The position numbers were made by a program, and so were the translations under genes. From positions 1 through 56,368 of the forward strand of contig JAFTNV010000038.1 of assembly GCA_017451685.1 (NCBI GenBank): a stretch of 56,368 nucleotides of DNA. The letters run 5' to 3'. Under the pieces are notes generated by a model, which saw nothing but the letters and a program-made list of their open reading frames with translations, was not told the DNA's origin and did not search any database. The DNA is from Alistipes sp. (lineage in GTDB: Bacteria; Bacteroidota; Bacteroidia; Bacteroidales; Rikenellaceae). Position 1 is the first letter of the stretch. Each line of letters opens with the position of its first letter. Positions 1 through 56,368 of the stretch are shown here, piece after piece.

Positions 1-205
1 GCTCGCCCTCAAAATGCTCATTTACGTCGAGTAAACTCCGCTTTTTCGGGCTTCGCAGCGCCGCGATTAAGTGAGAGCAGAGGCTGCTTGCAGACTATGC
101 CGAGCGTGAGCGGTGAAAAGGAACTTAAGCCTAAAACTACATCTTTTTATTCACACTCTTAGGTATCAAGGGCTGGCTAAGCAACTTTTTAGTCAGCCCC
201 ATATT
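1..205. repeat. Dispersed intergenic repeat, copy A1 (left edge cut by window)
   Basis: Two blocks match the intergenic element at 46857-46990. Bases 1-58 match 46857-46914 at about 52 of 58 positions and contain the core CTCATTTACG/AGTAAAC, itself a small hairpin (TTTAC...GTAAA). Bases 129-205 match 46914-46990 at 75 of 77 positions. Between them A1 has about 70 extra bases (59-128) absent from the other copy. The shared 3' block contains a hairpin, GGCTGGCTAA (171-180) with TTAGTCAGCC (189-198). Both copies lie just beyond the 3' end of a minus-strand gene, so the hairpin may serve as a shared terminator; that role is inferred. Confidence 0.8.
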
Positions 206-206
206 T

Positions 207-1097
207 TTATCGTTTGCGGTATATCTGGTAACTATTAACAAAGTTCTGCCAGACGATGTATGCCGTGGGTGCTACCGAGGCGACGGGGTCGAGGAAGTTG
301 AGCGACATCCACACCGCAAGGATGGTGTTCTTCTGACCCACAGACTGACCTCCCGCGACGGTGTCACCCGAGAGGCGTCCTAAGATGCGACCCGCCAGAA
401 ACTGCGTGATGCACAGCACGAGGGCGATGGCAGCAAGCTCGACCTCCACGAAGGGGTCGGCCTCCGTATCGAGGATAAAGGCTGTGGTGCGCCCGAGAAC
501 CAAGATGAGCGACACGAGCCATAGGTAGAACGATAGCGACGAGTGCGTGGCAAACCACTCGGCAATGCGCGGGGCGAGACACCTGAGCAGCTGCGCCACG
601 ACAAAGGGGGCGATGAGTGTGGGTGCCACGCGACTGATGATGTCGACAAATGTGCATGTGCCATTGCCGTAGGCGTGGAGTATCATGGGTGCGACGATGG
701 CGGTGGCGACATTACACACGAGGCTATATGTCACCATCGTCGTGACATTGGCGCCGAGCATGCCACCGATAACCACGGCAGCCATGGCTATGGGCGCGAG
801 CACACATATCATGGCACCCTGGCCTACGGTCTGACCAAGGAGCGGCTCGACGATGTGGTATACGGCGATGGAGCCGAGGAACTGCACCATAAGCATCCAT
901 AGGTGTATGAGGCTTAGGCGCATCTTACGCACATCCACGCGGCAGAAGGTGATGAAGAGCATCGCGGCGATAAGCACGGGTGTGAGCATATAGTCGGTTG
1001 CCGCCTCGACATGTGCCAAGGGGCGGCAGAGGAGCGCTCCTACAACCATCGCCAGGGGCATAGATATAGTCTTTATGGTGTGTCTTGAAAGTGCCAT
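207..1097 (-). CDS. BASS-family (bile acid:sodium symporter superfamily) transporter
   Basis: A 296-residue, almost entirely hydrophobic protein with eight to ten predicted membrane segments. Near the C-terminus, at about residue 254, it carries GQKNTILAVW, the form taken in this superfamily by the conserved GxQNxxLA helix of the core domain. The length is normal for bacterial BASS proteins. The superfamily carries organic anions (bile acids, pantoate, keto acids) with sodium; the substrate cannot be read from sequence, and the family name is not evidence for bile acid transport. It is a single gene, with a minus-strand TACCTTTG -7 box at 1164-1171 about 67 bases upstream and a hairpin-bearing repeat just downstream. 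Confidence 0.8.
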   Translation of the reverse strand: MALSRHTIKTISMPLAMVVGALLCRPLAHVEAATDYMLTPVLIAAMLFITFCRVDVRKMRLSLIHLWMLMVQFLGSIAVYHIVEPLLGQTVGQGAMICVLAPIAMAAVVIGGMLGANVTTMVTYSLVCNVATAIVAPMILHAYGNGTCTFVDIISRVAPTLIAPFVVAQLLRCLAPRIAEWFATHSSLSFYLWLVSLILVLGRTTAFILDTEADPFVEVELAAIALVLCITQFLAGRILGRLSGDTVAGGQSVGQKNTILAVWMSLNFLDPVASVAPTAYIVWQNFVNSYQIYRKR

Positions 1098-1163
1098 AAT
1101 GGGGCTTTCGCTTCGTTATTAAACATCCCAGCGCAGCGTTCATGATGCTCGGTAAATCGTGGC

Positions 1164-1171
1164 CAAAGGTA
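1164..1171 (-). promoter_or_regulatory. Bacteroidetes -7 box for the BASS transporter
   Basis: On the minus strand this reads TACCTTTG, a perfect match to the Bacteroidetes sigma-ABfr -7 consensus TAnnTTTG. I see no clear TTTG at the expected -33 distance. The rest of the 1098-1330 gap is AT-rich and holds a short hairpin (CGCGATA near 1201, TGTCGCG near 1218) and degenerate ATTACT-type repeats at about 1246-1286. Confidence 0.55.
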
Positions 1172-1330
1172 CGAAAAAAGTACAACAACGTGAAATTTTA
1201 CGCGCGATAAATGAATTTGTCGCGATATAGTATAGTGTGGTACGATTACGAATTACTAATTAATAATTACTCATTACTCATTATTTTTTTGTATCTTTAC
1301 CGCGTTGTTTATCTAATAGAGTAGAATAGT

Positions 1331-2041
1331 ATGAAATGTGCAATTATAGGCCACGGCAAGATGGGACGCGAGATAGAGAATATCCTCAAGGAGCGTGGCC
1401 ACAGCGTGGAACTTATCATCGACGAGGCTAACAGCGCGGAGCTCACGGCCGAGAACCTCGCGGACATAGATGTAGCCTTCGAGTTTACTACGCCCGATAC
1501 GGCGGCGAACAATGTGATGACCGTACTTGCGGCGGGTGGCCGCGTGGTGTGTGGCACGACGGGATGGCTTCAGCGCCTGAAGGAGATGGAGCTTCTGGCC
1601 GAGGAGCGCGGTGGTGCCCTCTTCTACGCCTCGAACTTCTCAATAGGCGTGAATATGATGTTTCGCCTGAATCGTCGCCTCGCGGAGTTGATGAACCCCC
1701 ATGCGCAGTACGATGTGCGCATCGAGGAGACGCACCATATATGGAAGAAGGATGCACCGAGTGGCACGGCGATAACCCTTGCCGAGGGTATCATTGCGGA
1801 GCTCGACCGCAAGGATAGGTGGGTGAATGCCAAGCCCACGGAGAGTAGTGACCTTGAGATTGAGTCGTTCCGCGAGGGCATGGTGCCGGGCATCCATACG
1901 GTGACCTACACCTCGGAGGATGACTTCATAGAGCTCAAGCACTCGATACAAAACCGTCGCGCGCTGGCCATGGGCGCGGTGCTGGCAGGCGAGTACCTCG
2001 CCGACAAGCGTGGCGTGCATACCATGGATGACCTACTGTAA
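1331..2041 (+). CDS. dapB: 4-hydroxy-tetrahydrodipicolinate reductase
   Basis: Cytosolic NAD(P)H-dependent reductase making tetrahydrodipicolinate for lysine and diaminopimelate (peptidoglycan) synthesis. The 236 residues are typical for the family. The N-terminus carries the nucleotide-binding GHGKMG at residues 7-12. The C-terminal domain has the substrate-binding and catalytic signature HHIWKKDAPSGTA at about 135-147, equivalent to the HHxxKxDAPSGTA motif of the E. coli enzyme. It opens a plus-strand run with lepB 12 bases downstream, an arrangement common in Bacteroidales. A TATCTTTA sequence at 1292-1299 may be an imperfect -7 box. Confidence 0.95.
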   Translation: MKCAIIGHGKMGREIENILKERGHSVELIIDEANSAELTAENLADIDVAFEFTTPDTAANNVMTVLAAGGRVVCGTTGWLQRLKEMELLAEERGGALFYASNFSIGVNMMFRLNRRLAELMNPHAQYDVRIEETHHIWKKDAPSGTAITLAEGIIAELDRKDRWVNAKPTESSDLEIESFREGMVPGIHTVTYTSEDDFIELKHSIQNRRALAMGAVLAGEYLADKRGVHTMDDLL

Positions 2042-2053
2042 AGATTCGACAAT

Positions 2054-3553
2054 ATGAACAGACTTAAGAGTATATATATGGCCGTGAAGCGCTTCGCCAC
2101 ACATCCGTGGACGATGGCCATAATTGTGGCGGTGATAGTCGCAGCCTTCGCGCTATGGTATGGCGCGGCATGGTCGCTTGTTGTGGCGCTACCGCTCGTC
2201 TACGACTACTACGTGTCGCACAAGATACGCGATTGGCATCGCGCGATGTATGCCAAACATCGTTGGTGGCAGGTGGCATGGGCGCTATGGTGTGCTGCGG
2301 TCTTTGCCCTCGTTGTGGGCATCATCATCCACATGTTGCTCTTTAGGTGGGAGCAACCCTTCCTGCTCACCTTTGCCGTAATCCTCGCCTATGCCATCTG
2401 GGAGGAACTTAAAGGACATACGAAGGTCTACGAGTGGATATATGGCTGGGTGCATGCCATACTCTTCGCTACGGTCGTGGCAACACTCATACAGCTCTAC
2501 TGGTTTCAGATGTTCGTCATACCCACAGGTTCGATGGAGAGTACGCTGATGGCGGGTGACTATATCCTTGTGAATAAGGTGGCCTATGGCCCGCGTGTGC
2601 CTATGACACCGCTGTCGTTTCCGTTTGTTCACAACACCATGCCTATGAACCCCACGAAGGCATCGTTCTCGACATCGTGGGAGCGCTCCTATCGTCGTCT
2701 TGCCGGCGCGGGACAGGTGGAGCGTGGCGATGTCGTGGTGTTTAACTTCCCCGAGGGTGACACTGTCGTCATGGAGCTTCAGGCAATGAGCTACTACGAA
2801 CTTCTGCGCGATAAACAGTTCGGGCGCACCGAGGCCGAGAGGCGCAAGACCATCGCCGACAACTTCACCCTCGCCGTGCGACCTCTGGATAAGAAGGAAA
2901 ACTACATCAAGCGCTGCGTGGGTCTCCCGGGCGATACGCTTAGTGTTGTCGACGGCCGCGTATATGCCAATGGCGTGGAGGAGGCCTTCGTGCCCAAGCG
3001 CCAGTATATATACTACAACGAGACGACGGGCAAGCCCCTAAAGATGGGTATTGATGCCTCGTCGGGAGGATATGCCGAGCTCCCCGTCACGGATGACGAG
3101 CTTCAAAATTATGCTGCGGGCGATGTCAAGCTCAAGAAGATTGGTGGCGCCATCTCGGGAGCAAGCATCATACCGCACAACCATAACCTCGAGAGCGAGA
3201 GGTGGACCATCGACGACCTTGGCCCCGTGTGGGTGCCCAAGGCGGGTGCTACGATAGAGCTCACACGTGCCAATATGGCGATGTATGGGCGTTGCATCGC
3301 GGTATATGAGCAGCGCATCGTGGAGCATAGGGGTGACGAGATATATATCGACGGCAAGCCCGCCACGGAGTATACCTTCTTGAAGGATTACTACTTCATG
3401 ATGGGCGACAACCGTCACGGCTCGCTCGACTCACGCTTCTGGGGCTTTGTGCCCGAGGATCACATCGTGGGTAAGGCCTCGTATGTGTGGTTCTCGGTAG
3501 ACCCCACAGAGGGAGGCATCCGCTGGGAGCGTATGTTTAAGTCTATAGAGTAA
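2054..3553 (+). CDS. lepB: Signal peptidase I
   Basis: Membrane serine protease that removes signal peptides from exported proteins. The first roughly 150 residues hold several hydrophobic segments. The catalytic part follows: PTGSMEST with nucleophile Ser160, then general base Lys286 in YIKRCVGLPGD, and near the C-terminus GDNRHGSLDSRFWGFVP, the family's box E. At 499 residues it is much longer than the 324-residue E. coli enzyme. The extra length is the longer N-terminal membrane part plus a large insert between Lys286 and the GDNR box, as is usual in Bacteroidetes. It is co-directional with dapB (12-base gap) and the YigZ-like gene (11-base gap). Confidence 0.95.
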   Translation: MNRLKSIYMAVKRFATHPWTMAIIVAVIVAAFALWYGAAWSLVVALPLVYDYYVSHKIRDWHRAMYAKHRWWQVAWALWCAAVFALVVGIIIHMLLFRWEQPFLLTFAVILAYAIWEELKGHTKVYEWIYGWVHAILFATVVATLIQLYWFQMFVIPTGSMESTLMAGDYILVNKVAYGPRVPMTPLSFPFVHNTMPMNPTKASFSTSWERSYRRLAGAGQVERGDVVVFNFPEGDTVVMELQAMSYYELLRDKQFGRTEAERRKTIADNFTLAVRPLDKKENYIKRCVGLPGDTLSVVDGRVYANGVEEAFVPKRQYIYYNETTGKPLKMGIDASSGGYAELPVTDDELQNYAAGDVKLKKIGGAISGASIIPHNHNLESERWTIDDLGPVWVPKAGATIELTRANMAMYGRCIAVYEQRIVEHRGDEIYIDGKPATEYTFLKDYYFMMGDNRHGSLDSRFWGFVPEDHIVGKASYVWFSVDPTEGGIRWERMFKSIE

Positions 3554-3564
3554 ATAGGTCAGTC

Positions 3565-4170
3565 GTGGCACAGGATAGTTTTAAGACCATAGCCGCACCC
3601 GCGGAGGTGACATATCGACAGCTTAGCAGTAAGTTTCTCGCGTATGCCTACCCTGTGGAGACGGAGGCAGAGATTAAGGAGCATCTCGATGCGCTCAGGA
3701 AGCGCTGGTTCGATGCTACGCACCACTGCTATGCCTGGCGCTTAGGCCCTCATGGTGAGCACTTCCGTGCTAACGACGATGGTGAGCCCTCGTCGACAGC
3801 GGGAAAGCCCATCCTCGGGCAACTACTGTCCGAGGAGGTGACAAACTGCCTCGTTGTCGTGGTGCGTTACTTCGGAGGCACGAAACTCGGTGTGCCCGGG
3901 CTGATAGCGGCATATAAGGAGTCTACGGCGCTGGTGCTCGCGGAGTGCGAGATTGTCGAGCGCACGGTGGATGTGAGAATTGAGGTGTCGTTCTCGTATA
4001 TGGCGATGAACGACGTGATGCGCATAGTTAAGGATATGCAGCCGAAGGTTGTAAACCAGGTGTTTGATAACCTCTGCACCATGACTCTCACGATTCGTGA
4101 GGGCGAGGCGGAGCAACTCATAGGCCGTCTGGAGAAGGTCGAGGGTGCCACGGTAGAGGTCGTAGAGTAA
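3565..4170 (+). CDS. YigZ/IMPACT family protein
   Basis: A 201-residue protein with the UPF0029/IMPACT fold: the N-terminal half has the family signature around HHCYAWRLG, NDDGEPSSTAGKPIL and VVVVRYFGGTKLG, followed by a short C-terminal DUF1949-type domain. E. coli YigZ and eukaryotic IMPACT belong here; IMPACT modulates Gcn2 signalling, but the bacterial role is unsettled. The start is GTG, 11 bases after the lepB stop; no nearby ATG gives a better N-terminus. The uvrA GTG start follows 13 bases after its stop, so the genes are probably cotranscribed. Confidence 0.9.
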   Translation: MAQDSFKTIAAPAEVTYRQLSSKFLAYAYPVETEAEIKEHLDALRKRWFDATHHCYAWRLGPHGEHFRANDDGEPSSTAGKPILGQLLSEEVTNCLVVVVRYFGGTKLGVPGLIAAYKESTALVLAECEIVERTVDVRIEVSFSYMAMNDVMRIVKDMQPKVVNQVFDNLCTMTLTIREGEAEQLIGRLEKVEGATVEVVE

Positions 4171-4183
4171 TAGTATTGGAGGC

Positions 4184-6973
4184 GTGGAGAATAAGATAAA
4201 GATAAAGGGTGCGAGGGTGCATAACCTCAAGGGTGTGGACGTAGAGATTCCGCACAACAACCTCGTCGTTGTCACCGGCCTCTCGGGCTCGGGTAAGTCT
4301 ACGTTGGCCTTCGACACCATCTTTGCCGAGGGTCAGCGCCGCTATGTCGAGAGTCTCTCGGCATACGCCCGCCAGTTCTTGGGGCGCGTGGAGAAGCCCG
4401 ATGCCGATCTTATCGAGGGCATCGCTCCGGCTATCGCCATAGAGCAGAAGGTCATCTCGCGCAACCCCCGCTCGACGGTGGGTACGACGACCGAGATTTA
4501 CGACTATCTAAAATTGCTCTTTGCGCGCATAGGTAGGACATTCTCGCCCGTTACGGGTCGCGAGATACGATGCTACGAGGTCGACGATGTCGTCGACCAC
4601 ATCCTCACTATGGCGGATGGATCGCGTGTGACCATTGCTGCACCGCTATTGTTGAAGCAGTCGGAGGGCATCGTCGAGCGCATGCTCACGCTCATGGAGG
4701 ATGGCGTAAATAGGGTGAGGTATCGCGACGAGGTGATGCTTGTCGAGGCGTTTATGCCTCTAATCACGGCCGACATGGCGTTGGAGGATGTGATGATTAT
4801 CGTCGACCGCGTGGTGCTGGATCATGAGCAGGATACGGTGTCGCGCCTTGCCGACTCTGTGGCACGTGCTATGGGTTATGGTGCGGGCGTGATGCACGTA
4901 ATCACCGATAGGGTGGAGAGCTTCTCGTCGCACTACGACGAGGATGGCATCGCCTACGAGCGACCTACGGAACACCTCTTCTCGTTCAACAACCCCTTGG
5001 GTGCATGCCCCGTGTGCGAGGGTTATGGTAGGATTGTGGGCATAGACGAGAATCTTGTCGTGCCCGATAAGTCGAAGAGCATATACGAGGGTGCCGTAGC
5101 ATGCTGGAATGGCGCGACGATGGGGCGCTGGAGGGAGGCATTGGTGCTCGCCTCGTCGAAGTGTGGCTTCCCGATACACACGCCATACTATGCACTAAGT
5201 CAGGAGGATAAGGATGCGCTGTGGCATGGCAACGAGTATATCCACGGCATTGACGAGTTTTTCGACTATGTAGATACGCAGCGCCATAAGGTTCAGTACC
5301 GTGTGCTCAAGGCGCGATATATGGGTAAGACGCTATGCCCCGAGTGCCATGGCAACCGCCTACGTAAGGAGGCGCTATATGTTAAGGTTGGTGGCCGCAG
5401 TATTGCCGAGCTTGTGCAGATGACCGTGGGTGAGCTTGTGGCATTCTTCCGCGACCTTAGACTCGATGAGCATGATGCCACGACAGCGGAGCGCGTGCTC
5501 ACGGAGATACGCAACCGCTTGGGGTATCTCAACGATGTGGGTCTCGACTACCTCACGCTCGACCGTCTGTCGTCGTCGCTCTCGGGTGGCGAGTCGCAGC
5601 GCATAAATCTCTCGACGTCGCTCGGTAGCAACCTCGTGGGGTCGATGTATATCCTCGACGAGCCGTCAATAGGCCTTCATCCGAGGGATACGAATAGGCT
5701 TATAGGGGTGTTGAAGCAGCTGCGCGACTTGGATAATACGGTCATCGTTGTGGAGCATGAGGAGGAGGTCATGCGTGCTGCCGACTGGATTGTGGATATG
5801 GGCCCCGAAGCGGGCATTGGCGGTGGCGAGGTGGTATACTCGGGTGCGGCAAAGGATATAGTTAAGGCCGAGCGGTCGCTCACGGCCGACTACCTCACGG
5901 GGCGTAGGCGCATAGCCATGCCGGAGCGTAGGCGTGCCGCAGCGGGGTGTGTGCGCCTGCGTGGTGTAAGGCATAACAACCTCAAAAACATAGATGTGGA
6001 GATACCCCTTGGTGTTCTCACGTGCATCACGGGAGTATCGGGCTCGGGTAAGTCGTCACTCGCGGACGATGTCCTCTTCCCGGCGCTCAAGCGCCGCCTG
6101 TCGGAGACGACGCTCATGCCCGGCGACCATGACGGCATGGATGTGGATAGACATCAGCTCCAGGGTGTGGAGATGGTGTCGCAGTCGCCCATAGGCAAGT
6201 CCACGCGCTCGAATCCCGTCACCTACATCAAGGCATACGACGAGATACGCAAGCTCTTTGCCGAGCAGCCCTACGCCAAGCATACGGGCATCGCCGCCAC
6301 GGCCTTCTCGTTCAACATGCCGGGAGGTCGTTGCGAGGAGTGCGAGGGTGAGGGTGTCATCAAGATAAGCATGCAGTTTATGGCCGACGTGGAGCTTCAG
6401 TGCGAGGCGTGTGGCGGCATGCGCTTCAAGCAGGAGATTCTGGAGGTTAAGTACCGCGGGCGGTCGATATACGATGTGCTCAACATGTCGGTGGACGAGG
6501 CCCTCGACTTCTTCTCCGAGGATACGTCGTGCGCAACATGCAGGCGTATCGTCGAGCGCCTACGACCACTGCAACAGGTGGGATTGGGTTATGTCAAGCT
6601 CGGGCAGTCGTCGTCGACACTCTCGGGTGGTGAGTCGCAGCGCGTGAAGCTCGCCTCGTTCCTCACGAAGGAGCGCTCGAGCGACAGGATAATGTTTATC
6701 TTCGACGAGCCCACCACGGGACTTCATTTCCACGACATAGGCCGTCTGCTCGGGGCGTTCGATGCCCTCATCGAGCGCGGACATACGGTCGTGGTGGTAG
6801 AGCATAACATGGATGTCATCAAGTGTGCCGACTGGATTATAGACCTCGGCCCCGAGGCGGGAGCTGCGGGTGGTAGGGTGGTCGTCGCTGGCACACCCGA
6901 GGATGTGATGAGGGCGAAGGATAGTTATACGGGAGAGTATTTACGCAAGCATGAAGGAGTTTCAGATATATAG
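4184..6973 (+). CDS. uvrA: Excinuclease ABC subunit A
   Basis: DNA-damage recognition ATPase of nucleotide excision repair, acting as a dimer with UvrB. The 929 residues are the normal length. There are two ABC modules: the first Walker A is GLSGSGKST at 32-40, the second GVSGSGKSS in the C-terminal half, and each has its LSGGE signature (SSSLSGGESQR and SSTLSGGESQR) and Walker B (ILDEPS, IFDEPT). Zinc-binding pairs are visible as CPVC, CPEC, CEEC and CEAC. Translation starts at GTG, as judged by the conserved start of the first domain (IKIKGARVHNLKGV). Its 3' end overlaps the M16 peptidase gene by 23 bases in another frame. Confidence 0.97.
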   Translation: MENKIKIKGARVHNLKGVDVEIPHNNLVVVTGLSGSGKSTLAFDTIFAEGQRRYVESLSAYARQFLGRVEKPDADLIEGIAPAIAIEQKVISRNPRSTVGTTTEIYDYLKLLFARIGRTFSPVTGREIRCYEVDDVVDHILTMADGSRVTIAAPLLLKQSEGIVERMLTLMEDGVNRVRYRDEVMLVEAFMPLITADMALEDVMIIVDRVVLDHEQDTVSRLADSVARAMGYGAGVMHVITDRVESFSSHYDEDGIAYERPTEHLFSFNNPLGACPVCEGYGRIVGIDENLVVPDKSKSIYEGAVACWNGATMGRWREALVLASSKCGFPIHTPYYALSQEDKDALWHGNEYIHGIDEFFDYVDTQRHKVQYRVLKARYMGKTLCPECHGNRLRKEALYVKVGGRSIAELVQMTVGELVAFFRDLRLDEHDATTAERVLTEIRNRLGYLNDVGLDYLTLDRLSSSLSGGESQRINLSTSLGSNLVGSMYILDEPSIGLHPRDTNRLIGVLKQLRDLDNTVIVVEHEEEVMRAADWIVDMGPEAGIGGGEVVYSGAAKDIVKAERSLTADYLTGRRRIAMPERRRAAAGCVRLRGVRHNNLKNIDVEIPLGVLTCITGVSGSGKSSLADDVLFPALKRRLSETTLMPGDHDGMDVDRHQLQGVEMVSQSPIGKSTRSNPVTYIKAYDEIRKLFAEQPYAKHTGIAATAFSFNMPGGRCEECEGEGVIKISMQFMADVELQCEACGGMRFKQEILEVKYRGRSIYDVLNMSVDEALDFFSEDTSCATCRRIVERLRPLQQVGLGYVKLGQSSSTLSGGESQRVKLASFLTKERSSDRIMFIFDEPTTGLHFHDIGRLLGAFDALIERGHTVVVVEHNMDVIKCADWIIDLGPEAGAAGGRVVVAGTPEDVMRAKDSYTGEYLRKHEGVSDI

Positions 6974-8168
6974 CCTTAGCAACGGCATACGTTGCATACA
7001 CCGTCAGGTGCGTAGTGGCGTGGCACACTGCGCCCTTGTTGTCAATGCGGGTGCGCGCGATGAGCGTAGGGGTGAGTTTGGCATCGCCCACTTCACCGAG
7101 CATGCCCTCTTCAAGGGTACGGAACACCGCAAGGCCTATCAGGTGAACTGCCGCCTCGAGAACCTTGGTGGTGAGCTTAATGCCTACACCACAAAGGAGG
7201 ATACCACGCTGCATGCCACGGTGTTGCGCCGCGACTTTAGTCGTGCTGTGGAGCTTATTGCCGACGTGATGTTTCGCTCTACGTTCCCCGAGAGGGAGCT
7301 ATGCAAGGAGCGTGAGGTTATTGCCGACGAGATAAACTCATATAAGGACTCGCCCGCAGAGCGTATCTACGACGACTTCGAGGATATGATATTTCGTGAC
7401 TCGGAGCTTGGGCACAACATCCTCGGCTCGAAGTCCTCGATAGCGCGCTTTACGACCGAGAGCATACGCTCCTTCGTCGGTAGGACATATACCACCGACC
7501 AGATAGTATTCTCCTCTATTGGTAACTTCTCCGCAGCCACGGCACAGAGCGTTGCCGAGCGCTACCTGGGAGGTTTCGCCCCTACGGTGCGCGACTTTCA
7601 GCGCGTAACGCCCGCGGAGTATCAGCCCTTCACGACTACGCTCTCGCGACATACACACCAGGCGCACGGCATCATTGGCACACGTGGCTATAGCATTGCC
7701 GACGAGCGACGCCTACCCCTCGCACTCCTTGTAAACATCCTCGGTGGCCCCTCGGCAAACTCGCGCCTAAACATCTTGTTGAGAGAGAAATATGGTCTGT
7801 CGTATAACGTGGAGGCTACGTATACGCCCTACTCCGATACGGGCATTGTGGGCATTTACTTCTCGTCGGATCACGACAATGCCGAGCGTTGCGTGGCGCT
7901 TATCCGCGAGGAGGTTGAGGCTCTTAGGCGTGAGCCTATCACGCCCCGACGATTGGCCGTTGCCAAACGACAGTTTGTTGCGCAGATGGCCATCTCGATG
8001 GAGGCAAACGAGGGTTATATGCTCGGTGCGGGTAAGAGCCTACTGCTGTATAAGGAGATAGACACGTTGGAGGAGGCGTATAAGAAGGTAATGGCTATCA
8101 CGGCGGATGATATTCGCGCTGTGGCAGAGGAGCGCCTTGGTGAGCTGTCGCAGCTGGTGTATAGGTAA
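6951..8168 (+). CDS. M16 (pitrilysin/insulinase) family zinc peptidase
   Basis: A 405-residue single-chain M16 protein, similar in size to the mitochondrial-processing-peptidase-like M16B proteins. The inverted zinc motif HFTEH is at residues 47-51 (His47, Glu50, His51), and the downstream metal-binding glutamate lies in EREVIADEI about 75 residues later, so the catalytic site looks intact. The C-terminal half (GGPSANSRLNILLREKYGLSYNV) is the usual second M16 domain. I see no signal peptide, so it is probably cytosolic. It overlaps the end of uvrA by 23 bases, which implies translational coupling. Confidence 0.9.
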   Translation: MKEFQIYSLSNGIRCIHRQVRSGVAHCALVVNAGARDERRGEFGIAHFTEHALFKGTEHRKAYQVNCRLENLGGELNAYTTKEDTTLHATVLRRDFSRAVELIADVMFRSTFPERELCKEREVIADEINSYKDSPAERIYDDFEDMIFRDSELGHNILGSKSSIARFTTESIRSFVGRTYTTDQIVFSSIGNFSAATAQSVAERYLGGFAPTVRDFQRVTPAEYQPFTTTLSRHTHQAHGIIGTRGYSIADERRLPLALLVNILGGPSANSRLNILLREKYGLSYNVEATYTPYSDTGIVGIYFSSDHDNAERCVALIREEVEALRREPITPRRLAVAKRQFVAQMAISMEANEGYMLGAGKSLLLYKEIDTLEEAYKKVMAITADDIRAVAEERLGELSQLVYR

Positions 8169-8237
8169 GAGGGCAATTCCTCGCAATGACGAAATAAGGG
8201 ATTGCTAATTAAAATCACTTATTACTAATTAGTTAAG

Positions 8238-8873
8238 ATGGATAAGTTGGAGCAGTATATATTAGATAACACCAAGCCCGAGGAGGAACTTATGCACCGC
8301 CTCGAGCGTGAGACATACCTGCGTGTGATAAACCCGCGCATGATATCGGGACATCTTCAGGGTAAGCTCCTTGAGATGCTTGTACGCATGATGCGCCCCA
8401 AGCGCGTGTTGGAGATAGGCACCTTTACGGGCTACTCGGCGCTGAGTATCGCGCGAGGCTTGGAGGATGACGCGCTGCTCGACACCATCGAGGTGGATGA
8501 CGAGCTTGAAGATATCGCTGCGAAGTATTTCGAGGCCTCGGGCTATGGCCACCGCATACGCCAGCACGTAGGCTCGGCCCTCGATGTGGTGCCACGCTTG
8601 GGTGAGGTCTACGACATGGTATTTATTGATGGTGACAAGCGCGAGTACCCCGCATACTACGATATGTTGATGGATGGTGGCTATGTGCATAGTGGCTCTA
8701 TACTCTTGGCTGATAATATATTGTGGTACGGCAAGGTGGCGGAGCCTATCGCCCACAACGACCGACATACGGAGGCTATTGTCGAGTTCAACCGCCGCGT
8801 TAAGGAGGATGCGAGGGTAGATAATGTGATAGTACCGATACGTGACGGAATCAATCTAATACGCATAAAATAA
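8238..8873 (+). CDS. O-methyltransferase (class I SAM-dependent, caffeoyl-CoA type family)
   Basis: A 211-residue protein of the O-methyltransferase 3 family. The SAM-binding motif I is LEIGTFTGYSAL at about 58-69, motif II is the acidic TIEVDDELEDIAAKYF, and the metal-binding stretch MVFIDGDKREYPAYYDMLMDG follows, with ADNILWYGKV near the C-terminus. These are the hallmarks of the divalent-metal-dependent COMT-like enzymes. The acceptor is unknown. It is separated from the M16 gene by 69 bases of AT-rich spacer and ends at a bidirectional hairpin shared with the convergent SPFH gene. Confidence 0.88.
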   Translation: MDKLEQYILDNTKPEEELMHRLERETYLRVINPRMISGHLQGKLLEMLVRMMRPKRVLEIGTFTGYSALSIARGLEDDALLDTIEVDDELEDIAAKYFEASGYGHRIRQHVGSALDVVPRLGEVYDMVFIDGDKREYPAYYDMLMDGGYVHSGSILLADNILWYGKVAEPIAHNDRHTEAIVEFNRRVKEDARVDNVIVPIRDGINLIRIK

Positions 8874-8874
8874 A

Positions 8875-8906
8875 ATAATGGCGCAGCCTGAGGGTTGCGC
8901 CATTAT
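8875..8906. terminator. Bidirectional hairpin between convergent genes
   Basis: An 11-bp perfect inverted repeat, ATAATGGCGCA (8875-8885) and TGCGCCATTAT (8896-8906), with a 10-base loop. It starts one base after the O-methyltransferase stop and lies 19 bases from the end of the convergent SPFH gene. There is no long T-run, so it may work in both directions with modest efficiency. Confidence 0.7.
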
Positions 8907-8925
8907 CATATTGTTACATAGCTTA

Positions 8926-9915
8926 TTACTTCTTCTTCGGTAGTAGTTCGGTGAGCGAGCCGAGAGCACCCACGAGGTTACTCGCCTCGAAGGGTAGAAA
9001 TACGGTTTTGGCTTGGTCGCCCGAGCCTATCTCCTTGAGTGTCTCGACATACTTAGTAAGAAGCATATAGGTTGCTGGGTCGGTCTTCGACTCGGCAATA
9101 GCCTCTGCTACCTTACGTATAGCCTCGGCCTCGGCCGTGGCCTGCAATATCTTGGCATCGGCCTCGCCCTGAGCCTTTAGTATCTGCGTCTGCTTCTCCG
9201 CCTCGGCCTGGTTTATCTGCGACTCCTTCTCGCCCTCCGACTGGAGAATCATAGCCTCTTTCTGACCCTTGGCCTCGAGCACCTTGGCACGGCGCTCACG
9301 CTCGGCCTGCATCTGCTGCTCCATGGCGCGGCGCACCGACTCGGGAGGGGTGATATCCTGAAGCTCTACGCGGTTGACCTTCACGCCCCACTTGTTCGTA
9401 GCCTCATCCAAAACGACGCGCAGCTTCGAGTTGATGGTATCGCGCGAGGTGAGCGTCTCGTCCAACTCCAACTCGCCAATCACGTTACGCAGCGTTGTCT
9501 GCGTGAGCTTCTCGATGGCGTTGGGGAGGTTGTCAATCTCGTATACGGACTTCATCGGGTCGACAATCTGGAAGTATAGGAGGGCGTTAATGGTCGTCGT
9601 CACGTTGTCCTTCGTGATAACGCTCTGCTTGTCGAAGTCGTAGACCTGCTCGCGGAGGTCTATGCGCGAGGTGGAGCGCATGACGACACTCTTCGAGCCG
9701 TCGGCATAGCGTATCTCGTCGCGCTGGTATACAGCACGTGGACGGTCGATGATGGGGAGCAGGTAGTTGATGCCCGACTGCAACGTGCGGTCGTAGCGCC
9801 CAAGGCGCTCAACAACACGTGTCTCCGACTGCGGCACAATCTTGAAGCCCTTGAGTACGTATATCACCGCGATGATGGCGATGATGATAAAGATTACTAA
9901 CGGTGTGATTGTCAT
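8926..9915 (-). CDS. SPFH/Band 7 domain protein (stomatin/QmcA-like)
   Basis: A 329-residue membrane-anchored protein: one N-terminal transmembrane helix (about 3-23), then a Band 7 domain beginning KIVPQSETRVVERLGRYDRTL, then a long charged Ala/Glu-rich coiled coil (about 210-290, with repeats such as AEAEKQTQILKAQGEADAKIL). The architecture matches stomatin and E. coli QmcA, which form large oligomeric membrane rings. It sits 2 bases downstream of an NfeD-family gene; SPFH-NfeD pairs are a well known conserved couple thought to organise membrane microdomains or their protein quality control. Some databases call it a paraslipin or protease subunit HflC-like. Confidence 0.9.
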   Translation of the reverse strand: MTITPLVIFIIIAIIAVIYVLKGFKIVPQSETRVVERLGRYDRTLQSGINYLLPIIDRPRAVYQRDEIRYADGSKSVVMRSTSRIDLREQVYDFDKQSVITKDNVTTTINALLYFQIVDPMKSVYEIDNLPNAIEKLTQTTLRNVIGELELDETLTSRDTINSKLRVVLDEATNKWGVKVNRVELQDITPPESVRRAMEQQMQAERERRAKVLEAKGQKEAMILQSEGEKESQINQAEAEKQTQILKAQGEADAKILQATAEAEAIRKVAEAIAESKTDPATYMLLTKYVETLKEIGSGDQAKTVFLPFEASNLVGALGSLTELLPKKK

Positions 9916-9917
9916 GA

Positions 9918-10349
9918 TTATAGCGGTTTAACGGTTAATACTACACTATCTATGGCTGTAACCTCGACCTTCGTGCCCGAGGTTATGGGCTCGCCCGTTG
10001 CGGATACGGCACGCCAGTCGACACCCTCGATCATCACGCGACCGCTCGCGCCCTCGGCATCTATATCCACGCACACCGTGCCACGCTTGCCGACCATGGC
10101 ATGCTGGTTTGTGGCAACCTCGGCAAGCTTGTACAACGTGCGCTTGAGTATCGGGCGCACGCCAAGGAGCGCCACCATAGATACTATGGCAAAGACCAGT
10201 AGCTGCATCTCGACGGATGCCTCGGCAGCTGCGGCAATGGCGCCACCACCGGCGCCTATCGAGAGACATATCACGGCGAAGCCCGAGGTGAAGAGCTCGA
10301 TGATAAAGAGTGCGAGGGCTGCGATGACCCAATATATCCAAATATCCAT
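9918..10349 (-). CDS. NfeD-family membrane protein
   Basis: A 143-residue protein with two or three N-terminal membrane helices (IYWVIAALALFIIELF, and the glycine/alanine-rich segment that follows) and a C-terminal OB-fold-like domain (about 85-143: GKRGTVCVDIDAEGASGRVMIEG...WRAVS...I..GTKVEVTAID). This is the short NfeD form lacking the N-terminal ClpP-like protease domain. It is first in a two-gene operon with the SPFH protein, with a TTTG-20-TAACTTTG promoter upstream at 10377-10408. Confidence 0.88.
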   Translation of the reverse strand: MDIWIYWVIAALALFIIELFTSGFAVICLSIGAGGGAIAAAAEASVEMQLLVFAIVSMVALLGVRPILKRTLYKLAEVATNQHAMVGKRGTVCVDIDAEGASGRVMIEGVDWRAVSATGEPITSGTKVEVTAIDSVVLTVKPL

Positions 10350-10376
10350 AATCGTAGTGCTTTAGAATTACACCAC

Positions 10377-10408
10377 CAAAGTTACAAAATTTGCGCGTCA
10401 GTAGCAAA
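10377..10408 (-). promoter_or_regulatory. Promoter for the nfeD-SPFH operon
   Basis: On the minus strand, TTTG (10405-10408) is followed after 20 bases by TAACTTTG (10377-10384). Both boxes fit the Bacteroidetes -33/-7 consensus, about 28 bases before the NfeD start codon. Confidence 0.7.
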
Positions 10409-10520
10409 TTTTTGTGGCGAAATCTGATGCCGATATTCATATTTTATCTCGTGCAGAAAAAAATCGTGCCGCGAGGGTAAAAATATCGCGCATGCGCGTG
10501 TGTATTCGAAAAATAATCAC

Positions 10521-10528
10521 TACATTTG
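10521..10528 (+). promoter_or_regulatory. -7 box for the Dabb gene
   Basis: TACATTTG matches TAnnTTTG, 45 bases before the ATG at 10573. There is no good TTTG at the -33 distance. Confidence 0.5.
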
Positions 10529-10572
10529 TATGATGCTTTAACGCGAACTTAGAAACCTAAAAATACGTGACT

Positions 10573-10872
10573 ATGATAAGACATATCGTTATGTGGAAGT
10601 TCCGCCGCGATTTGGAGGAGACACCCGAACAGATTGCTCGTGAGATGAAGAGCCGCCTTGAGGCCCTTGTAGGTAAGATTGACGGCCTCCTGCGTGCCGA
10701 GGTGGGCGTGAATATCAAGGAGACGGCATCCTCTTACGATGCTGTGCTTACGGCCGACTTCCCCTCGTTCGAGGCCATGGAGGCATATAAGGTTAACCCG
10801 CTGCACGTTGCCGTTAGCGACTACTGCAAGAGCCGTCGTCTGGAGCGAGTCGATGTAGATTACGAGGTTTAA
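10573..10872 (+). CDS. Dabb-domain (stress-responsive A/B barrel) protein
   Basis: A 99-residue single-domain protein starting MIRHIVMWKF, the classic beginning of the Dabb (dimeric alpha/beta barrel) family, with the second strand pattern VGVNIKETASSYDAVLTADFPSFEAMEAYKVNPLH and ending in a typical short strand. An in-frame GTG two codons upstream (10567) is possible, but the ATG gives the family's usual start. Members form dimeric ferredoxin-like barrels; some are enzymes and many are unassigned, so no reaction is proposed. It stands alone, and its stop codon lies inside the left arm of the 10867-10992 inverted-repeat element. Confidence 0.85.
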   Translation: MIRHIVMWKFRRDLEETPEQIAREMKSRLEALVGKIDGLLRAEVGVNIKETASSYDAVLTADFPSFEAMEAYKVNPLHVAVSDYCKSRRLERVDVDYEV

Positions 10873-10992
10873 TTGTGATAAGGGGTCATCTTCGAAGCTT
10901 TGCTTGCCCGAAAAATGCTCATTTACGCCAAGTAAACTCCGCTTTTCGGCCTGCGACAAATCTCCAAATCTAACCCCTTCTGACAATTAAAC
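10867..10992. repeat. Inverted-repeat element A2 (TGATA/TCTGA frame with CTCATTTACG core)
   Basis: Outer arms GTTTAATTGT (10867-10876) and ACAATTAAAC (10983-10992) are perfectly complementary over 10 bp. Then comes a GAT/CTG internal loop (10877-10879 / 10980-10982), then AAGGGGT/ACCCCTT (7 bp). Inside is a second hairpin, CCGAAAA...TTTTCGG, enclosing TTTAC-GCCAA-GTAAA at 10908-10949. The inner core matches repeats at 1-58 and 46857-46914. The outer frame matches the elements at 17524-17656 and 49455-49583. It lies between the Dabb stop codon and the hut operon. Confidence 0.75.
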
Positions 10993-11051
10993 GATTCTCA
11001 ATGTAACTTTTGAAAGCAATAAATACAAACTAAAATAAAACTAAGACTACT

Positions 11052-12758
11052 ATGCAGAAAAGAATTATCGAGTGCGTGCCCAACTTCTCGGAGGGTCGCA
11101 ACATGGAGACAATCAAGCAGATTACCGATGTCATCGATGCTGCCAAGGGCGTGAAGCTCTTGGATGTTGACCCGGGTGAGGCAACAAACCGCACGGTTGT
11201 TACCTTCGTGGGTGAGCCCGCAGCGGTATGTGATGCTGCTGTTGCGGCCATCAAGCGCGCAACGGAGCTTATCGACATGCGCCAGCACAAGGGTGCACAC
11301 CCCCGCATGGGTGCTTGCGACGTATGTCCTCTTATCCCCGTGTCGGGCATCACGCTCGAGGAGTGTGCCGAGTTGGCACGTGCGCTTGCTAAGCGCATCG
11401 CCGAGGAGCTTGGCGTCCCCACATACTGCTACGAGGCTGCTGCCTTCAAGCCCGAGCGTCGTAACCTCGCGGTATGCCGTGCCGGTGAGTATGAGGCGTT
11501 GCCCGAGAAGATGATGCACGAGGAGAAGAAGCCCGACTTCGGTGCTCGCCCCTACGATGAGGGTGTAGCTAAGACAGGTGCTACGGCTGTGGGTGCCCGC
11601 GACTTCTTGGTGGCGGTGAACTACAACCTTAACACCACCTCTACACGCCGTGCTAACGCCATCGCCTTCGATGTGCGCGAGAAGGGTCGCCCCATGCGTG
11701 AGGGTAATCCCATCACGGGTAAGATTATGAAGGACGAGAACGGTAACACCATCATGAAGCCCGGTACGCTCAAGGCATGCAAGGCTATCGGTTGGTTTAT
11801 CGAGGAGTATGGCATCGCTCAGGTGTCTATGAACATGACAAACCTCTCGGTTACGCCTCTCCACGCTGCCTTCGACGAGGTATGCCGTGCTGCGGATGCT
11901 CGTGGCGTGCGCGTGACGGGTGCCGAGATTGTAGGTCTTGTTCCTAAGAGTGCGTTGGTGGATGCCGGTCGTCACTTCCTGCGCAAGCAGAACCGCTCGA
12001 CGGGACTCCCTGAGAGAGAGTTGGTGCGCATCGCCATAGAGTCTATGGGTCTCTCGAACCTCAAGGAGTTCAAGCCCGAGGAGAAGGTCGTTGAGTATAT
12101 CTTGGAGGCCGAGGAGCAGAAGGGCGTTAAGAAGCTTGTAGACATGACATGCACGGGCTTCGCGGAGGAGACGGCGAGCGAGTCGCCCGCACCCGGTGGT
12201 GGCTCTATATCGGCATATATGGGTGCTTTGGCCGCAGCCCTCGGCACGATGGTGGCAAACCTCTCGTCGCACAAGGCGGGCTGGGACGACCGCTGGGAGT
12301 TCTTCTCTAACTGGGCCGATAACGGCATGGGCGTGATGAACGAGTTGTTGTACTTGGTAGACGAGGATACGGCAGCATTCAATAAGATTATGGATGTGTT
12401 CGGCATGCCTAAGTCTACGGACGAGGAGAAGGCTGCACGTGCTGCTGCGATGGAGGCCGCTACGCTCTACGCCACGGAGGTGCCCCTACGCACGATGAAG
12501 GCTGCCTACAAGGCCTTCGATGTTGTGCGTGCCATGGCCGAGGAGGGTAATCCCAACTCTGTGTCGGATGCCGGCGTAGGTGCTCTTGCAGCACGCTCGG
12601 CAGTGATGGGCGCATGTCTGAATGTTAAGATTAACGCCGCAGGCTTGAAGGATCGCGCCATGGCCGAGAAGCTTGTGAAGGAGGCTGAGGAGATTCAGAC
12701 TGCTGCTCAGAAGGCCGAGGCCGAGATTTTGGCTGTGGTAGAGAGCAAGATTAACTAA
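11052..12758 (+). CDS. ftcD: Bifunctional glutamate formimidoyltransferase / formimidotetrahydrofolate cyclodeaminase
   Basis: Last two steps of histidine breakdown: transfers the formimino group of N-formimino-glutamate to tetrahydrofolate, then cyclises it to 5,10-methenyl-THF with release of ammonia. The 568 residues comprise an N-terminal formiminotransferase (RIIECVPNFSEGRN at the start, RQHKGAHPRMGACDVCPL around 77-94) and, after a short linker at about 345-370, a C-terminal helical cyclodeaminase beginning near SESPAPGGGSISAYMGALAAAL (about 377). This is the mammalian FTCD layout; many bacteria have only one half or separate genes. It is first in the hut operon, with hutU 24 bases downstream. 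Confidence 0.95.
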   Translation: MQKRIIECVPNFSEGRNMETIKQITDVIDAAKGVKLLDVDPGEATNRTVVTFVGEPAAVCDAAVAAIKRATELIDMRQHKGAHPRMGACDVCPLIPVSGITLEECAELARALAKRIAEELGVPTYCYEAAAFKPERRNLAVCRAGEYEALPEKMMHEEKKPDFGARPYDEGVAKTGATAVGARDFLVAVNYNLNTTSTRRANAIAFDVREKGRPMREGNPITGKIMKDENGNTIMKPGTLKACKAIGWFIEEYGIAQVSMNMTNLSVTPLHAAFDEVCRAADARGVRVTGAEIVGLVPKSALVDAGRHFLRKQNRSTGLPERELVRIAIESMGLSNLKEFKPEEKVVEYILEAEEQKGVKKLVDMTCTGFAEETASESPAPGGGSISAYMGALAAALGTMVANLSSHKAGWDDRWEFFSNWADNGMGVMNELLYLVDEDTAAFNKIMDVFGMPKSTDEEKAARAAAMEAATLYATEVPLRTMKAAYKAFDVVRAMAEEGNPNSVSDAGVGALAARSAVMGACLNVKINAAGLKDRAMAEKLVKEAEEIQTAAQKAEAEILAVVESKIN

Positions 12759-12782
12759 TGAACATTAAAACCTTAAGATACG

Positions 12783-14798
12783 ATGACAGATTTTCAGAAA
12801 GATATATTGGCCGGCATCCCTGATCCGCTGCCCGCGCCTAAGGCTTACGACCCCAATGCCAACCATGCGCCCAAGCGTAAGGATATACTCACGGACGAGG
12901 AGAAGAAGCTCGCCTTGGCAAATGCCCTGCGTTACTTCCCCGCGAAGCACCATGCGGAGCTTGCTCCCGAGTTCTTGGATGAGCTTAAGCGCTATGGCCG
13001 TATCTATATGTACCGCTTGCGCCCCGACTACGAGATGTACGCACGCTCGATAGATGACTATCCTGCGCGCTCGCGTCAGGCAGCGGCCATCATGCTCATG
13101 ATACAGAACAACCTCGATAAGGCTGTTGCGCAGCACCCCCACGAGCTCATCACCTATGGTGGTAATGGCGCTGTGTTCCAGAACTGGGCGCAGTATCGCC
13201 TTGCGATGAAGTACCTCGCGGAGATGACCGACGAGCAGACCCTTGTGATGTACTCGGGACACCCCCTCGGATTGTTCCCCTCGCATAAGGATGCTCCGCG
13301 TGTGATCGTGACAAACGGTATGGTCATCCCCAACCACTCGTCGCAGGACGACTGGGAGCGCTTCAATGCCATGGGCGTATCGCAGTATGGTCAGATGACC
13401 GCGGGCTCGTATATGTACATCGGCCCGCAGGGTATCGTTCACGGCACGACAATCACCGTGATGAACGCTGCGCGTAAGCGCATGAAGCCCGGACAGAAGG
13501 ACTTGCGCGGTATGTTGTTCGTAACGGCAGGTCTTGGTGGCATGTCGGGAGCACAGCCCAAGGCAGGTAATATCTCGGGCGTGGTGAGCATCACTGCCGA
13601 GGTAAACATCGCTGCTGCTGAAAAGCGCCACAAGCAGGGTTGGGTCGACGAGCTCTACTCGTCGCTCGACGAGCTTATCCCTCGCGTGAAGAGGGCTGTT
13701 GAGCAGAAGGAGGTTATCTCGTTCGCCTACGTGGGTAACGTCGTAGACCTCTGGGAGCGCCTCGCGGAGGAGGATATCAACGTAGACCTCGGCTCAGACC
13801 AGACATCGTTGCACAACCCCTGGGCGGGTGGCTACTACCCCGTGGGTTACTCGTACGAGGAGTCTAACCGCATGATGGCCGAGGAGCCCGAGCGCTTCAA
13901 GGAGTGTGTGCGCGAGTCGTTGCGCCGCCATGTGGCAGCGGTAAATAAACTCACCGCACGTGGCATGTACTTCTTCGACTACGGCAACGCCTTCTTGTTG
14001 GAGTCGTCGCGTGCCGGTGCTGACATTATGGCCGAGAACGGTAAGTTCCGCTATCCCTCGTATGTTCAGGATATCATGGGCCCGATGTTCTTCGACTACG
14101 GCTTTGGCCCCTTCCGTTGGGTATGTACCTCGGGCAAGGAGGAGGATCTCGTGAAGAGCGACCGCATCGCTGCGGAGGTGCTCGACGCCATGCTTAAGGA
14201 GGCGCCCGCAGAGATACAGGGACAGCTTGCCGACAACCTCCATTGGATACGTGAGGCTATGGAGAATAAGCTCGTCGTGGGCTCGCAGGCACGTATTCTC
14301 TATGCTGACTCCGAGGGTCGTACACGCATCGCCTTGGCCTTCAACGAGGCTATCAAGCGTGGCGAGATATCGGCTCCTATAGTCCTTGGTCGCGACCACC
14401 ACGATGTGTCGGGTACCGACTCGCCCTATCGTGAGACATCGAACATATACGACGGCTCGCACTTCTGTGCCGACATGGCCGTGCATAATGTCATTGGCGA
14501 CTCGTTCCGCGGTGCTACGTGGGTATCTATCCACAATGGTGGCGGCGTAGGCTGGGGCGAGGTTATAAACGGTGGCTTCGGTATGGTCATCGACGGCTCG
14601 GACGATTCGGCACGCCACATCGAGGAGATGTTGCTGTGGGACGTAAACAACGGCATCGCACGTCGTAGCTGGGCACGTAACGAGGGTGCTATGTTCGCCA
14701 TCAAGCGCGAGATGGAGCGCACGCCTCTGTTGAAGGTCACGCTTCCCAACCTCGCAGACATGGAGTTTATAAATAAGGTGTATAACGAAAATAAGTAA
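12783..14798 (+). CDS. hutU: Urocanate hydratase
   Basis: Converts urocanate to 4-imidazolone-5-propionate with a tightly bound NAD+ acting as electrophile. At 671 residues it is the long form, close in length to animal UROC1 (about 676) and well above the roughly 557 of Pseudomonas and Bacillus HutU. The N-terminus lacks the short-form start and has an extra segment before RPDYEMYARSIDDYPARSRQAAAI. Family signatures are present: ITYGGNGAVFQNWAQYRLAMKYL, YSGHPLGLFPS, MTAGSYMYIGPQGIVHGTT and the glycine-rich FVTAGLGGMSGAQPKA. It is the second gene of the hut operon, and hutH begins 6 bases after its stop. Confidence 0.96.
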   Translation: MTDFQKDILAGIPDPLPAPKAYDPNANHAPKRKDILTDEEKKLALANALRYFPAKHHAELAPEFLDELKRYGRIYMYRLRPDYEMYARSIDDYPARSRQAAAIMLMIQNNLDKAVAQHPHELITYGGNGAVFQNWAQYRLAMKYLAEMTDEQTLVMYSGHPLGLFPSHKDAPRVIVTNGMVIPNHSSQDDWERFNAMGVSQYGQMTAGSYMYIGPQGIVHGTTITVMNAARKRMKPGQKDLRGMLFVTAGLGGMSGAQPKAGNISGVVSITAEVNIAAAEKRHKQGWVDELYSSLDELIPRVKRAVEQKEVISFAYVGNVVDLWERLAEEDINVDLGSDQTSLHNPWAGGYYPVGYSYEESNRMMAEEPERFKECVRESLRRHVAAVNKLTARGMYFFDYGNAFLLESSRAGADIMAENGKFRYPSYVQDIMGPMFFDYGFGPFRWVCTSGKEEDLVKSDRIAAEVLDAMLKEAPAEIQGQLADNLHWIREAMENKLVVGSQARILYADSEGRTRIALAFNEAIKRGEISAPIVLGRDHHDVSGTDSPYRETSNIYDGSHFCADMAVHNVIGDSFRGATWVSIHNGGGVGWGEVINGGFGMVIDGSDDSARHIEEMLLWDVNNGIARRSWARNEGAMFAIKREMERTPLLKVTLPNLADMEFINKVYNENK

Positions 14799-14804
14799 AC
14801 GATT

Positions 14805-16304
14805 ATGATTCATTATATTAGCGCCGAGCGCCTGACTATCGCTCGTGTTGAGGAGATTTTGTCGAAGGGATATAAATTGGCCCTCAGCGAGGATGCCAAG
14901 AGCCGCATAAACCACTGCCGCGAGTACCTCGATAAGAAGATGGAGAACGCCGGACGTCCCATCTATGGCGTGACGACGGGCTTCGGCTCGCTGTGTAATA
15001 TCTCGGTGGAGAAGGAGGGCTTGTCGCAGTTGCAGAAGAACCTCATGATGTCGCACGCCTGCGGCACGGGTCAGCGTGTGCCCTCGGAGATTGCGCGACT
15101 GATGATTCTCTTGAAGGTGCAGTCGCTGTCGTACGGTCACTCGGGTGTGCAGCTCGTGACCGTCGAGCGCCTTATTGAGATGTTCAACAACAACATCATC
15201 CCCGTGGTATACGAGCAGGGCTCGTTGGGTGCTTCGGGCGACCTCTCACCCTTGGCACACATGTGTTTGCCTCTGTTGGGTTTGGGTCATGTGGAGATTG
15301 ACGGCGAGGTTGTCGAGGGTAGTGTGATGATGGAGAAGATGGGCTGGGAGCCTATCACCCTATGCTCGAAGGAGGGTCTTGCCCTCCTTAACGGCACGCA
15401 GTTTATGTCGGCATACGGCGTCTACTCGTTGATTAACGCTCAGCGCCTGAGCCGCTGGGCCGACCATATCGGTGCCATGTCGCTTGACGCCTTCGATGGC
15501 CGCATGGAGCCCTTCGAGCATAACGTACACGCCATCCGTCCCCATAACGGACAGATTGAGACGGCGCGTAACTTCCGCGAGATATTGGCGGGCTCGGAGA
15601 TTGGCAAGCAGCCCAAGCAGCATGTTCAGGATCCCTACTCGTTCCGCTGCATACCTCAGGTACACGGTGCCTCGAAGGATACCATAGCATACGTTGCCAG
15701 CGTCCTCGAGACCGAGATCAACTCGGCGACGGATAACCCCACGGTATTCCCCGATACGGACGAGGTAATCTCGGCGGGTAACTTCCACGGACAGCCTATC
15801 GCTGTGGCTATGGACTTCTTAGCTATCGCTGTTGCGGAGCTCGGTAACATCTCGGAGCGTCGTACATATAAGCTCATCTCGGGTGCGCGCAACCTTCCCA
15901 ACTTCCTCGTTGCCAACCCCGGTCTTAACTCTGGCTTCATGATTCCGCAGTATACGGCAGCATCTATCGTGAGCCAGTCTAAGGGCTTATGCTGGCCCGC
16001 ATCGTGCGACTCTATACCCTCGTCGCAGGGTCAGGAGGATCACGTGAGCATGGGCTCGAATGCCGCCACGAAGCTATGGAAGGTGGTGCAGAATACAGAG
16101 CGTGTGCTCGCCATCGAGCTTATGAACTCGGCACAGGCGTTGGAGTTCCGCCACCAGATGACGAAGCTCCAGTCGTCTACGGCTGTCGAGGCTATGTTCG
16201 AGGCATACCGCAAGGTTGTCCCCTTCGTGGATAACGACACGGTGATGTATCCCCATATTGCTACATCGGTAAACTTCTTGAACGACTATGAGCTTGCTCG
16301 TTAA
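14805..16304 (+). CDS. hutH: Histidine ammonia-lyase
   Basis: Non-oxidatively deaminates L-histidine to trans-urocanate, the first step of the pathway. The 499 residues match the usual 500-510. The Ala143-Ser144-Gly145 triad in GSLGASGDLSPLAHM forms the electrophilic MIO cofactor autocatalytically; it aligns within one residue of the Pseudomonas putida triad. The active-site loop GVTTGFGS (about 52-59) and the histidine-specific NFHGQPIAVAMDFL segment are also present. The 3' end overlaps hutI by 17 bases in another frame, suggesting coupled translation. Confidence 0.97.
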   Translation: MIHYISAERLTIARVEEILSKGYKLALSEDAKSRINHCREYLDKKMENAGRPIYGVTTGFGSLCNISVEKEGLSQLQKNLMMSHACGTGQRVPSEIARLMILLKVQSLSYGHSGVQLVTVERLIEMFNNNIIPVVYEQGSLGASGDLSPLAHMCLPLLGLGHVEIDGEVVEGSVMMEKMGWEPITLCSKEGLALLNGTQFMSAYGVYSLINAQRLSRWADHIGAMSLDAFDGRMEPFEHNVHAIRPHNGQIETARNFREILAGSEIGKQPKQHVQDPYSFRCIPQVHGASKDTIAYVASVLETEINSATDNPTVFPDTDEVISAGNFHGQPIAVAMDFLAIAVAELGNISERRTYKLISGARNLPNFLVANPGLNSGFMIPQYTAASIVSQSKGLCWPASCDSIPSSQGQEDHVSMGSNAATKLWKVVQNTERVLAIELMNSAQALEFRHQMTKLQSSTAVEAMFEAYRKVVPFVDNDTVMYPHIATSVNFLNDYELAR

Positions 16305-17526
16305 AAACATAGGCACGCTCGTGGGCATCGACGAGAGCGGACGTCTTAGGGTCGAGGGTAGGGCTATGGCCGACATTGCGACCTTGGAGAATGCGTGGCT
16401 TCTCACCGATGGCGAGCGTATCAAGGATTACGGCACGATGGACACGCTGCCCTCGGTTGAGGGCTGCGATGTCCTCGATGCTGAGGGTGGCTGGCTCTTC
16501 CCGTCGTTCTGCGACTCGCATACACACATCGTCTATGCCGGCAGCCGCGAGCAGGAGTTTCTCGACAAGATTAACGGCCTCTCGTACGAGGAGATAGCCA
16601 AGCGTGGCGGTGGCATCCTTAACTCGGCAGACCGCCTACACGACACATCGGAGGAGGAGCTCTACCGTCAGGCGATGGAGCGCATCGACGAGATTGTCGC
16701 CATGGGTACAGGCCTCGTGGAGATAAAGTCGGGTTACGGCCTTACGTTGGAGGACGAACTTAAAATCCTGCGCGTGATACGCCGCATACGAGAGACGGCA
16801 CCCCTCGAGGTGCGTGCTACGTTCCTCGGTGCTCATGCCGTGGGTCGCGCCTACCGTGGCCGTCAGGCAGAGTATGTGGAGCACGTGTGCCGCGACATGA
16901 TTCCTGCGGTGGCAGCCGAGGGCTTGGCCGACTTTGTCGATGTATTCTGCGATAAGGGCTTCTTTACCGTGGAGGAGACGGCAAAAATCATGGCTACGGG
17001 TGCTAAGTATGGCTTACGTGCAAAGATTCACGCTAACGAGCTCGCAGTGTCGGGTGGCGTGGAGATAGGCGTCGAGCATAAGGCACTCTCGGTCGACCAT
17101 CTCGAGTCTATGGGCGACGAGCAGGTTGAGGCGCTTCGTGGCAGTGAGACGATGCCCACGATGTTGCCCGGCTGTGCCTTCTTCCTTGGCATCACATATC
17201 CTCCTGCACGTAAGATGATTGACTCGGGCCTTGCCGTGGCTTTAGCCTCGGACTTCAACCCGGGCACAGCACCCTCGGGAAATATGCGCTTTGTGGTGTC
17301 GCTCGGCTCGATAAAGATGAAGATGACACCTGCCGAGGCGCTCAATGCCGCAACGCTCAATAGCGCTGCCGCGATGGGCGAGAGCCGTGACTATGGCTCT
17401 ATCACACGTGGCAAGGTGGCTAACTTCTACATCACGAAGCCCCTGCCATCGTTGGCATACCTTCCTTACGCACACCAAACGCCTATCATTCGTAAGATAG
17501 TCCTCAAGGGAAATTTGTTGCGATAA
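16288..17526 (+). CDS. hutI: Imidazolonepropionase
   Basis: Metal-dependent amidohydrolase that opens the imidazolone ring to N-formimino-L-glutamate, the substrate of FtcD upstream. The 412 residues are standard. The metal site SFCDSHTHIVYAGSRE is at about 71-86, followed by RGGGILNSADR; KSGYGLTLEDELKILRVIR, the second metal-ligand region KIHANELAVSGG, and ALASDFNPGTAPSGNM near the C-terminus are diagnostic. Start ATG lies inside hutH (17-base overlap). Its stop codon TAA (17524-17526) is also the first three bases of the left arm of the following inverted-repeat element. Confidence 0.96.
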   Translation: MSLLVKNIGTLVGIDESGRLRVEGRAMADIATLENAWLLTDGERIKDYGTMDTLPSVEGCDVLDAEGGWLFPSFCDSHTHIVYAGSREQEFLDKINGLSYEEIAKRGGGILNSADRLHDTSEEELYRQAMERIDEIVAMGTGLVEIKSGYGLTLEDELKILRVIRRIRETAPLEVRATFLGAHAVGRAYRGRQAEYVEHVCRDMIPAVAAEGLADFVDVFCDKGFFTVEETAKIMATGAKYGLRAKIHANELAVSGGVEIGVEHKALSVDHLESMGDEQVEALRGSETMPTMLPGCAFFLGITYPPARKMIDSGLAVALASDFNPGTAPSGNMRFVVSLGSIKMKMTPAEALNAATLNSAAAMGESRDYGSITRGKVANFYITKPLPSLAYLPYAHQTPIIRKIVLKGNLLR

Positions 17527-17656
17527 TTTATTGTGATAAGGTGCCTACTTCGGCACATCCCTAAAAGTAGACTACCACGGGTTGTACTAACGTGTACTAT
17601 CCCGTGGTAGTCTCTTTTGTGATGCACCAAATTAAACGCCTTCTGACAATAAATTA
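17524..17656. repeat. Inverted-repeat element B1 (TGATA/TCTGA frame with GTAGACTACC hairpin), probable hut terminator
   Basis: Outer arms TAATTTATTGT (17524-17534) and ACAATAAATTA (17646-17656) are 11 bp of perfect complement. A GAT/CTG internal loop follows (17535-17537 / 17643-17645), then AAGG/CCTT. Inside, GGTGC (17540-17544) can pair with GCACC near 17634. The centre is a strong hairpin, AGACTACCACGGG (17569-17581) with CCCGTGGTAGTCT (17601-17613), followed by CTTTT, which could terminate the hut transcript. Its core matches elements at 24352-24393 and 49480-49560; its outer frame matches 10867-10992 and 49455-49583. The remaining 17657-17792 shows only AT-rich sequence. Confidence 0.75.
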
Positions 17657-17792
17657 CTCTCACGCTAATGACCGCCATTGCCAGGCATCGAAGGTCACGA
17701 TCAGAGTTTGTCTGCGTAGTCGTTTATCTCTCTGTTGTCCTGTAGTCTTTATTAAATTAATAATTACTAACTAAAATTTGAAAAAAAAGTTG

Positions 17793-17800
17793 TACCTTTG
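17793..17800 (+). promoter_or_regulatory. -7 box for the steroid-type reductase cassette
   Basis: TACCTTTG is a perfect TAnnTTTG match, 93 bases before the start of the 5-alpha-reductase homologue. A TTTG lies at 17777-17780 but only 12 bases away, closer than the usual 19-21, so the -33 box is unclear. Confidence 0.55.
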
Positions 17801-17893
17801 TGCGATTATGGTGTCTGCTCGCTGGTGAATGTTACCTAAAGGTAAAGGTCGTGCGGGCGGGTGGATGTGTAAACAGTGTAAAAAGAATATATT

Positions 17894-18676
17894 ATGTTTT
17901 CGGAGTTGATATCGTTGGAGTGTTACAATACGTTCCTCGTCATCATGGCAGCAGTGGCGCTCGTCGTGTTTGTCGCCCTATACTTCGTCGAGGCGGGATA
18001 TGGCTATCTCTTCAATCCCAAGTTCGGCTTCCCCGTGCCCAACAAGGTGGGATGGGTGTTGATGGAGTGCCCCGTATTCTTCGCCATGGGCATACTTTGG
18101 TGGATGTCGGACTATGCCGTGGAGGCTGCGCCCTTAGCGCTCTTTCTGATGTTCCAGTTGCACTACTTCCAGCGCTCGTTCGTCTTCCCGATGCTCATGC
18201 GCGGAAACTCTAAGATGCCCATAGGCATTGTACTCATGGGTATGGTGTTCAACACGCTGAATGCCGTGATGCAGGGCGGATGGATATTCTACTACGCCCC
18301 CGAGATGGGCTACTACGACGACTGGATGTCGAAGCCCTACTTCTACATCGGTGCGGCGGTCTTTGCCTTCGGCATGATTACGAACGTACACTCCGACTAC
18401 GTCATCCGCAACCTGCGTAAACCTGGCGACACGAAGCACTACATACCCAAGGGTGGCATGTTTAGGTTCGTATCGTCGGCAAACTACTTCGGCGAGTTCA
18501 TGGAGTGGGTGGGCTTCGCCATAGCCTCATGGTCGTGGGCGGGTGTGGTCTTCGCGTGGTGGACATTTGCCAACCTCGGCCCCCGCTCGGCATCGCTCTA
18601 TAAGCGCTACGAGAGGGAGTTTGGCGAGGAGTTTACGGCGCTAAAGCGTAAGCGCATAATACCTTTTATTTACTAA
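17894..18676 (+). CDS. Steroid 5-alpha-reductase family membrane protein (3-oxo-5-alpha-steroid 4-dehydrogenase homologue)
   Basis: A 260-residue polytopic membrane protein, the length of vertebrate SRD5A1/2, with about six or seven hydrophobic segments. The C-terminal NADPH-binding part is very close to the animal enzymes: NVHSDYVIRNLRKPGDT at 164-180, YIPKGGMFRFVSSANYFGEFMEW ending near 205, and a final RYEREFGEEF...KRIIPFIY. Family members reduce the delta4 double bond of 3-oxo-delta4 steroids to the 5-alpha (allo) form. It is followed after 24 bases by an Old Yellow Enzyme-type reductase and then a short-chain dehydrogenase, the gene set reported for allo/iso bile acid formation in gut Bacteroidales. 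The family is clear; the substrate is inferred. Confidence 0.85.
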   Translation: MFSELISLECYNTFLVIMAAVALVVFVALYFVEAGYGYLFNPKFGFPVPNKVGWVLMECPVFFAMGILWWMSDYAVEAAPLALFLMFQLHYFQRSFVFPMLMRGNSKMPIGIVLMGMVFNTLNAVMQGGWIFYYAPEMGYYDDWMSKPYFYIGAAVFAFGMITNVHSDYVIRNLRKPGDTKHYIPKGGMFRFVSSANYFGEFMEWVGFAIASWSWAGVVFAWWTFANLGPRSASLYKRYEREFGEEFTALKRKRIIPFIY

Positions 18677-18700
18677 CGAGAGAGAAAAACCCAATATACG

Positions 18701-19948
18701 ATGGAGAACAAGAAGAGTTTAGAGGAGTCAAAGTTGTTCACTCCCTATAAGATAGGTAGTGTGACACTACGCAATCGCGTGATACGCTCCGCGGCCTTCG
18801 AGTCTATGGGTAAGGACTTTGCGCCCACCCAGAAGCTCAAGGACTACCATGTGAGCGTGGCTAAGGGTGGCGTGGGCATGACCACCGTGGCATACGCCTC
18901 GATAAACCGTAGCGGCATATCGTTCAACAAGCAGCTGTGGCTGCGTGACGAGATTGTGCCGGCGCTCCGTGACCTCACGGATGCCGTACATAAGGAGGGT
19001 GCTGCCGTGGGCATACAGCTCGGTCACTGCGGTAACATGACACACTGGTCGACGGCGGGAAGCTTCCCGGTGTCGGCATCCAACGGATTTAACCTATACT
19101 CTCCCACGTTCCACCGTCGTATGACAAAGGCGGAGATTCGCCAGTTTGCCAAGGACTTCGGCACGGCCGTAGATACGGCATACAACGCGGGCTTCGACTC
19201 TGTGGAGGTGCATGCCGGTCATGGCTACCTCATCTCACAGTTCCTCTCGCCCTACACCAACCATCGTCATGACGAGTATGGCGGCTCGTTGGAGAACCGC
19301 ATGCGCTTTATGAATATGTGCTTGGAGGAGGTGATGGAGGTGGCACGCAAGCGTGGTATGGGTGTCCTCGTTAAGCACAACATGGAGGATGGCTTCAAGC
19401 GTGGTATACAGGTGCCCGAGTCGATAGAGATAGCCAAGCAGATAGAGTCTTTTGGCGTGGATGGCATCGTCCTCTCGTCAGGCTTCGTGTCGAAAGCACC
19501 GATGGCCGTGATGCGTGGCCGCATACCCACAAAGACGATGGGTTACTACATGGGCTGGAACGAGTGGTTGCAGAAGATTGTCGTGTCGCTCTTTGGCCAG
19601 TGGCTCATCAAGCAGTACGACTTCGAGGAGTGTTACTTCCTGGAGAATGCCAAGAAGTTCCGCGCAGCGCTGAAGGGCCCGCTGGTATATGTCGGCGGTC
19701 TGGTGTCGCGCGAGGGCATAGAGCGAGTCCTCGACGAGGGCTTCGAGCTTGTGCAGATGGCGCGCGCGTTGGTCAACGATCCTGCGTTTGTGAATAAGCT
19801 CAAGGAGGGCGACATCACTACGCGCAGTGGCTGCGACCACCGCGACTACTGCATGGCGCGAATGTACTCGGTAGATATGCAGTGCTGTCACAACTGCAAG
19901 GAGCACATCCCCGACCGTCTATGGAGGGAGATTAACTCGATAAAGTAG
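18701..19948 (+). CDS. Old Yellow Enzyme-type NADH:flavin oxidoreductase (candidate steroid/bile acid ene-reductase)
   Basis: A 415-residue FMN-binding TIM-barrel protein. It starts LFTPYKIGSVTLRNRVIRSA, the usual OYE opening, and has GIQLGHCG and HAGHGYLISQFLSPYTNHR (from residue 171), the conserved active-site and dimer region, and VYVGGLVSREGIERVL before the phosphate-binding strand. Unlike BaiCD/BaiH or 2,4-dienoyl-CoA reductase it has no C-terminal FAD/NAD domains. It ends in a cysteine cluster (Cys378, 384, 395, 396, 399) which could bind an Fe-S cluster or zinc. An unusual hydrophobic stretch (GYYMGWNEWLQKIVVSLFGQWL, about 278-299) could touch the membrane. By position it is a candidate 5-beta-reductase; that is inference. 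Confidence 0.82.
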   Translation: MENKKSLEESKLFTPYKIGSVTLRNRVIRSAAFESMGKDFAPTQKLKDYHVSVAKGGVGMTTVAYASINRSGISFNKQLWLRDEIVPALRDLTDAVHKEGAAVGIQLGHCGNMTHWSTAGSFPVSASNGFNLYSPTFHRRMTKAEIRQFAKDFGTAVDTAYNAGFDSVEVHAGHGYLISQFLSPYTNHRHDEYGGSLENRMRFMNMCLEEVMEVARKRGMGVLVKHNMEDGFKRGIQVPESIEIAKQIESFGVDGIVLSSGFVSKAPMAVMRGRIPTKTMGYYMGWNEWLQKIVVSLFGQWLIKQYDFEECYFLENAKKFRAALKGPLVYVGGLVSREGIERVLDEGFELVQMARALVNDPAFVNKLKEGDITTRSGCDHRDYCMARMYSVDMQCCHNCKEHIPDRLWREINSIK

Positions 19949-19957
19949 GTTGCCGCG

Positions 19958-20776
19958 ATGGGACTATGGAATAGAAATAGAGGTGTGGTCAAGCGTGGCT
20001 CGGCATGGGCGTTGGTGACTGGTGCGGCAGTAGGCATCGGCCGTCAGTATGCCGAGCGTCTGGCTATGATGGGCTACAACCTCGTCGTTGTAGATATTCA
20101 GCCCGAGATTGAGACCGAGGCTGTGGCCATAGCCGAACTACATAAGGTTAGGGTTGTGGCGCGATGTATGGATTTGGCACGTGAGGCTGCGGCACACGAG
20201 CTACATGCGTGGACGGTGGCCGAGGGCTGGGAGTTCGATGTCGTTATCAACAATGCGGGCATCTTCTCCTTCTGCGACATACTAAATACGCCCGTGGAGC
20301 GCTTGGAGCGCATACTCCTACTGCACGACGTGACGCTCACGGTCATGTGTCGCCTATATGCCGAGGATATGGTAAAGCGTGGCAAGGGTCGCATCCTTAA
20401 CATGTCGTCATTCTCGATATGGATGCCCTTCCCGGGCTTGGCGTCGTATAGCGCCAGCAAGGCATACGTCAAGAGCTTTACGGAGGCCTTCGCCAAGGAG
20501 CTGCGTGGCACGGGTGTCTCAATAACGGCAATATGTCCTGCGGGCATTGCCACGGATCTATACGGCCTCTCTAAAAGCCTGCAAAAGTTTGGCGTGAAGT
20601 GGGGCATACTTATGAGCCCTGCGAGCTGTGCGCGTCGTGGCCTTAGAGCCATGTTCAAGGGTCGCCGCGTTGTGGTGCCCGACTGGTGGTTTAGGCTGTT
20701 CATCCCCGTGTGTAAATATCTCCCGGGCTTCTTGATACGCCCGTTGCGTAACTTTACGATGCAGTGGCAGAAGTAA
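19958..20776 (+). CDS. Short-chain dehydrogenase/reductase (candidate hydroxysteroid dehydrogenase)
   Basis: A 272-residue classical SDR. The cofactor motif TGAAVGIG is at 21-28, NNAG at 98-101, and the catalytic residues are Ser150 or Ser151, Tyr164 and Lys168 (YSASK). An aspartate at the end of the second beta strand (VVVD) favours NAD(H). The C-terminal tail is longer and more hydrophobic than in soluble SDRs, like the 17-beta-HSD12/ketoreductase group, and may associate with the membrane. It starts 9 bases after the OYE gene. In comparable gut cassettes this position is a 3-beta-hydroxysteroid dehydrogenase; here the specificity is inferred from context. Confidence 0.82.
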   Translation: MGLWNRNRGVVKRGSAWALVTGAAVGIGRQYAERLAMMGYNLVVVDIQPEIETEAVAIAELHKVRVVARCMDLAREAAAHELHAWTVAEGWEFDVVINNAGIFSFCDILNTPVERLERILLLHDVTLTVMCRLYAEDMVKRGKGRILNMSSFSIWMPFPGLASYSASKAYVKSFTEAFAKELRGTGVSITAICPAGIATDLYGLSKSLQKFGVKWGILMSPASCARRGLRAMFKGRRVVVPDWWFRLFIPVCKYLPGFLIRPLRNFTMQWQK

Positions 20777-20791
20777 ACATAAGAGAGAGTA

Positions 20792-23329
20792 ATGAAGAAA
20801 GAGAATATTGATGCCGGAACTATGGCGGAGAGCAAGCCTAAGCGTAAGAGGAGCTGGTGGCGCTACCTATGGCGTACCGTATGTGTGCTCTTGGCTCTCG
20901 TGGTGTTGGCTGTGGCGGTGGTCATCGCATGGTTAGGCCCCATTGCCGAGTGGTATGTCGAGCGTAACGATGTGGAACTCACGGGTCGTAGGGTAGAGAT
21001 GGACGAGTTGCACGTAAGGCTCTTTAAGGGTAGCCTCGATGTGGATAACCTCGTTGTGTATGAGGATGATGGCACGACGGAGTTTGTGCGTGCCGACCAC
21101 CTGACGGTAACGATGGCCCTGGGCGACATCTTCGATAAGCATGTTCATATTACGGGCGTGACGCTGCGCAATCCGCATGTCGCACTATTACAGGATGGCG
21201 AGGTGTTTAACTTCGACACGCTCATCGCCTACATCCTCGACGAGTATTTCGACGATGTGGAGGAGGCGGACGATGACGACGAGCCGTGGCGCGTGACGAT
21301 AGAGAATGTGGCGGTTGAGGGCGGTAATCTTGCCTACTACGACAGCGAGATGGAGCAGTCGTGGGTGCTCTCGGCACTCAACTTTACAACACCGGAGGTC
21401 ATCCTCGAGGATGCCCATACGCACTTTGATGTGGCCACGAACATAAACGAGGGTGCAGCGTTGGCGGGCGCTCTCGAGCTAAACTGCAACAGCCTCGACT
21501 TCCACTTTGACGGCACGCTGGAGGGCTTTAATCTCGCCGACACGTATAAGTATTGGACTCCGTACCTTAATGTCAGAAGTGTCGACGGCATCGCCGCCGC
21601 GGATGTGGTCTTGGAGGGTAACGTGATGGATATCCTTGCGATGGATATCGCAGGAGAGGTGTCGGCCGACGGCCTTGCGATAGTGGGCCCCGATGGTGGT
21701 AACCTCTTTAGTGCTACGCGCTTAGATGCCGCGATAGCGGAACTTAACATCGACAAGGAACGCTACATATTTGACACCCTCACGGCCGAGGGTTACGCCA
21801 CACAGATGCACCTCCGCAGTGATGGCACGACGAACTTCGACGGCCTCTTCTACGACGACCCCGAGTTGAGCGTGGAGACAACAACAACGGCCCTGGGTGA
21901 CGATATGTACGAGGTGGAGGAGCGTGTGACAATAACGACCGACAAGGAGGAGGCCCCGCTGCGTAACATGACATTGCGCATCGGCAAGCTCAACCTCCAG
22001 GGTGGTAAGTTAGACTACTCCGACCGCACGATGCACGAGGACTTCGTCTATACGCTGCGTAACATCGCCATCTCGGGCGATAACTTCGACATGTGGAGCA
22101 CAAATAAGCTCACGTTGCGTGCGCAGCTCCCGAAGCAGGGCTCAGCACTCTTCCTCTGGGAGGGCTCGCTCACGGACTTCTACAACCAGAGCCTCTTGGC
22201 GATGCTCACAAACGTGGACATAAAGGGCCTCTCGCCATATATCGAGCACTTCACCGCCTTCCCCGTATTGTCGGGAAATATGACCTTCCGCAGCCAGAAT
22301 GTTGTGACAAACGGCAAGCTCAGCGGCATAAACCAACTCGGCACGTATAACTTCGCCCTGGGTAAGAAGAACAGGGAGCTTAAGGCTGAGTATAACCTGC
22401 CGTTGAAGCTCGGCATCTTCGTGCTCACGGATAAGGATGACCATATAGATGTCGACTTCCCCATCACCGGAAGCATCGACTCGCCAGAGTTTTCGTACCG
22501 CAAGATTATCATGAAGGCCATAGGCAACATGCTCCTTAAGATTGTCGCGGCACCCTTTGCGTGGATGTCGAGCGACAAGCAGGAGGCCTTCCGTCATATA
22601 GACATCGACCTCCTAACCCCGGGTCTCGACTCGGAGCACTACGCCCGCATAGATAAGATGGCGGAGACGTTGAGGGAGGATGGCACCCTCAAGGTGCGCC
22701 TCACGCAGCGCGTGAACTACGACCGCGCTGTGCAGCGTATCGCCGACCTGAACCTTAAGATTGCCTACTATAACGCCACGCAGGGTGACGAGAATGGCTA
22801 CTTAGACATGCTTGACTTCACGCGCATTAGGGATGTGAAACTCTCGGGTCGCGGCGTGAAGGCCTTTGCCGACTCTATGCTTGTGGCGCGCGGCATGGAT
22901 CATACGAACATGACTTCGCATGCCAAGGCTATGGCCCTCTATGGCGACGAGGCGGGAGCACAGCTTGGCGACCTCATGCAACACCGCAACCGCATAATCA
23001 CCGAGTATATCAAGTTCCAGCATGCTGATGTGGCGGAGGAGATGCTCACCATCAACAATGTCGTCATCGAGGATATGAAGAACTATAAGGGTAAGGATCG
23101 CTATACGGTGACAATCATCATCGACGACGAGGAGGTTGAGGTGGAGAGTACCGACGAGGAGGGTGTTGATGAGGATTACTACGATGCCTACGTCTTGGAG
23201 GATGATGCCGAAGGCATAGATTTTGCCACGGAGAGCGCGGAAAATGGTGCCGAGGGCGATGCCACGGAGAGCGTGGTGATGACCGAAACGGAAGAAACAG
23301 TTGAAAATACAGAATTTATAAATCAATAA
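20792..23329 (+). CDS. AsmA-like/DUF748 envelope protein
   Basis: An 845-residue protein with a positively charged N-terminus, one membrane helix at about 28-49, and a long beta-rich body with repeated patterns of the AsmA/DUF748 kind (for example RVEMDELHVRLFKGSLDVDNLVVYED near the start and DVDFPITGSIDSPEFSYRKIIMKAIGNML later). AsmA-like proteins of Gram-negatives form elongated grooves that bridge the inner and outer membranes and are linked to lipid transport. The last roughly 70 residues are very acidic and of low complexity, which is unusual for the family. It follows the SDR gene by 15 bases and precedes the FKBP gene by 15, so it may be part of the same transcript. Confidence 0.75.
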   Translation: MKKENIDAGTMAESKPKRKRSWWRYLWRTVCVLLALVVLAVAVVIAWLGPIAEWYVERNDVELTGRRVEMDELHVRLFKGSLDVDNLVVYEDDGTTEFVRADHLTVTMALGDIFDKHVHITGVTLRNPHVALLQDGEVFNFDTLIAYILDEYFDDVEEADDDDEPWRVTIENVAVEGGNLAYYDSEMEQSWVLSALNFTTPEVILEDAHTHFDVATNINEGAALAGALELNCNSLDFHFDGTLEGFNLADTYKYWTPYLNVRSVDGIAAADVVLEGNVMDILAMDIAGEVSADGLAIVGPDGGNLFSATRLDAAIAELNIDKERYIFDTLTAEGYATQMHLRSDGTTNFDGLFYDDPELSVETTTTALGDDMYEVEERVTITTDKEEAPLRNMTLRIGKLNLQGGKLDYSDRTMHEDFVYTLRNIAISGDNFDMWSTNKLTLRAQLPKQGSALFLWEGSLTDFYNQSLLAMLTNVDIKGLSPYIEHFTAFPVLSGNMTFRSQNVVTNGKLSGINQLGTYNFALGKKNRELKAEYNLPLKLGIFVLTDKDDHIDVDFPITGSIDSPEFSYRKIIMKAIGNMLLKIVAAPFAWMSSDKQEAFRHIDIDLLTPGLDSEHYARIDKMAETLREDGTLKVRLTQRVNYDRAVQRIADLNLKIAYYNATQGDENGYLDMLDFTRIRDVKLSGRGVKAFADSMLVARGMDHTNMTSHAKAMALYGDEAGAQLGDLMQHRNRIITEYIKFQHADVAEEMLTINNVVIEDMKNYKGKDRYTVTIIIDDEEVEVESTDEEGVDEDYYDAYVLEDDAEGIDFATESAENGAEGDATESVVMTETEETVENTEFINQ

Positions 23330-23344
23330 ACAAAACTATTAAAG

Positions 23345-24343
23345 ATGAAAAGATTTTTTGCTTTGGCAGTTACGGCTGCCGCCACGATGATGACCGTTGC
23401 TTGTGGTAGCAACGAGCCCAAGGAGCTTGACACCCTGTCGTATGCTGTAGGTGCTGACCTCGGCCTTAACCTCTCGTTGGGTATGGCTGACTTCGACCTC
23501 GACAACGATGTCGTTATCAAGAACATTACGGGCTTCTACGAGAATGGCGACCTCGAGGGTGAGGAGATTCAGCAGGTGCGCCAGCGTATGATGGAGTTCC
23601 AGTATATGCGCCTCATGCCCTATATGAGCGCTAAGCGCCAGCGCGACATGATTACTACGGATATGCCCGACACGCTGCCCGCACTCCCCGAGTTGTTTGA
23701 CGATAGCTTCACACGCGAGGATGTGTCGGCAATGATGGGTAAGAACATGGGTGCCTATGTTAAGAGCATGGATACGGATTTCAACATGTATTGGTTGAAG
23801 GCGGCTATCAACGATGGCCTTAAGGTTGATGCTCCCGAGCATATCGACTCGCTCATGCGCCTAAGCCAGGAGCAGATGCAGAAGGCTCTCACCGACTTCG
23901 GCACTCGCAAGCGCGAGGAGGCTATGGCTGAGCGCGAGCGCCTCATTAAGGAGAATGCCGAGAAGTCGGCCGAGTGGCTCAAGAAGATAGAGAAGAAGGA
24001 TGGTGTTGTGAAGACCGAGTCGGGCCTTCTCTACCGCATCGACCGCGAGGGTACGGGTGTCTATGCTACCGAGGATACGGATGTTGTACGTGTGAACTAC
24101 GAGGGTAAGACCCGCACGGGCAAGGTGTTTGACTCGAGCTACGAGCGTGGCGAGGCTATCGAATTTCCCCTTAATGGCGTTATCCGTGGTTGGACCGAGG
24201 GCATGAAGCTCATTAACGAGGGTGGTCAGATTACCCTCTGGATTCCCGCAGAGATGGCCTATGGTGAGCGTGGTGCCGGCGCCGACATCGGTCCCAACGA
24301 GGCTTTGGAGTTTAAGGTTGAGCTTCTTCAGGTTACGAAGTAA
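23345..24343 (+). CDS. FKBP-type peptidyl-prolyl isomerase lipoprotein
   Basis: A 332-residue envelope foldase. The signal peptide ends in a lipobox, TVAC with Cys20, so it should be lipid-anchored. The N-terminal part (about 30-200) is the helical FKBP dimerisation domain seen in Mip and FkpA; the C-terminal roughly 100 residues are a canonical FKBP domain with VRVNYEGKTRTGKVFDSSYERGE, VIRGWTEGMKLINEGG and IPAEMAYGERGAG. It ends a plus-strand run that began at 17894 and is followed 24 bases later by a strong intrinsic terminator. Confidence 0.93.
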   Translation: MKRFFALAVTAAATMMTVACGSNEPKELDTLSYAVGADLGLNLSLGMADFDLDNDVVIKNITGFYENGDLEGEEIQQVRQRMMEFQYMRLMPYMSAKRQRDMITTDMPDTLPALPELFDDSFTREDVSAMMGKNMGAYVKSMDTDFNMYWLKAAINDGLKVDAPEHIDSLMRLSQEQMQKALTDFGTRKREEAMAERERLIKENAEKSAEWLKKIEKKDGVVKTESGLLYRIDREGTGVYATEDTDVVRVNYEGKTRTGKVFDSSYERGEAIEFPLNGVIRGWTEGMKLINEGGQITLWIPAEMAYGERGAGADIGPNEALEFKVELLQVTK

Positions 24344-24367
24344 CCTGCGGCACATTCCGGTAGTAGA

Positions 24368-24402
24368 CTACCTCGGGTATCATCCCGAGGTAGGTTTTTT
24401 TT
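24368..24402 (+). terminator. Intrinsic terminator of the FKBP gene (repeat family B3)
   Basis: CTACCTCGGG (24368-24377) and CCCGAGGTAG (24384-24393) form a perfect 10-bp stem with loop TATCAT, followed by GTTTTTTTT. Together with the upstream CGGCACATTCC and AGTAGACTACC (24352-24372) it matches the cores of the elements at 17551-17613 and 49480-49546, so this copy links that repeat family to transcription termination. Confidence 0.9.
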
Positions 24403-24406
24403 ATGG

Positions 24407-24421
24407 TACCGGGATTCGAAC
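24407..24421 (-). other. Short tRNA 3'-arm-like fragment
   Basis: TACCGGGATTCGAAC is identical, over 15 bases and in the same orientation, to part of the tRNA-Pro(CGG) gene at 24655-24729 (acceptor/T-arm 3' side). Beyond it the sequence diverges at once and no T-stem partner or acceptor stem exists, so it is not a working tRNA. It may be a tRNA remnant or one side of an old integration site. Confidence 0.45.
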
Positions 24422-24424
24422 TGA

Positions 24425-24649
24425 GCAATAGCAGTGCTATTGCGAAGTGGAGCCGATGCCACTTATCGCAGACACCTAAGGTGTCGAGAAATAAACATAT
24501 TTATATCGGCTCAACCCGCAAAAAGTGAGTAATGGCAGTATTTTGAGCCAAGGCGCTTGCGCCTGAGTCTTGTTTTATAATTGCGTAGTGCTTGCACTAA
24601 GGGCAATAATAAAACAAGAACAAGTGACATGTAAGTCACTTGCTCAAAA
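24425..24649. other. Densely structured non-coding region (candidate structured RNA or palindromic element)
   Basis: Pairings seen by eye: hairpin GCAATAGC-AGT-GCTATTGC (24425-24443); hairpin TGCGAAGTGG (24441-24450) with CCACT-TA-TCGCA (24459-24470), whose loop AGCCGAT can pair with ATCGGCT (24505-24511), a candidate pseudoknot; GACACC-TAA-GGTGTC (24471-24485); and a four-way junction closed by TTTTGAG (24541-24547) and CTCAAAA (24643-24649). Its arms are AGGCG-CTTG-CGCCT (24551-24564), TCTTGTTTTAT/ATAAAACAAGA (24568-24578 / 24609-24619) enclosing ATTGC/GCAAT and TAGTG-CTTG-CACTA, and CAAGTGAC/GTCACTTG (24621-24642). Two loops are CUUG closed by G-C, a stable RNA tetraloop on the plus strand. 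No coding gene or promoter is evident inside. Confidence 0.6.
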
Positions 24650-24654
24650 CGCTG

Positions 24655-24729
24655 TCGGGATACCGGGATTCGAACCCGGGACCTCCAACTCCCGAAGCTG
24701 GCGCGCTAACCGGACTGCGCTACATCCCG
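24655..24729 (-). tRNA. tRNA-Pro (anticodon CGG)
   Basis: A complete 75-base cloverleaf on the minus strand. The acceptor stem CGGGATG pairs with the 3' TATCCCG, discriminator A, the anticodon stem CCAGC/GTTGG encloses loop TTCGGGA (anticodon CGG), and the T-arm is CCGGGTTCGAATCCCGG. CCA is not encoded. It lies downstream of tRNA-Pro(TGG), 60 bases apart, probably in one transcript. It decodes CCG. Confidence 0.96.
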
Positions 24730-24789
24730 AACTATTCTTAAACTCCGCTCCACCCTCAATTAGTGTAAAAAGAGCCTCACGGCCCTTTG

Positions 24790-24864
24790 TCGGGATACCA
24801 GGATTCGAACCTGGGACCCCCTGCTCCCAAAGCAGGTGCGCTAACCGGACTGCGCTACATCCCG
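24790..24864 (-). tRNA. tRNA-Pro (anticodon TGG)
   Basis: A 75-base cloverleaf on the minus strand with the same acceptor stem as its neighbour (CGGGATG/TATCCCG), anticodon stem CCTGC/GCAGG, loop TTTGGGA (anticodon TGG) and T-arm CCAGGTTCGAATCCTGG. CCA is not encoded. A perfect promoter lies 25 bases upstream. It reads CCA/CCG and, by wobble, other proline codons. Confidence 0.96.
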
Positions 24865-24888
24865 ATGGGTGGCTTAGAATTCGAGGTG

Positions 24889-24919
24889 CAAAGATAAATA
24901 GAAAAAATCAATATGCAAA
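24889..24919 (-). promoter_or_regulatory. Promoter of the two tRNA-Pro genes
   Basis: On the minus strand TTTG (24916-24919) is followed after 19 bases by TATCTTTG (24889-24896), exact matches to both Bacteroidetes boxes, 25 bases before the first tRNA. Confidence 0.8.
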
Positions 24920-24938
24920 AAAATAGTGCGTTTTTGTT

Positions 24939-25889
24939 TTACTTTTCTGCGTTGTACAGCTCGCCTTGGCGGTAGCCGTGTGTGTTCATCTGTTGCACGA
25001 TAGCGTTGCGCAGCATGTCGGGGCGCAGCCCTCCAAGGGGCGAGTGGAGAAGCATGTGACGCGGGGCCTCCGAGGTGAAGCGCTCGATGGCAGTGTCGGG
25101 GCGCAAGCGACGCAGGATGTCGACGATGAGCGCAACGTAGCGCTCCACAGCATCAGGAGCACCAAAGAGGAAGTCCTCGGGGTGTTCGCACCACTCGCGG
25201 GCGATGGCCGTATGGCGGTATATCTGCAACTGGTGAAGCTTTATCGCATTGAGGCCGAGGGTGTTGATGCTGTCTATGCCCGCGATGATGTCGTCACGGC
25301 TCTCCGCGGGGAGGCCGAGGATAAAGTGCGCGCCCACATCTATGCCGAGGGCCTTGGTATCTGCCACGGCAGCCACGGCATCGGCAAAGGTGTGACCACG
25401 GTTTACGTGCCGTAGCGTAGAGTCGTATACACTCTCGATGCCATACTCCACGGCAACGTAGTAGCGTTGTCGTAAATTGGCTAATAGTTGGAGCTTTTCG
25501 GAATCTATGCAGTCAGGGCGTGTGCCGATGATGATGCCCGATATTTGTGGGTGTGTCAGCGCTTCGCAGTACAACTGTTCGAGCCTCTCTATGGATGCGT
25601 GTGTATTTGTTCCCGCCTGAAAATAAGCGATATATATGTCGCTCTTGCGCCCGCGGTTATGGTGAAATGCTAAGGCGCGGTCGATTTGCTCGGTGATGCT
25701 CTTCGCCTCGCGGCAGTAGGCGGGAGAAAATGCCTCGCCACAACAAAAAGTACATCCGCCGTATGCCACTGTTCCGTCGCGGTTGGGGCACCCGAGGCCC
25801 GCATCTATGGCGAGCTTCTGCACACGACCACCGAGGCGGTGGCGCAGGGCGCTGCCGTAGTCGTTGTATGGTAGTGGCTCTTGTGGCAT
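24939..25889 (-). CDS. YhcC-like (TIGR01212) radical SAM protein
   Basis: A 316-residue radical SAM protein of the YhcC group. The family start (YGSALRHRLGGRVQKLAIDAGLGCPNRDG) is intact and the [4Fe-4S] cysteines appear to be Cys34, Cys46 and Cys49 in a widely spaced motif (CPNRDG...GGCTFC) characteristic of this group. Downstream are YIAYFQAGTNTHAS, the SAM-binding VEYGIESVYD and AHFILGLPAES. The reaction is not established. It lies 2 bases downstream of tsaD on the minus strand, so it is probably cotranscribed. Confidence 0.9.
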   Translation of the reverse strand: MPQEPLPYNDYGSALRHRLGGRVQKLAIDAGLGCPNRDGTVAYGGCTFCCGEAFSPAYCREAKSITEQIDRALAFHHNRGRKSDIYIAYFQAGTNTHASIERLEQLYCEALTHPQISGIIIGTRPDCIDSEKLQLLANLRQRYYVAVEYGIESVYDSTLRHVNRGHTFADAVAAVADTKALGIDVGAHFILGLPAESRDDIIAGIDSINTLGLNAIKLHQLQIYRHTAIAREWCEHPEDFLFGAPDAVERYVALIVDILRRLRPDTAIERFTSEAPRHMLLHSPLGGLRPDMLRNAIVQQMNTHGYRQGELYNAEK

Positions 25890-25891
25890 TG

Positions 25892-26917
25892 TTAGAGGTC
25901 TTCGAGGCGTGCCACGGGCGACACATCGAGCGATGATAGCTCGCCCGCCATGTAGCGGTAGTATCCCGCCGTGGCAATCATCGCGGCATTGTCGGTCGTG
26001 AACTTCAGCTCCGGCAGGAATGTGCGCCAGCCACGGCGACGTCCCGCCTCGGTGATGCCGTCGCGTAGTCCCGAGTTGGCCGACACACCTCCGGCAATGG
26101 CTATATCCTTGATTTCCGTAGCCTTAGATGCCTTGATGAGCTTGTCCAAGAGGATATCGACGATGGTCTTCTGCAACGAGGCGCAGAGGTCGGCCTTATG
26201 CTTCTCGACGAAGTCGGGCTCCTGCTTCACAGCATCGCGCAGGGTGTAGAGGAATGATGTCTTAAGTCCCGAGAACGAGTAGTCGAACTCACCCTCGACA
26301 TGAGGCTTGGCAAACTTAAAGGCTGTGCTGTCGCCCTCCTTTGCCAGGCGGTCGATAACGGGGCCACCCGGGTAGGGTAGTCCCATGACCTTGGCACACT
26401 TGTCGAAGGCCTCGCCAGCGGCATCGTCGATGGTGGTGCCGATAATCTCCATCTCGGTGGGCGAGTCCACGCGCACAATCTGCGTATGTCCGCCACTAAC
26501 CAAGAGGCAGAGGAATGGGAAGTCGGGGTGCGGAAGTTCCCTGTCGGGAAGGTCGACAAAGTGCGAGAGGATATGTCCCTGAAGGTGGTTTACTTCCACC
26601 AGCGGGATATTGTTAGCGATGGATAGTCCCTTGGCAAACGATACACCAACGAGCAGCGAGCCGAGGAGGCCGGGGCCGCGCGTGAAGGCTATGGCATCCA
26701 CCTTATCGATGGTGACGCCCGCTTCCTTGAGGGCGGTGTCGACAACGGGGATGATGTTCTGCTGGTGGGCGCGTGAGGCGAGCTCGGGAATCACGCCACC
26801 GTACTTCTGGTGCACTGCCTGCGAGGCAATCACGTTGGATAGGAGCGTGCGGTTGCGGATGACTGCTGCCGAGGTGTCGTCGCACGACGACTCGATGCCG
26901 AGGATTGTAATATCCAT
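25892..26917 (-). CDS. tsaD: tRNA N6-threonylcarbamoyladenosine transferase
   Basis: Catalytic subunit that transfers the threonylcarbamoyl group to A37 of ANN-decoding tRNAs, working with TsaB and TsaE. The 341 residues are standard. It opens ILGIESSCDDTSAAVI (residues 5-20), the ASKHA nucleotide-binding start. Metal ligands His111 and His115 are in NHLQGHILSH at the same positions as in E. coli. The C-terminal TDNAAMIATAGYYR supplies the third ligand. It is divergent from tamB, a common neighbour in Bacteroidetes, with 105 bases between them. Confidence 0.96.
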   Translation of the reverse strand: MDITILGIESSCDDTSAAVIRNRTLLSNVIASQAVHQKYGGVIPELASRAHQQNIIPVVDTALKEAGVTIDKVDAIAFTRGPGLLGSLLVGVSFAKGLSIANNIPLVEVNHLQGHILSHFVDLPDRELPHPDFPFLCLLVSGGHTQIVRVDSPTEMEIIGTTIDDAAGEAFDKCAKVMGLPYPGGPVIDRLAKEGDSTAFKFAKPHVEGEFDYSFSGLKTSFLYTLRDAVKQEPDFVEKHKADLCASLQKTIVDILLDKLIKASKATEIKDIAIAGGVSANSGLRDGITEAGRRRGWRTFLPELKFTTDNAAMIATAGYYRYMAGELSSLDVSPVARLEDL

Positions 26918-26970
26918 ACTGTTGCTGTACTTTTTTGTAGTTTTTTTTTCTATGTTAATAGAAAAATTAT

Positions 26971-26978
26971 TACTTTTG
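26971..26978 (+). promoter_or_regulatory. -7 box for tamB
   Basis: TACTTTTG matches TAnnTTTG 45 bases before the tamB start. TTTC at 26947-26950 is an imperfect -33 at 20 bases. Confidence 0.6.
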
Positions 26979-27022
26979 TAGGTTAATTGCTGTAAACTGC
27001 ACAGGCTACAAAGGTCGTTTCA

Positions 27023-30000
27023 ATGCGCAAAGGTATAAAAATATTGGCAAAGGTGGTATCGACAATCATATTGTTGTTGATATTTTTGCCTGTGACCGTT
27101 ACTCTTGTGCTTAATATCGAGGCTGTGCAGAATGTTGTTGTGGAGCGCGCCTCGAAGTTCGCTACCGAGTTTTTGGGCGTGAAGGTGAGCATCGACCACA
27201 TAGACCTGGATCTTTTTTCGCGCGTGCGCGTCGAGGGTTTCTATGTCGAGGATCAAGAGCGGGATACGCTCCTCTATGTCGAGAGGGCGCGTGCTACAAT
27301 CTCGAGCCTGAATATCAAGGAGGATGGCCTTTGCTTCTCGAAGGCCGAGGCTGAGGGTGCGAAGCTCTTCTTGCAGGAGTTGGAGAATGGCGAGATAAAC
27401 ATCCGCCCCATCGTGCAGAAGATGCAGCGACCCAATGGCCAGAGTAAGTTCCGCCTCTATATCGACGACATCGAGGCCCGCGACCTCGAGTTTCGCTTCG
27501 AGCGCCTCGTGCATCGCGACCCCGAGTATGGTATCGACTACTACGACATGCAGATTACCGACATTGATGCCCGCGTGCAGAACCTCGCGGTGGTGATGGG
27601 CATCGTAAACCTTCATGTCGATAGGCTCTCGGGCGTGGAGAAGAGTGGCTTCATTATAGACAACATATCGAGTGACCTGTACGTAAACCGTGGTATTATA
27701 CGCTTCGACGAGTTCAGGGCGCGCACGGCACAGTCGTCGATATATGCACCGTCGATGCTCCTGAATGGTGCCGACTGGATGCAGTACAAGGATTACATCA
27801 ACCGCGTGTGGATGACGGGATGTGTCACCGAGTCGACGATATCTACCGACGACCTCGGCTACTTCGCCCCGGGGTTGAGGGGGTGGAATACGACGGTCAG
27901 CGATATAGATGCTACGATGGATGGCGTCGTGCGCGACTTCGAGGGTGTGCTGCGCAGTGCCAAGATTGGTGCTGATAGTTACGCTGCGGGTACGTACCAC
28001 ATCATCGGCATGCCCGACTGGCGCACGGCAAACTACATCATAGGCCTCGAAAAGGTGCATGCTACAGCGGATGATATAACGACACTCACAGATAACATAC
28101 TCAAAAACCCGCTGCCGGCAAAGGTCGTGGACATTATCGAGCGTGCCGAGTGGGTCGATGCCCGCGCCACGTTTGGTGGGCGCTTCTCATCGTTTCGCGT
28201 CGTGGGCAATGTCGCTACGGGCGTGGGTGGCTTCTCGGGCGATGTCACCATGCGCAAGGTGGCTGAAGGGGGCTACGACACACGAGGTGTGGTTAAGACC
28301 AACGACCTCGACGTGGGGCGCGCTATAGGTGTCGAGAACCTGCATAGGCTCAACTCCTCGATAGTGGTTGCCGGAAATATCGGTGGCCAGGAGGCGGGAG
28401 GTGTCGCCGGTGATGTCGATGTTAAGGTGGATAACGTAGGCTTCGGTAGCTACATATACCACGACATTGAGGGTGTGGGGCGTATTAGTGGCAAGAGTTA
28501 CTATGCCGAGGTTAACTCGCTCGACCCCAATATGGAGTTTGGCCTCTTTGCCAATATCGACATGGCGAGCGAGGTGCCGACATACGCACTCTCTCTTGCG
28601 CTCAACCGTGCCGACCTGCACGCCATAGGCGTAAACCGTCGCGATACGGTGTCGGTGCTCTCGGCAAATGTAGGTGCGGAGCTTATGGGTCGCACGCTGG
28701 AGGATATCGACGGCAACATAAGTATTGCCGATGGTGAGTACGAGTACCCGGGAGGCATCCTTAACCTTGACCGCATGCGTGTGGCTGTCGAGGGTAACAA
28801 CCATCAGAAGTTCGTGCGTGCCGAGTCGGAGTTTTTCACGCTCGACTATCACAGCCACTCGACATATCGTGAGGTGTACGACTATGTCTATAACTCGCTG
28901 AAGACCTACGTGCCGCTCCTATACGACAATGGCTCGACAATGAGCGTTCCGCGTAGCGCTACAAACTCGCCGAGCGACTATACGGCGATAACCTTCGAGG
29001 CGGGTGAGGCAATAAACGAGTTGCTTGATGCTGTGGCCGGAGGCCTCGTCATGGCGCCTGACACGGAGATGGGCATAGTGTTCAACCCCAAGAGCAATAA
29101 CCTCTCGGTGCGAGGCACGTCGGAGGCTGTGGAGTACTCGGGCGTAATCCTTGCCAATGCCGAGTGGAACATCAACAACAACAGTGTCGACTCGCTATCC
29201 ATGCGTGTGAAGTCGTCGGGCGTATATCTCGGTGCCCGCCCCTTCATGCCAAACTTCAACCTCGTGGGTGGCGCTCGCGAAAACCGAATAAGCATCACCG
29301 CGGGCTTCAAGCAGGAGAACGACAGCCCGAATAACTCCGCGATGCTCGGCCTCAGCGCCAAGTTCAGCCGTAACGCCGCGACCAACCGTCGCTCGGTACA
29401 TATCGACATCTCACCGTCGCACTTTACGACATCTACGCAGCAGTGGAAGCTCTTCTCGCGCGGCATCGACATCGACTCCACGCGCATAGATGTGCGCGAC
29501 CTGCGCATCGTGCGCCCCGACCAGCAGCTCATTGTCAACGGCGTAGCCTCGCGCGAGCGTAGCGACTCGATACGTCTTACGCTCGACGACTTCGATATAT
29601 CGCCCCTGTCGGCACTCATCAGCCGCTGGGGATATAACGTAGGTGGCGTGTCGAATGGATATGCTACGGTGAAGTCGGCACTCAACAACCCCGAGATTGA
29701 GGCGAGCATATCCCTCGACAGCATCGACGTCAACGGCATCAAGGCACCCCCGCAGGAGATAACCTCGAACTGGGACTTCGAGGCTAACCGTGCACGTGTC
29801 ATCATTAGCGATAGGGAGTCGCGCGACACGGTGATACGTGGCTACTACCAGCCGCAGGGTAATCGCTATTGGGCACAGGCGCGCATGCGCAACGTGAAGG
29901 TTGAGCTTATCTCGCCCTTCCTCAAGGGCATAATCTCGGACATCGAGGGCGATGCCAACATTCTTGCCGAGGTGCGCGGTGAGGGTCGCCAGGCGGTGCT

Positions 30001-31633
30001 CAGTGGTGGTGCCACGGTAGACTCCATAGGTGCCACGGTGGACTATACGAAGGTGCGCTATACGGCGCCCTACGCCAAGCTCACGATTGCCGACAACCAC
30101 ATACGTGCCGAGCATGTGCCAGTCTACGACCCCGAGGGTCACATGGGACACTACTCGATGGATATAAACCTGAATCATCTGTCGAATGTGACGTACGACA
30201 TCGAGATTGACGCCCGCGACATGCTCGTCTTGGATACCGACACGAAGGATAACGACCTCTTCTATGGCCATGTATACGCCTCGGGTGCCGCCTCGTTCCG
30301 TGGCGACAAGCGAGGTATAAAGATGGATATCGAGGGTACGAGTGGCGACAACTCGAAGTTCTTCATGCCGCTCTTGGGTAAGGAGGATGTGGCGTATGCC
30401 GACTTTGTGAAGTTCAAGGAGGCGGATGTGGCACAGGCAGACTCCACGTTCCTCACGCGCCGCATGATGGCCTACGAGCGTAAGGCGCGCGCGATGAATA
30501 CCTCGGGCGGCATGATGGATATAGACATGACGCTCAACGTGCTGCCAAACATAGAGATGCAGCTCGTCATCGACCCCACGGTGGGTGACGTCATCAAGGG
30601 TAAGGGCTCAGGGCAGCTCAACATGCACATCGTGCCCAAGGCCAACATCTTCGAGATGCGTGGCGATGTGCAGATATCCGAGGGTACGTACCTCTTCACG
30701 TTGCAGAACATCATCAACAAGCTCTTCACCGTCGTGCCGGGCTCGTCGATACATTGGACGGGAGAGCCGTTGGGTGCCACGCTTAATATCGATGCGATAT
30801 ATAGCACAAAGGCATCGCTACGTCCGCTTATTGGTAGCTCGGTGCAGGGCATCGACACCTCGCGTGCCGTGCCTGTGGACTGCTACATAAAACTTACGGA
30901 TGAACTCATGTCGCCCACGGTGACCTTCGATGTGCAGGTGCCTAACGTGGCACCCGAGATACAGACGGTGATACAGTCGACCTTGAACGACCAGCAGGCC
31001 ATCGCCACGCAGATGTTCTGGCTTCTTGTTGCCAACAGCTTCTCGGCCGAAGATACCGGAGCCATGGGTGCCTCGCTCTCTGCGACGACGGGCTTCGAGT
31101 TGTTGTCGAACCAGCTGAGCAACTGGCTCTCGGGCGATAACTACAACATCGTGCTACGCTACCGCCCGCGCACCGAGCTTACGGGTGACGAGGTGGACTT
31201 CGGCTTCTCGAAGAGCTGGCTCAACGACCGCCTCATCGTGGAGTTGGAGGGTGGTTATCTCTCGGATGCCTCGTTACAGGCGACCGAGAAGGCGTCGAAC
31301 TTCGTGGGCGAGGCCTTCATCACGTGGCTCATCGACCCCGAGGGTACGTTCCGCTTCCGCGGCTTCACGCAGACCATCGACCGCTATGGCGAGAACCAGG
31401 GCATGCAGGAGTCGGGCGTGGGCTTGTACTATAGCGAGAGCTTCAATAGGTTTAAGGATCTCAGGGAGAGCATACGCAACCACTTTGTGCACCGCGACAG
31501 CCTCGGCCGTGAGATTTCGCGCAAGGAGTACCGCGAGATAAAGGCTCGCGAGAAGGCGGCAAAACGCAATAAACGTGAGGCCGAGAGGGTTAATAAGAGT
31601 AAGACGAAAAGTGATAAGAGTGATAAACAATAA
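27023..31633 (+). CDS. Translocation/assembly module TamB-like protein
   Basis: A 1536-residue envelope protein. One N-terminal membrane helix (about 8-28) anchors a very long periplasmic beta-rich body; the C-terminal roughly 400 residues form the DUF490/TamB domain, with TamB-type features such as AEVRGEGRQAVLSGGATVDS, GKGSGQLNMHIVPKANIFEMRGDVQISEGTY and WLSGDNYNIVLRYRPRTE. The length is near that of E. coli TamB (1259) but larger, as in other Bacteroidetes. TamB bridges the membranes and is linked to phospholipid transport and outer-membrane protein insertion. A partner TamA is not in the window. The C-terminus is a lysine-rich tail. The exbB gene follows 25 bases downstream. Confidence 0.9.
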   Translation: MRKGIKILAKVVSTIILLLIFLPVTVTLVLNIEAVQNVVVERASKFATEFLGVKVSIDHIDLDLFSRVRVEGFYVEDQERDTLLYVERARATISSLNIKEDGLCFSKAEAEGAKLFLQELENGEINIRPIVQKMQRPNGQSKFRLYIDDIEARDLEFRFERLVHRDPEYGIDYYDMQITDIDARVQNLAVVMGIVNLHVDRLSGVEKSGFIIDNISSDLYVNRGIIRFDEFRARTAQSSIYAPSMLLNGADWMQYKDYINRVWMTGCVTESTISTDDLGYFAPGLRGWNTTVSDIDATMDGVVRDFEGVLRSAKIGADSYAAGTYHIIGMPDWRTANYIIGLEKVHATADDITTLTDNILKNPLPAKVVDIIERAEWVDARATFGGRFSSFRVVGNVATGVGGFSGDVTMRKVAEGGYDTRGVVKTNDLDVGRAIGVENLHRLNSSIVVAGNIGGQEAGGVAGDVDVKVDNVGFGSYIYHDIEGVGRISGKSYYAEVNSLDPNMEFGLFANIDMASEVPTYALSLALNRADLHAIGVNRRDTVSVLSANVGAELMGRTLEDIDGNISIADGEYEYPGGILNLDRMRVAVEGNNHQKFVRAESEFFTLDYHSHSTYREVYDYVYNSLKTYVPLLYDNGSTMSVPRSATNSPSDYTAITFEAGEAINELLDAVAGGLVMAPDTEMGIVFNPKSNNLSVRGTSEAVEYSGVILANAEWNINNNSVDSLSMRVKSSGVYLGARPFMPNFNLVGGARENRISITAGFKQENDSPNNSAMLGLSAKFSRNAATNRRSVHIDISPSHFTTSTQQWKLFSRGIDIDSTRIDVRDLRIVRPDQQLIVNGVASRERSDSIRLTLDDFDISPLSALISRWGYNVGGVSNGYATVKSALNNPEIEASISLDSIDVNGIKAPPQEITSNWDFEANRARVIISDRESRDTVIRGYYQPQGNRYWAQARMRNVKVELISPFLKGIISDIEGDANILAEVRGEGRQAVLSGGATVDSIGATVDYTKVRYTAPYAKLTIADNHIRAEHVPVYDPEGHMGHYSMDINLNHLSNVTYDIEIDARDMLVLDTDTKDNDLFYGHVYASGAASFRGDKRGIKMDIEGTSGDNSKFFMPLLGKEDVAYADFVKFKEADVAQADSTFLTRRMMAYERKARAMNTSGGMMDIDMTLNVLPNIEMQLVIDPTVGDVIKGKGSGQLNMHIVPKANIFEMRGDVQISEGTYLFTLQNIINKLFTVVPGSSIHWTGEPLGATLNIDAIYSTKASLRPLIGSSVQGIDTSRAVPVDCYIKLTDELMSPTVTFDVQVPNVAPEIQTVIQSTLNDQQAIATQMFWLLVANSFSAEDTGAMGASLSATTGFELLSNQLSNWLSGDNYNIVLRYRPRTELTGDEVDFGFSKSWLNDRLIVELEGGYLSDASLQATEKASNFVGEAFITWLIDPEGTFRFRGFTQTIDRYGENQGMQESGVGLYYSESFNRFKDLRESIRNHFVHRDSLGREISRKEYREIKAREKAAKRNKREAERVNKSKTKSDKSDKQ

Positions 31634-31658
31634 AATAAACTAAAACATTTCAAACGCT

Positions 31659-32390
31659 ATGATTAACAATGTAAATGCTAACCCCGCATTGGAGGGACAG
31701 ACAGATTCAGTGGCTATGGTCGAGGAGGCTATTCGTCAGACAGGTGAGACGGCCGACAACGTGTCGATAGGCTTTTGGGAGCTATTCACAAGTGGCGGAT
31801 GGCTCATGTGGGTGCTTGTGGCCCTTGCTGCCGTGATGGTCTTCATCTTCGTTGAGCGCTTCATCGCCATACGTAAGGCTACGCGCATCGACAATAACTT
31901 CATGAACCGAATCCGTGACTATATCTCGGAGGGTAACATCAACGCTGCTGTTGACCTCTGTCGTCGCACCGACTCGCCTGTGGCTCGCATGGTGGAGAAG
32001 GGCATCGAGCGTATCGGCCGTCCCATGGGTGACATACAGACGGCCATCGAGAATGTGGCTAATGTGGAGGTTGCCAAGCTTGAGACGGGACTTCCGTGGT
32101 TGGCATCTATCTCGGGTGGTGCCCCGATGATTGGCTTCTTGGGCACGGTAGTAGGTATGGTGCAGGTGTTTATCGGCATGTCGGCAAATACGTCGGGTGC
32201 CATCGAGCTCTCGCAGCTCTCGGCAGGTATGTACGTGGCGATGGTGACAACCGTGGGTGGTCTTATCGTCGGCATCCCCGCATACTTCGGTCACAACTAC
32301 CTCGTGGCACGTATCGAGAAGCTTATATTTAGAATGGAGGCTACGACAATCGCCTTTATGGATATCCTTAACCAGCCCGTACAAAAATAG
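31659..32390 (+). CDS. exbB: MotA/TolQ/ExbB proton channel protein
   Basis: A 243-residue inner-membrane protein with three membrane helices in the ExbB/TolQ layout. The first (about 45-65) is followed by a large cytoplasmic loop with MVEKGIERIGRPMGDIQTAIENVANVEVAKLETGLPWLASISGGAPMIGFLGTVVGM, the hallmark of the family, and a last helix pair. It forms the pentameric channel that uses proton motive force with ExbD. The next genes encode ExbD and a TonB-like protein, so the set energises outer-membrane TonB-dependent transport, or acts as a Tol-like system. Confidence 0.92.
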   Translation: MINNVNANPALEGQTDSVAMVEEAIRQTGETADNVSIGFWELFTSGGWLMWVLVALAAVMVFIFVERFIAIRKATRIDNNFMNRIRDYISEGNINAAVDLCRRTDSPVARMVEKGIERIGRPMGDIQTAIENVANVEVAKLETGLPWLASISGGAPMIGFLGTVVGMVQVFIGMSANTSGAIELSQLSAGMYVAMVTTVGGLIVGIPAYFGHNYLVARIEKLIFRMEATTIAFMDILNQPVQK

Positions 32391-32397
32391 TTGAGCT

Positions 32398-32838
32398 ATG
32401 GCAATAAAGCGAAGTTCTAAGGTAGACTCGTCGTTCTCATCGTCGTCGATGACCGACCTCATCTTCTTGTTGCTGGTATTCTTTATCCTGGCAACGACGC
32501 TCATAAACCCGAATAATGCCGTGAAGCTCACGCTGCCGTCATCGTCGAGCGAGGAGGGTGACCCCTCGGTCATTGCCCTCTCGGTTGTGGGTGATGCTGC
32601 GAGCCCCTCGGGATATAGGTATTATATCAACAACGACGAGGCTTACGATGCTGTCACGGAGGTGGCTGCGGCACTGCGCAACCACTATGCCGAGTATGAG
32701 GGTCGCCCCGTCGAGGAGCAGCCCTACATATCGTTGCGCTGCGACGAGAAGGTCACGGTCGATGCTCTCGTTGAGATTATAGACCTCACACGCGAGGAGG
32801 AGTATAAAATGGTGCTTGCAACCAAGGAGAAGAGATAA
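32398..32838 (+). CDS. exbD: ExbD/TolR biopolymer transport protein
   Basis: A 146-residue protein with a short cytoplasmic N-terminus, one membrane helix starting SMTDLIFLLLVFFILATT with the essential proton-carrying Asp20, and a periplasmic domain ending in a typical TolR/ExbD fold. It begins 7 bases after exbB, and its stop overlaps the start of the TonB-like gene (TAATG), so the three are translationally coupled. Confidence 0.9.
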   Translation: MAIKRSSKVDSSFSSSSMTDLIFLLLVFFILATTLINPNNAVKLTLPSSSSEEGDPSVIALSVVGDAASPSGYRYYINNDEAYDAVTEVAAALRNHYAEYEGRPVEEQPYISLRCDEKVTVDALVEIIDLTREEEYKMVLATKEKR

Positions 32839-33548
32839 TGGAGTATTACAATCCTATAGATCGCTCGTCGAAGCGCTATGCTGCCATCATCACGGCTGTG
32901 GTGATGCTCGGCATGGCGTTGCTTGTGAGCTTCATAGAGGTTGAGGTTGTCACCGTGCCTAAGGCTACGCCACCCTTGGAGATTGTCTTCGAGGAGGTGG
33001 CTGCGCTGGAGGAGCCTAAGCGTGTGCCTCAGCAGAGTGCCCCCACGGATCAGCGCCGCGACCTGCGCCCCGCGCATGTCGAGGAGGCAAAGACCGAGTC
33101 GAGCAACCAGACCTCGGGCGAGGCGGAGCGCACGGAGACGGTAAACCCCAACGCTCTGTTTAAGCCTACGGTGGGTAATAGCGCCGAGACGGTGCCTACG
33201 GGCAACCGCCTTGCTCCCGATGGCGAGAAGGAGCAAAACCGAGGCGAGGGTACGGGCTATAACCTTCAGGGTACCGACCAGCTCGATGCCGGCCTTCAGG
33301 GCCGTGGCCTGAGGGAGGGACTGCCGAAACCCGCAACGCGCTATAATACGGCGGGTAGGGTGGTTGTTTACGTAACCATCGACAGCGATGGTAACGTGCT
33401 CACGGCAACCGTAGACCTCGATGGCACCACGACGTCGGATGCTACGCTACGCCGCCTGGCCGTAGAGGCTGCGAAGAAGGCTAAGTTTAAGCCGAGCAGC
33501 CGTACGGAGCAGGGAGGTAAGATTAGATATGACTTTAAGTTGCACTAA
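32838..33548 (+). CDS. TonB-family energy transducer
   Basis: A 236-residue protein: a membrane helix at about 16-34, a long low-complexity Pro/Glu/Arg/Thr/Gly-rich spacer to about 160, and a C-terminal TonB domain (RVVVYVTIDSDGNVLTATVD..., ending AKFKPSSRTEQGGKIRYDFKLH). It belongs to the group with a TonB/TolA-like C-terminal domain often called 'energy transducer TonB'. Its first base is shared with the exbD stop (TAATG). It probably conveys energy from ExbB-ExbD to outer-membrane receptors. Confidence 0.85.
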   Translation: MEYYNPIDRSSKRYAAIITAVVMLGMALLVSFIEVEVVTVPKATPPLEIVFEEVAALEEPKRVPQQSAPTDQRRDLRPAHVEEAKTESSNQTSGEAERTETVNPNALFKPTVGNSAETVPTGNRLAPDGEKEQNRGEGTGYNLQGTDQLDAGLQGRGLREGLPKPATRYNTAGRVVVYVTIDSDGNVLTATVDLDGTTTSDATLRRLAVEAAKKAKFKPSSRTEQGGKIRYDFKLH

Positions 33549-33551
33549 CGG

Positions 33552-33944
33552 ATGAAGAGAGTATTTACGCTTGTAGCCATGGCTGTGGTCATGCTTGGCG
33601 GTAATATTCGGGCCGAGAGTCCCGAGGGTGCCGACATCGAGTTTCAGACAAAGGTCGTAGACCTCGGCACGCTGTCGCAGGATGACGATAAGCAGCTCGT
33701 GCGCCTCACGTATACCAACACGGGCGATGTGCCGTTGGTTGTCACGGAGGTGCGCACATCGTGCTCGTGTACCACGGTGCGCTACGATAGGGGTAAGGTG
33801 CTCCCGGGTGAGCGTGGTGTGCTAAACATCACTATGGAGCCTGCGAAGGCGCCCGTGGGTAGCTTCTACCGTGTGCTTCAGGTGTACTCTACGGCAAAGA
33901 GCGGCGTGCAACATATTACGCTAAAAGCAGAGATTGAAAAGTAA
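33552..33944 (+). CDS. DUF1573 domain protein, exported
   Basis: A 130-residue protein with a signal peptide (to about residue 22) and one DUF1573 domain: EFQTKVVDLGTLSQDDDKQLVRLTYTNTGDVPLVV, then VRTSCSCTTVRYDRGKVLPGERGVLNITMEPAK. The paired cysteines in SCSCT are a known feature of the domain, which has an Ig-like fold and is common in Bacteroidetes surface or periplasmic proteins. The function is unknown. It follows the TonB-like gene by 3 bases, which suggests an envelope role. Confidence 0.88.
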   Translation: MKRVFTLVAMAVVMLGGNIRAESPEGADIEFQTKVVDLGTLSQDDDKQLVRLTYTNTGDVPLVVTEVRTSCSCTTVRYDRGKVLPGERGVLNITMEPAKAPVGSFYRVLQVYSTAKSGVQHITLKAEIEK

Positions 33945-33955
33945 AGAATAGGACT

Positions 33956-34624
33956 ATGGAGATTAAACGATTGATGTTAAATCCGCTGTGCGAGAATACA
34001 TATATCGTCTGGGACGATACGAAGGAGTGTGTTATCGTAGATGCCGGTGCAATGTCGGACAAGGAGAATAGGATGATGGCCGATGTCATCGCTGAGAATG
34101 GCTTGAAGCCCGTTATGGCGATAAACACACACGGACATTTCGACCACGTGGGTGGCGTTATGTTCCTCAAGGAGGAGTATGGCGTGCAGTTCGCCTGCTC
34201 GTCGAAGGATCAGTTCCTGTTGGATGCCGCCACATCGCAGGGCACGATGTTCGGCCTTAAGTGTAACGCTACGCCCGCCATTGATGTAGACCTCGACACG
34301 GTAGACAGCCTTAAGTTTGGTAATACGGAGCTTCGCGTCATTAAGACTCCGGGACATACGCCCGGCCATGTGTCGCTATATGCTGCGGAGCATAAGGCTC
34401 TCTTTACGGGCGATACGCTCTTTCGCGAGAGCATAGGTCGCACCGACCTCCCCGGTGGCGACTACTCGTGGATTATGAAGTCTATCCTCGAGGAGATTGT
34501 GCCGCTGGGTGACGATGTGGCGGTATATCCGGGTCACGAGCGTGAGACGACCATCGGCCACGAGGTGTTGTACAACCCCTTCATCGTCGAGGTGCTTAAC
34601 AACGAGGTAAACTATAAAGGATAA
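33956..34624 (+). CDS. Metallo-beta-lactamase-fold hydrolase (glyoxalase II-like)
   Basis: A 222-residue cytosolic metallo-hydrolase. The zinc motif is complete: His59, His61, Asp63 and His64 in THGHFDHVGG. A second-site histidine is in KTPGHTPGHVSLY, with the bridging Asp in LFTGDTLFRESIGRTDLPGG and a terminal HGHE-like YPGHERETTIGHE. This is the small YcbL/glyoxalase II-like type; its substrate is probably a thioester, but this is not decided by sequence. It sits between the DUF1573 gene and trmD. Confidence 0.9.
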   Translation: MEIKRLMLNPLCENTYIVWDDTKECVIVDAGAMSDKENRMMADVIAENGLKPVMAINTHGHFDHVGGVMFLKEEYGVQFACSSKDQFLLDAATSQGTMFGLKCNATPAIDVDLDTVDSLKFGNTELRVIKTPGHTPGHVSLYAAEHKALFTGDTLFRESIGRTDLPGGDYSWIMKSILEEIVPLGDDVAVYPGHERETTIGHEVLYNPFIVEVLNNEVNYKG

Positions 34625-34627
34625 GCG

Positions 34628-35305
34628 ATGCGTATAGATATTATTACGGTTGTTCCCGAGCTGTTGGCATCGCCGCTGAACGAGTCCATCTTGAAGCGCG
34701 CGCAGGAGTCGGGACATGCCGAGATTTACGTTCATAACCTCCGCGACTATACCAACGACAGGCGTCGCACGGTCGACGACTATCCGTTTGGTGGCGAGGC
34801 GGGCATGGTCATGAAGATTGAACCCGTCTACCGCTGTATCGAGAAGCTAAAGGCGGAGCGCGACTACGACGAGATAATCTTCACCTCGCCCGACGGCATC
34901 ACCTACAACCAGCATGAGGCCAACCGCCTGTCGCTGATGAAGAATATCATCATCCTCTGCGGCCACTATAAGGGTATCGACTACCGCATACGTGAGCACC
35001 TCGTTACGCGCGAGATATCCATTGGCGACTATGTGCTTACCGGTGGTGAGCTTGCAGCGTGTGTCATTGCCGACTCTGTCGTGCGTATCATCCCGGGGGC
35101 TATTGGCGATGAGGCCTCGGCACTCACCGACTGCTTCCAGGATAACCTTCTTGCGCCACCCGTATATACGCGCCCTGCGGAGTTTAACGGCTGGAAGGTT
35201 CCCGATGTGTTGCTCTCGGGAAACTTCGCCGAGATAGAGAAGTGGCAGGACGAGCAGGCCTACGCCCGCACCAAGGCTCTTCGCCCCGACCTTCTCGATG
35301 AATAA
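34628..35305 (+). CDS. trmD: tRNA (guanine-N1)-methyltransferase
   Basis: Methylates N1 of G37 in tRNAs reading CNN codons, preventing frameshifts. The 225 residues are usual. It has the SPOUT-class knot signatures [11 protein letters not shown] at the start, [12 protein letters not shown] around 117-128, and [14 protein letters not shown] near 137-150, plus [22 protein letters not shown]. It is last in the operon that runs from tamB, and a strong hairpin terminator follows 6 bases after the stop. Confidence 0.96.
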
Positions 35306-35310
35306 AAAAG

Positions 35311-35345
35311 GACTGCGACCTCGCAAGAGGTCGCAGTCTTATTTA
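35311..35345. terminator. Bidirectional terminator after trmD
   Basis: GACTGCGACCTC (35311-35322) and GAGGTCGCAGTC (35327-35338) form a perfect 12-bp stem with a GCAA tetraloop. A T-rich tail follows on the plus strand and an A-run precedes it, so it can stop trmD and the convergent FAH-family gene. Confidence 0.92.
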
Positions 35346-35359
35346 TATATAGGTGTCGG

Positions 35360-35935
35360 CTACTTGATGTCAAAGTCGAGGAGCGTATGTGAGCCTATTG
35401 CGAGGCGGTAGTTGTCGCCCGCCTTCGCATCGAACTCCGCGGGTGCCCCGAGGAATATCAGGTCACCGATGCGTAGTGTCATGCACTCCGAGAGGTGGGC
35501 GACGATGCTCTCGGGCGTGAAGCGCATGTCGCTGAGCGTGATGCGCGCGTACTCCTTGCCGTTGATGTAAAAGACCGCACCCTCGAGCATGGCATCGCGC
35601 GGGAGGGTGTCGAGCGATAGTGCCGAGGAGTGGTCGAAGCCTACGGCCTCGTCCCACGGCAGCCCCTCGTTGCGTGCCTCGTCGAGCTTGTCTATGGCGG
35701 TGAAGGTCACACCTCCCATCACACCCTCGATGCAGCGTGGTGCGAAGCGCTCGCCTATGCACTTGGCCAGACGCGCGACCTTTAGCACGATATGCGGCGC
35801 TGCCACAACACGACCTACGCCGTCGGGGATGTAGAAGGCGTCGTTATTACGCAGAAGCGCCGTGTCAGCCTTGAGGTAGTATCGAGGTGTGATGCCCGCA
35901 TCGTTGTAATTGTTTATTATGGTTATCAGTTTCAT
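35360..35935 (-). CDS. Fumarylacetoacetate hydrolase family protein
   Basis: A 191-residue protein of the FAH fold, shorter than the roughly 220-residue YcgM/FAHD1-type enzymes but covering the core. Recognisable parts are KADTALLRNNDAFYIPDGVGRVVAAPHIVLKVARLAK, YTAI-like FTAIDKLDEARNEGLPWDEAVGFDHSSALS and the C-terminal GDLIFLGAPAEFDAKAGDNYRLAIG. Family members hydrolyse or decarboxylate beta-keto acids using a divalent metal; the substrate here is unknown. It overlaps the lpxB stop by 4 bases and follows lpxB in the same transcript. Confidence 0.85.
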   Translation of the reverse strand: MKLITIINNYNDAGITPRYYLKADTALLRNNDAFYIPDGVGRVVAAPHIVLKVARLAKCIGERFAPRCIEGVMGGVTFTAIDKLDEARNEGLPWDEAVGFDHSSALSLDTLPRDAMLEGAVFYINGKEYARITLSDMRFTPESIVAHLSECMTLRIGDLIFLGAPAEFDAKAGDNYRLAIGSHTLLDFDIK

Positions 35936-37059
35936 CGTCTGAGCGTTTTAACAATATCTTCAGCTACGCGCTCCGAGGCACCCTCCGCGCCTATCATCTC
36001 GCGTAGCTCGTCAAAATCCTTCAACATACGCTCCCTCTGGCTTCCCGCGGGGAGTATCGCTGCGAGTTCTGCGGCAGCCTCCTCGATGTCGAGCTTCGCA
36101 CGTACCAACTCCCTCACAGCCTCGCGGTTGAGGTTGATGTTTACGAGCGAGATGTAGGGTATGCGCAGGAAGTAGGGCTTTAGTTTCTCGTAGAGCCACG
36201 GCACATGGTAGAGCACTACCTCGGGGATGCCCATAAGTGCCGTCTCGAGCGTTGCTGTGCCCGAGGTGACGATGGCTGCGGTGCTATGTGCAAGCGTCTG
36301 CTGCGTGCGGTCGCACACATACCTTACCCCCGAGTCGCCTATATATCTGTCGTATAGCGCCTTGTCGATCCACGGCACTGCCGTCACGACAAACTGATAC
36401 TCCGCGAAGCGGCGTGCGATGGCCACCATGTCGGGGAGGTTGGCCTTAATCTCCGACACGCGGCTGCCGGCAACGAGAGCCACGATAGGTCGGCTGTCGA
36501 GGCCGCACTCTGCGCGAAAGGCCTCGGACGTGGGCAGCGTGGCGCGACGCTCGGCGATGTCGTCGGTGAGGGGGTTGCCCTTGAATATGGGCTCAATGCC
36601 GTGACTGCAGAAGTAGTCGGTCTCGAAGGGGAAGATGGTATATAGACGGTCTACGTAGCGACGTAGGCTCTTCACCCTGCGCTCCTTCCACGCCCACACC
36701 TTGGGGGCGATGTAGTAGTACACCTTCGTGCCACGCGCCTTTGCCCACTTTGCTATGCGCAGGTTGAAGGCGGGGTAGTCGATGAGGATGATGACGTCGG
36801 GGTTGAAGCGCTCGATGTCGCGCTTCACGTTGTCTATCTGACGAAATATGGTCGACAGGTTCATTGCCACCTGCACGAAGCCGAAGAACGACATCTCGGT
36901 GTAGTGGTAGAGCATATTCTCCCTGCCCCCGATGTCGGCCATGCGGTCGCCACCGGAGAAGCGGAACGATGCCTCGCTGTCGTTGTTGCGTATTCCTCGC
37001 ATCAGTTTGCTGCCGTGAAGGTCGCCCGAGGGCTCGCCGGTGATGATGTAGTATCTCAT
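35932..37059 (-). CDS. lpxB: Lipid-A-disaccharide synthase
   Basis: Joins lipid X and UDP-diacylglucosamine into the lipid A disaccharide at the inner face of the cytoplasmic membrane. The 375 residues match the family. The N-terminal signature GEPSGDLHGSKLM is intact, as are DVIILIDYPAFNLRIAKWAK, YYIAPKVWAWKERRVKSLRRYVD and GIPEVVLYHVPWLYEKLKPYF. It is a GT19 glycosyltransferase. A minus-strand TATCTTTG -7 box lies at 37078-37085, 19 bases before the start. The FAH-family gene overlaps its end by 4 bases. Confidence 0.95.
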   Translation of the reverse strand: MRYYIITGEPSGDLHGSKLMRGIRNNDSEASFRFSGGDRMADIGGRENMLYHYTEMSFFGFVQVAMNLSTIFRQIDNVKRDIERFNPDVIILIDYPAFNLRIAKWAKARGTKVYYYIAPKVWAWKERRVKSLRRYVDRLYTIFPFETDYFCSHGIEPIFKGNPLTDDIAERRATLPTSEAFRAECGLDSRPIVALVAGSRVSEIKANLPDMVAIARRFAEYQFVVTAVPWIDKALYDRYIGDSGVRYVCDRTQQTLAHSTAAIVTSGTATLETALMGIPEVVLYHVPWLYEKLKPYFLRIPYISLVNINLNREAVRELVRAKLDIEEAAAELAAILPAGSQRERMLKDFDELREMIGAEGASERVAEDIVKTLRR

Positions 37060-37105
37060 AGTGTCGTCTATTTCCTACAAAGATAACCTTTTATTTGCAA
37101 ATCCG

Positions 37106-37993
37106 CTACTTCGCCCCCTCTTTTTCTTTCTCGCGATAGGCTGCGGGCGAGCACCCCACGATGCGTGCGAAATACTTGCCGAAGAAGGATTGCGACGGGA
37201 AGTTGAGGTCGTAGGCTATCTGCTTTATGCTCTTGGATGTAGATGTGAGCTGTGTTATGGCATCAAGTGTCACATACTTCTCTATCCACTCCACGGCGCT
37301 CTTGCCACTCGTCTGCTTGACGACGGTCGAGAGGTGCTTGGCCGTCATGTTCATCACCTCGGCGTAGAAGGCGAGGTCGCGGTGCTCGATGTAGTTATGC
37401 TCCACGAGGCGTATGAACGTGGATGTTATCTCCGACTGCCGCGTTGTCGTTGCCGTCGCCACAGGCTCGTGGAGGAAGTGACCGAGGCCGAGGAAGAAGG
37501 CGCGCGTCATGAGTTGCAGTATCTCCATGCGGTGGGGGTTTGTGTCCGTGGGGATAAGGTTTATGCACATCGTGATGTATGCATCCAGCGCACCACGCGC
37601 GCGAACATCGAGGGTGGCATAGGGGTGCTCCGCGACGATGCTCGCAATGTCGAAGGTGTTGCCTATGCCGAGGCTTGCGGTGAACTCCTCGGACATAATC
37701 ACGTATGTAGCCCGAAAGTCGTCGTCAATGTCTATGAGCTCCGTTATCTGGCTCGGTAGGACAATGAGGAAGCCTCCCTCCTCGATATCGTAGGTGTGGG
37801 CATTTATGCGCCCCGTGGCATGCCCTGCGGTGCAGTATAGCGCCACGATAAAGGGGCTGCGGTAGGGGTGGTTGGGCACCACGGCAAACGAGGGGTTGCA
37901 CACGACGCTGAAGTCGTTACCTATACTATATATAGCCCCCGTGTGTCCCGCGGCGATGTAACTACGTAACGTGTCCGAAATAGTGTTGCTCAT
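37106..37993 (-). CDS. AraC-family transcriptional regulator
   Basis: A 295-residue protein. The N-terminal roughly 190 residues are a cupin-like sensor region of no specific assignment; the C-terminal AraC/XylS DNA-binding domain (two helix-turn-helix units) begins near LVEHNYIEHRDLAFYAEVMNMTAKHLSTVVKQTSGKSAVEWIEKYV and ends with LNFPSQSFFGKYFARIVGCSPAAYRE, the classic family pattern. A TACTTTTG -7 box lies at 38040-38047. It is divergent from the small repeat protein at 38180, 186 bases away, which is the most likely target; that is inference. Confidence 0.9.
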   Translation of the reverse strand: MSNTISDTLRSYIAAGHTGAIYSIGNDFSVVCNPSFAVVPNHPYRSPFIVALYCTAGHATGRINAHTYDIEEGGFLIVLPSQITELIDIDDDFRATYVIMSEEFTASLGIGNTFDIASIVAEHPYATLDVRARGALDAYITMCINLIPTDTNPHRMEILQLMTRAFFLGLGHFLHEPVATATTTRQSEITSTFIRLVEHNYIEHRDLAFYAEVMNMTAKHLSTVVKQTSGKSAVEWIEKYVTLDAITQLTSTSKSIKQIAYDLNFPSQSFFGKYFARIVGCSPAAYREKEKEGAK

Positions 37994-38039
37994 TGGTCTG
38001 ATATTCTTGTTTTACTGGTCTAATATGCTTATTGCTCCA

Positions 38040-38047
38040 CAAAAGTA
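38040..38047 (-). promoter_or_regulatory. -7 box for the AraC-family gene
   Basis: On the minus strand this reads TACTTTTG, a TAnnTTTG match 47 bases before the AraC-family start. Confidence 0.55.
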
Positions 38048-38112
38048 GGCTATTTTATCGTAATCTGCAATAGCGATAAGAATATTAGTCCAATCATTCG
38101 GCCTTATGGCTC

Positions 38113-38143
38113 TTTCTTGGCATTGGATGTTGCCCTATCTTTG
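38113..38143 (+). promoter_or_regulatory. Promoter for the small 11-residue-repeat protein
   Basis: TATCTTTG at 38136-38143 fits TAnnTTTG, with TTTC at 38113-38116 as a one-mismatch -33 box 19 bases away. The start codon is 37 bases downstream. The intergenic space to the AraC gene would hold a shared regulatory site. Confidence 0.65.
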
Positions 38144-38179
38144 CACCGTGAAAGTTAAACAATATAAAACTATACGATT

Positions 38180-38398
38180 ATGACAAAGAAGAAGAGTTTG
38201 AAGGAGAGCGTTGTTGGCACCTATGTAGCAATTGAGAAGGGCGTTGTAGGTGGCTATAAGGCTATCGAGAAGGGTGTTGTTGGAGGGTATAAGGCCGTTG
38301 AGAGCGCTACGGTCGAGGCCTACAAGTCTGTCGAGGACACCGCCGTGAATATGGGCAAGAGCCTTATGGAGGAGTATAACAAGCAGAAGAATAAGTAG
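38180..38398 (+). CDS. Small protein of 11-residue amphipathic repeats
   Basis: A 72-residue protein with no signal peptide. After a lysine-rich start it has four clear 11-residue repeats at 11-21, 22-32, 33-43 and 44-54 (VVGTYVAIEKG, VVGGYKAIEKG, VVGGYKAVESA, TVEAYKSVEDT) and a weaker fifth to about 65, then a Lys/Asn tail. The codons differ between repeats, so the pattern is selected at protein level. An 11-residue period with alternating Lys/Glu and Val/Tyr/Ile suits a membrane- or protein-binding amphipathic helix, as in alpha-synuclein or LEA proteins. I do not recognise a named family. It has its own promoter and is divergent from an AraC regulator. Confidence 0.75.
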   Translation: MTKKKSLKESVVGTYVAIEKGVVGGYKAIEKGVVGGYKAVESATVEAYKSVEDTAVNMGKSLMEEYNKQKNK

Positions 38399-38878
38399 CA
38401 AGGAGCTACAACCGCCTGCCCGCGAGAGATGGGCATGATGGGGAGTAAGGGACTGAGCGACAAGGCGACAAATGGACAAGGCGAGGATACTACCTTGATA
38501 CCCGACTGTCGCTTTGTCGCTCATCGTAATTCATATAGATTCATCAAAGAAATGGGGCCCTATGAGTTAAAATGAGTCCCTATGGGCAGCGCTGTCGCTA
38601 TCATGGAAAAAGAATGAGTCCGAAATGGGCAGCGTTGTCGCTATCATAGAACCCCATCGGAACCCATTTGTTCTTGCGGGTTACATTTTTGTAACCCGCA
38701 AGAGTGGGGGCTGTGTGCGGGGTGGAGAAAAGAGGATTATAGAGAGTACAAAGACAACAGAGAGTACAAAGACGACAACGAGGTCGGGCATCGAGAGTGC
38801 TACTGTCCGTGTGGTCGTTGTTGTCCCTGCCGTCCCTGTAACCCGCAAGGGCGGGGCGCATATGCCTTCTAATAAAAC
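38399..38878. repeat. Repeat-rich non-coding stretch
   Basis: Between the small repeat protein and the S46 terminator I see no gene. It holds: a hairpin with 16-base arms, GAGCGACAAGGCGACA (38455-38470) and TGTCGCTTTGTCGCTC (38507-38522), one mismatch, possibly the small gene's terminator; a near-identical block of about 34-36 bases starting AATGAGTCC at 38571 and 38613 (period 42); a perfect 13-bp hairpin CTTGCGGGTTACA/TGTAACCCGCAAG (38673-38702) with loop TTTT; a third copy of its right arm at 38837-38849; and an 18-base tandem pair (AGAGAGTACAAAGACAAC and one variant) at 38741-38776. It looks like accumulated intergenic repeats. Confidence 0.65.
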
Positions 38879-38909
38879 GGGGATGACTAATGCTAAATTA
38901 GTCATCCCC
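38879..38909 (-). terminator. Intrinsic terminator of the S46 peptidase gene
   Basis: GGGGATGACTAA (38879-38890) and TTAGTCATCCCC (38898-38909) form a perfect 12-bp stem. On the minus strand the stem is followed by GTTTTATT, consistent with termination 22 bases after the peptidase stop. Confidence 0.88.
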
Positions 38910-38931
38910 TCCATTATGTTTGTGGGCTATC

Positions 38932-40956
38932 CTACAAGCCCATCTCCTGGATAAGCCACTCGGCGCCACCGACCTTGTCGATGACGAACAGTACGTAGCG
39001 TATGTCGCAGATGATATTGCGGCAGAGCGTCTCGTCAAACTCGATATCCGACATCGTCGAGAGCCATGTGCGGTCGAAGTTGATGCCTATAAGCTCACCC
39101 TTGCCATTGAGAACGGGCGAGCCCGAGTTACCGCCCGTAGTGTGGTTTGTGGCGATGAAGCACACGGGCACGGTATACTTGCCATTCATCGTCACGCCCC
39201 AACGGCCATAATCCTTCGTGGCGTACACATCGCGTAGGCGCTGCGGAATGTTATAGTCGTAAATCTCGGGGTTATCCTTCTCCATGATGCCCTCGATGGT
39301 GGTCTGCGGTAGGTGGTATTCGCCATCGGCATACTCATAGCCCGCAATCTTACCATAGGCCACGCGCAGCGTGAGGTTGGCATCAGGGAAGAAGGCGCGC
39401 TTCGTGTCCCACTCCATAAGTGCCTTGACGTAGGGGCGGAACCAACGCTCGATATCGGGGATGTTGCTCAGATTGCGGTATGTATAGGGTTTCACGCGCT
39501 GTGCGATGGGAGCGATGGCGCGAGCGAACTCCGCCATGGGGTCGTTGGCTACATCTGCCGCGCGATACCCCTCAAGCGTGCCGAGGGCTGTGTTGTCGTA
39601 GAGCCATGTGGCATACTCCTTAGCACCGCCATGGCGGGCGAAGAGAGCCTTAAGCTCCTCAGAGATATACGTGCCCATCTTCTCGTACTCCGTGAGCATG
39701 GCCACGGCGAGGGCACGGTCTACATCCACCTGGAAGTCCTTATAGAAGAGTTCGGCACGTGCCACCTTATCCTCCTCAGAGAGCTTGTCGCTCAGTGCGA
39801 TAGCCACAGCCTGCTGGAGCTCGATGCCGCGGAGCGTCTCGTTGAAGAGCTCGTAGTTGAAGTAGCCCTCGATATTGCGCTCGTAGGCCGCAGCGAGAGA
39901 GTCGAGCAGATATGCCTTCGTGGGGTTCTCCTCGCGGAAGCGTGCTTCGTAGGCGAGTTTCTTATCGTAGGTGCCAAGGCGGTTGATGCCAAGCACCTCG
40001 CCCTGCCACTTCTTCCATGCGTTGGCGATGTTGGCCTGCTTAGCAGCATACTGGATACGCACCTCGGGCGATGCGCTCTGTGCCGCACCGATGATGTCGA
40101 GGCGTGCGGTGCGCAGCGCTATCTTCGTGGGGTCCGACGTCTCGGCGATATACTTAACGGCATCCGACGTGATATACTCCTGCGTATTGCCCGGGAAGCC
40201 GTAAATCATCGTGAAGTCACCCTCCTTGATGCCCGCAGTTGATATCTCGAAGTGGCGCTTGGGGGTGTAGGGGCGGTTGTCGGCGCTATACTCCGCCGGG
40301 TTGTTATCCTTGTCGGCATAGATGCGGAACACGGAGAAGTCGCCCGTATGGCGAGGCCATATCCAGTTGTCGTTGTCGGCACCAAACTTACCGATGGTGG
40401 TGGGAGGAGCACCCACAAGGCGTACGTCCGAGAACTCGCGGTAGACGAAGAGGTAGAAGATATTGCCGTAGTACATCGACTCGACCTTGGCCTTGAAGCC
40501 TACACCCTCAGCCTCGGCCTTGGCGATGATATCCTCGCGTGTCTCGCCCGCATTTACGCGCTCCGTGACATCCTCCATACGCTGAAGGATATGTACCTTG
40601 AGGCCGGGGCAGTATAGCTCCTCGGCGTGGTTCATAGCCCAGAAGCCGTCGGTGAGGTAGTCGTGCTCGACGGTAGAGAGCGCCTGAATGGCATCGTAGC
40701 CGCAGTGGTGGTTCGTGAGCAGGAGGCCCTTCTCGGTGACAATCTCACCCGTGCAGCCGCCATCGAACAGCACAACAGCATCCTTCAGCGATGCCTGGTT
40801 GATAGAATAAATGTCCTCGGCAGAAAGTTTGAAGCCCTTCGACTTCATATCCTTTATGCGCGACCCTATGAGTGAGGGCAGCCACATACCCTTGTCGGCA
40901 ACAGCCGAGAGTGTCGTTGCAACGAGCAGAGCGACAATGAGAAGTGTTCGTTTCAT
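38932..40956 (-). CDS. S46-family dipeptidyl-peptidase, DPP11 type (Asp/Glu-specific)
   Basis: A 674-residue secreted serine dipeptidyl-peptidase with a signal peptide of about 20 residues. The chymotrypsin-like active site is intact: His84 in LLTNHHCG, the Asp in the region of DNDNWIWPRHTGDFSVF, and nucleophile Ser611 in TTGGNSGSPV. S46 members are split by one residue 18 positions after the serine: Gly in DPP7, Arg in DPP11. Here it is Arg629, in GINFDRTW, so it is predicted to release dipeptides with Asp or Glu at P1, as P. gingivalis DPP11 does. The protein is likely periplasmic and would feed amino acid catabolism. Confidence 0.92.
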   Translation of the reverse strand: MKRTLLIVALLVATTLSAVADKGMWLPSLIGSRIKDMKSKGFKLSAEDIYSINQASLKDAVVLFDGGCTGEIVTEKGLLLTNHHCGYDAIQALSTVEHDYLTDGFWAMNHAEELYCPGLKVHILQRMEDVTERVNAGETREDIIAKAEAEGVGFKAKVESMYYGNIFYLFVYREFSDVRLVGAPPTTIGKFGADNDNWIWPRHTGDFSVFRIYADKDNNPAEYSADNRPYTPKRHFEISTAGIKEGDFTMIYGFPGNTQEYITSDAVKYIAETSDPTKIALRTARLDIIGAAQSASPEVRIQYAAKQANIANAWKKWQGEVLGINRLGTYDKKLAYEARFREENPTKAYLLDSLAAAYERNIEGYFNYELFNETLRGIELQQAVAIALSDKLSEEDKVARAELFYKDFQVDVDRALAVAMLTEYEKMGTYISEELKALFARHGGAKEYATWLYDNTALGTLEGYRAADVANDPMAEFARAIAPIAQRVKPYTYRNLSNIPDIERWFRPYVKALMEWDTKRAFFPDANLTLRVAYGKIAGYEYADGEYHLPQTTIEGIMEKDNPEIYDYNIPQRLRDVYATKDYGRWGVTMNGKYTVPVCFIATNHTTGGNSGSPVLNGKGELIGINFDRTWLSTMSDIEFDETLCRNIICDIRYVLFVIDKVGGAEWLIQEMGL

Positions 40957-40981
40957 ATAGCTTTAGGTTTTTTGTTTGTTC

Positions 40982-41596
40982 TTACATGTAACACGACGGC
41001 AGTGCCTCGACGAAGGCCTCCAACTCACGACATAGGCGCTGCACAGGGAGGCCCATGACGTTGTAGAACGACCCCTCGATAGACTCTATGCCCACGTAGC
41101 CTATCCACTCCTGTATGCCGTAGGCGCCCGCCTTATCCATCGGGCGGTAGTTGTCCACGTAGTAGCGTATCTGCTCCTCGCTAAGCGTGGCGAAGCGCAC
41201 CGTGCTCTGCGAGGCGAAGGTGTGCTCGCGCTCTGCCGTGCGTAGCGTTACGCCCGTGACGACGCAGTGCTCCTTGCCCGCGAGGGCAGCAATCATGGCG
41301 CAGGCCTCCTCCTCGTCACGTGGCTTGCCGAGCACGCGACCCTCGAGCACCACGACGGTGTCGGCCGTGATAAGCAGGTCGTTATACGTCAGAGGCGTGG
41401 GATAGGCGTGACTCTTGAGGCGCGAGAGGTAGGGTGCAACATCCTCGGCCGGGAGCGTGGCGGGGTACTCCTCGTCGCACGCGAACTTAGCCGCCAAGCG
41501 GTACTCTATGCCCGTGGCCTGGAGCAGCTCGCGACGGCGTGGCGATGCCGAGGCGAGGATTACGTTGTAGGATTTTAGTTTGTCGCGCAGTAACAT
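40982..41596 (-). CDS. Maf family nucleoside triphosphate pyrophosphatase
   Basis: A 204-residue house-cleaning enzyme that hydrolyses non-canonical or excess nucleotides (dTTP/UTP in the YhdE type). It starts NVILASASPRRRELLQATGIEYRL, the family signature, and keeps the catalytic Asp in LLITADTVVVLEGRVLGKP and the EAGAYGIQEW-like KAGAYGIQEWIGYVGIESIEGSFYNVMGLP. A TACCTTTG -7 box on the minus strand lies at 41621-41628. The S46 gene is 25 bases downstream and may be cotranscribed. Confidence 0.92.
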   Translation of the reverse strand: MLLRDKLKSYNVILASASPRRRELLQATGIEYRLAAKFACDEEYPATLPAEDVAPYLSRLKSHAYPTPLTYNDLLITADTVVVLEGRVLGKPRDEEEACAMIAALAGKEHCVVTGVTLRTAEREHTFASQSTVRFATLSEEQIRYYVDNYRPMDKAGAYGIQEWIGYVGIESIEGSFYNVMGLPVQRLCRELEAFVEALPSCYM

Positions 41597-41620
41597 CTCC
41601 GTGTATAATAGTTACGATGG

Positions 41621-41628
41621 CAAAGGTA
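41621..41628 (-). promoter_or_regulatory. -7 box for the maf gene
   Basis: TACCTTTG on the minus strand, 25 bases before the start codon. No clear -33 box is present. Confidence 0.55.
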
Positions 41629-41702
41629 CTAAAAAAAACGGATATAAAAAATAGGTATCGTCATTCTCCGACGGTACCTATTCGATCACTCTTTGAAGGG
41701 GC

Positions 41703-42584
41703 TTAGAGCGTAGCCTTCGACTCGGCCGTAACCTCGCGGCTAACCTTCGTCACAAGACCCTGGAGCACCGTGCCGGGGCCCACCTCGGTGAACATATCGA
41801 AGCCATCGCCAACCATGTTCTCGACAATCTGTGTCCAGCGCACGGGGGCGGTGAGCTGTGCTATGAGGTTCTTCTTGATAGACTCAGCATCGGTATAGGG
41901 CTTGGCATCCACATTCTGATATACGGGGCACGAGGGTGTCATAAACTCAGCCTCGGCAATGGCCGCCTCGAGCTCCTTGCGCGCGGGCTCCATGAGGGGT
42001 GAGTGGAAGGCACCACCCACGGGGAGACGCAGGGCGCGACGAGCACCGGCAGCCTTAAGCTTCTCGCAAGCCTCATCTACGGCAGCATTAGCACCCGAGA
42101 TGACGAGCTGGCCCGGGCAGTTGTAGTTGGCACCCACAACGACACCATCAACCGATGCGCAGACCTCCTCGACAGTCTTGTCGTCAAGGCCGAGCACCGC
42201 TGCCATGCCTCCGGGCTGCTCCTCGCAGCACTTCTGCATAGCCATGGCGCGCTTCGACACGAGCTTCAGACCATCCTCGAACGAGAGAGCACCGGCAACA
42301 ACGAGTGCCGAGAACTCGCCGAGCGAGTGTCCTGCCACAGCCTCGGGCTTCACGCCGAGAGCCTTGGCCAAGATTACCGAGTGGAGGAATACGGCGGGCT
42401 GTGTCACCTTCGTCTGCTTAAGCTCCTCGGGGGTGCCGGCAAACATTATGTCGGTGATGCGGAAGCCGAGAATGTCGTTAGCCTTCTCGAACAACTCCTT
42501 AGCCTCGGGTACGTTGTCGTAGATATCCTTACCCATGCCTACGGCCTGAGAACCTTGGCCGGGAAATACGTATGCGTGTTTCAT
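41703..42584 (-). CDS. fabD: Malonyl-CoA:ACP transacylase
   Basis: Loads malonyl units onto acyl carrier protein for fatty acid synthesis. The 293 residues are typical. It starts AYVFPGQGSQAVGMG, has the nucleophile Ser87 in AGHSLGEFSAL, the oxyanion-hole arginine in RAMAMQ, the His in PVGGAFHSPLMEP and the terminal TEVGPGTVLQGL. It has a good promoter (42647-42677) and a short hairpin in its 5' leader at 42599-42620 (GTAGGGCGCA/TGCGCCTTAC). It is transcribed alone. Confidence 0.96.
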   Translation of the reverse strand: MKHAYVFPGQGSQAVGMGKDIYDNVPEAKELFEKANDILGFRITDIMFAGTPEELKQTKVTQPAVFLHSVILAKALGVKPEAVAGHSLGEFSALVVAGALSFEDGLKLVSKRAMAMQKCCEEQPGGMAAVLGLDDKTVEEVCASVDGVVVGANYNCPGQLVISGANAAVDEACEKLKAAGARRALRLPVGGAFHSPLMEPARKELEAAIAEAEFMTPSCPVYQNVDAKPYTDAESIKKNLIAQLTAPVRWTQIVENMVGDGFDMFTEVGPGTVLQGLVTKVSREVTAESKATL

Positions 42585-42646
42585 CGTGTTGTAAATTATG
42601 TAGGGCGCAGTGCGCCTTACAGGTTAACTTTTATCCTTTTAGGCCA

Positions 42647-42677
42647 CAAAGGTAACGATTATTTTGGAAACGGCAAA
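42647..42677 (-). promoter_or_regulatory. Promoter of fabD
   Basis: On the minus strand TTTG (42674-42677) is followed after 19 bases by TACCTTTG (42647-42654). Both boxes fit the consensus. Confidence 0.8.
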
Positions 42678-42758
42678 TGTCGAGGTCGGTAGTCGTCGAA
42701 AATTAAAAATTATTCATTAATTACTCACTACTCACTACTCATTACTCATTGGCATTGC

Positions 42759-43274
42759 CTAAAGCAATGCCTGAAACTCTACCTCGTCGATATACTCAGT
42801 GCCGCGGCGTAGCCATGCTCGACGGTAGCCGCAACGCTCGAAGCCACAGCCCTCGAAGAGTGCTATGCTCGCGCTATTGTCGGCAGCGACAGTGGCCCAT
42901 ATCTGCCTTACGCCAAGCGTATTGCGGGCATACTCCTTGATGAGCGCGATGGCGCTACGGGCATAGCCGTGACGTCGTTGCGAGGTGTCGTAGACGAGGA
43001 TACCGATGCCGAAGCGACGGTGGTGGGGGTCGAAGTCGACGATGTCGAGCGTGCCCACGGCAACGCCCTCGCTCTCGATGACGAGGCGCATCTCATGTGT
43101 GGCGTAGAGGTCGTAGCTCTGCTCGGCAATAAACTGTCTTAGACGCTCACGCGAGATGGGGGCTATCGTGCCACTCACCCTCCACACCGCGGGGTCGTTC
43201 TCCCAGAGGTAGATAACATCGAGGTCGGTAGGCTCCAGCGCCCTAAGACGACATATATCGCTACGCAGCTCCAT
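42759..43274 (-). CDS. GNAT-family N-acetyltransferase
   Basis: A 171-residue single-domain acetyltransferase, of the RimJ/RimL-like GNAT group. It starts LRALEPTDLDVIYLWENDPAVW, has the acetyl-CoA-binding loop region VYDTSQRRHGYARSAIALIKEYARNTLGVRQIWATV and ends with NSASIALFEGCGFERCGYRRAW, the usual final motif. The acceptor is unknown. It is 1 base downstream of the ROK-family gene, so they form a two-gene operon. Downstream lies an AT-rich spacer with short ACTCATT-type repeats. Confidence 0.88.
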   Translation of the reverse strand: MELRSDICRLRALEPTDLDVIYLWENDPAVWRVSGTIAPISRERLRQFIAEQSYDLYATHEMRLVIESEGVAVGTLDIVDFDPHHRRFGIGILVYDTSQRRHGYARSAIALIKEYARNTLGVRQIWATVAADNSASIALFEGCGFERCGYRRAWLRRGTEYIDEVEFQALL

Positions 43275-43275
43275 G

Positions 43276-44505
43276 CTACAGGCCGATGACCTTATTGCGT
43301 ATCAGCATCGCCACGCCCCATGCGTTAGCGCTGTCGGACATCTTCGACACGCGGAACTTCGTATCCTTATATACGAGGTTGAGCGAGTATTTGTTTGTCG
43401 ACGACTTAAGCGGGAGCATCAGATACTCACCCGCCTGTGCGAGGTTGCCACCGACGATGACGGTCTCGGGGTTGAACGTGTTGATAAGGAAGGCCACGGC
43501 CTTGCCTACCTTCTCGCCCGCCTCCTCGATAAGCTCGATGGCGAGGTTGTCGTCGTTGCGTGCTGCGGCGATGATGTCGTTGATGTGTATGCTCTCGCCA
43601 CGGTCGTACATCTCGCGTAGGTGGGTGTTCACGCCACTCTTGATCAGCTGCACAATCTTATCCTCGATGGCGATACCCGAGACCTCAGTCTCGAGGCACC
43701 CCTTCTTACCGCAAGCACAGATTATCTCGTTGTCGAAGAAGGGTATATGTCCGAACTCGCCCGCAAAGCCATTCTTGCCGTAGTATAGCTTGCCGTCGAT
43801 GACGATGCCGATGGCCACACCGCGACCCATATGCAGGTAGATGACGTTGCTCTCGTTCTTCGACTTACCTGTGGTATACTCCGCATAGCAGCGTGCACGC
43901 GTGTCGTTCTCGAGCATCACGCGGATGCCTATGCGCGAAGATATGATGTCGGTGAGAGACTCCTCGCTCGAGGTGAAGTACTTGTACGAGCGTCCCGTCT
44001 CGGGATTCACACGACCCACCATCGAGACACCCACGCCGAGAATCTTCTCCCTGTCGATGCCGCAGTCGGCAACGAAGGCCTCGATATTCTGGCAGATGCG
44101 CTCTAAGCACTGCGGGCGGTCAACAAGCTCGAAGGTGTTGTCCGTGCGCTCGCTGATGACGTTGTTCTGCAGGTCGGTGACGACGTATGTCATGTGGTCG
44201 CGACCCACGTTTATGCCGGCGAAGTATATCGCCGAGTTGGCCAAGCCAAATACGTTGGGGCGACGACCACCCGGGGTCTCCACCTTGCCGAGGTCGATGA
44301 CGATAAGGTCGTCGGCAAGCTCCTGCACGAGCTTTGTCATCGTCGGCACGCTTATGTGCAACTCGCGCGTAAGCTCCGAGAGCGTACACTCACCGTTGAG
44401 TGCCATGTAGGCGATGATGTTGCGCTTAAGAATGTTATTCTTATGTGTGATGCCCTTGAGGTTCTCCTCGGCATCAATATTAAAATACTTAGCCAGTGAT
44501 GTCAT
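43276..44505 (-). CDS. ROK-family transcriptional regulator
   Basis: A 409-residue NagC/XylR-type protein. The N-terminal roughly 70 residues contain a winged helix-turn-helix (LSELTRELHISVPTMTKLVQELADDLIV). The ROK sugar-kinase-like domain follows with the ATP-binding AGINVGRDHMT, and the zinc-binding cysteines Cys263, Cys265 and Cys270 in the ROK consensus ICACGKKGCLE. It probably represses a sugar-related target, but no sugar genes adjoin it. It has a minus-strand TATCTTTG -7 box at 44535-44542 and is divergent from the TPR/HTH regulator. Confidence 0.9.
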   Translation of the reverse strand: MTSLAKYFNIDAEENLKGITHKNNILKRNIIAYMALNGECTLSELTRELHISVPTMTKLVQELADDLIVIDLGKVETPGGRRPNVFGLANSAIYFAGINVGRDHMTYVVTDLQNNVISERTDNTFELVDRPQCLERICQNIEAFVADCGIDREKILGVGVSMVGRVNPETGRSYKYFTSSEESLTDIISSRIGIRVMLENDTRARCYAEYTTGKSKNESNVIYLHMGRGVAIGIVIDGKLYYGKNGFAGEFGHIPFFDNEIICACGKKGCLETEVSGIAIEDKIVQLIKSGVNTHLREMYDRGESIHINDIIAAARNDDNLAIELIEEAGEKVGKAVAFLINTFNPETVIVGGNLAQAGEYLMLPLKSSTNKYSLNLVYKDTKFRVSKMSDSANAWGVAMLIRNKVIGL

Positions 44506-44534
44506 TTTCTATTGCAAACATTTAATTCATTATA

Positions 44535-44542
44535 CAAAGATA
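44535..44542 (-). promoter_or_regulatory. -7 box for the ROK-family gene
   Basis: TATCTTTG on the minus strand, 30 bases before the ROK start codon. Confidence 0.55.
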
Positions 44543-44659
44543 ATAAAATATTTTGGAAATTATCCTCAATTTTTAATTAATTTCTAAAAACTTTTCATTT
44601 ATGCGTTAGCCATTGAGTTTTAGGCTTCAATGGTGGTGGGTATGGTGGTGGGAGCTTAA

Positions 44660-44690
44660 TTTGCAGTTACGAAATAAATGATTATATTTG
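44660..44690 (+). promoter_or_regulatory. Promoter of the TPR/HTH regulator
   Basis: TTTG (44660-44663), a 19-base spacer, and TATATTTG (44683-44690) match both Bacteroidetes boxes exactly, 28 bases before the start codon. Confidence 0.85.
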
Positions 44691-44717
44691 CATAACGAAT
44701 GTGGTTTTTAGGCGATT

Positions 44718-46397
44718 ATGATATTTCGTACTCTACATACTCTTCGTCGTGTTGTGCTGCCGGCTATGGCCGTGGTCGTTATGTTGATGACCGTGGGCTG
44801 TGGCTCGGATAGGGAGGCTGTGCGCATTGTCAACGAGGCCGAGAGGCTTCTCGCGGATAATCCCGAGGAGGCGCTAAAGGCCATTCGGCGTGTTAAGTTC
44901 GACGACTTCAAGTCCGAGGAGCATCGTGCTCGCTATGCGCTGGTGTGTAGCGAGGCCTACTACTACAACTATGTCGACATTGCCGACGACTCCTTGGCGC
45001 GACCTATGCGCAACTATTACATCGACAGCCACGACCATGCGGAGCGCGCACGTGCCCTTGTGCAGGTGGCTCTTGTAGAGCGTAACCGTGGAGCACTTGC
45101 CGAGGCGATGGTCGCCCTCGTGGAGGCTGAGGTGTCGCTGGAGCAGAGCACAAATACTCGCCTTGAGGGGCTTGTGCACCGCACCAAGGGCGACATATAC
45201 AGCGATGGCTGCCTCTTTGCTAATGCCTTAGAGGAGTATGGTGCCGCGAAGGAGTGCTTCGATGCCCTCACGTTGGAGTATCACGCGGCAAGCCTTCTCT
45301 ACGACATGGGCGGCATGCTCGTACAGCTGCGCGACTTTGAGCGTGCCGAGGAGGTGCTTGGCGAGGCGTTGCAGTATGCCAAGGAGGTGGAAAATAGGGA
45401 GTTTGAGTGCGGTGTATTGCACGAACTGCTCGACTTGTCGATATATTGCGATGATTATGTGGCATGTAGCCAATATCTCGACACCTTCACGGAGGATGAC
45501 TGCCTGCTCTTTGGCGATGCTCACTACAACGCTGTAAGAGCCATGCTCCTCTCGCGCGAGGGGCGTGTGGCGGAGGCGTTGAGGCTTGTCGATAGGGCGC
45601 AGACGATGGAGGATAACGAGTGGGCGGACATAGAGTATGCTCGATATATCATCTACCGCAATGCGGGAGATACCGACGAGGCGCTACGCTGGCAGGAGCG
45701 GAGTAAGAATGCTCAGGATAGGCTCATGCTCGAGGTGCTGGAGCAGCCTGTCTTGAATGTCGAGGTGGAGATGCTTCAGCGCGACCTGCGTGCTGAGCGC
45801 CGCGAGAGGGAGCTTGTGGCTGAGCGTAACGCTGTGATATTTGCGGGTGCAGTAATCCTGATAATAGTCATCGTCCTCTTTGCGTGGTATCGCCTACGCA
45901 GCAAGAATCGCGAGATTGCGCAGTACGTGGAGACCGTGAGCGAGTTACAGCTAACGCTCCGCACCCTCCCTGCGGAGATGTCGTCGTCGGTGGGAAGCCT
46001 CTACCGCGACCGCTTTGTTGAACTTAACGAACTGTGCGAGACGTACTACGACCATAGTGGCTCTGCGCGCCATAAGAACATGGTTTTCAATAAGCTTGTG
46101 CAGACCATCGAGGCTATAAAGAATGACGGCAAGCGCCTCGAGGAGTTGGAGGCTGCCGTCGACGAGTACCGCGGAGGTCTTATGCGAAGGCTCAACGAGT
46201 TGCTTCCGAGGCTCAGCGAGCGCGACAGGCGCGTGTCTCTCTATGTCTTTGCGGGCTTCTCGAACCGTGCAATAGCGATATTTATCGATAGCGACCCCGT
46301 GTCGGTGTCGAAGATACGATATAACATCAAGCAGAAGATTAAGAATGTCGGGGCGGAGGGTACGGAGGTGCTTGTTGATGCCCTCTCGGAGAAGTAA
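44718..46397 (+). CDS. Membrane-spanning TPR sensor with cytoplasmic HTH
   Basis: A 559-residue one-component regulator of a Bacteroidales type. It has an N-terminal signal with a lipobox (TVGC, Cys28), a helical TPR region to about 370 (pairs such as ALVQVALVERNRGALAEAMVALVEAE), one membrane helix at about 373-394 (VIFAGAVILIIVIVLFAWY), a coiled-coil segment, and a C-terminal LuxR/sigma-region-4-like HTH at about 495-541 (LSERDRRVSLYVFAGFSNRAIAIFIDSDPVSVSKIRYNIKQKIK). The TPRs are therefore probably periplasmic and the HTH cytoplasmic. The next gene, 4 bases away, encodes a small lipoprotein; it may be its partner or target. Ligand and regulon are unknown. Confidence 0.82.
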   Translation: MIFRTLHTLRRVVLPAMAVVVMLMTVGCGSDREAVRIVNEAERLLADNPEEALKAIRRVKFDDFKSEEHRARYALVCSEAYYYNYVDIADDSLARPMRNYYIDSHDHAERARALVQVALVERNRGALAEAMVALVEAEVSLEQSTNTRLEGLVHRTKGDIYSDGCLFANALEEYGAAKECFDALTLEYHAASLLYDMGGMLVQLRDFERAEEVLGEALQYAKEVENREFECGVLHELLDLSIYCDDYVACSQYLDTFTEDDCLLFGDAHYNAVRAMLLSREGRVAEALRLVDRAQTMEDNEWADIEYARYIIYRNAGDTDEALRWQERSKNAQDRLMLEVLEQPVLNVEVEMLQRDLRAERRERELVAERNAVIFAGAVILIIVIVLFAWYRLRSKNREIAQYVETVSELQLTLRTLPAEMSSSVGSLYRDRFVELNELCETYYDHSGSARHKNMVFNKLVQTIEAIKNDGKRLEELEAAVDEYRGGLMRRLNELLPRLSERDRRVSLYVFAGFSNRAIAIFIDSDPVSVSKIRYNIKQKIKNVGAEGTEVLVDALSEK

Positions 46398-46401
46398 CAT
46401 T

Positions 46402-46803
46402 ATGAGAAGATACCTTATATATATTATCACCGCGGTGATAACGGCACTTGTGATGTGGGGGTGCTCTGCTGCCGATGCCGACCTAAACCTCGATACCAAC
46501 AAGCCGCATCCATTGCCCGGAAGGCCTACCGTGCCAATCAAGCGCCGCCCCATAGTTCCCTCGACGAAGCTGCCACGCCCGCGCGTTGTCGTGAAACTCG
46601 ACTGGATGGATGATAGAACCATCGGCGTTGAACTTGCCGAGCCTCAGCCCTTTGCGGAGGTTGTCGTGCGCGACACGTGGAGTGGCGAGGTGTATACTTA
46701 TATCTTTGACGGCCAGTATGTTGAGGTCAACGTGCCCGAGGGTGCTGTCGAGATTGAGGTGTTCGTAGGCGATGAACACCATGTCTACACGGTTGAGGAG
46801 TAG
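46402..46803 (+). CDS. Small lipoprotein, unknown function
   Basis: A 133-residue protein; the ATG at 46402 is preferred over a farther upstream in-frame ATG because it gives a clean lipoprotein signal, MRRYLIYIITAVITALVMWGC, with lipobox Cys21. The mature part starts with a proline-rich segment and carries a short beta-rich C-terminal domain (EVVVRDTWSGEVYTYIFDGQYVEVNVPEGAVEIEVFVGD), like the small Ig-like repeats of many Bacteroidales surface proteins. I do not recognise a named family. It begins 4 bases after the regulator and is followed by the repeat element at 46824. Confidence 0.75.
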   Translation: MRRYLIYIITAVITALVMWGCSAADADLNLDTNKPHPLPGRPTVPIKRRPIVPSTKLPRPRVVVKLDWMDDRTIGVELAEPQPFAEVVVRDTWSGEVYTYIFDGQYVEVNVPEGAVEIEVFVGDEHHVYTVEE

Positions 46804-46823
46804 TCACTTTACAAATAAAAATT

Positions 46824-46990
46824 GAGAGTGAATAAAAAGTGTATTTTGTCGTTACGCTCGCCCTCAAACTCCTCATTTACGCCAAGTAAACTGCGGTTTT
46901 TCGGGCTTCGCAGGCCTAAAACTACATCTTTTTATTCACTCTCTTAGGTATCAAAGGCTGGCTAAGCAACTTTTTAGTCAGCCCCATATT
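46824..46990. repeat. Dispersed intergenic repeat A3 with 16-bp outer inverted repeat
   Basis: Outer arms GAGAGTGAATAAAAAG (46824-46839) and CTTTTTATTCACTCTC (46928-46943) are a perfect 16-bp inverted repeat. Between them is the CTCATTTACG-type hairpin core (TTTACGCCAAGTAAA). The right part continues to a second hairpin, GGCTGGCTAA (46956-46965) with TTAGTCAGCC (46974-46983), one G-T pair. Bases 46914-46990 match 129-205 at 75 of 77 positions. It sits between the lipoprotein gene and corA, which are convergent. Confidence 0.8.
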
Positions 46991-47004
46991 GTTAGCATAG
47001 TAGC

Positions 47005-47958
47005 CTATAGCCACTTCATAAACTTAAAGAACCAGAACGTCAGCCCCGAGACTATAAGCATAAGGGCTATGGCCCACACGTAGCCGTACTCCCACTCCAA
47101 CTCGGGCATAAACTTGAAGTTCATACCGTACATACTCGCCACGAGTGTCGCGGGCATGAAGATTACGGCAGCCACGGAGAAGATCTTCACAATCTCGTTC
47201 TGCTCGATGTTGATAAGGCCGAGGGCGGCATCCTGGATATAGTCCAGACGCTGGAAGCTGAAGTCGGCATGGCTGATAAGCGAGTTAACGTCCTTGAGCA
47301 TCAGCTGTAGGCGCGGGTATATATCGTTGGGGAAGCGCTCCGAGCGGAGGATAGAGGAGAGCACGCGCTGGCGGTCGAAGATATTCTCGCGCAGCAACAT
47401 AGTATTCTCCTGCAGGGCATTGATGCGGTACAATACCTCCTTGTCGATCTTCGAGCCACTCGATATATCCTTGCTCATCGTCGCTACCTGCTTGCCCACC
47501 ATCTCCACAAGGTCGGCATCGTAGTCGATGCGCACCTCGAGGAGCGAGATGAGGATGTGGTAGCCCGTAGAGTACGAGCGGTAGTTCATCTGCAGACGCT
47601 TCTCCGCCTCGCGGAAGGTGCGAAACTCCGCTTGGCGCATAGACACAAGCACACCCTCATTCGAGATGATGAACGACACGGGCTCCACGGTGAACGACTC
47701 GCCCTGGGGCACGAAGAAGTTAGAGTTCGAGATTATGGCATTCTCGGTCTCCGAGTATTTAGATGTAGACTCGATCTCCTCGACCTGCTGCTTCGTCTGT
47801 AGGCTCAGCTCCATGAAGTTCTCCACGGCCTTCTGCTCCTTGATTGAGGGGTCCAAGAGGTCGATCCATAGGATGTCGTCGAAGCCGAGCTCGTCGAAGA
47901 GGTCGGGGTCGGCGTTGCGGATAATCTTGTTGTATTGCTTAAGATAGATGGTGATCAT
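47005..47958 (-). CDS. corA: CorA-family magnesium/cobalt transporter
   Basis: A 317-residue CorA protein with a large N-terminal cytoplasmic domain and two C-terminal membrane helices. The diagnostic GMN filter motif is present, at about residues 278-280 in YGMNFKFMPELEWEYGY, between the helices VIFMPATLVAS and ALMLIVSGLTFWFFKFM. It imports Mg2+ (and possibly Co2+ or Ni2+). It is transcribed alone on the minus strand. Confidence 0.93.
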   Translation of the reverse strand: MITIYLKQYNKIIRNADPDLFDELGFDDILWIDLLDPSIKEQKAVENFMELSLQTKQQVEEIESTSKYSETENAIISNSNFFVPQGESFTVEPVSFIISNEGVLVSMRQAEFRTFREAEKRLQMNYRSYSTGYHILISLLEVRIDYDADLVEMVGKQVATMSKDISSGSKIDKEVLYRINALQENTMLLRENIFDRQRVLSSILRSERFPNDIYPRLQLMLKDVNSLISHADFSFQRLDYIQDAALGLINIEQNEIVKIFSVAAVIFMPATLVASMYGMNFKFMPELEWEYGYVWAIALMLIVSGLTFWFFKFMKWL

Positions 47959-48011
47959 ATCTCCTCCAATAGTTTTATTCTTTATTATTCAACTATGCCC
48001 GTGGGCGGGGT

Positions 48012-48040
48012 TCGTGGTGGCTCAACAATTGCCACCCTTC
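48012..48040 (-). terminator. Possible terminator hairpin of mqnA
   Basis: GGTGGC and GCCACC flank a 9-base loop about 40-65 bases after the mqnA stop. The stem is only 6 bp and no strong T-run follows, so this is tentative. The rest of the 47959-48078 spacer shows only a short GGCC/GGCC pair near 48064. Confidence 0.35.
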
Positions 48041-48078
48041 GGAGGTAAGAAGTCGCACGGCAGGGCCGCACGGCCTCT

Positions 48079-48849
48079 TTAATAGGATCGGGGAACTATG
48101 CGTATGCCCGCGTCCCAGAACTTCTTCAAGGCGCGGTGCTTCTCCTCGTCGAGGATGAAGTCAATGTTGCGCGTGAGGTAGTCGTAGGCCGTGATGCCAC
48201 CATCGTTACCCATATACTTTGATTCGGCCACAGCCTCCCATACGTGCTCCACACCAAAGGTGAGCGCGCGCTGTAACTCGTCCGTAACCTCATACGACAC
48301 CCCCTTGCGTGCTACCCATACGGCAAAGGCGAAGGGTAGCTTCGTGGCCTCGCGCCACTCTATGGCGAGGTCGTAGGTGTAGCGGAACATGCCCTCGTAG
48401 TCGAAGACCTTGTCGCCGATGAGCAGGTAGGCGTCGCCCTCCTTGCGCTCGGCCGTGATGGCGTAGTCGCTCATGTTGAGCCACTCGGGGGCTATGCGCC
48501 ACTTGTGCTTTGCTAAATAGCCACATAGCTGCACCGATGTGCGCGAGTGGGGGTCGAGCCATACGCGACGCACACGCTCTATCGGCGTGTCGGACATGAT
48601 GGTCACGGTGCGCACCGCGCCCACTGCACCTATGCAGTAGTCGGTGATGATGTTTGTGTCGTGCAACTCGGGCACAACAGCAGCCGGGAGTAGGGCTATG
48701 TCGGCCTTACCCTCGATGTAGTTCTTTGCACAGTCGGCGGGAGGTGCCAACAATAGGTCGGCACGTAGATGTTCGTCATGCTCGATGCCATAGACGAAGG
48801 GTATCGTGTTGAGATACGATACAGCTGTTATTTTTGGAATGATAGCCAT
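48079..48849 (-). CDS. mqnA: Chorismate dehydratase (futalosine pathway menaquinone synthesis)
   Basis: A 256-residue MqnA-family protein with a periplasmic-binding-protein-like fold. It starts KITAVSYLNTIPFVYGIEH, continues LLLAPPADCAKNYIEGKADIALLPAAVVPE and CIGAVGAVRTVTIMSD, and has the conserved LDPHSRTSVQLC. MqnA dehydrates chorismate to 3-(1-carboxyvinyloxy)benzoate, the first step of the futalosine route to menaquinone. That suggests this organism does not rely on the classical MenF route; the other mqn genes are outside the window. A TACCTTTG box on the minus strand lies at 48916-48923. Confidence 0.9.
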   Translation of the reverse strand: MAIIPKITAVSYLNTIPFVYGIEHDEHLRADLLLAPPADCAKNYIEGKADIALLPAAVVPELHDTNIITDYCIGAVGAVRTVTIMSDTPIERVRRVWLDPHSRTSVQLCGYLAKHKWRIAPEWLNMSDYAITAERKEGDAYLLIGDKVFDYEGMFRYTYDLAIEWREATKLPFAFAVWVARKGVSYEVTDELQRALTFGVEHVWEAVAESKYMGNDGGITAYDYLTRNIDFILDEEKHRALKKFWDAGIRIVPRSY

Positions 48850-48915
48850 CGTCCATAGTCAGCAATTATTAGTTAAACATCGCGTGGGTAGTCGCGCTAT
48901 CCCACTATATCAGTG

Positions 48916-48923
48916 CAAAGGTA
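48916..48923 (-). promoter_or_regulatory. -7 box for mqnA
   Basis: TACCTTTG on the minus strand, 67 bases before the start codon. No clear -33 TTTG at the right distance. Confidence 0.5.
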
Positions 48924-49027
48924 GTACAAAAATCCGAGCCCGCCAAGAAAAAATCGAAAAAAGGCGACGTAAAAAGTTTTGCGACGCTCTATTTTGCCTT
49001 CGTGCGTATAAAAAAGTGGCAGTTATG

Positions 49028-49058
49028 TTTGCTATTTACGAAAATAGTGTTACCTTTG
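49028..49058 (+). promoter_or_regulatory. Promoter of rpmE2
   Basis: TTTG (49028-49031), a 19-base spacer and TACCTTTG (49051-49058) match both boxes, 39 bases before the L31 start. Confidence 0.82.
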
Positions 49059-49096
49059 CGCCCGAATTAAGTACTTAATTATAACAAAAAGACGAA

Positions 49097-49360
49097 ATGA
49101 AAAAGGGTATTCATCCGGAGAATTATCGTTTAGTGGCGTTCAAGGATATGTCGAACGACCACGTGTTTTTGTGCAGGTCCGCCGTTTCGACAAAGGAGAC
49201 CATCGAGGTGAACGGCGAAACCTATCCCGTGTATAAGATGGAAATCTCTAACACATCTCACCCCTTCTACACAGGTAAGATGAAGTTGGTAGACACCGCT
49301 GGTCGTGTGGATAAGTTTATGAGCCGTTACGCAAAGCGCTACGATAAGAAGAACAAGTAA
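49097..49360 (+). CDS. rpmE2: 50S ribosomal protein L31, type B
   Basis: An 87-residue L31 of the type B (zinc-independent) kind. It starts MKKGIHPENYRLVAFKDMSNDHVFLCRSAVST and carries NTSHPFYTGKMKLVDTAGRVDKFMSRYAKRY, with no CxxC pair, so it does not bind zinc. It is transcribed alone from a strong promoter and ends at a strong terminator. Confidence 0.96.
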   Translation: MKKGIHPENYRLVAFKDMSNDHVFLCRSAVSTKETIEVNGETYPVYKMEISNTSHPFYTGKMKLVDTAGRVDKFMSRYAKRYDKKNK

Positions 49361-49381
49361 TATCTTGTTACTCCCAGAACG

Positions 49382-49414
49382 AGAGGGTTGGAATTTTCCA
49401 ATCCTCTTTTTTTT
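49382..49414 (+). terminator. Intrinsic terminator of rpmE2
   Basis: AGAGGGTTGGAA and TTCCAATCCTCT form a 12-bp stem (one G-T pair) at 49382-49407, followed by a run of T to 49414. Confidence 0.9.
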
Positions 49415-49420
49415 GTTGTT

Positions 49421-49697
49421 ATAAGGCAGCATCTACTGCCGCTAACGAAAATTAATTTTTCGTGATAGTGGCGCATCTGCGGCACATCCCTACGAGTAGA
49501 CTACCCCGGGCTGTACTTCAATGTACTATCCCGAGGTAGTCTCTTTTGCGATGCACCACATCTACACCACTCTGACGAAAAATAGGGTTGCACTTCTTGC
49601 CACCTATCGACGGCATTTTCGCCGAGCGTTGTATCTGCTACCTTCTAACAACAAAAAATATATAGTGGTAAGGCAGTATCTACTTCCGCTAACGAAA
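49421..49697. repeat. Pair of direct repeats flanking element B2
   Basis: The 30-base sequence starting ATAAGGCAGCATCTACTGCC (49421) reappears with three changes near 49668 (GTAAGGCAGTATCTACTTCC), each followed by GCTAACGAAAA. The copies lie about 247 bases apart and bracket the B2 element (49455-49583). The stretch 49584-49667 between B2 and the second copy contains no gene that I can see. Such bracketing direct repeats could be target-site or recombination traces, but they are longer than transposition usually leaves. Confidence 0.5.
49455..49583. repeat. Inverted-repeat element B2 (TGATA/TCTGA frame with GTAGACTACC hairpin)
   Basis: Outer arms ATTTTTCGT (49455-49463) and ACGAAAAAT (49575-49583) are perfectly complementary over 9 bp. 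Then comes a GAT/CTG internal loop (49464-49466 / 49572-49574) and AGTGG/CCACT. The centre carries CGGCACATCCC and the hairpin AGACTACCCCGGG/CCCGAGGTAGTCT with one change from perfect pairing, followed by CTTTT. Its centre matches 17551-17613; its frame matches 10867-10992 and 17524-17656. Confidence 0.75.
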
Positions 49698-49744
49698 AGT
49701 GGGCTCAGTCAGGAATTACTATGTTTTTCGGATGACCCGTAAAA

Positions 49745-49772
49745 CAAAAAGCGGCAACCTTTCGATTGCCGC
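49745..49772 (-). terminator. Intrinsic terminator of tRNA-Arg
   Basis: GCGGCAA (49751-49757) and TTGCCGC (49766-49772) form a perfect 7-bp stem. On the minus strand it is followed by TTTTTGTTTT, just after the 3' end of the tRNA. Confidence 0.88.
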
Positions 49773-49776
49773 CTTG

Positions 49777-49850
49777 TGACTCCGACAGGATTCAAACCTG
49801 TAACCGCTTGATCCGTAGTCAAGTACTCTATTCAGTTGAGCTACGGAGCC
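49777..49850 (-). tRNA. tRNA-Arg (anticodon ACG)
   Basis: A complete 74-base cloverleaf on the minus strand. The acceptor GGCTCCG pairs with CGGAGTC (one G-T), the anticodon stem CTTGA/TCAAG encloses CTACGGA (anticodon ACG, expected to be edited to ICG), and the T-arm is ACAGGTTTGAATCCTGT. CCA is not encoded. A promoter and a terminator flank it. Confidence 0.96.
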
Positions 49851-49871
49851 ATTCCTTTGCTTTTGCGAGTG

Positions 49872-49903
49872 CAAATGTACGACAAATATTTCTTCTGTGC
49901 AAA
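49872..49903 (-). promoter_or_regulatory. Promoter of tRNA-Arg
   Basis: On the minus strand TTTG (49900-49903), 20 bases, then TACATTTG (49872-49879), 22 bases before the tRNA 5' end. Confidence 0.8.
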
Positions 49904-49914
49904 TAATTTCGCAA

Positions 49915-49953
49915 AAAAAAATACAAAAAAAAGCGACGACCGAAGTCGTCGCT
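49915..49953 (-). terminator. Intrinsic terminator of the TlpA-like gene
   Basis: AGCGACGAC (49932-49940) and GTCGTCGCT (49945-49953) form a perfect 9-bp stem with a CGAA loop. On the minus strand it is followed by a T-rich run. Confidence 0.92.
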
Positions 49954-49979
49954 ATCGCTTGATGTTGTTAATCAACGCT

Positions 49980-51023
49980 TTACTTGATGTGCTCCGCGAG
50001 AATCTTTTCTACATCCTCACCGCGCAAGCTCTTCGCTACGAGCTTACCCTCGGGCGAGTAGAGGAAGTTCGCAGGGATGGCGTTCACGTTGAGGTGCTCG
50101 GCAACGCTCCATGCGCCCTCCGTATCCGTGCCCCACACGTTCACCCACGTCATATTGTTATCCTCGAGGAACTGCTTCCACTTATCCTCCGTGCCATTAC
50201 GGTCGAACGACACGCCATATATCTCGAGGCCCTTGGGCGCAAACTTCTCGTATGCAGCAACGAGGTAGGGAATCTCGCCACGGCAGGGGCCGCACCACGT
50301 AGCCCAGAAGTCTACGAGCACCCACTTGCCACTCTTGCACAACTCGGCAACGCTCACCATCTCGCCCTCGGTGTTCGGCAGAACGATATCCTGGAGGTCG
50401 GCGCCGATAGCCGTATTCTTGATGTTCTTAATCTGCGCGGCGTAGCTCTCGTACATGGGCTGATTAGCAAGGCTCTTGTCGAGCGAGTTGAACAACTCTA
50501 CAAAGTGCTCGTCGAGCGAGCCTACCATGGCGTAGTAGCGTAGGAAGTGCAAGCCGCAGAGATTGTCGCGGTTGGCAGCAACGACCTCGTCAACGAGGGC
50601 GATGATATCCTCCTCAGTGGCATCCTCGCGCATGAATATCTCGCCAAGGCGCTCCTCGGCAGCCATGATTATGTCCTGAGTCTTAGAGCCCTCGATATCG
50701 AAGTTGTAGGCCTCCTCGTCGAAGTCGATGGCGATGTCGTTGCCATCAATGGCGATGAAGGCGACGTCGTTGCCGTCGACGTTGAGCAGCACGAAGGTGT
50801 CACCCTCGAGCTCCACCTCGGCGCTGAAGCACATATCCTTGTCGAGCGTAGTCTCGGCCAGAGTGTCCTCACCCTCGCCATAGACGCTCAGTGTCACGAT
50901 GTTACCCTCAACGAAGGGCGTGCCGTTAAGGTCGCCCGTGATTGTTATCTTCTTTGCGGCATCGCCACCGGCGCAGCCTGCCATAAGCGCCATGGCGCCT
51001 ATCAATGTCATCAGTCTGTTCAT
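49980..51023 (-). CDS. TlpA/ResA-like thioredoxin-fold lipoprotein with DUF4369-type N-terminus
   Basis: A 347-residue envelope thiol-disulfide protein. The lipobox LMAGC puts the lipid on Cys17. The N-terminal region (about 25-130) is a beta-rich DUF4369-like domain, with an acidic central part. The C-terminal thioredoxin domain begins near VLPNTEGEMVSVAELC and carries WATWCGPC at about 241-248, so both catalytic cysteines are present. This DUF4369-thioredoxin combination is very common in Bacteroidetes. It likely reduces or isomerises periplasmic disulfides. It is last in a run with ruvC, lpxD and coaD and has its own terminator. Confidence 0.9.
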   Translation of the reverse strand: MNRLMTLIGAMALMAGCAGGDAAKKITITGDLNGTPFVEGNIVTLSVYGEGEDTLAETTLDKDMCFSAEVELEGDTFVLLNVDGNDVAFIAIDGNDIAIDFDEEAYNFDIEGSKTQDIIMAAEERLGEIFMREDATEEDIIALVDEVVAANRDNLCGLHFLRYYAMVGSLDEHFVELFNSLDKSLANQPMYESYAAQIKNIKNTAIGADLQDIVLPNTEGEMVSVAELCKSGKWVLVDFWATWCGPCRGEIPYLVAAYEKFAPKGLEIYGVSFDRNGTEDKWKQFLEDNNMTWVNVWGTDTEGAWSVAEHLNVNAIPANFLYSPEGKLVAKSLRGEDVEKILAEHIK

Positions 51024-51046
51024 AGTCTATACGTGTTAAGTTGTTT

Positions 51047-51661
51047 CTATTTTGTCTTTATCCTCTCGGGGTTCGACCTTACGAAGGCCTCCCACGAGGA
51101 GCTGCCACATCGCGCCTTGCTGCCGCCACCTAAGCCCTTGCGGTGCTCTCCTGCTGTGGCGCGCGTGAGCATGTTGGAGGTGGTAAACCAGTGACATAGC
51201 GCCACGGCCATGCCATCCGTAGCATCCATCTTGCGCGGCTTGTAGTCGGTGCCGAGGATGGAGTTTATCATCACGGCCACCTGCTCCTTCGAGGCCAATC
51301 CTCGCCCTGTTATCGCCTGCTTGATGCGTGAGGGCGCATACTCGGCAATCGTCGCACCCTCCGAGGCGCTGAGCACCGCAGCGATGGCGACACCCTGTGC
51401 TCGGCCGAGCTTCAACATCGACTGTACGTTCTCGCCAAAGAAGGGCGACTCGAAGGCTACCTCCGTGGGGCGATACTCCGTCGTGAGGCTCTGCACGCGC
51501 TCGAAGATGTAGCGTAGCTTCTGGTGTGCATCCTTAATCTTATGTAGGTCTACCTCGCCCATGACCAATGCCTCGGGCTTGCCACCGCGTATCTCGATAA
51601 CGCCGTAGCCCATGTAGTTGGTTCCCGGGTCTATGCCCATTATGCGCACCGTGTCGCTCAC
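51047..51661 (-). CDS. ruvC: Holliday junction endonuclease RuvC
   Basis: Resolves Holliday junctions with RuvAB. The family core is intact: the first catalytic Asp is Asp11 in RIMGIDPGTNYMGYGVIE, then Glu in AFESPFFGENVQSMLKLGRAQGVAIA, and ATDGMAVALCHW with the last acidic residues. At 204 residues it has a C-terminal tail (about 40 residues, Lys/Arg/Gly-rich, EHRKGLGGGSKARCGSSSWEAF) beyond the usual 170-190. It sits 1 base after lpxD. Confidence 0.93.
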   Translation of the reverse strand: MSDTVRIMGIDPGTNYMGYGVIEIRGGKPEALVMGEVDLHKIKDAHQKLRYIFERVQSLTTEYRPTEVAFESPFFGENVQSMLKLGRAQGVAIAAVLSASEGATIAEYAPSRIKQAITGRGLASKEQVAVMINSILGTDYKPRKMDATDGMAVALCHWFTTSNMLTRATAGEHRKGLGGGSKARCGSSSWEAFVRSNPERIKTK

Positions 51662-51662
51662 C

Positions 51663-52694
51663 TTACTCCTCGAGTTTCGTTAGGCGCTTCTCCATCTCGC
51701 GCATCTTCTGTGCCATGTCGGGGAGCTGGCGGAAGATGGCAAACGAACGGTGATACTGCATGCCGGGGAGGGCGGGGTAGCCGAAGCGTATCTCGTCGTC
51801 ACCCACATTCTTGTCTATGCCCGACTTCGAGCCTATCTTCACGCGGTCGCCTATGGTCACATGGTCGGCAACGCCCACCTGTCCTGCCACGAAGCAGTTG
51901 GCACCCACCTTCGATGTGCCGGCAATGCCCACCTGTGCCGACATCACGGTGTTGGCACCTATCTCCACGTTGTGACCTATCTGTATGAGGTTGTCGAGCT
52001 TCACGCCACTGCGTATGATCGTCGCGTCGGTCTTTGCGCGGTCGATGCAGGTGTTGGCGCCAAGCTCCACGTTATCCTCGATGATTACGTTGCCCAGCTG
52101 CGGAATCTTGGCAAATGTGCCATCCTCCTTCGGTGCGAAGCCGAAGCCATCGGCGCCGAGCACCACGCCAGCATGTATGATGCAGTTCTTGCCTATCACC
52201 GTGCCCTCGTAAATCTTCACGCCAGGGTATATCTTCGTGCCCTCGCCAATCGTCACGTTGTCGCCCACGTAGCACTGCGGGTATAGCTGCACGTTGTTGC
52301 CAACCTTTGCCGTTGACTCGATGACGGTAAAGTCACCCACGTAGCAGTTGTCGCCAAGTGTGGCGCCCTCGTGTATCGAGGCGAGCTTCGATATGCCGGT
52401 CTTCTGGGGGCGTGTGGCGTTGTACATCTCGAGGAGGTTGAGCACACACTGGCCTACGTTCTCGACCTTTATGAGTGTTGTCTTAACCTCGCCCTTGGGC
52501 TCGAAGGTGTTGTCTACCAAGACGATGCTCGCCTCGGTGGTGTATACATACTGTTCGTACTTAGGGTTTGTGAGGTAGGCTAACGAGCCCGCCTTGCCGC
52601 CGTCGATAGACGACACCGTAGATACGGTAGCGCCCTTGTCGCCGACGATTGTTCCGCCGAGTAATCCGGCAATCATCTCTGCTGTAAACTGCAT
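51663..52694 (-). CDS. lpxD: UDP-3-O-acylglucosamine N-acyltransferase
   Basis: Adds the N-linked acyl chain in the third step of lipid A synthesis. The 343 residues are standard. The N-terminal uridine-binding domain (about 1-100) is followed by many left-handed beta-helix hexapeptide repeats (for example [45 protein letters not shown]), with the catalytic His in [10 protein letters not shown]. The C-terminal helical arm ends [13 protein letters not shown]. With lpxB at 35.9 kb it makes two lipid A genes in this window. Confidence 0.95.
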
Positions 52695-52717
52695 AGTTGG
52701 GTTGTATTACTTTTTAG

Positions 52718-53197
52718 TTATTCGTTTTCGGTGTAGTTGTCGAGCGCTATGCCCTCGGGCATCAGCTCCGCGACATCGTGGTTGAAGGCGCGCAACTCGC
52801 GCACGAGCGACGACGATATGTGCTCCACCTCGGCCGGTGCCATGAGTATCACGGTGCTGAGGTCGGGGTATATGTAGCGGTTGGCGCGCTCCATCGTGCG
52901 CTCATACTCGAAGTCTATGGCATTGCGCACGCTGCGTATAATCACCTTGGCGCCTTGGCGTCGCGCCTCGTCGCCCGTGAGCGAGGAGTATACCGTGACC
53001 TCCACGCGCTCGTTACCGCGATATACATCTTGGATAAGCCTCCTGCGCGCCTCGGGCGTGAGCATGCCACGCTTCTCGGTGTTGTGACCTATGGCTATGA
53101 CGACCTTGTCGAAGATGCTGAGTGCCTCGTCGACGATGGCCTTGTGGCCACGGGTGAAGGGGTCGAACGACCCAGGAAATATAGCTATGCGCTCCAT
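52718..53197 (-). CDS. coaD: Phosphopantetheine adenylyltransferase
   Basis: Penultimate step of coenzyme A synthesis. The 159 residues are typical. The nucleotidyltransferase motif FPGSFDPFTRGHKA (with His18) is at the N-terminus, and the C-terminal EVEHISSSLVRELRAF (the ISSS motif) is diagnostic. A TATCTTTG -7 box on the minus strand lies at 53219-53226. Confidence 0.95.
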   Translation of the reverse strand: MERIAIFPGSFDPFTRGHKAIVDEALSIFDKVVIAIGHNTEKRGMLTPEARRRLIQDVYRGNERVEVTVYSSLTGDEARRQGAKVIIRSVRNAIDFEYERTMERANRYIYPDLSTVILMAPAEVEHISSSLVRELRAFNHDVAELMPEGIALDNYTENE

Positions 53198-53218
53198 ACC
53201 TATTTATATATAATCCCA

Positions 53219-53226
53219 CAAAGATA
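53219..53226 (-). promoter_or_regulatory. -7 box for coaD
   Basis: TATCTTTG on the minus strand, 22 bases before the coaD start. No clear -33 box. Confidence 0.5.
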
Positions 53227-53382
53227 GTGAAATTTTACGAAAACCGAAATTTTGATAATGTAAACGCCCAAAATATGATGAATCTCGATATGGACTTTAC
53301 GGGGAATAATCACCCTCATTGTACGCGAATATTTATGTATATGTAAAATTGGTATAAAATTTTTAAGGCGCAAATATGCTGC

Positions 53383-53425
53383 GGGGGGGGGTAAATCACT
53401 GAATATCAAAAAAATACCCCCCCCC
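53383..53425. repeat. Paired homopolymer tracts G9 and C9 upstream of the fimbria-like operon
   Basis: Nine G (53383-53391) followed by TA, and TA followed by nine C (53417-53425), form an 11-bp inverted repeat with 21 bases between. Long homopolymers of this kind are prone to length change by slippage. They lie about 25-67 bases upstream of the -33 box of the operon that begins at 53563. The rest of 53198-53562 is AT-rich with no gene that I can support. Confidence 0.7.
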
Positions 53426-53449
53426 TGTGCGAAAAAATACAAAAAATGT

Positions 53450-53482
53450 TTTGTAATTCTGATATAATTTTTCGTATATTTG
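53450..53482 (+). promoter_or_regulatory. Promoter of the fimbria-like operon
   Basis: TTTG (53450-53453), 21 bases, and TATATTTG (53475-53482) fit the consensus, about 80 bases before the start codon. Confidence 0.78.
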
Positions 53483-53562
53483 TGGTGAAAATATCCTCGT
53501 TTGTGTGGATTATTATGTAAACAAGGCAAACAGAAAAATAGAAAAACCCTAACTCGTATCTG

Positions 53563-54894
53563 ATGCCTATCAGGAGGTACAGCATATTGCTCACTCTGTT
53601 TCTATTAGTTATAGGAACCGCACGGGCGCAAGAGTGTAGTACGGAAACCGGTTGCGAAACCCGCTTTGGCGGTGTTATCGAGGCCGGTGATACGAGTGTG
53701 CACCAGCGCGAGCGCAAGAGGATAAGTAATATCGAGGTACACTTCAAATTCGATAATTATGACATCGACTTGCAATACATGGGTAATGGTGCCTCGTTGC
53801 ATAAATTCTCACGCACGATAGACTCCATCGGCCTCTCTCGCATTGACTCTGTTGTCGTTGTGTCGAAGTCTTCGCCCGAGGGTGTCTACGAGCACAACGT
53901 GATGTTGGCAAAGAGGAGGGCAAAGACAATGCATAATTATCTGCTCGAGCACCATCCCGAACTCTCGGATCGCCTCTATGTGCGTGGCGACACAGAGTCG
54001 TGGCCGGAGCTGCGCGACTATGTCGTGCGCGATACGCTGATGAAGCAGTCGACAATAGAGAGGGTGCTCGCCGTCATTGATGCCGATGTAAACCGAGGTA
54101 CGAAGAAGTGGCGTATGGAGCAGTTGCCCATATACCGCTACCTGCGCGCCACGTATTACCCTCTGTTGCGTAACTCCTCATTCTTTATATTATATTACGA
54201 GGACAAGGCCGTTGTGTTCGAGCCTGTCGAGGGTGTCGATGTGGAGCACGCTACCCCGGCGCTTGACAACGAGCCTAAGATTGAGCCTAAGAGCTTCGCG
54301 CTGAAGCCCTCGTCGGTGGCCGCAGCACCACAAGGTGTCGATACGGAGATGTGGAGCCGTAAGTTGCACGTCAAGAGCAACGCCTTAGGTTGGGGCTTCG
54401 CCATCACCAACGCTGCTGTGGAGGTCGACATCATGAAGCATCTGTCGGTGTCGGTGCCCCTATACTACTCGGCATATAACTACTTCACCGAGACCATGAA
54501 GTTCCGTACGCTTGCCGTGCAGCCCGAGTTGCGCTACTGGTTTAAGGAGAACAACCAGAAGTTCTTCGTTGGCGCCCACTTCGGCTATGCGCAGTATAAC
54601 CTCGCCGTAGATGGCGACTACCGCTATCAGGATCATGGCGGTAACACCCCGCTTCTGGGTGGTGGTCTTAGCGTGGGCTATCGTATGCCCATAGCGAAGA
54701 ACAACAAGTGGCACGTGGAGTTCACAGTGGGTGCCGGAGTGTATAGGCTCCACTACGATAAGTTCTACAACACGCCCGATACGAAGGACGGTATGTTCGT
54801 AGAGAGCGTAAAGAGGACATATTGGGGCATTGACAACGTGGCGGTGTCGTTCTCCTATTCGTTTGACCTTAAGAAGAAAGGAGGCAAGCGATGA
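53563..54894 (+). CDS. OmpA-like/DUF3575 exported protein, fimbria-associated
   Basis: A 443-residue exported protein: signal peptide cleaved after the Ala-rich TARA (about residue 22), an OmpA-like periplasmic domain at about 45-170 (VVVVSKSSPEGVYEHNVMLAKRRAKTMHNYLLEHHPEL), and a C-terminal DUF3575 beta-barrel-like domain (LGWGFAITNAAVEVDIMKHLSVSVPLYYSAYNYF..., ending SFDLKKKGGKR). In Bacteroidales such proteins usually accompany fimbrial (FimA/Mfa1-type) genes. The next gene overlaps its stop by 4 bases, as part of an operon. Confidence 0.78.
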   Translation: MPIRRYSILLTLFLLVIGTARAQECSTETGCETRFGGVIEAGDTSVHQRERKRISNIEVHFKFDNYDIDLQYMGNGASLHKFSRTIDSIGLSRIDSVVVVSKSSPEGVYEHNVMLAKRRAKTMHNYLLEHHPELSDRLYVRGDTESWPELRDYVVRDTLMKQSTIERVLAVIDADVNRGTKKWRMEQLPIYRYLRATYYPLLRNSSFFILYYEDKAVVFEPVEGVDVEHATPALDNEPKIEPKSFALKPSSVAAAPQGVDTEMWSRKLHVKSNALGWGFAITNAAVEVDIMKHLSVSVPLYYSAYNYFTETMKFRTLAVQPELRYWFKENNQKFFVGAHFGYAQYNLAVDGDYRYQDHGGNTPLLGGGLSVGYRMPIAKNNKWHVEFTVGAGVYRLHYDKFYNTPDTKDGMFVESVKRTYWGIDNVAVSFSYSFDLKKKGGKR

Positions 54895-55988
54895 GACGAT
54901 TCCTGCATACGCTCATGTGTCTTATGCTCATTGCATTTGCCGGTTGCGATGTGCATGAGTTCCCGTCGGAGCACTACGATAAGGTGGCGTTCCAGCTGCA
55001 CCTCGACTTCGATACGGAGATGCCCCTGCATAAGGAGGTGGCATATACCCGTAATGGTGAGTTGGAGACTAAGGGCGTGGTCGAGCATCACGACATTCGT
55101 TATACGATTAAGGCCTATCGTACCGATAATGTTGAGGGCGAAAATCGTGTTGAGGATGCTACGTTCGTATTCACGAAGCACGACGCCACAGATCTGAACT
55201 ACACGGCCAATCTGTACCTTTCGGAGGGTACATACGACTTTAGGGTGTGGGCCGACTATGTCGATGTGGATAGCACCGACGATAAGTATTACAACACTGA
55301 GGACTTCGCGGCTATCATCCTCGCCGACAAGGATAATCACTCGGGTAGCAACGACTATCGCGATGCCTTCCGTGGCTATGCTACGGCAACGGTAATGAAC
55401 CCCGCATATTATACGGGCCCCATCCTCGACACCATAAATAATGAGGCTACGGCCGAGATGAAGCGCCCGATGGGTAAGTTCAAGTTCGTATCTACCGATG
55501 TGGAGGTCTTCCTCAGCCGTGTGGCTCAGATGATGAAGGAGCGCGGCATGCTTATGAATGTCGAGTTGGATTCCGACCCACGTGCGGCATACGAGCAGTT
55601 GTTGCAGAGCATCGACCTGGGCGACTTCTACGTTGTCTTCCGCTATAACTACTTCATGCCCCGCGAGTTTAATATGTTTACCGACAAGCCGGGCGACTCG
55701 TGGACGGGCATGTCGTTCGTCAGCCGCATGTATGCCGAGGACGAGAAGGAGATGACCCTCGGTTACGACTACGTATTCGTTAACGGCACGGAGACGACCC
55801 TCGCAATATCGGTCGAGGTGTATAACCGCGAGGGTGAGCTTATGTCATCGTCGAATCCCGTGAATGTGCCCATCGTGCGTAGCAAGCTTACGGTAGTCAA
55901 GGGTGAGTTCCTCACGTCGAAGGCTACGGGTGGCGTTACGATAAACCCGGGATACGATGGCGACGATTATAACATAGAGATATATTAA
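54891..55988 (+). CDS. Lipoprotein of a fimbria-like operon (possible FimB/Mfa2-type or accessory subunit)
   Basis: A 365-residue lipoprotein with lipobox FAGC (Cys19). The mature part is beta-rich; it has no catalytic motif. The arrangement, a lipidated beta-sandwich protein between a DUF3575 protein and a pilin-like lipoprotein, fits an accessory or anchor subunit of FimA-type fimbriae. I am not sure of the exact family (possible DUF5119-, FimB/Mfa2- or DUF6562-like). Start ATGA overlaps the upstream stop, so translation is coupled. Confidence 0.6.
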   Translation: MRRFLHTLMCLMLIAFAGCDVHEFPSEHYDKVAFQLHLDFDTEMPLHKEVAYTRNGELETKGVVEHHDIRYTIKAYRTDNVEGENRVEDATFVFTKHDATDLNYTANLYLSEGTYDFRVWADYVDVDSTDDKYYNTEDFAAIILADKDNHSGSNDYRDAFRGYATATVMNPAYYTGPILDTINNEATAEMKRPMGKFKFVSTDVEVFLSRVAQMMKERGMLMNVELDSDPRAAYEQLLQSIDLGDFYVVFRYNYFMPREFNMFTDKPGDSWTGMSFVSRMYAEDEKEMTLGYDYVFVNGTETTLAISVEVYNREGELMSSSNPVNVPIVRSKLTVVKGEFLTSKATGGVTINPGYDGDDYNIEIY

Positions 55989-56029
55989 CAATTAACCATA
56001 AAATCATTAACTATTAAAAACATTTCATT

Positions 56030-56368
56030 ATGACAAAGAAAATTTTGTTTGGAATGGTTGCGGCAACGATGATGTTTGCCACATCATGTCAGAATGAACC
56101 CGAGGTCGTCAACAATGTTGATGAGACTGCTCAGGTTACATTTGCAGTGGGTACTCCCGAGATTGCTACCCGTGCATTCAGCGATGGCCTGACGGCTACC
56201 GTATTGCAGTATGCTGTATACGATGCAGCGGGCAACGAGTTGACCGACCTTACGGTAACAGATGCCGAGATTCACGGCTCAACAACCGTAAATCTTCACC
56301 TTACTACGGGTAACACCTACTCAGTTATCTTCTGGGCAGCAGCTGAGAATGCTCCCTACACCGTAGAC
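56030..56368 (+). CDS. DUF6562-type fimbrillin-like lipoprotein, 5' part
   Basis: Runs off the right end of the window after 113 codons, with no stop. It has a lipoprotein signal with ATSC (Cys20) and then a short linker before a beta-rich body (SDGLTATVLQYAVYDAAGNELTDL). Arg48 in EIATRAF would suit propeptide cleavage as in type V (FimA) pilins, but that is inference. It begins 41 bases after the previous gene and is probably the main structural subunit of this operon. Confidence 0.65.
   Translation, partial: MTKKILFGMVAATMMFATSCQNEPEVVNNVDETAQVTFAVGTPEIATRAFSDGLTATVLQYAVYDAAGNELTDLTVTDAEIHGSTTVNLHLTTGNTYSVIFWAAAENAPYTVD

Follow-up and report, generated by a model that had tools for sequence, protein, structure and literature searches.

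The 5AR-OYE-SDR trio of Alistipes, probably a Rikenellaceae version of the Bacteroidales 5AR-5BR-HSDH cluster

A Bacteroidota gene cluster encoding a 5-alpha-reductase (5AR), a 5-beta-reductase (5BR) and a 3-beta-HSDH was reportedly described in 2021 by Sato, in P. merdae and relatives, and also by Li. The review PMC10382948 covers this cluster and the disruption of the 5AR gene in P. merdae, in which the 5AR homologue is needed for allo bile acids. This and other sources present the set as an indirect inversion route, leading from 5-beta 3-oxo compounds through the 3-oxo-delta4 form to 5-alpha products; because the route is indirect, the OYE-type flavoprotein is thought to run oxidatively too, and not only as a 4-ene reductase. 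Gut-made isoallo bile acids inhibit Clostridioides difficile (PMC10382948) and reportedly promote Treg cells (PMC11271093). In women, circulating DHT/T is associated with the abundance of microbial 5-alpha-reductase genes (PMC12589954), and a 5AR gene was earlier reported in chicken-caecum Bacteroidetes isolates, with Alistipes among the set (PMC6069880). The gene set itself is already known, and the Alistipes locus described here joins it.

Gene order and conservation of the trio

The window is the whole stretch of DNA that was analyzed, a contig of 56,368 nucleotides from an Alistipes genome whose source habitat was probably the ruminant hindgut. It contains three neighboring ORFs (Table 1), all on the same strand and opening with ATG, with intergenic gaps of 24 bases (5AR-OYE) and 9 bases (OYE-SDR). 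This arrangement agrees with the earlier note, and the strings quoted there (NVHSDYVIRNLRKPGDT, NYFGEFMEW and YSASK) were all found in the translations. The Pfam matches were Steroid_dh for 5AR (6.3e-45), Oxidored_FMN for OYE (1.6e-59) and adh_short for SDR (3.5e-39).

Table 1. Features of the Alistipes locus in window coordinates.
Feature	Position	Strand	Basis or conservation
TACCTTTG, resembles Bacteroidota -7 promoter box	17793..17800	+	101 bases upstream of 5AR start
5AR, predicted SRD5A-family membrane steroid 5-alpha-reductase, 260 aa	17894..18676	+	ORF, Pfam, similarity scores, residues
Met57-Glu58 of 5AR, place of Gln-Glu in human QEY motif	18062..18067	+	Met 118/118, Glu 118/118 clade members
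Tyr91 of 5AR, predicted catalytic Tyr (human Y91)	18164..18166	+	118/118 clade members
Flavoprotein of the OYE type (415 aa), candidate 5BR (3-oxo-delta4 steroid 5-beta-reductase/dehydrogenase)	18701..19948	+	ORF, Pfam, NCBIfam
C378-x5-C384-x10-C395 of OYE, candidate metal or Fe-S site	19832..19885	+	invariant in 105/105 relatives
Oxidoreductase of the SDR family (272 aa), a candidate 3-hydroxysteroid dehydrogenase of uncertain substrate	19958..20776	+	ORF, Pfam, alignments
His123 of SDR, where the tetrad has Asn	20324..20326	+	His 93/94 relatives, Gln 1/94

The same-strand run extends past the SDR into a DUF748 gene (from 20792) and an FKBP gene (from 23345). We left DUF748 out of the conserved core because, among the 80 named loci, which are the best 80 of 203 relatives, a match follows the trio in only 31, with some loci truncated by a contig end. 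Upstream of 5AR, TACCTTTG was read as a promoter-like box against what we take to be the Bacteroidota -7 consensus; no TTTG occurs at the tested -33 spacing relative to it. TANNTTTG was found within 250 bases upstream of 5AR in 67 of 117 relatives as compared with 12.5% of shuffled upstreams, a comparison that ignores kinship. The reading of TACCTTTG as a promoter box is weak.

Next to the window itself, we scanned named genomes and kept the best 80 of 203 relatives (5AR identity 68-94%), none of which carries a Parabacteroides or Odoribacter label. OYE directly follows 5AR in all 80 loci, at a spacing of 5 to 228 bases, and the SDR is present in 76; in the remaining four (L102, L105, L120 and L121) a contig edge falls inside OYE. 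Of 62 genomes of the genus, 60 have a 5AR and 60 have an SDR. In 59 genomes the two lie within 4 kb of each other, on a shared contig and strand, so that the SDR stays with the 5AR-OYE pair in 59 of the 60 genomes having both. The trio is a stable block within the genus. Its presence in nearly all sampled genus genomes, including ruminant lineages, points to more candidate producers.

The same order recurs in several more distant Bacteroidales families, at 5AR identities of 48-64%. A survey of 393 Bacteroidales genomes, in which 5AR was counted as present at an identity of at least 49%, gave 45 genomes with 5AR and OYE, two with 5AR only and 12 with OYE only. OYE thus occurs in 45 of the 47 genomes bearing 5AR (in 40 the pair shares contig and strand, and in 36 the gap is at most 250 bases), and 12 of the 57 OYE-bearing genomes are without a 5AR of at least 49% identity. 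One genome (G679) has OYE-SDR and no 5AR match at all. In the Bacteroidales order search a nearby downstream SDR was absent at 8 of 29 OYE-bearing loci, one of the eight being cut by a contig end. The adjacency of the three genes is not due to chance, because OYE follows 5AR in every named locus, the SDR in 76, and the order recurs further out. The earlier note had held that the assignment would fail if the three genes rarely occur together; co-occurrence was seen in the named loci, in distant Bacteroidales and in the 393-genome survey.

A mobile cassette origin was considered and rejected. Viral contigs scanned with close-relative patterns held no relative, and the two plasmid records that matched give no support. 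One is a Phocaeicola massiliensis 'plasmid' of 140 kb; its 5AR-OYE pair has an unrelated SDR-like neighbor (23.5%), and the other neighbors look chromosomal from a reading of their first residues; the second is a 2.66 Mb Nocardia replicon (34.6%).

Together, these results argue that the trio is probably the form that the Bacteroidales 5AR-5BR-HSDH cluster takes in Rikenellaceae (Alistipes), with net C5 inversion of bile acids or host steroids as its outcome. The OYE flavoprotein would interconvert 5-beta 3-oxo steroids, for example 3-oxo bile acids, and the 3-oxo-delta4 form. By analogy with its relatives, the membrane-embedded 5AR would accept the 3-oxo-delta4 compound, Glu58 and Tyr91 would polarize the C3 carbonyl, and NADPH would donate a hydride to C5 on its alpha face, which would yield a flat allo (3-oxo-5-alpha) product. 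The SDR could then reduce the 3-oxo group, possibly to a 3-beta-OH (iso). The analysis establishes the families, the active-site residues, the gene order and the co-occurrence; the direction of OYE, the substrate and the stereochemical outcome at the SDR step are inferences only. The earlier note called the trio a candidate steroid or bile acid 4-ene reduction cassette. The 5AR family and the co-occurrence of the trio bear this out; reduction alone is too narrow, since the published route inverts C5, and ring inversion at C5 describes the trio better.

The SDR as the weak link

The classical SDR catalytic tetrad is N-S-Y-K. The Alistipes protein has H123-S151-Y164-K168 instead, and S, Y and K are present in 94/94 relatives. 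The alignments were limited to sequences that cover more than 80% of the query; from 120 loci they retained 120 5AR, 105 OYE and 94 SDR sequences. The Rikenellaceae SDRs form a clade of their own (100/98) and share 33-46% identity with 16 other cluster SDRs. An unlinked SDR paralogue from the same genome is 35-44% identical to the same 16 and outscores the cluster SDR against 8 of them. The SDR lies under every curated NCBIfam cut-off shown; the mycolate reductase model spans most of it, also below cut-off.

It is possible, albeit not our preferred view, that the Alistipes SDR does not act on 3-oxoallo bile acids as a 3-beta-HSDH, and that the core consists of 5AR and OYE with the SDR serving another position, stereochemistry or substrate. 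The separate clade and the scores of the paralogue are consistent with this, as is the fact that the SDR is frequently more diverged than the OYE (79% versus 94% in L047). Furthermore, a review table includes A. onderdonkii among the 5AR strains making 3-oxoalloLCA and omits it from the 3-beta-HSDH strains, which fits poorly with an active 3-beta-HSDH if this species carries the SDR. However, carriage by A. onderdonkii itself is an assumption and the listing may mirror growth conditions; the retention of the SDR with the pair across the genus and the intact S-Y-K also speak against this alternative. The SDR is the step that cannot safely be read off the sequence, and what it does is less secure than its customary name implies. 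The likeness that the earlier note drew between the trio and the 5AR/5BR/3-beta-HSDH set holds for an SRD5A-type 5AR, an OYE-type reductase and an SDR adjacent on one strand; the 3-beta-HSDH label is not established for Alistipes, given the separate SDR clade and the A. onderdonkii listing.

5AR family membership and possible substrates

The 5AR matched the bacterial PbSRD5A (7c83) at 5.7e-54, human SRD5A2 (7bw1) at 3.9e-43 and the TECR art-1 at 1.4e-7. From these scores and from the active-site residues, we assign it to the SRD5A-type steroid 5-alpha-reductases and not to the lipid enoyl reductases. Residues were counted over 118 clade members; the other two of the 120 sequences (L165 and L166) are distant and were counted apart. 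The equivalents of the catalytic Glu57 and Tyr91 (human numbering; Y91 in PMC7591894) occur in the window 5AR and in 118/118 clade members. At the place of Gln56 there is Met, in the window, throughout the clade and in both distant Bacteroidales relatives. According to PMC7815742, the QEY motif is highly conserved among the 5-alpha-reductases studied and human Q56A/L mutants lose their activity. We regard Met as a clade variant, because reviews report activity in Bacteroidota strains, and it qualifies the conservation described for this motif.

As in human SRD5A2 and PbSRD5A, most NADPH residues are present: N160, D164, R171, N193, E197, R227 and Y235 in the window, with D164, R171, E197, R227 and Y235 in 118/118 clade members, N160 in 117 and N193 in 114. 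The clade differs from both enzymes, apart from the Met, in Leu, Ile or Val for H231 (118/118; Leu in the window) and His for Y178 (116/118, including the window). The TECR art-1 has H in place of D164 and W in place of R227. The C-terminal half is likewise shared with human SRD5A2 and PbSRD5A. The earlier note called the C-terminus very animal-like; the strings are there, but this region is common to bacterial and animal SRD5A, and the proteobacterial PbSRD5A outscores human SRD5A2. Recent gene transfer from animals is not supported by the same scores.

The trees were less decisive. A rebuilt 5AR tree, without the Nocardia row and L015 (L016 had no usable ORF), was run once with and once without TECR. 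SRD5A-like rows split from the weak distant matches (L010-L018) at 100/98; the sole, partial TECR row fell inside the SRD5A-like group, unplaced and on a long branch. In an earlier tree, which included the Nocardia row in a wrong reading frame, it joined near human SRD5A2. The possibility raised before, that the 5AR groups with lipid enoyl reductases, is thus countered by scores and residues, while the trees left SRD5A unseparated from this single row.

We think it unlikely that, instead of bile acids, the main substrates of the trio are steroid hormones or dietary sterols (with conversions such as testosterone to DHT and progesterone to 5-alpha-dihydroprogesterone). In the hindgut, bile acids are probably by far the more plentiful, and the two uses are compatible with each other. 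SRD5A enzymes do use hormones, progesterone in PbSRD5A and testosterone in human SRD5A2 (PMC7591894 and PMC7815742); however, the P. merdae homologue is required for allo bile acids (PMC10382948). The same Alistipes genome encodes a choloylglycine-hydrolase-family protein, which scores slightly better as a penicillin V amidase, below both cut-offs; the Pfam family also matches in 4 of 14 control genomes. A role of the trio in the cell's own lipid metabolism (enoyl or isoprenoid reduction), and not in steroid conversion, is highly improbable: all three families are broad, the SDR matches mycolate reductase below cut-off and the TECR row is unplaced, but TECR similarity is slight, TECR is without the D164 and R227 equivalents, and the patchy spread (47/393 Bacteroidales genomes) is unlike core lipid metabolism.

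The OYE flavoprotein and comparison with known systems

The best NCBIfam matches of the OYE were BaiCD (1.9e-56), mycofactocin OYE (6.6e-56) and NamA (2e-50), all under curated cut-offs. The active-site motif H171, H174 and Y176 is present in 105/105 relatives. The earlier note was correct in describing a single-domain OYE with a Cys cluster, and the trait runs through the family. C110 is also invariant (105/105) and was considered as an extra Fe-S ligand; it aligns in the QxxHxG strand, which presumably lies at the active site in OYEs, and is not claimed. A more elaborate version, which we consider improbable, is that the trio inverts the ring at C5 with an OYE that carries a metal or Fe-S site at its oddly spaced cysteines and runs as a dehydrogenase passing electrons to an external carrier, and that the His-tetrad SDR leads to a non-isoallo end product in the ruminant hindgut.

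The nearest solved relatives of the OYE belong to the YqjM/NamA class and align over residues 11-273; beyond about residue 273 there is no significant alignment, and an extra segment of about 35-40 residues and the Cys tail are found there. The BaiCD-type 4Fe-4S motif is C-x2-C-x3-C-x11-C, and the spacing of the invariant Alistipes cysteines differs from it. With the 5-beta-reductases BaiCD and C. innocuum ci2350, the OYE shares the OYE-type barrel and candidate 3-oxo-delta4 C5 chemistry. Unlike BaiCD, it has no C-terminal FAD/NAD domain after the barrel: with 415 aa and one Pfam family, it matches the 642-position BaiCD model best over 3-257. In ci2350, specificity is tied to N166 and S171 (PMC12238238), which correspond to Gly175 and Gln180 here in a manual reading of the HGYLxxxF motif; that paper nowhere mentions Bacteroid-, Parabacteroides or Alistipes.

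The closest known system is the Bacteroidota 5AR/5BR/3-beta-HSDH cluster, as taken from reviews. The Alistipes locus resembles it in the three enzyme families, their adjacency on one strand and their occurrence in gut Bacteroidales. It differs in being an Alistipes version, with an SDR only 33-46% identical to the 16 other cluster SDRs.

The gene trio and its surroundings

The earlier note described three adjacent genes separated by 24 and 9 bases, and the analysis bore this out; each open reading frame begins with ATG. The products belong to the Pfam families Steroid_dh (5AR), Oxidored_FMN (OYE) and adh_short (SDR), and the Steroid_dh gene is the only one in the source genome (1.59 Mb, 43 contigs, 80.6% complete). 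A histidine-utilisation set (urocanase, a HutH-like aromatic amino acid lyase and HutI) lies 5' of the trio; genes for a DUF748 protein and an FKBP-type isomerase lie on the 3' side. Among the best 80 of 203 relatives, the closest named ones are Alistipes MAGs from the hindgut of yak, sheep, goat, deer, buffalo and cattle, with 5AR identities of up to 94%.

The element TACCTTTG is located 101 bases 5' of the 5AR start. The motif TANNTTTG occurred in 67 of 117 upstream regions compared with 12.5% after shuffling, without control for relatedness, and the fuller pattern TTTG-N17-22-TANNTTTG in 11 of 117 compared with 0.6%. The fuller pattern was not found 5' of 5AR in the window. An ORF with IPGFEPGT repeats, opposite two tRNA-Pro genes, most probably does not encode a protein.

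Positions of the features discussed (window coordinates unless a handle is given)
Feature	Position	Strand	Length
TACCTTTG, resembling the Bacteroidota -7 box	17793-17800	+	
5AR, SRD5A-type reductase	17894-18676	+	260 aa
Met in place of QEY Gln56 of 5AR	18062-18064	+	
OYE, candidate 5BR	18701-19948	+	415 aa
OYE insert, residues 278-312	about 19532-19636	+	
SDR, candidate 3-hydroxysteroid dehydrogenase	19958-20776	+	272 aa
SDR tetrad Asn position	20324-20326	+	
ORF with IPGFEPGT repeats	24570-24926		
L170, second SDR of the same genome	G000:C17:1237-1974		
L171, choloylglycine-hydrolase-family protein	G000:C32:28847-29764		
L172, OYE-SDR pair of genome G679	4487-6498		

Conservation and modularity of the cluster

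The 80 named loci were retrieved via 5AR and show its companions, not its frequency. OYE is the next gene in all 80, 5 to 228 bases away (a contig end cuts four), and an SDR match is present in 76; the trio is thus found together. The four loci without SDR (L102, L105, L120 and L121) each stop at a contig edge inside OYE. Among the 76, the L080 locus breaks off at a contig end, the match in L104 covers only 127 residues and lies 650 bases on, and the SDR of L106 is 2.3 kb on. Within the genus, 5AR and an SDR relative were each present in 60 of 62 genomes, the source genome among them, on the assumption that G858 and G903 complete the list of misses. In 59 of these 60 the best SDR match shares contig and strand with 5AR, 1.2 to 3.7 kb to its 3' side; G911 has the two on separate contigs. 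In the family, 5AR (E 1e-60 or better) and an SDR relative (E 1e-40 or better) were each found in 96 of 150 genomes, and 5AR in 82 of the 99 good ones.

In a phylum-wide sample any 5AR match (E 1e-3) occurred in 17 of 395 genomes, and one of at least 54% identity in three, own genome included. The corresponding search of the order gave 109 of 393 genomes, 47 of them with at least 49% identity; OYE (E 1e-100 or better) was found in 57. Both genes were present in 45 genomes, OYE only in 12 and 5AR only in two (Fisher p 2e-45, or 1e-44 without the own genome, shared ancestry being ignored). The pair shares contig and strand in 40 of the 45, with a gap of at most 250 bases in 36. In ten of the 12 OYE-only genomes a separate contig carries a more divergent 5AR (33-41%); the sole match in G548 is weak and partial, and the order-wide search at E 1e-3 gave none for G679.

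Twenty-nine longer loci from the order search, three of them from the same family, contain 5AR and OYE. Of these, 21 have an SDR match no more than 2 kb away on the 3' side, counting weak ones (26% in L146; 33% in L145, L148, L149 and L152); the other eight, among them L134, which a contig end truncates, gave none within this distance. Genome G679 has an OYE-SDR pair and no 5AR, and its congener G347 has 5AR-OYE with no SDR nearby; the parts of the cluster are therefore modular. A 140 kb Phocaeicola massiliensis record labelled as a plasmid (OY726067.1) also has 5AR-OYE. Its surrounding genes resemble those of central metabolism, so the record may represent part of a chromosome; the neighbouring SDR-like gene is unrelated to the window SDR (23.5%).

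Sequence features of the three enzymes

The earlier note read 5AR as a steroid reductase and not a lipid enoyl reductase, which the scores and residues favor and the tree does not decide. A phmmer search of the PDB gave 5.7e-54 for PbSRD5A, 3.9e-43 for human SRD5A2 and 1.4e-7 for the TECR art-1. E57 and Y91 (human numbering), reported as required for SRD5A2 activity (PMC7591894), are conserved in the window and across the clade (118/118 relatives). Among the NADPH residues named in PMC7815742, H231 is replaced by Leu (in the clade Leu 90, Ile 25, Val 3) and Y178 (PbSRD5A Y177) by His (116/118); the others checked are retained in the window. Met takes the place of QEY Gln56 in the window, in all 118 members of the clade and in the two distant Bacteroidales relatives; human Q56A/L mutants are reported to lose activity (PMC7815742). 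If the enzymes of Bacteroidota strains reported to carry out the reaction have Met too, QEY is not a requirement of all members. In the trees, SRD5A-like rows separate from weak distant matches (100/98), and the gut 5AR proteins form their own group (97/91 and 83/86 in the two trees). Because the sole TECR row is partial and falls on a long branch, without resolution, inside the SRD5A-like group, scores and residues are the better guide.

OYE is closest to YqjM/NamA types among solved structures, with residues 11-273 aligned; the remainder gave no significant alignment to solved structures. H171, H174 and Y176 of the catalytic HAGHGY motif are found in 105/105 relatives and G175 in 101. C110, C378, C384 and C395 are invariant (105/105), position 396 holds Cys in 74 relatives, with His in 27, and position 399 holds Cys in 78. 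The single-domain form with a C-terminal Cys cluster was thus confirmed; BaiCD-type enzymes, in contrast, have C-terminal domains of their own. Compared with the C-x2-C-x3-C-x11-C motif of 2,4-dienoyl-CoA reductase, OYE is one Cys short and the spacing differs, so that a 4Fe-4S cluster is only a possibility. Relative to YqjM-type OYEs it carries a hydrophobic-rich insert, different between families, which could be a membrane-facing element.

The SDR residues S151, Y164 and K168 occur in 94/94 cluster relatives. The tetrad Asn position, in the register of the alignment, is occupied by His (His123) in 93 of 94 and by Gln in one; the unlinked paralogue L170 (about 40% identity) apparently has His there too, as read from its sequence. 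Second SDR matches are present in many genomes of the genus. The basic and hydrophobic C-terminal tail would fit membrane association. In the tree, 10 rows of Rikenellaceae cluster SDRs group as a separate clade (100/98). Against 16 other cluster SDRs, including one same-family row (L132), the window SDR shows 33-46% identity and the paralogue 35-44%; ranked by bit score, each of the two is nearer to eight of the 16.

Relation to the described bile-acid route

In the indirect Bacteroidota route outlined in reviews (PMC10382948; PMC9645264; PMC12916643; PMC12697870), 5BR converts a 5-beta 3-oxo bile acid to the 3-oxo-delta4 form, 5AR carries out 5-alpha reduction and 3-beta-HSDH acts last. Disruption of the P. 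merdae 5AR gene is reported to prevent allo derivatives, and the same source treats the 5BR role of the flavin enzyme as a hypothesis (PMC10382948). In the table of one review, A. onderdonkii appears among the 5AR strains (3-oxoalloLCA) but is absent from the 3-beta-HSDH entries; a second review mentions a hypothesised link of Alistipes to 3-oxoalloLCA and terms it speculative (PMC13233536). Given this listing and an SDR relative in 60 of 62 genomes of the genus, the Alistipes SDR may lack 3-beta-HSDH activity under the conditions tested. Alistipes isolates appear in a table of PMC6069880, an account that sits uneasily with Odoribacter and P. distasonis as reported 5AR sources (PMC12589954).

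L171 scores under the bile salt hydrolase and the penicillin V amidase cut-off alike. Its presence would be in keeping with exposure to conjugated bile salts, but the protein may instead act as a penicillin V amidase. A survey of dairy cows put Alistipes first among its BSH-carrying genera and, in the text searched, did not look for 5AR (PMC9750977).

Taken as a whole, the observation in the earlier note was good and its interpretation right for the most part. The sequence oddities of the trio, which extend across the family, deserve a biochemist's attention. By family, gene order and residues the window fits the indirect route, and the trio is an ordinary member of the cluster already described from Parabacteroides merdae and its relatives.
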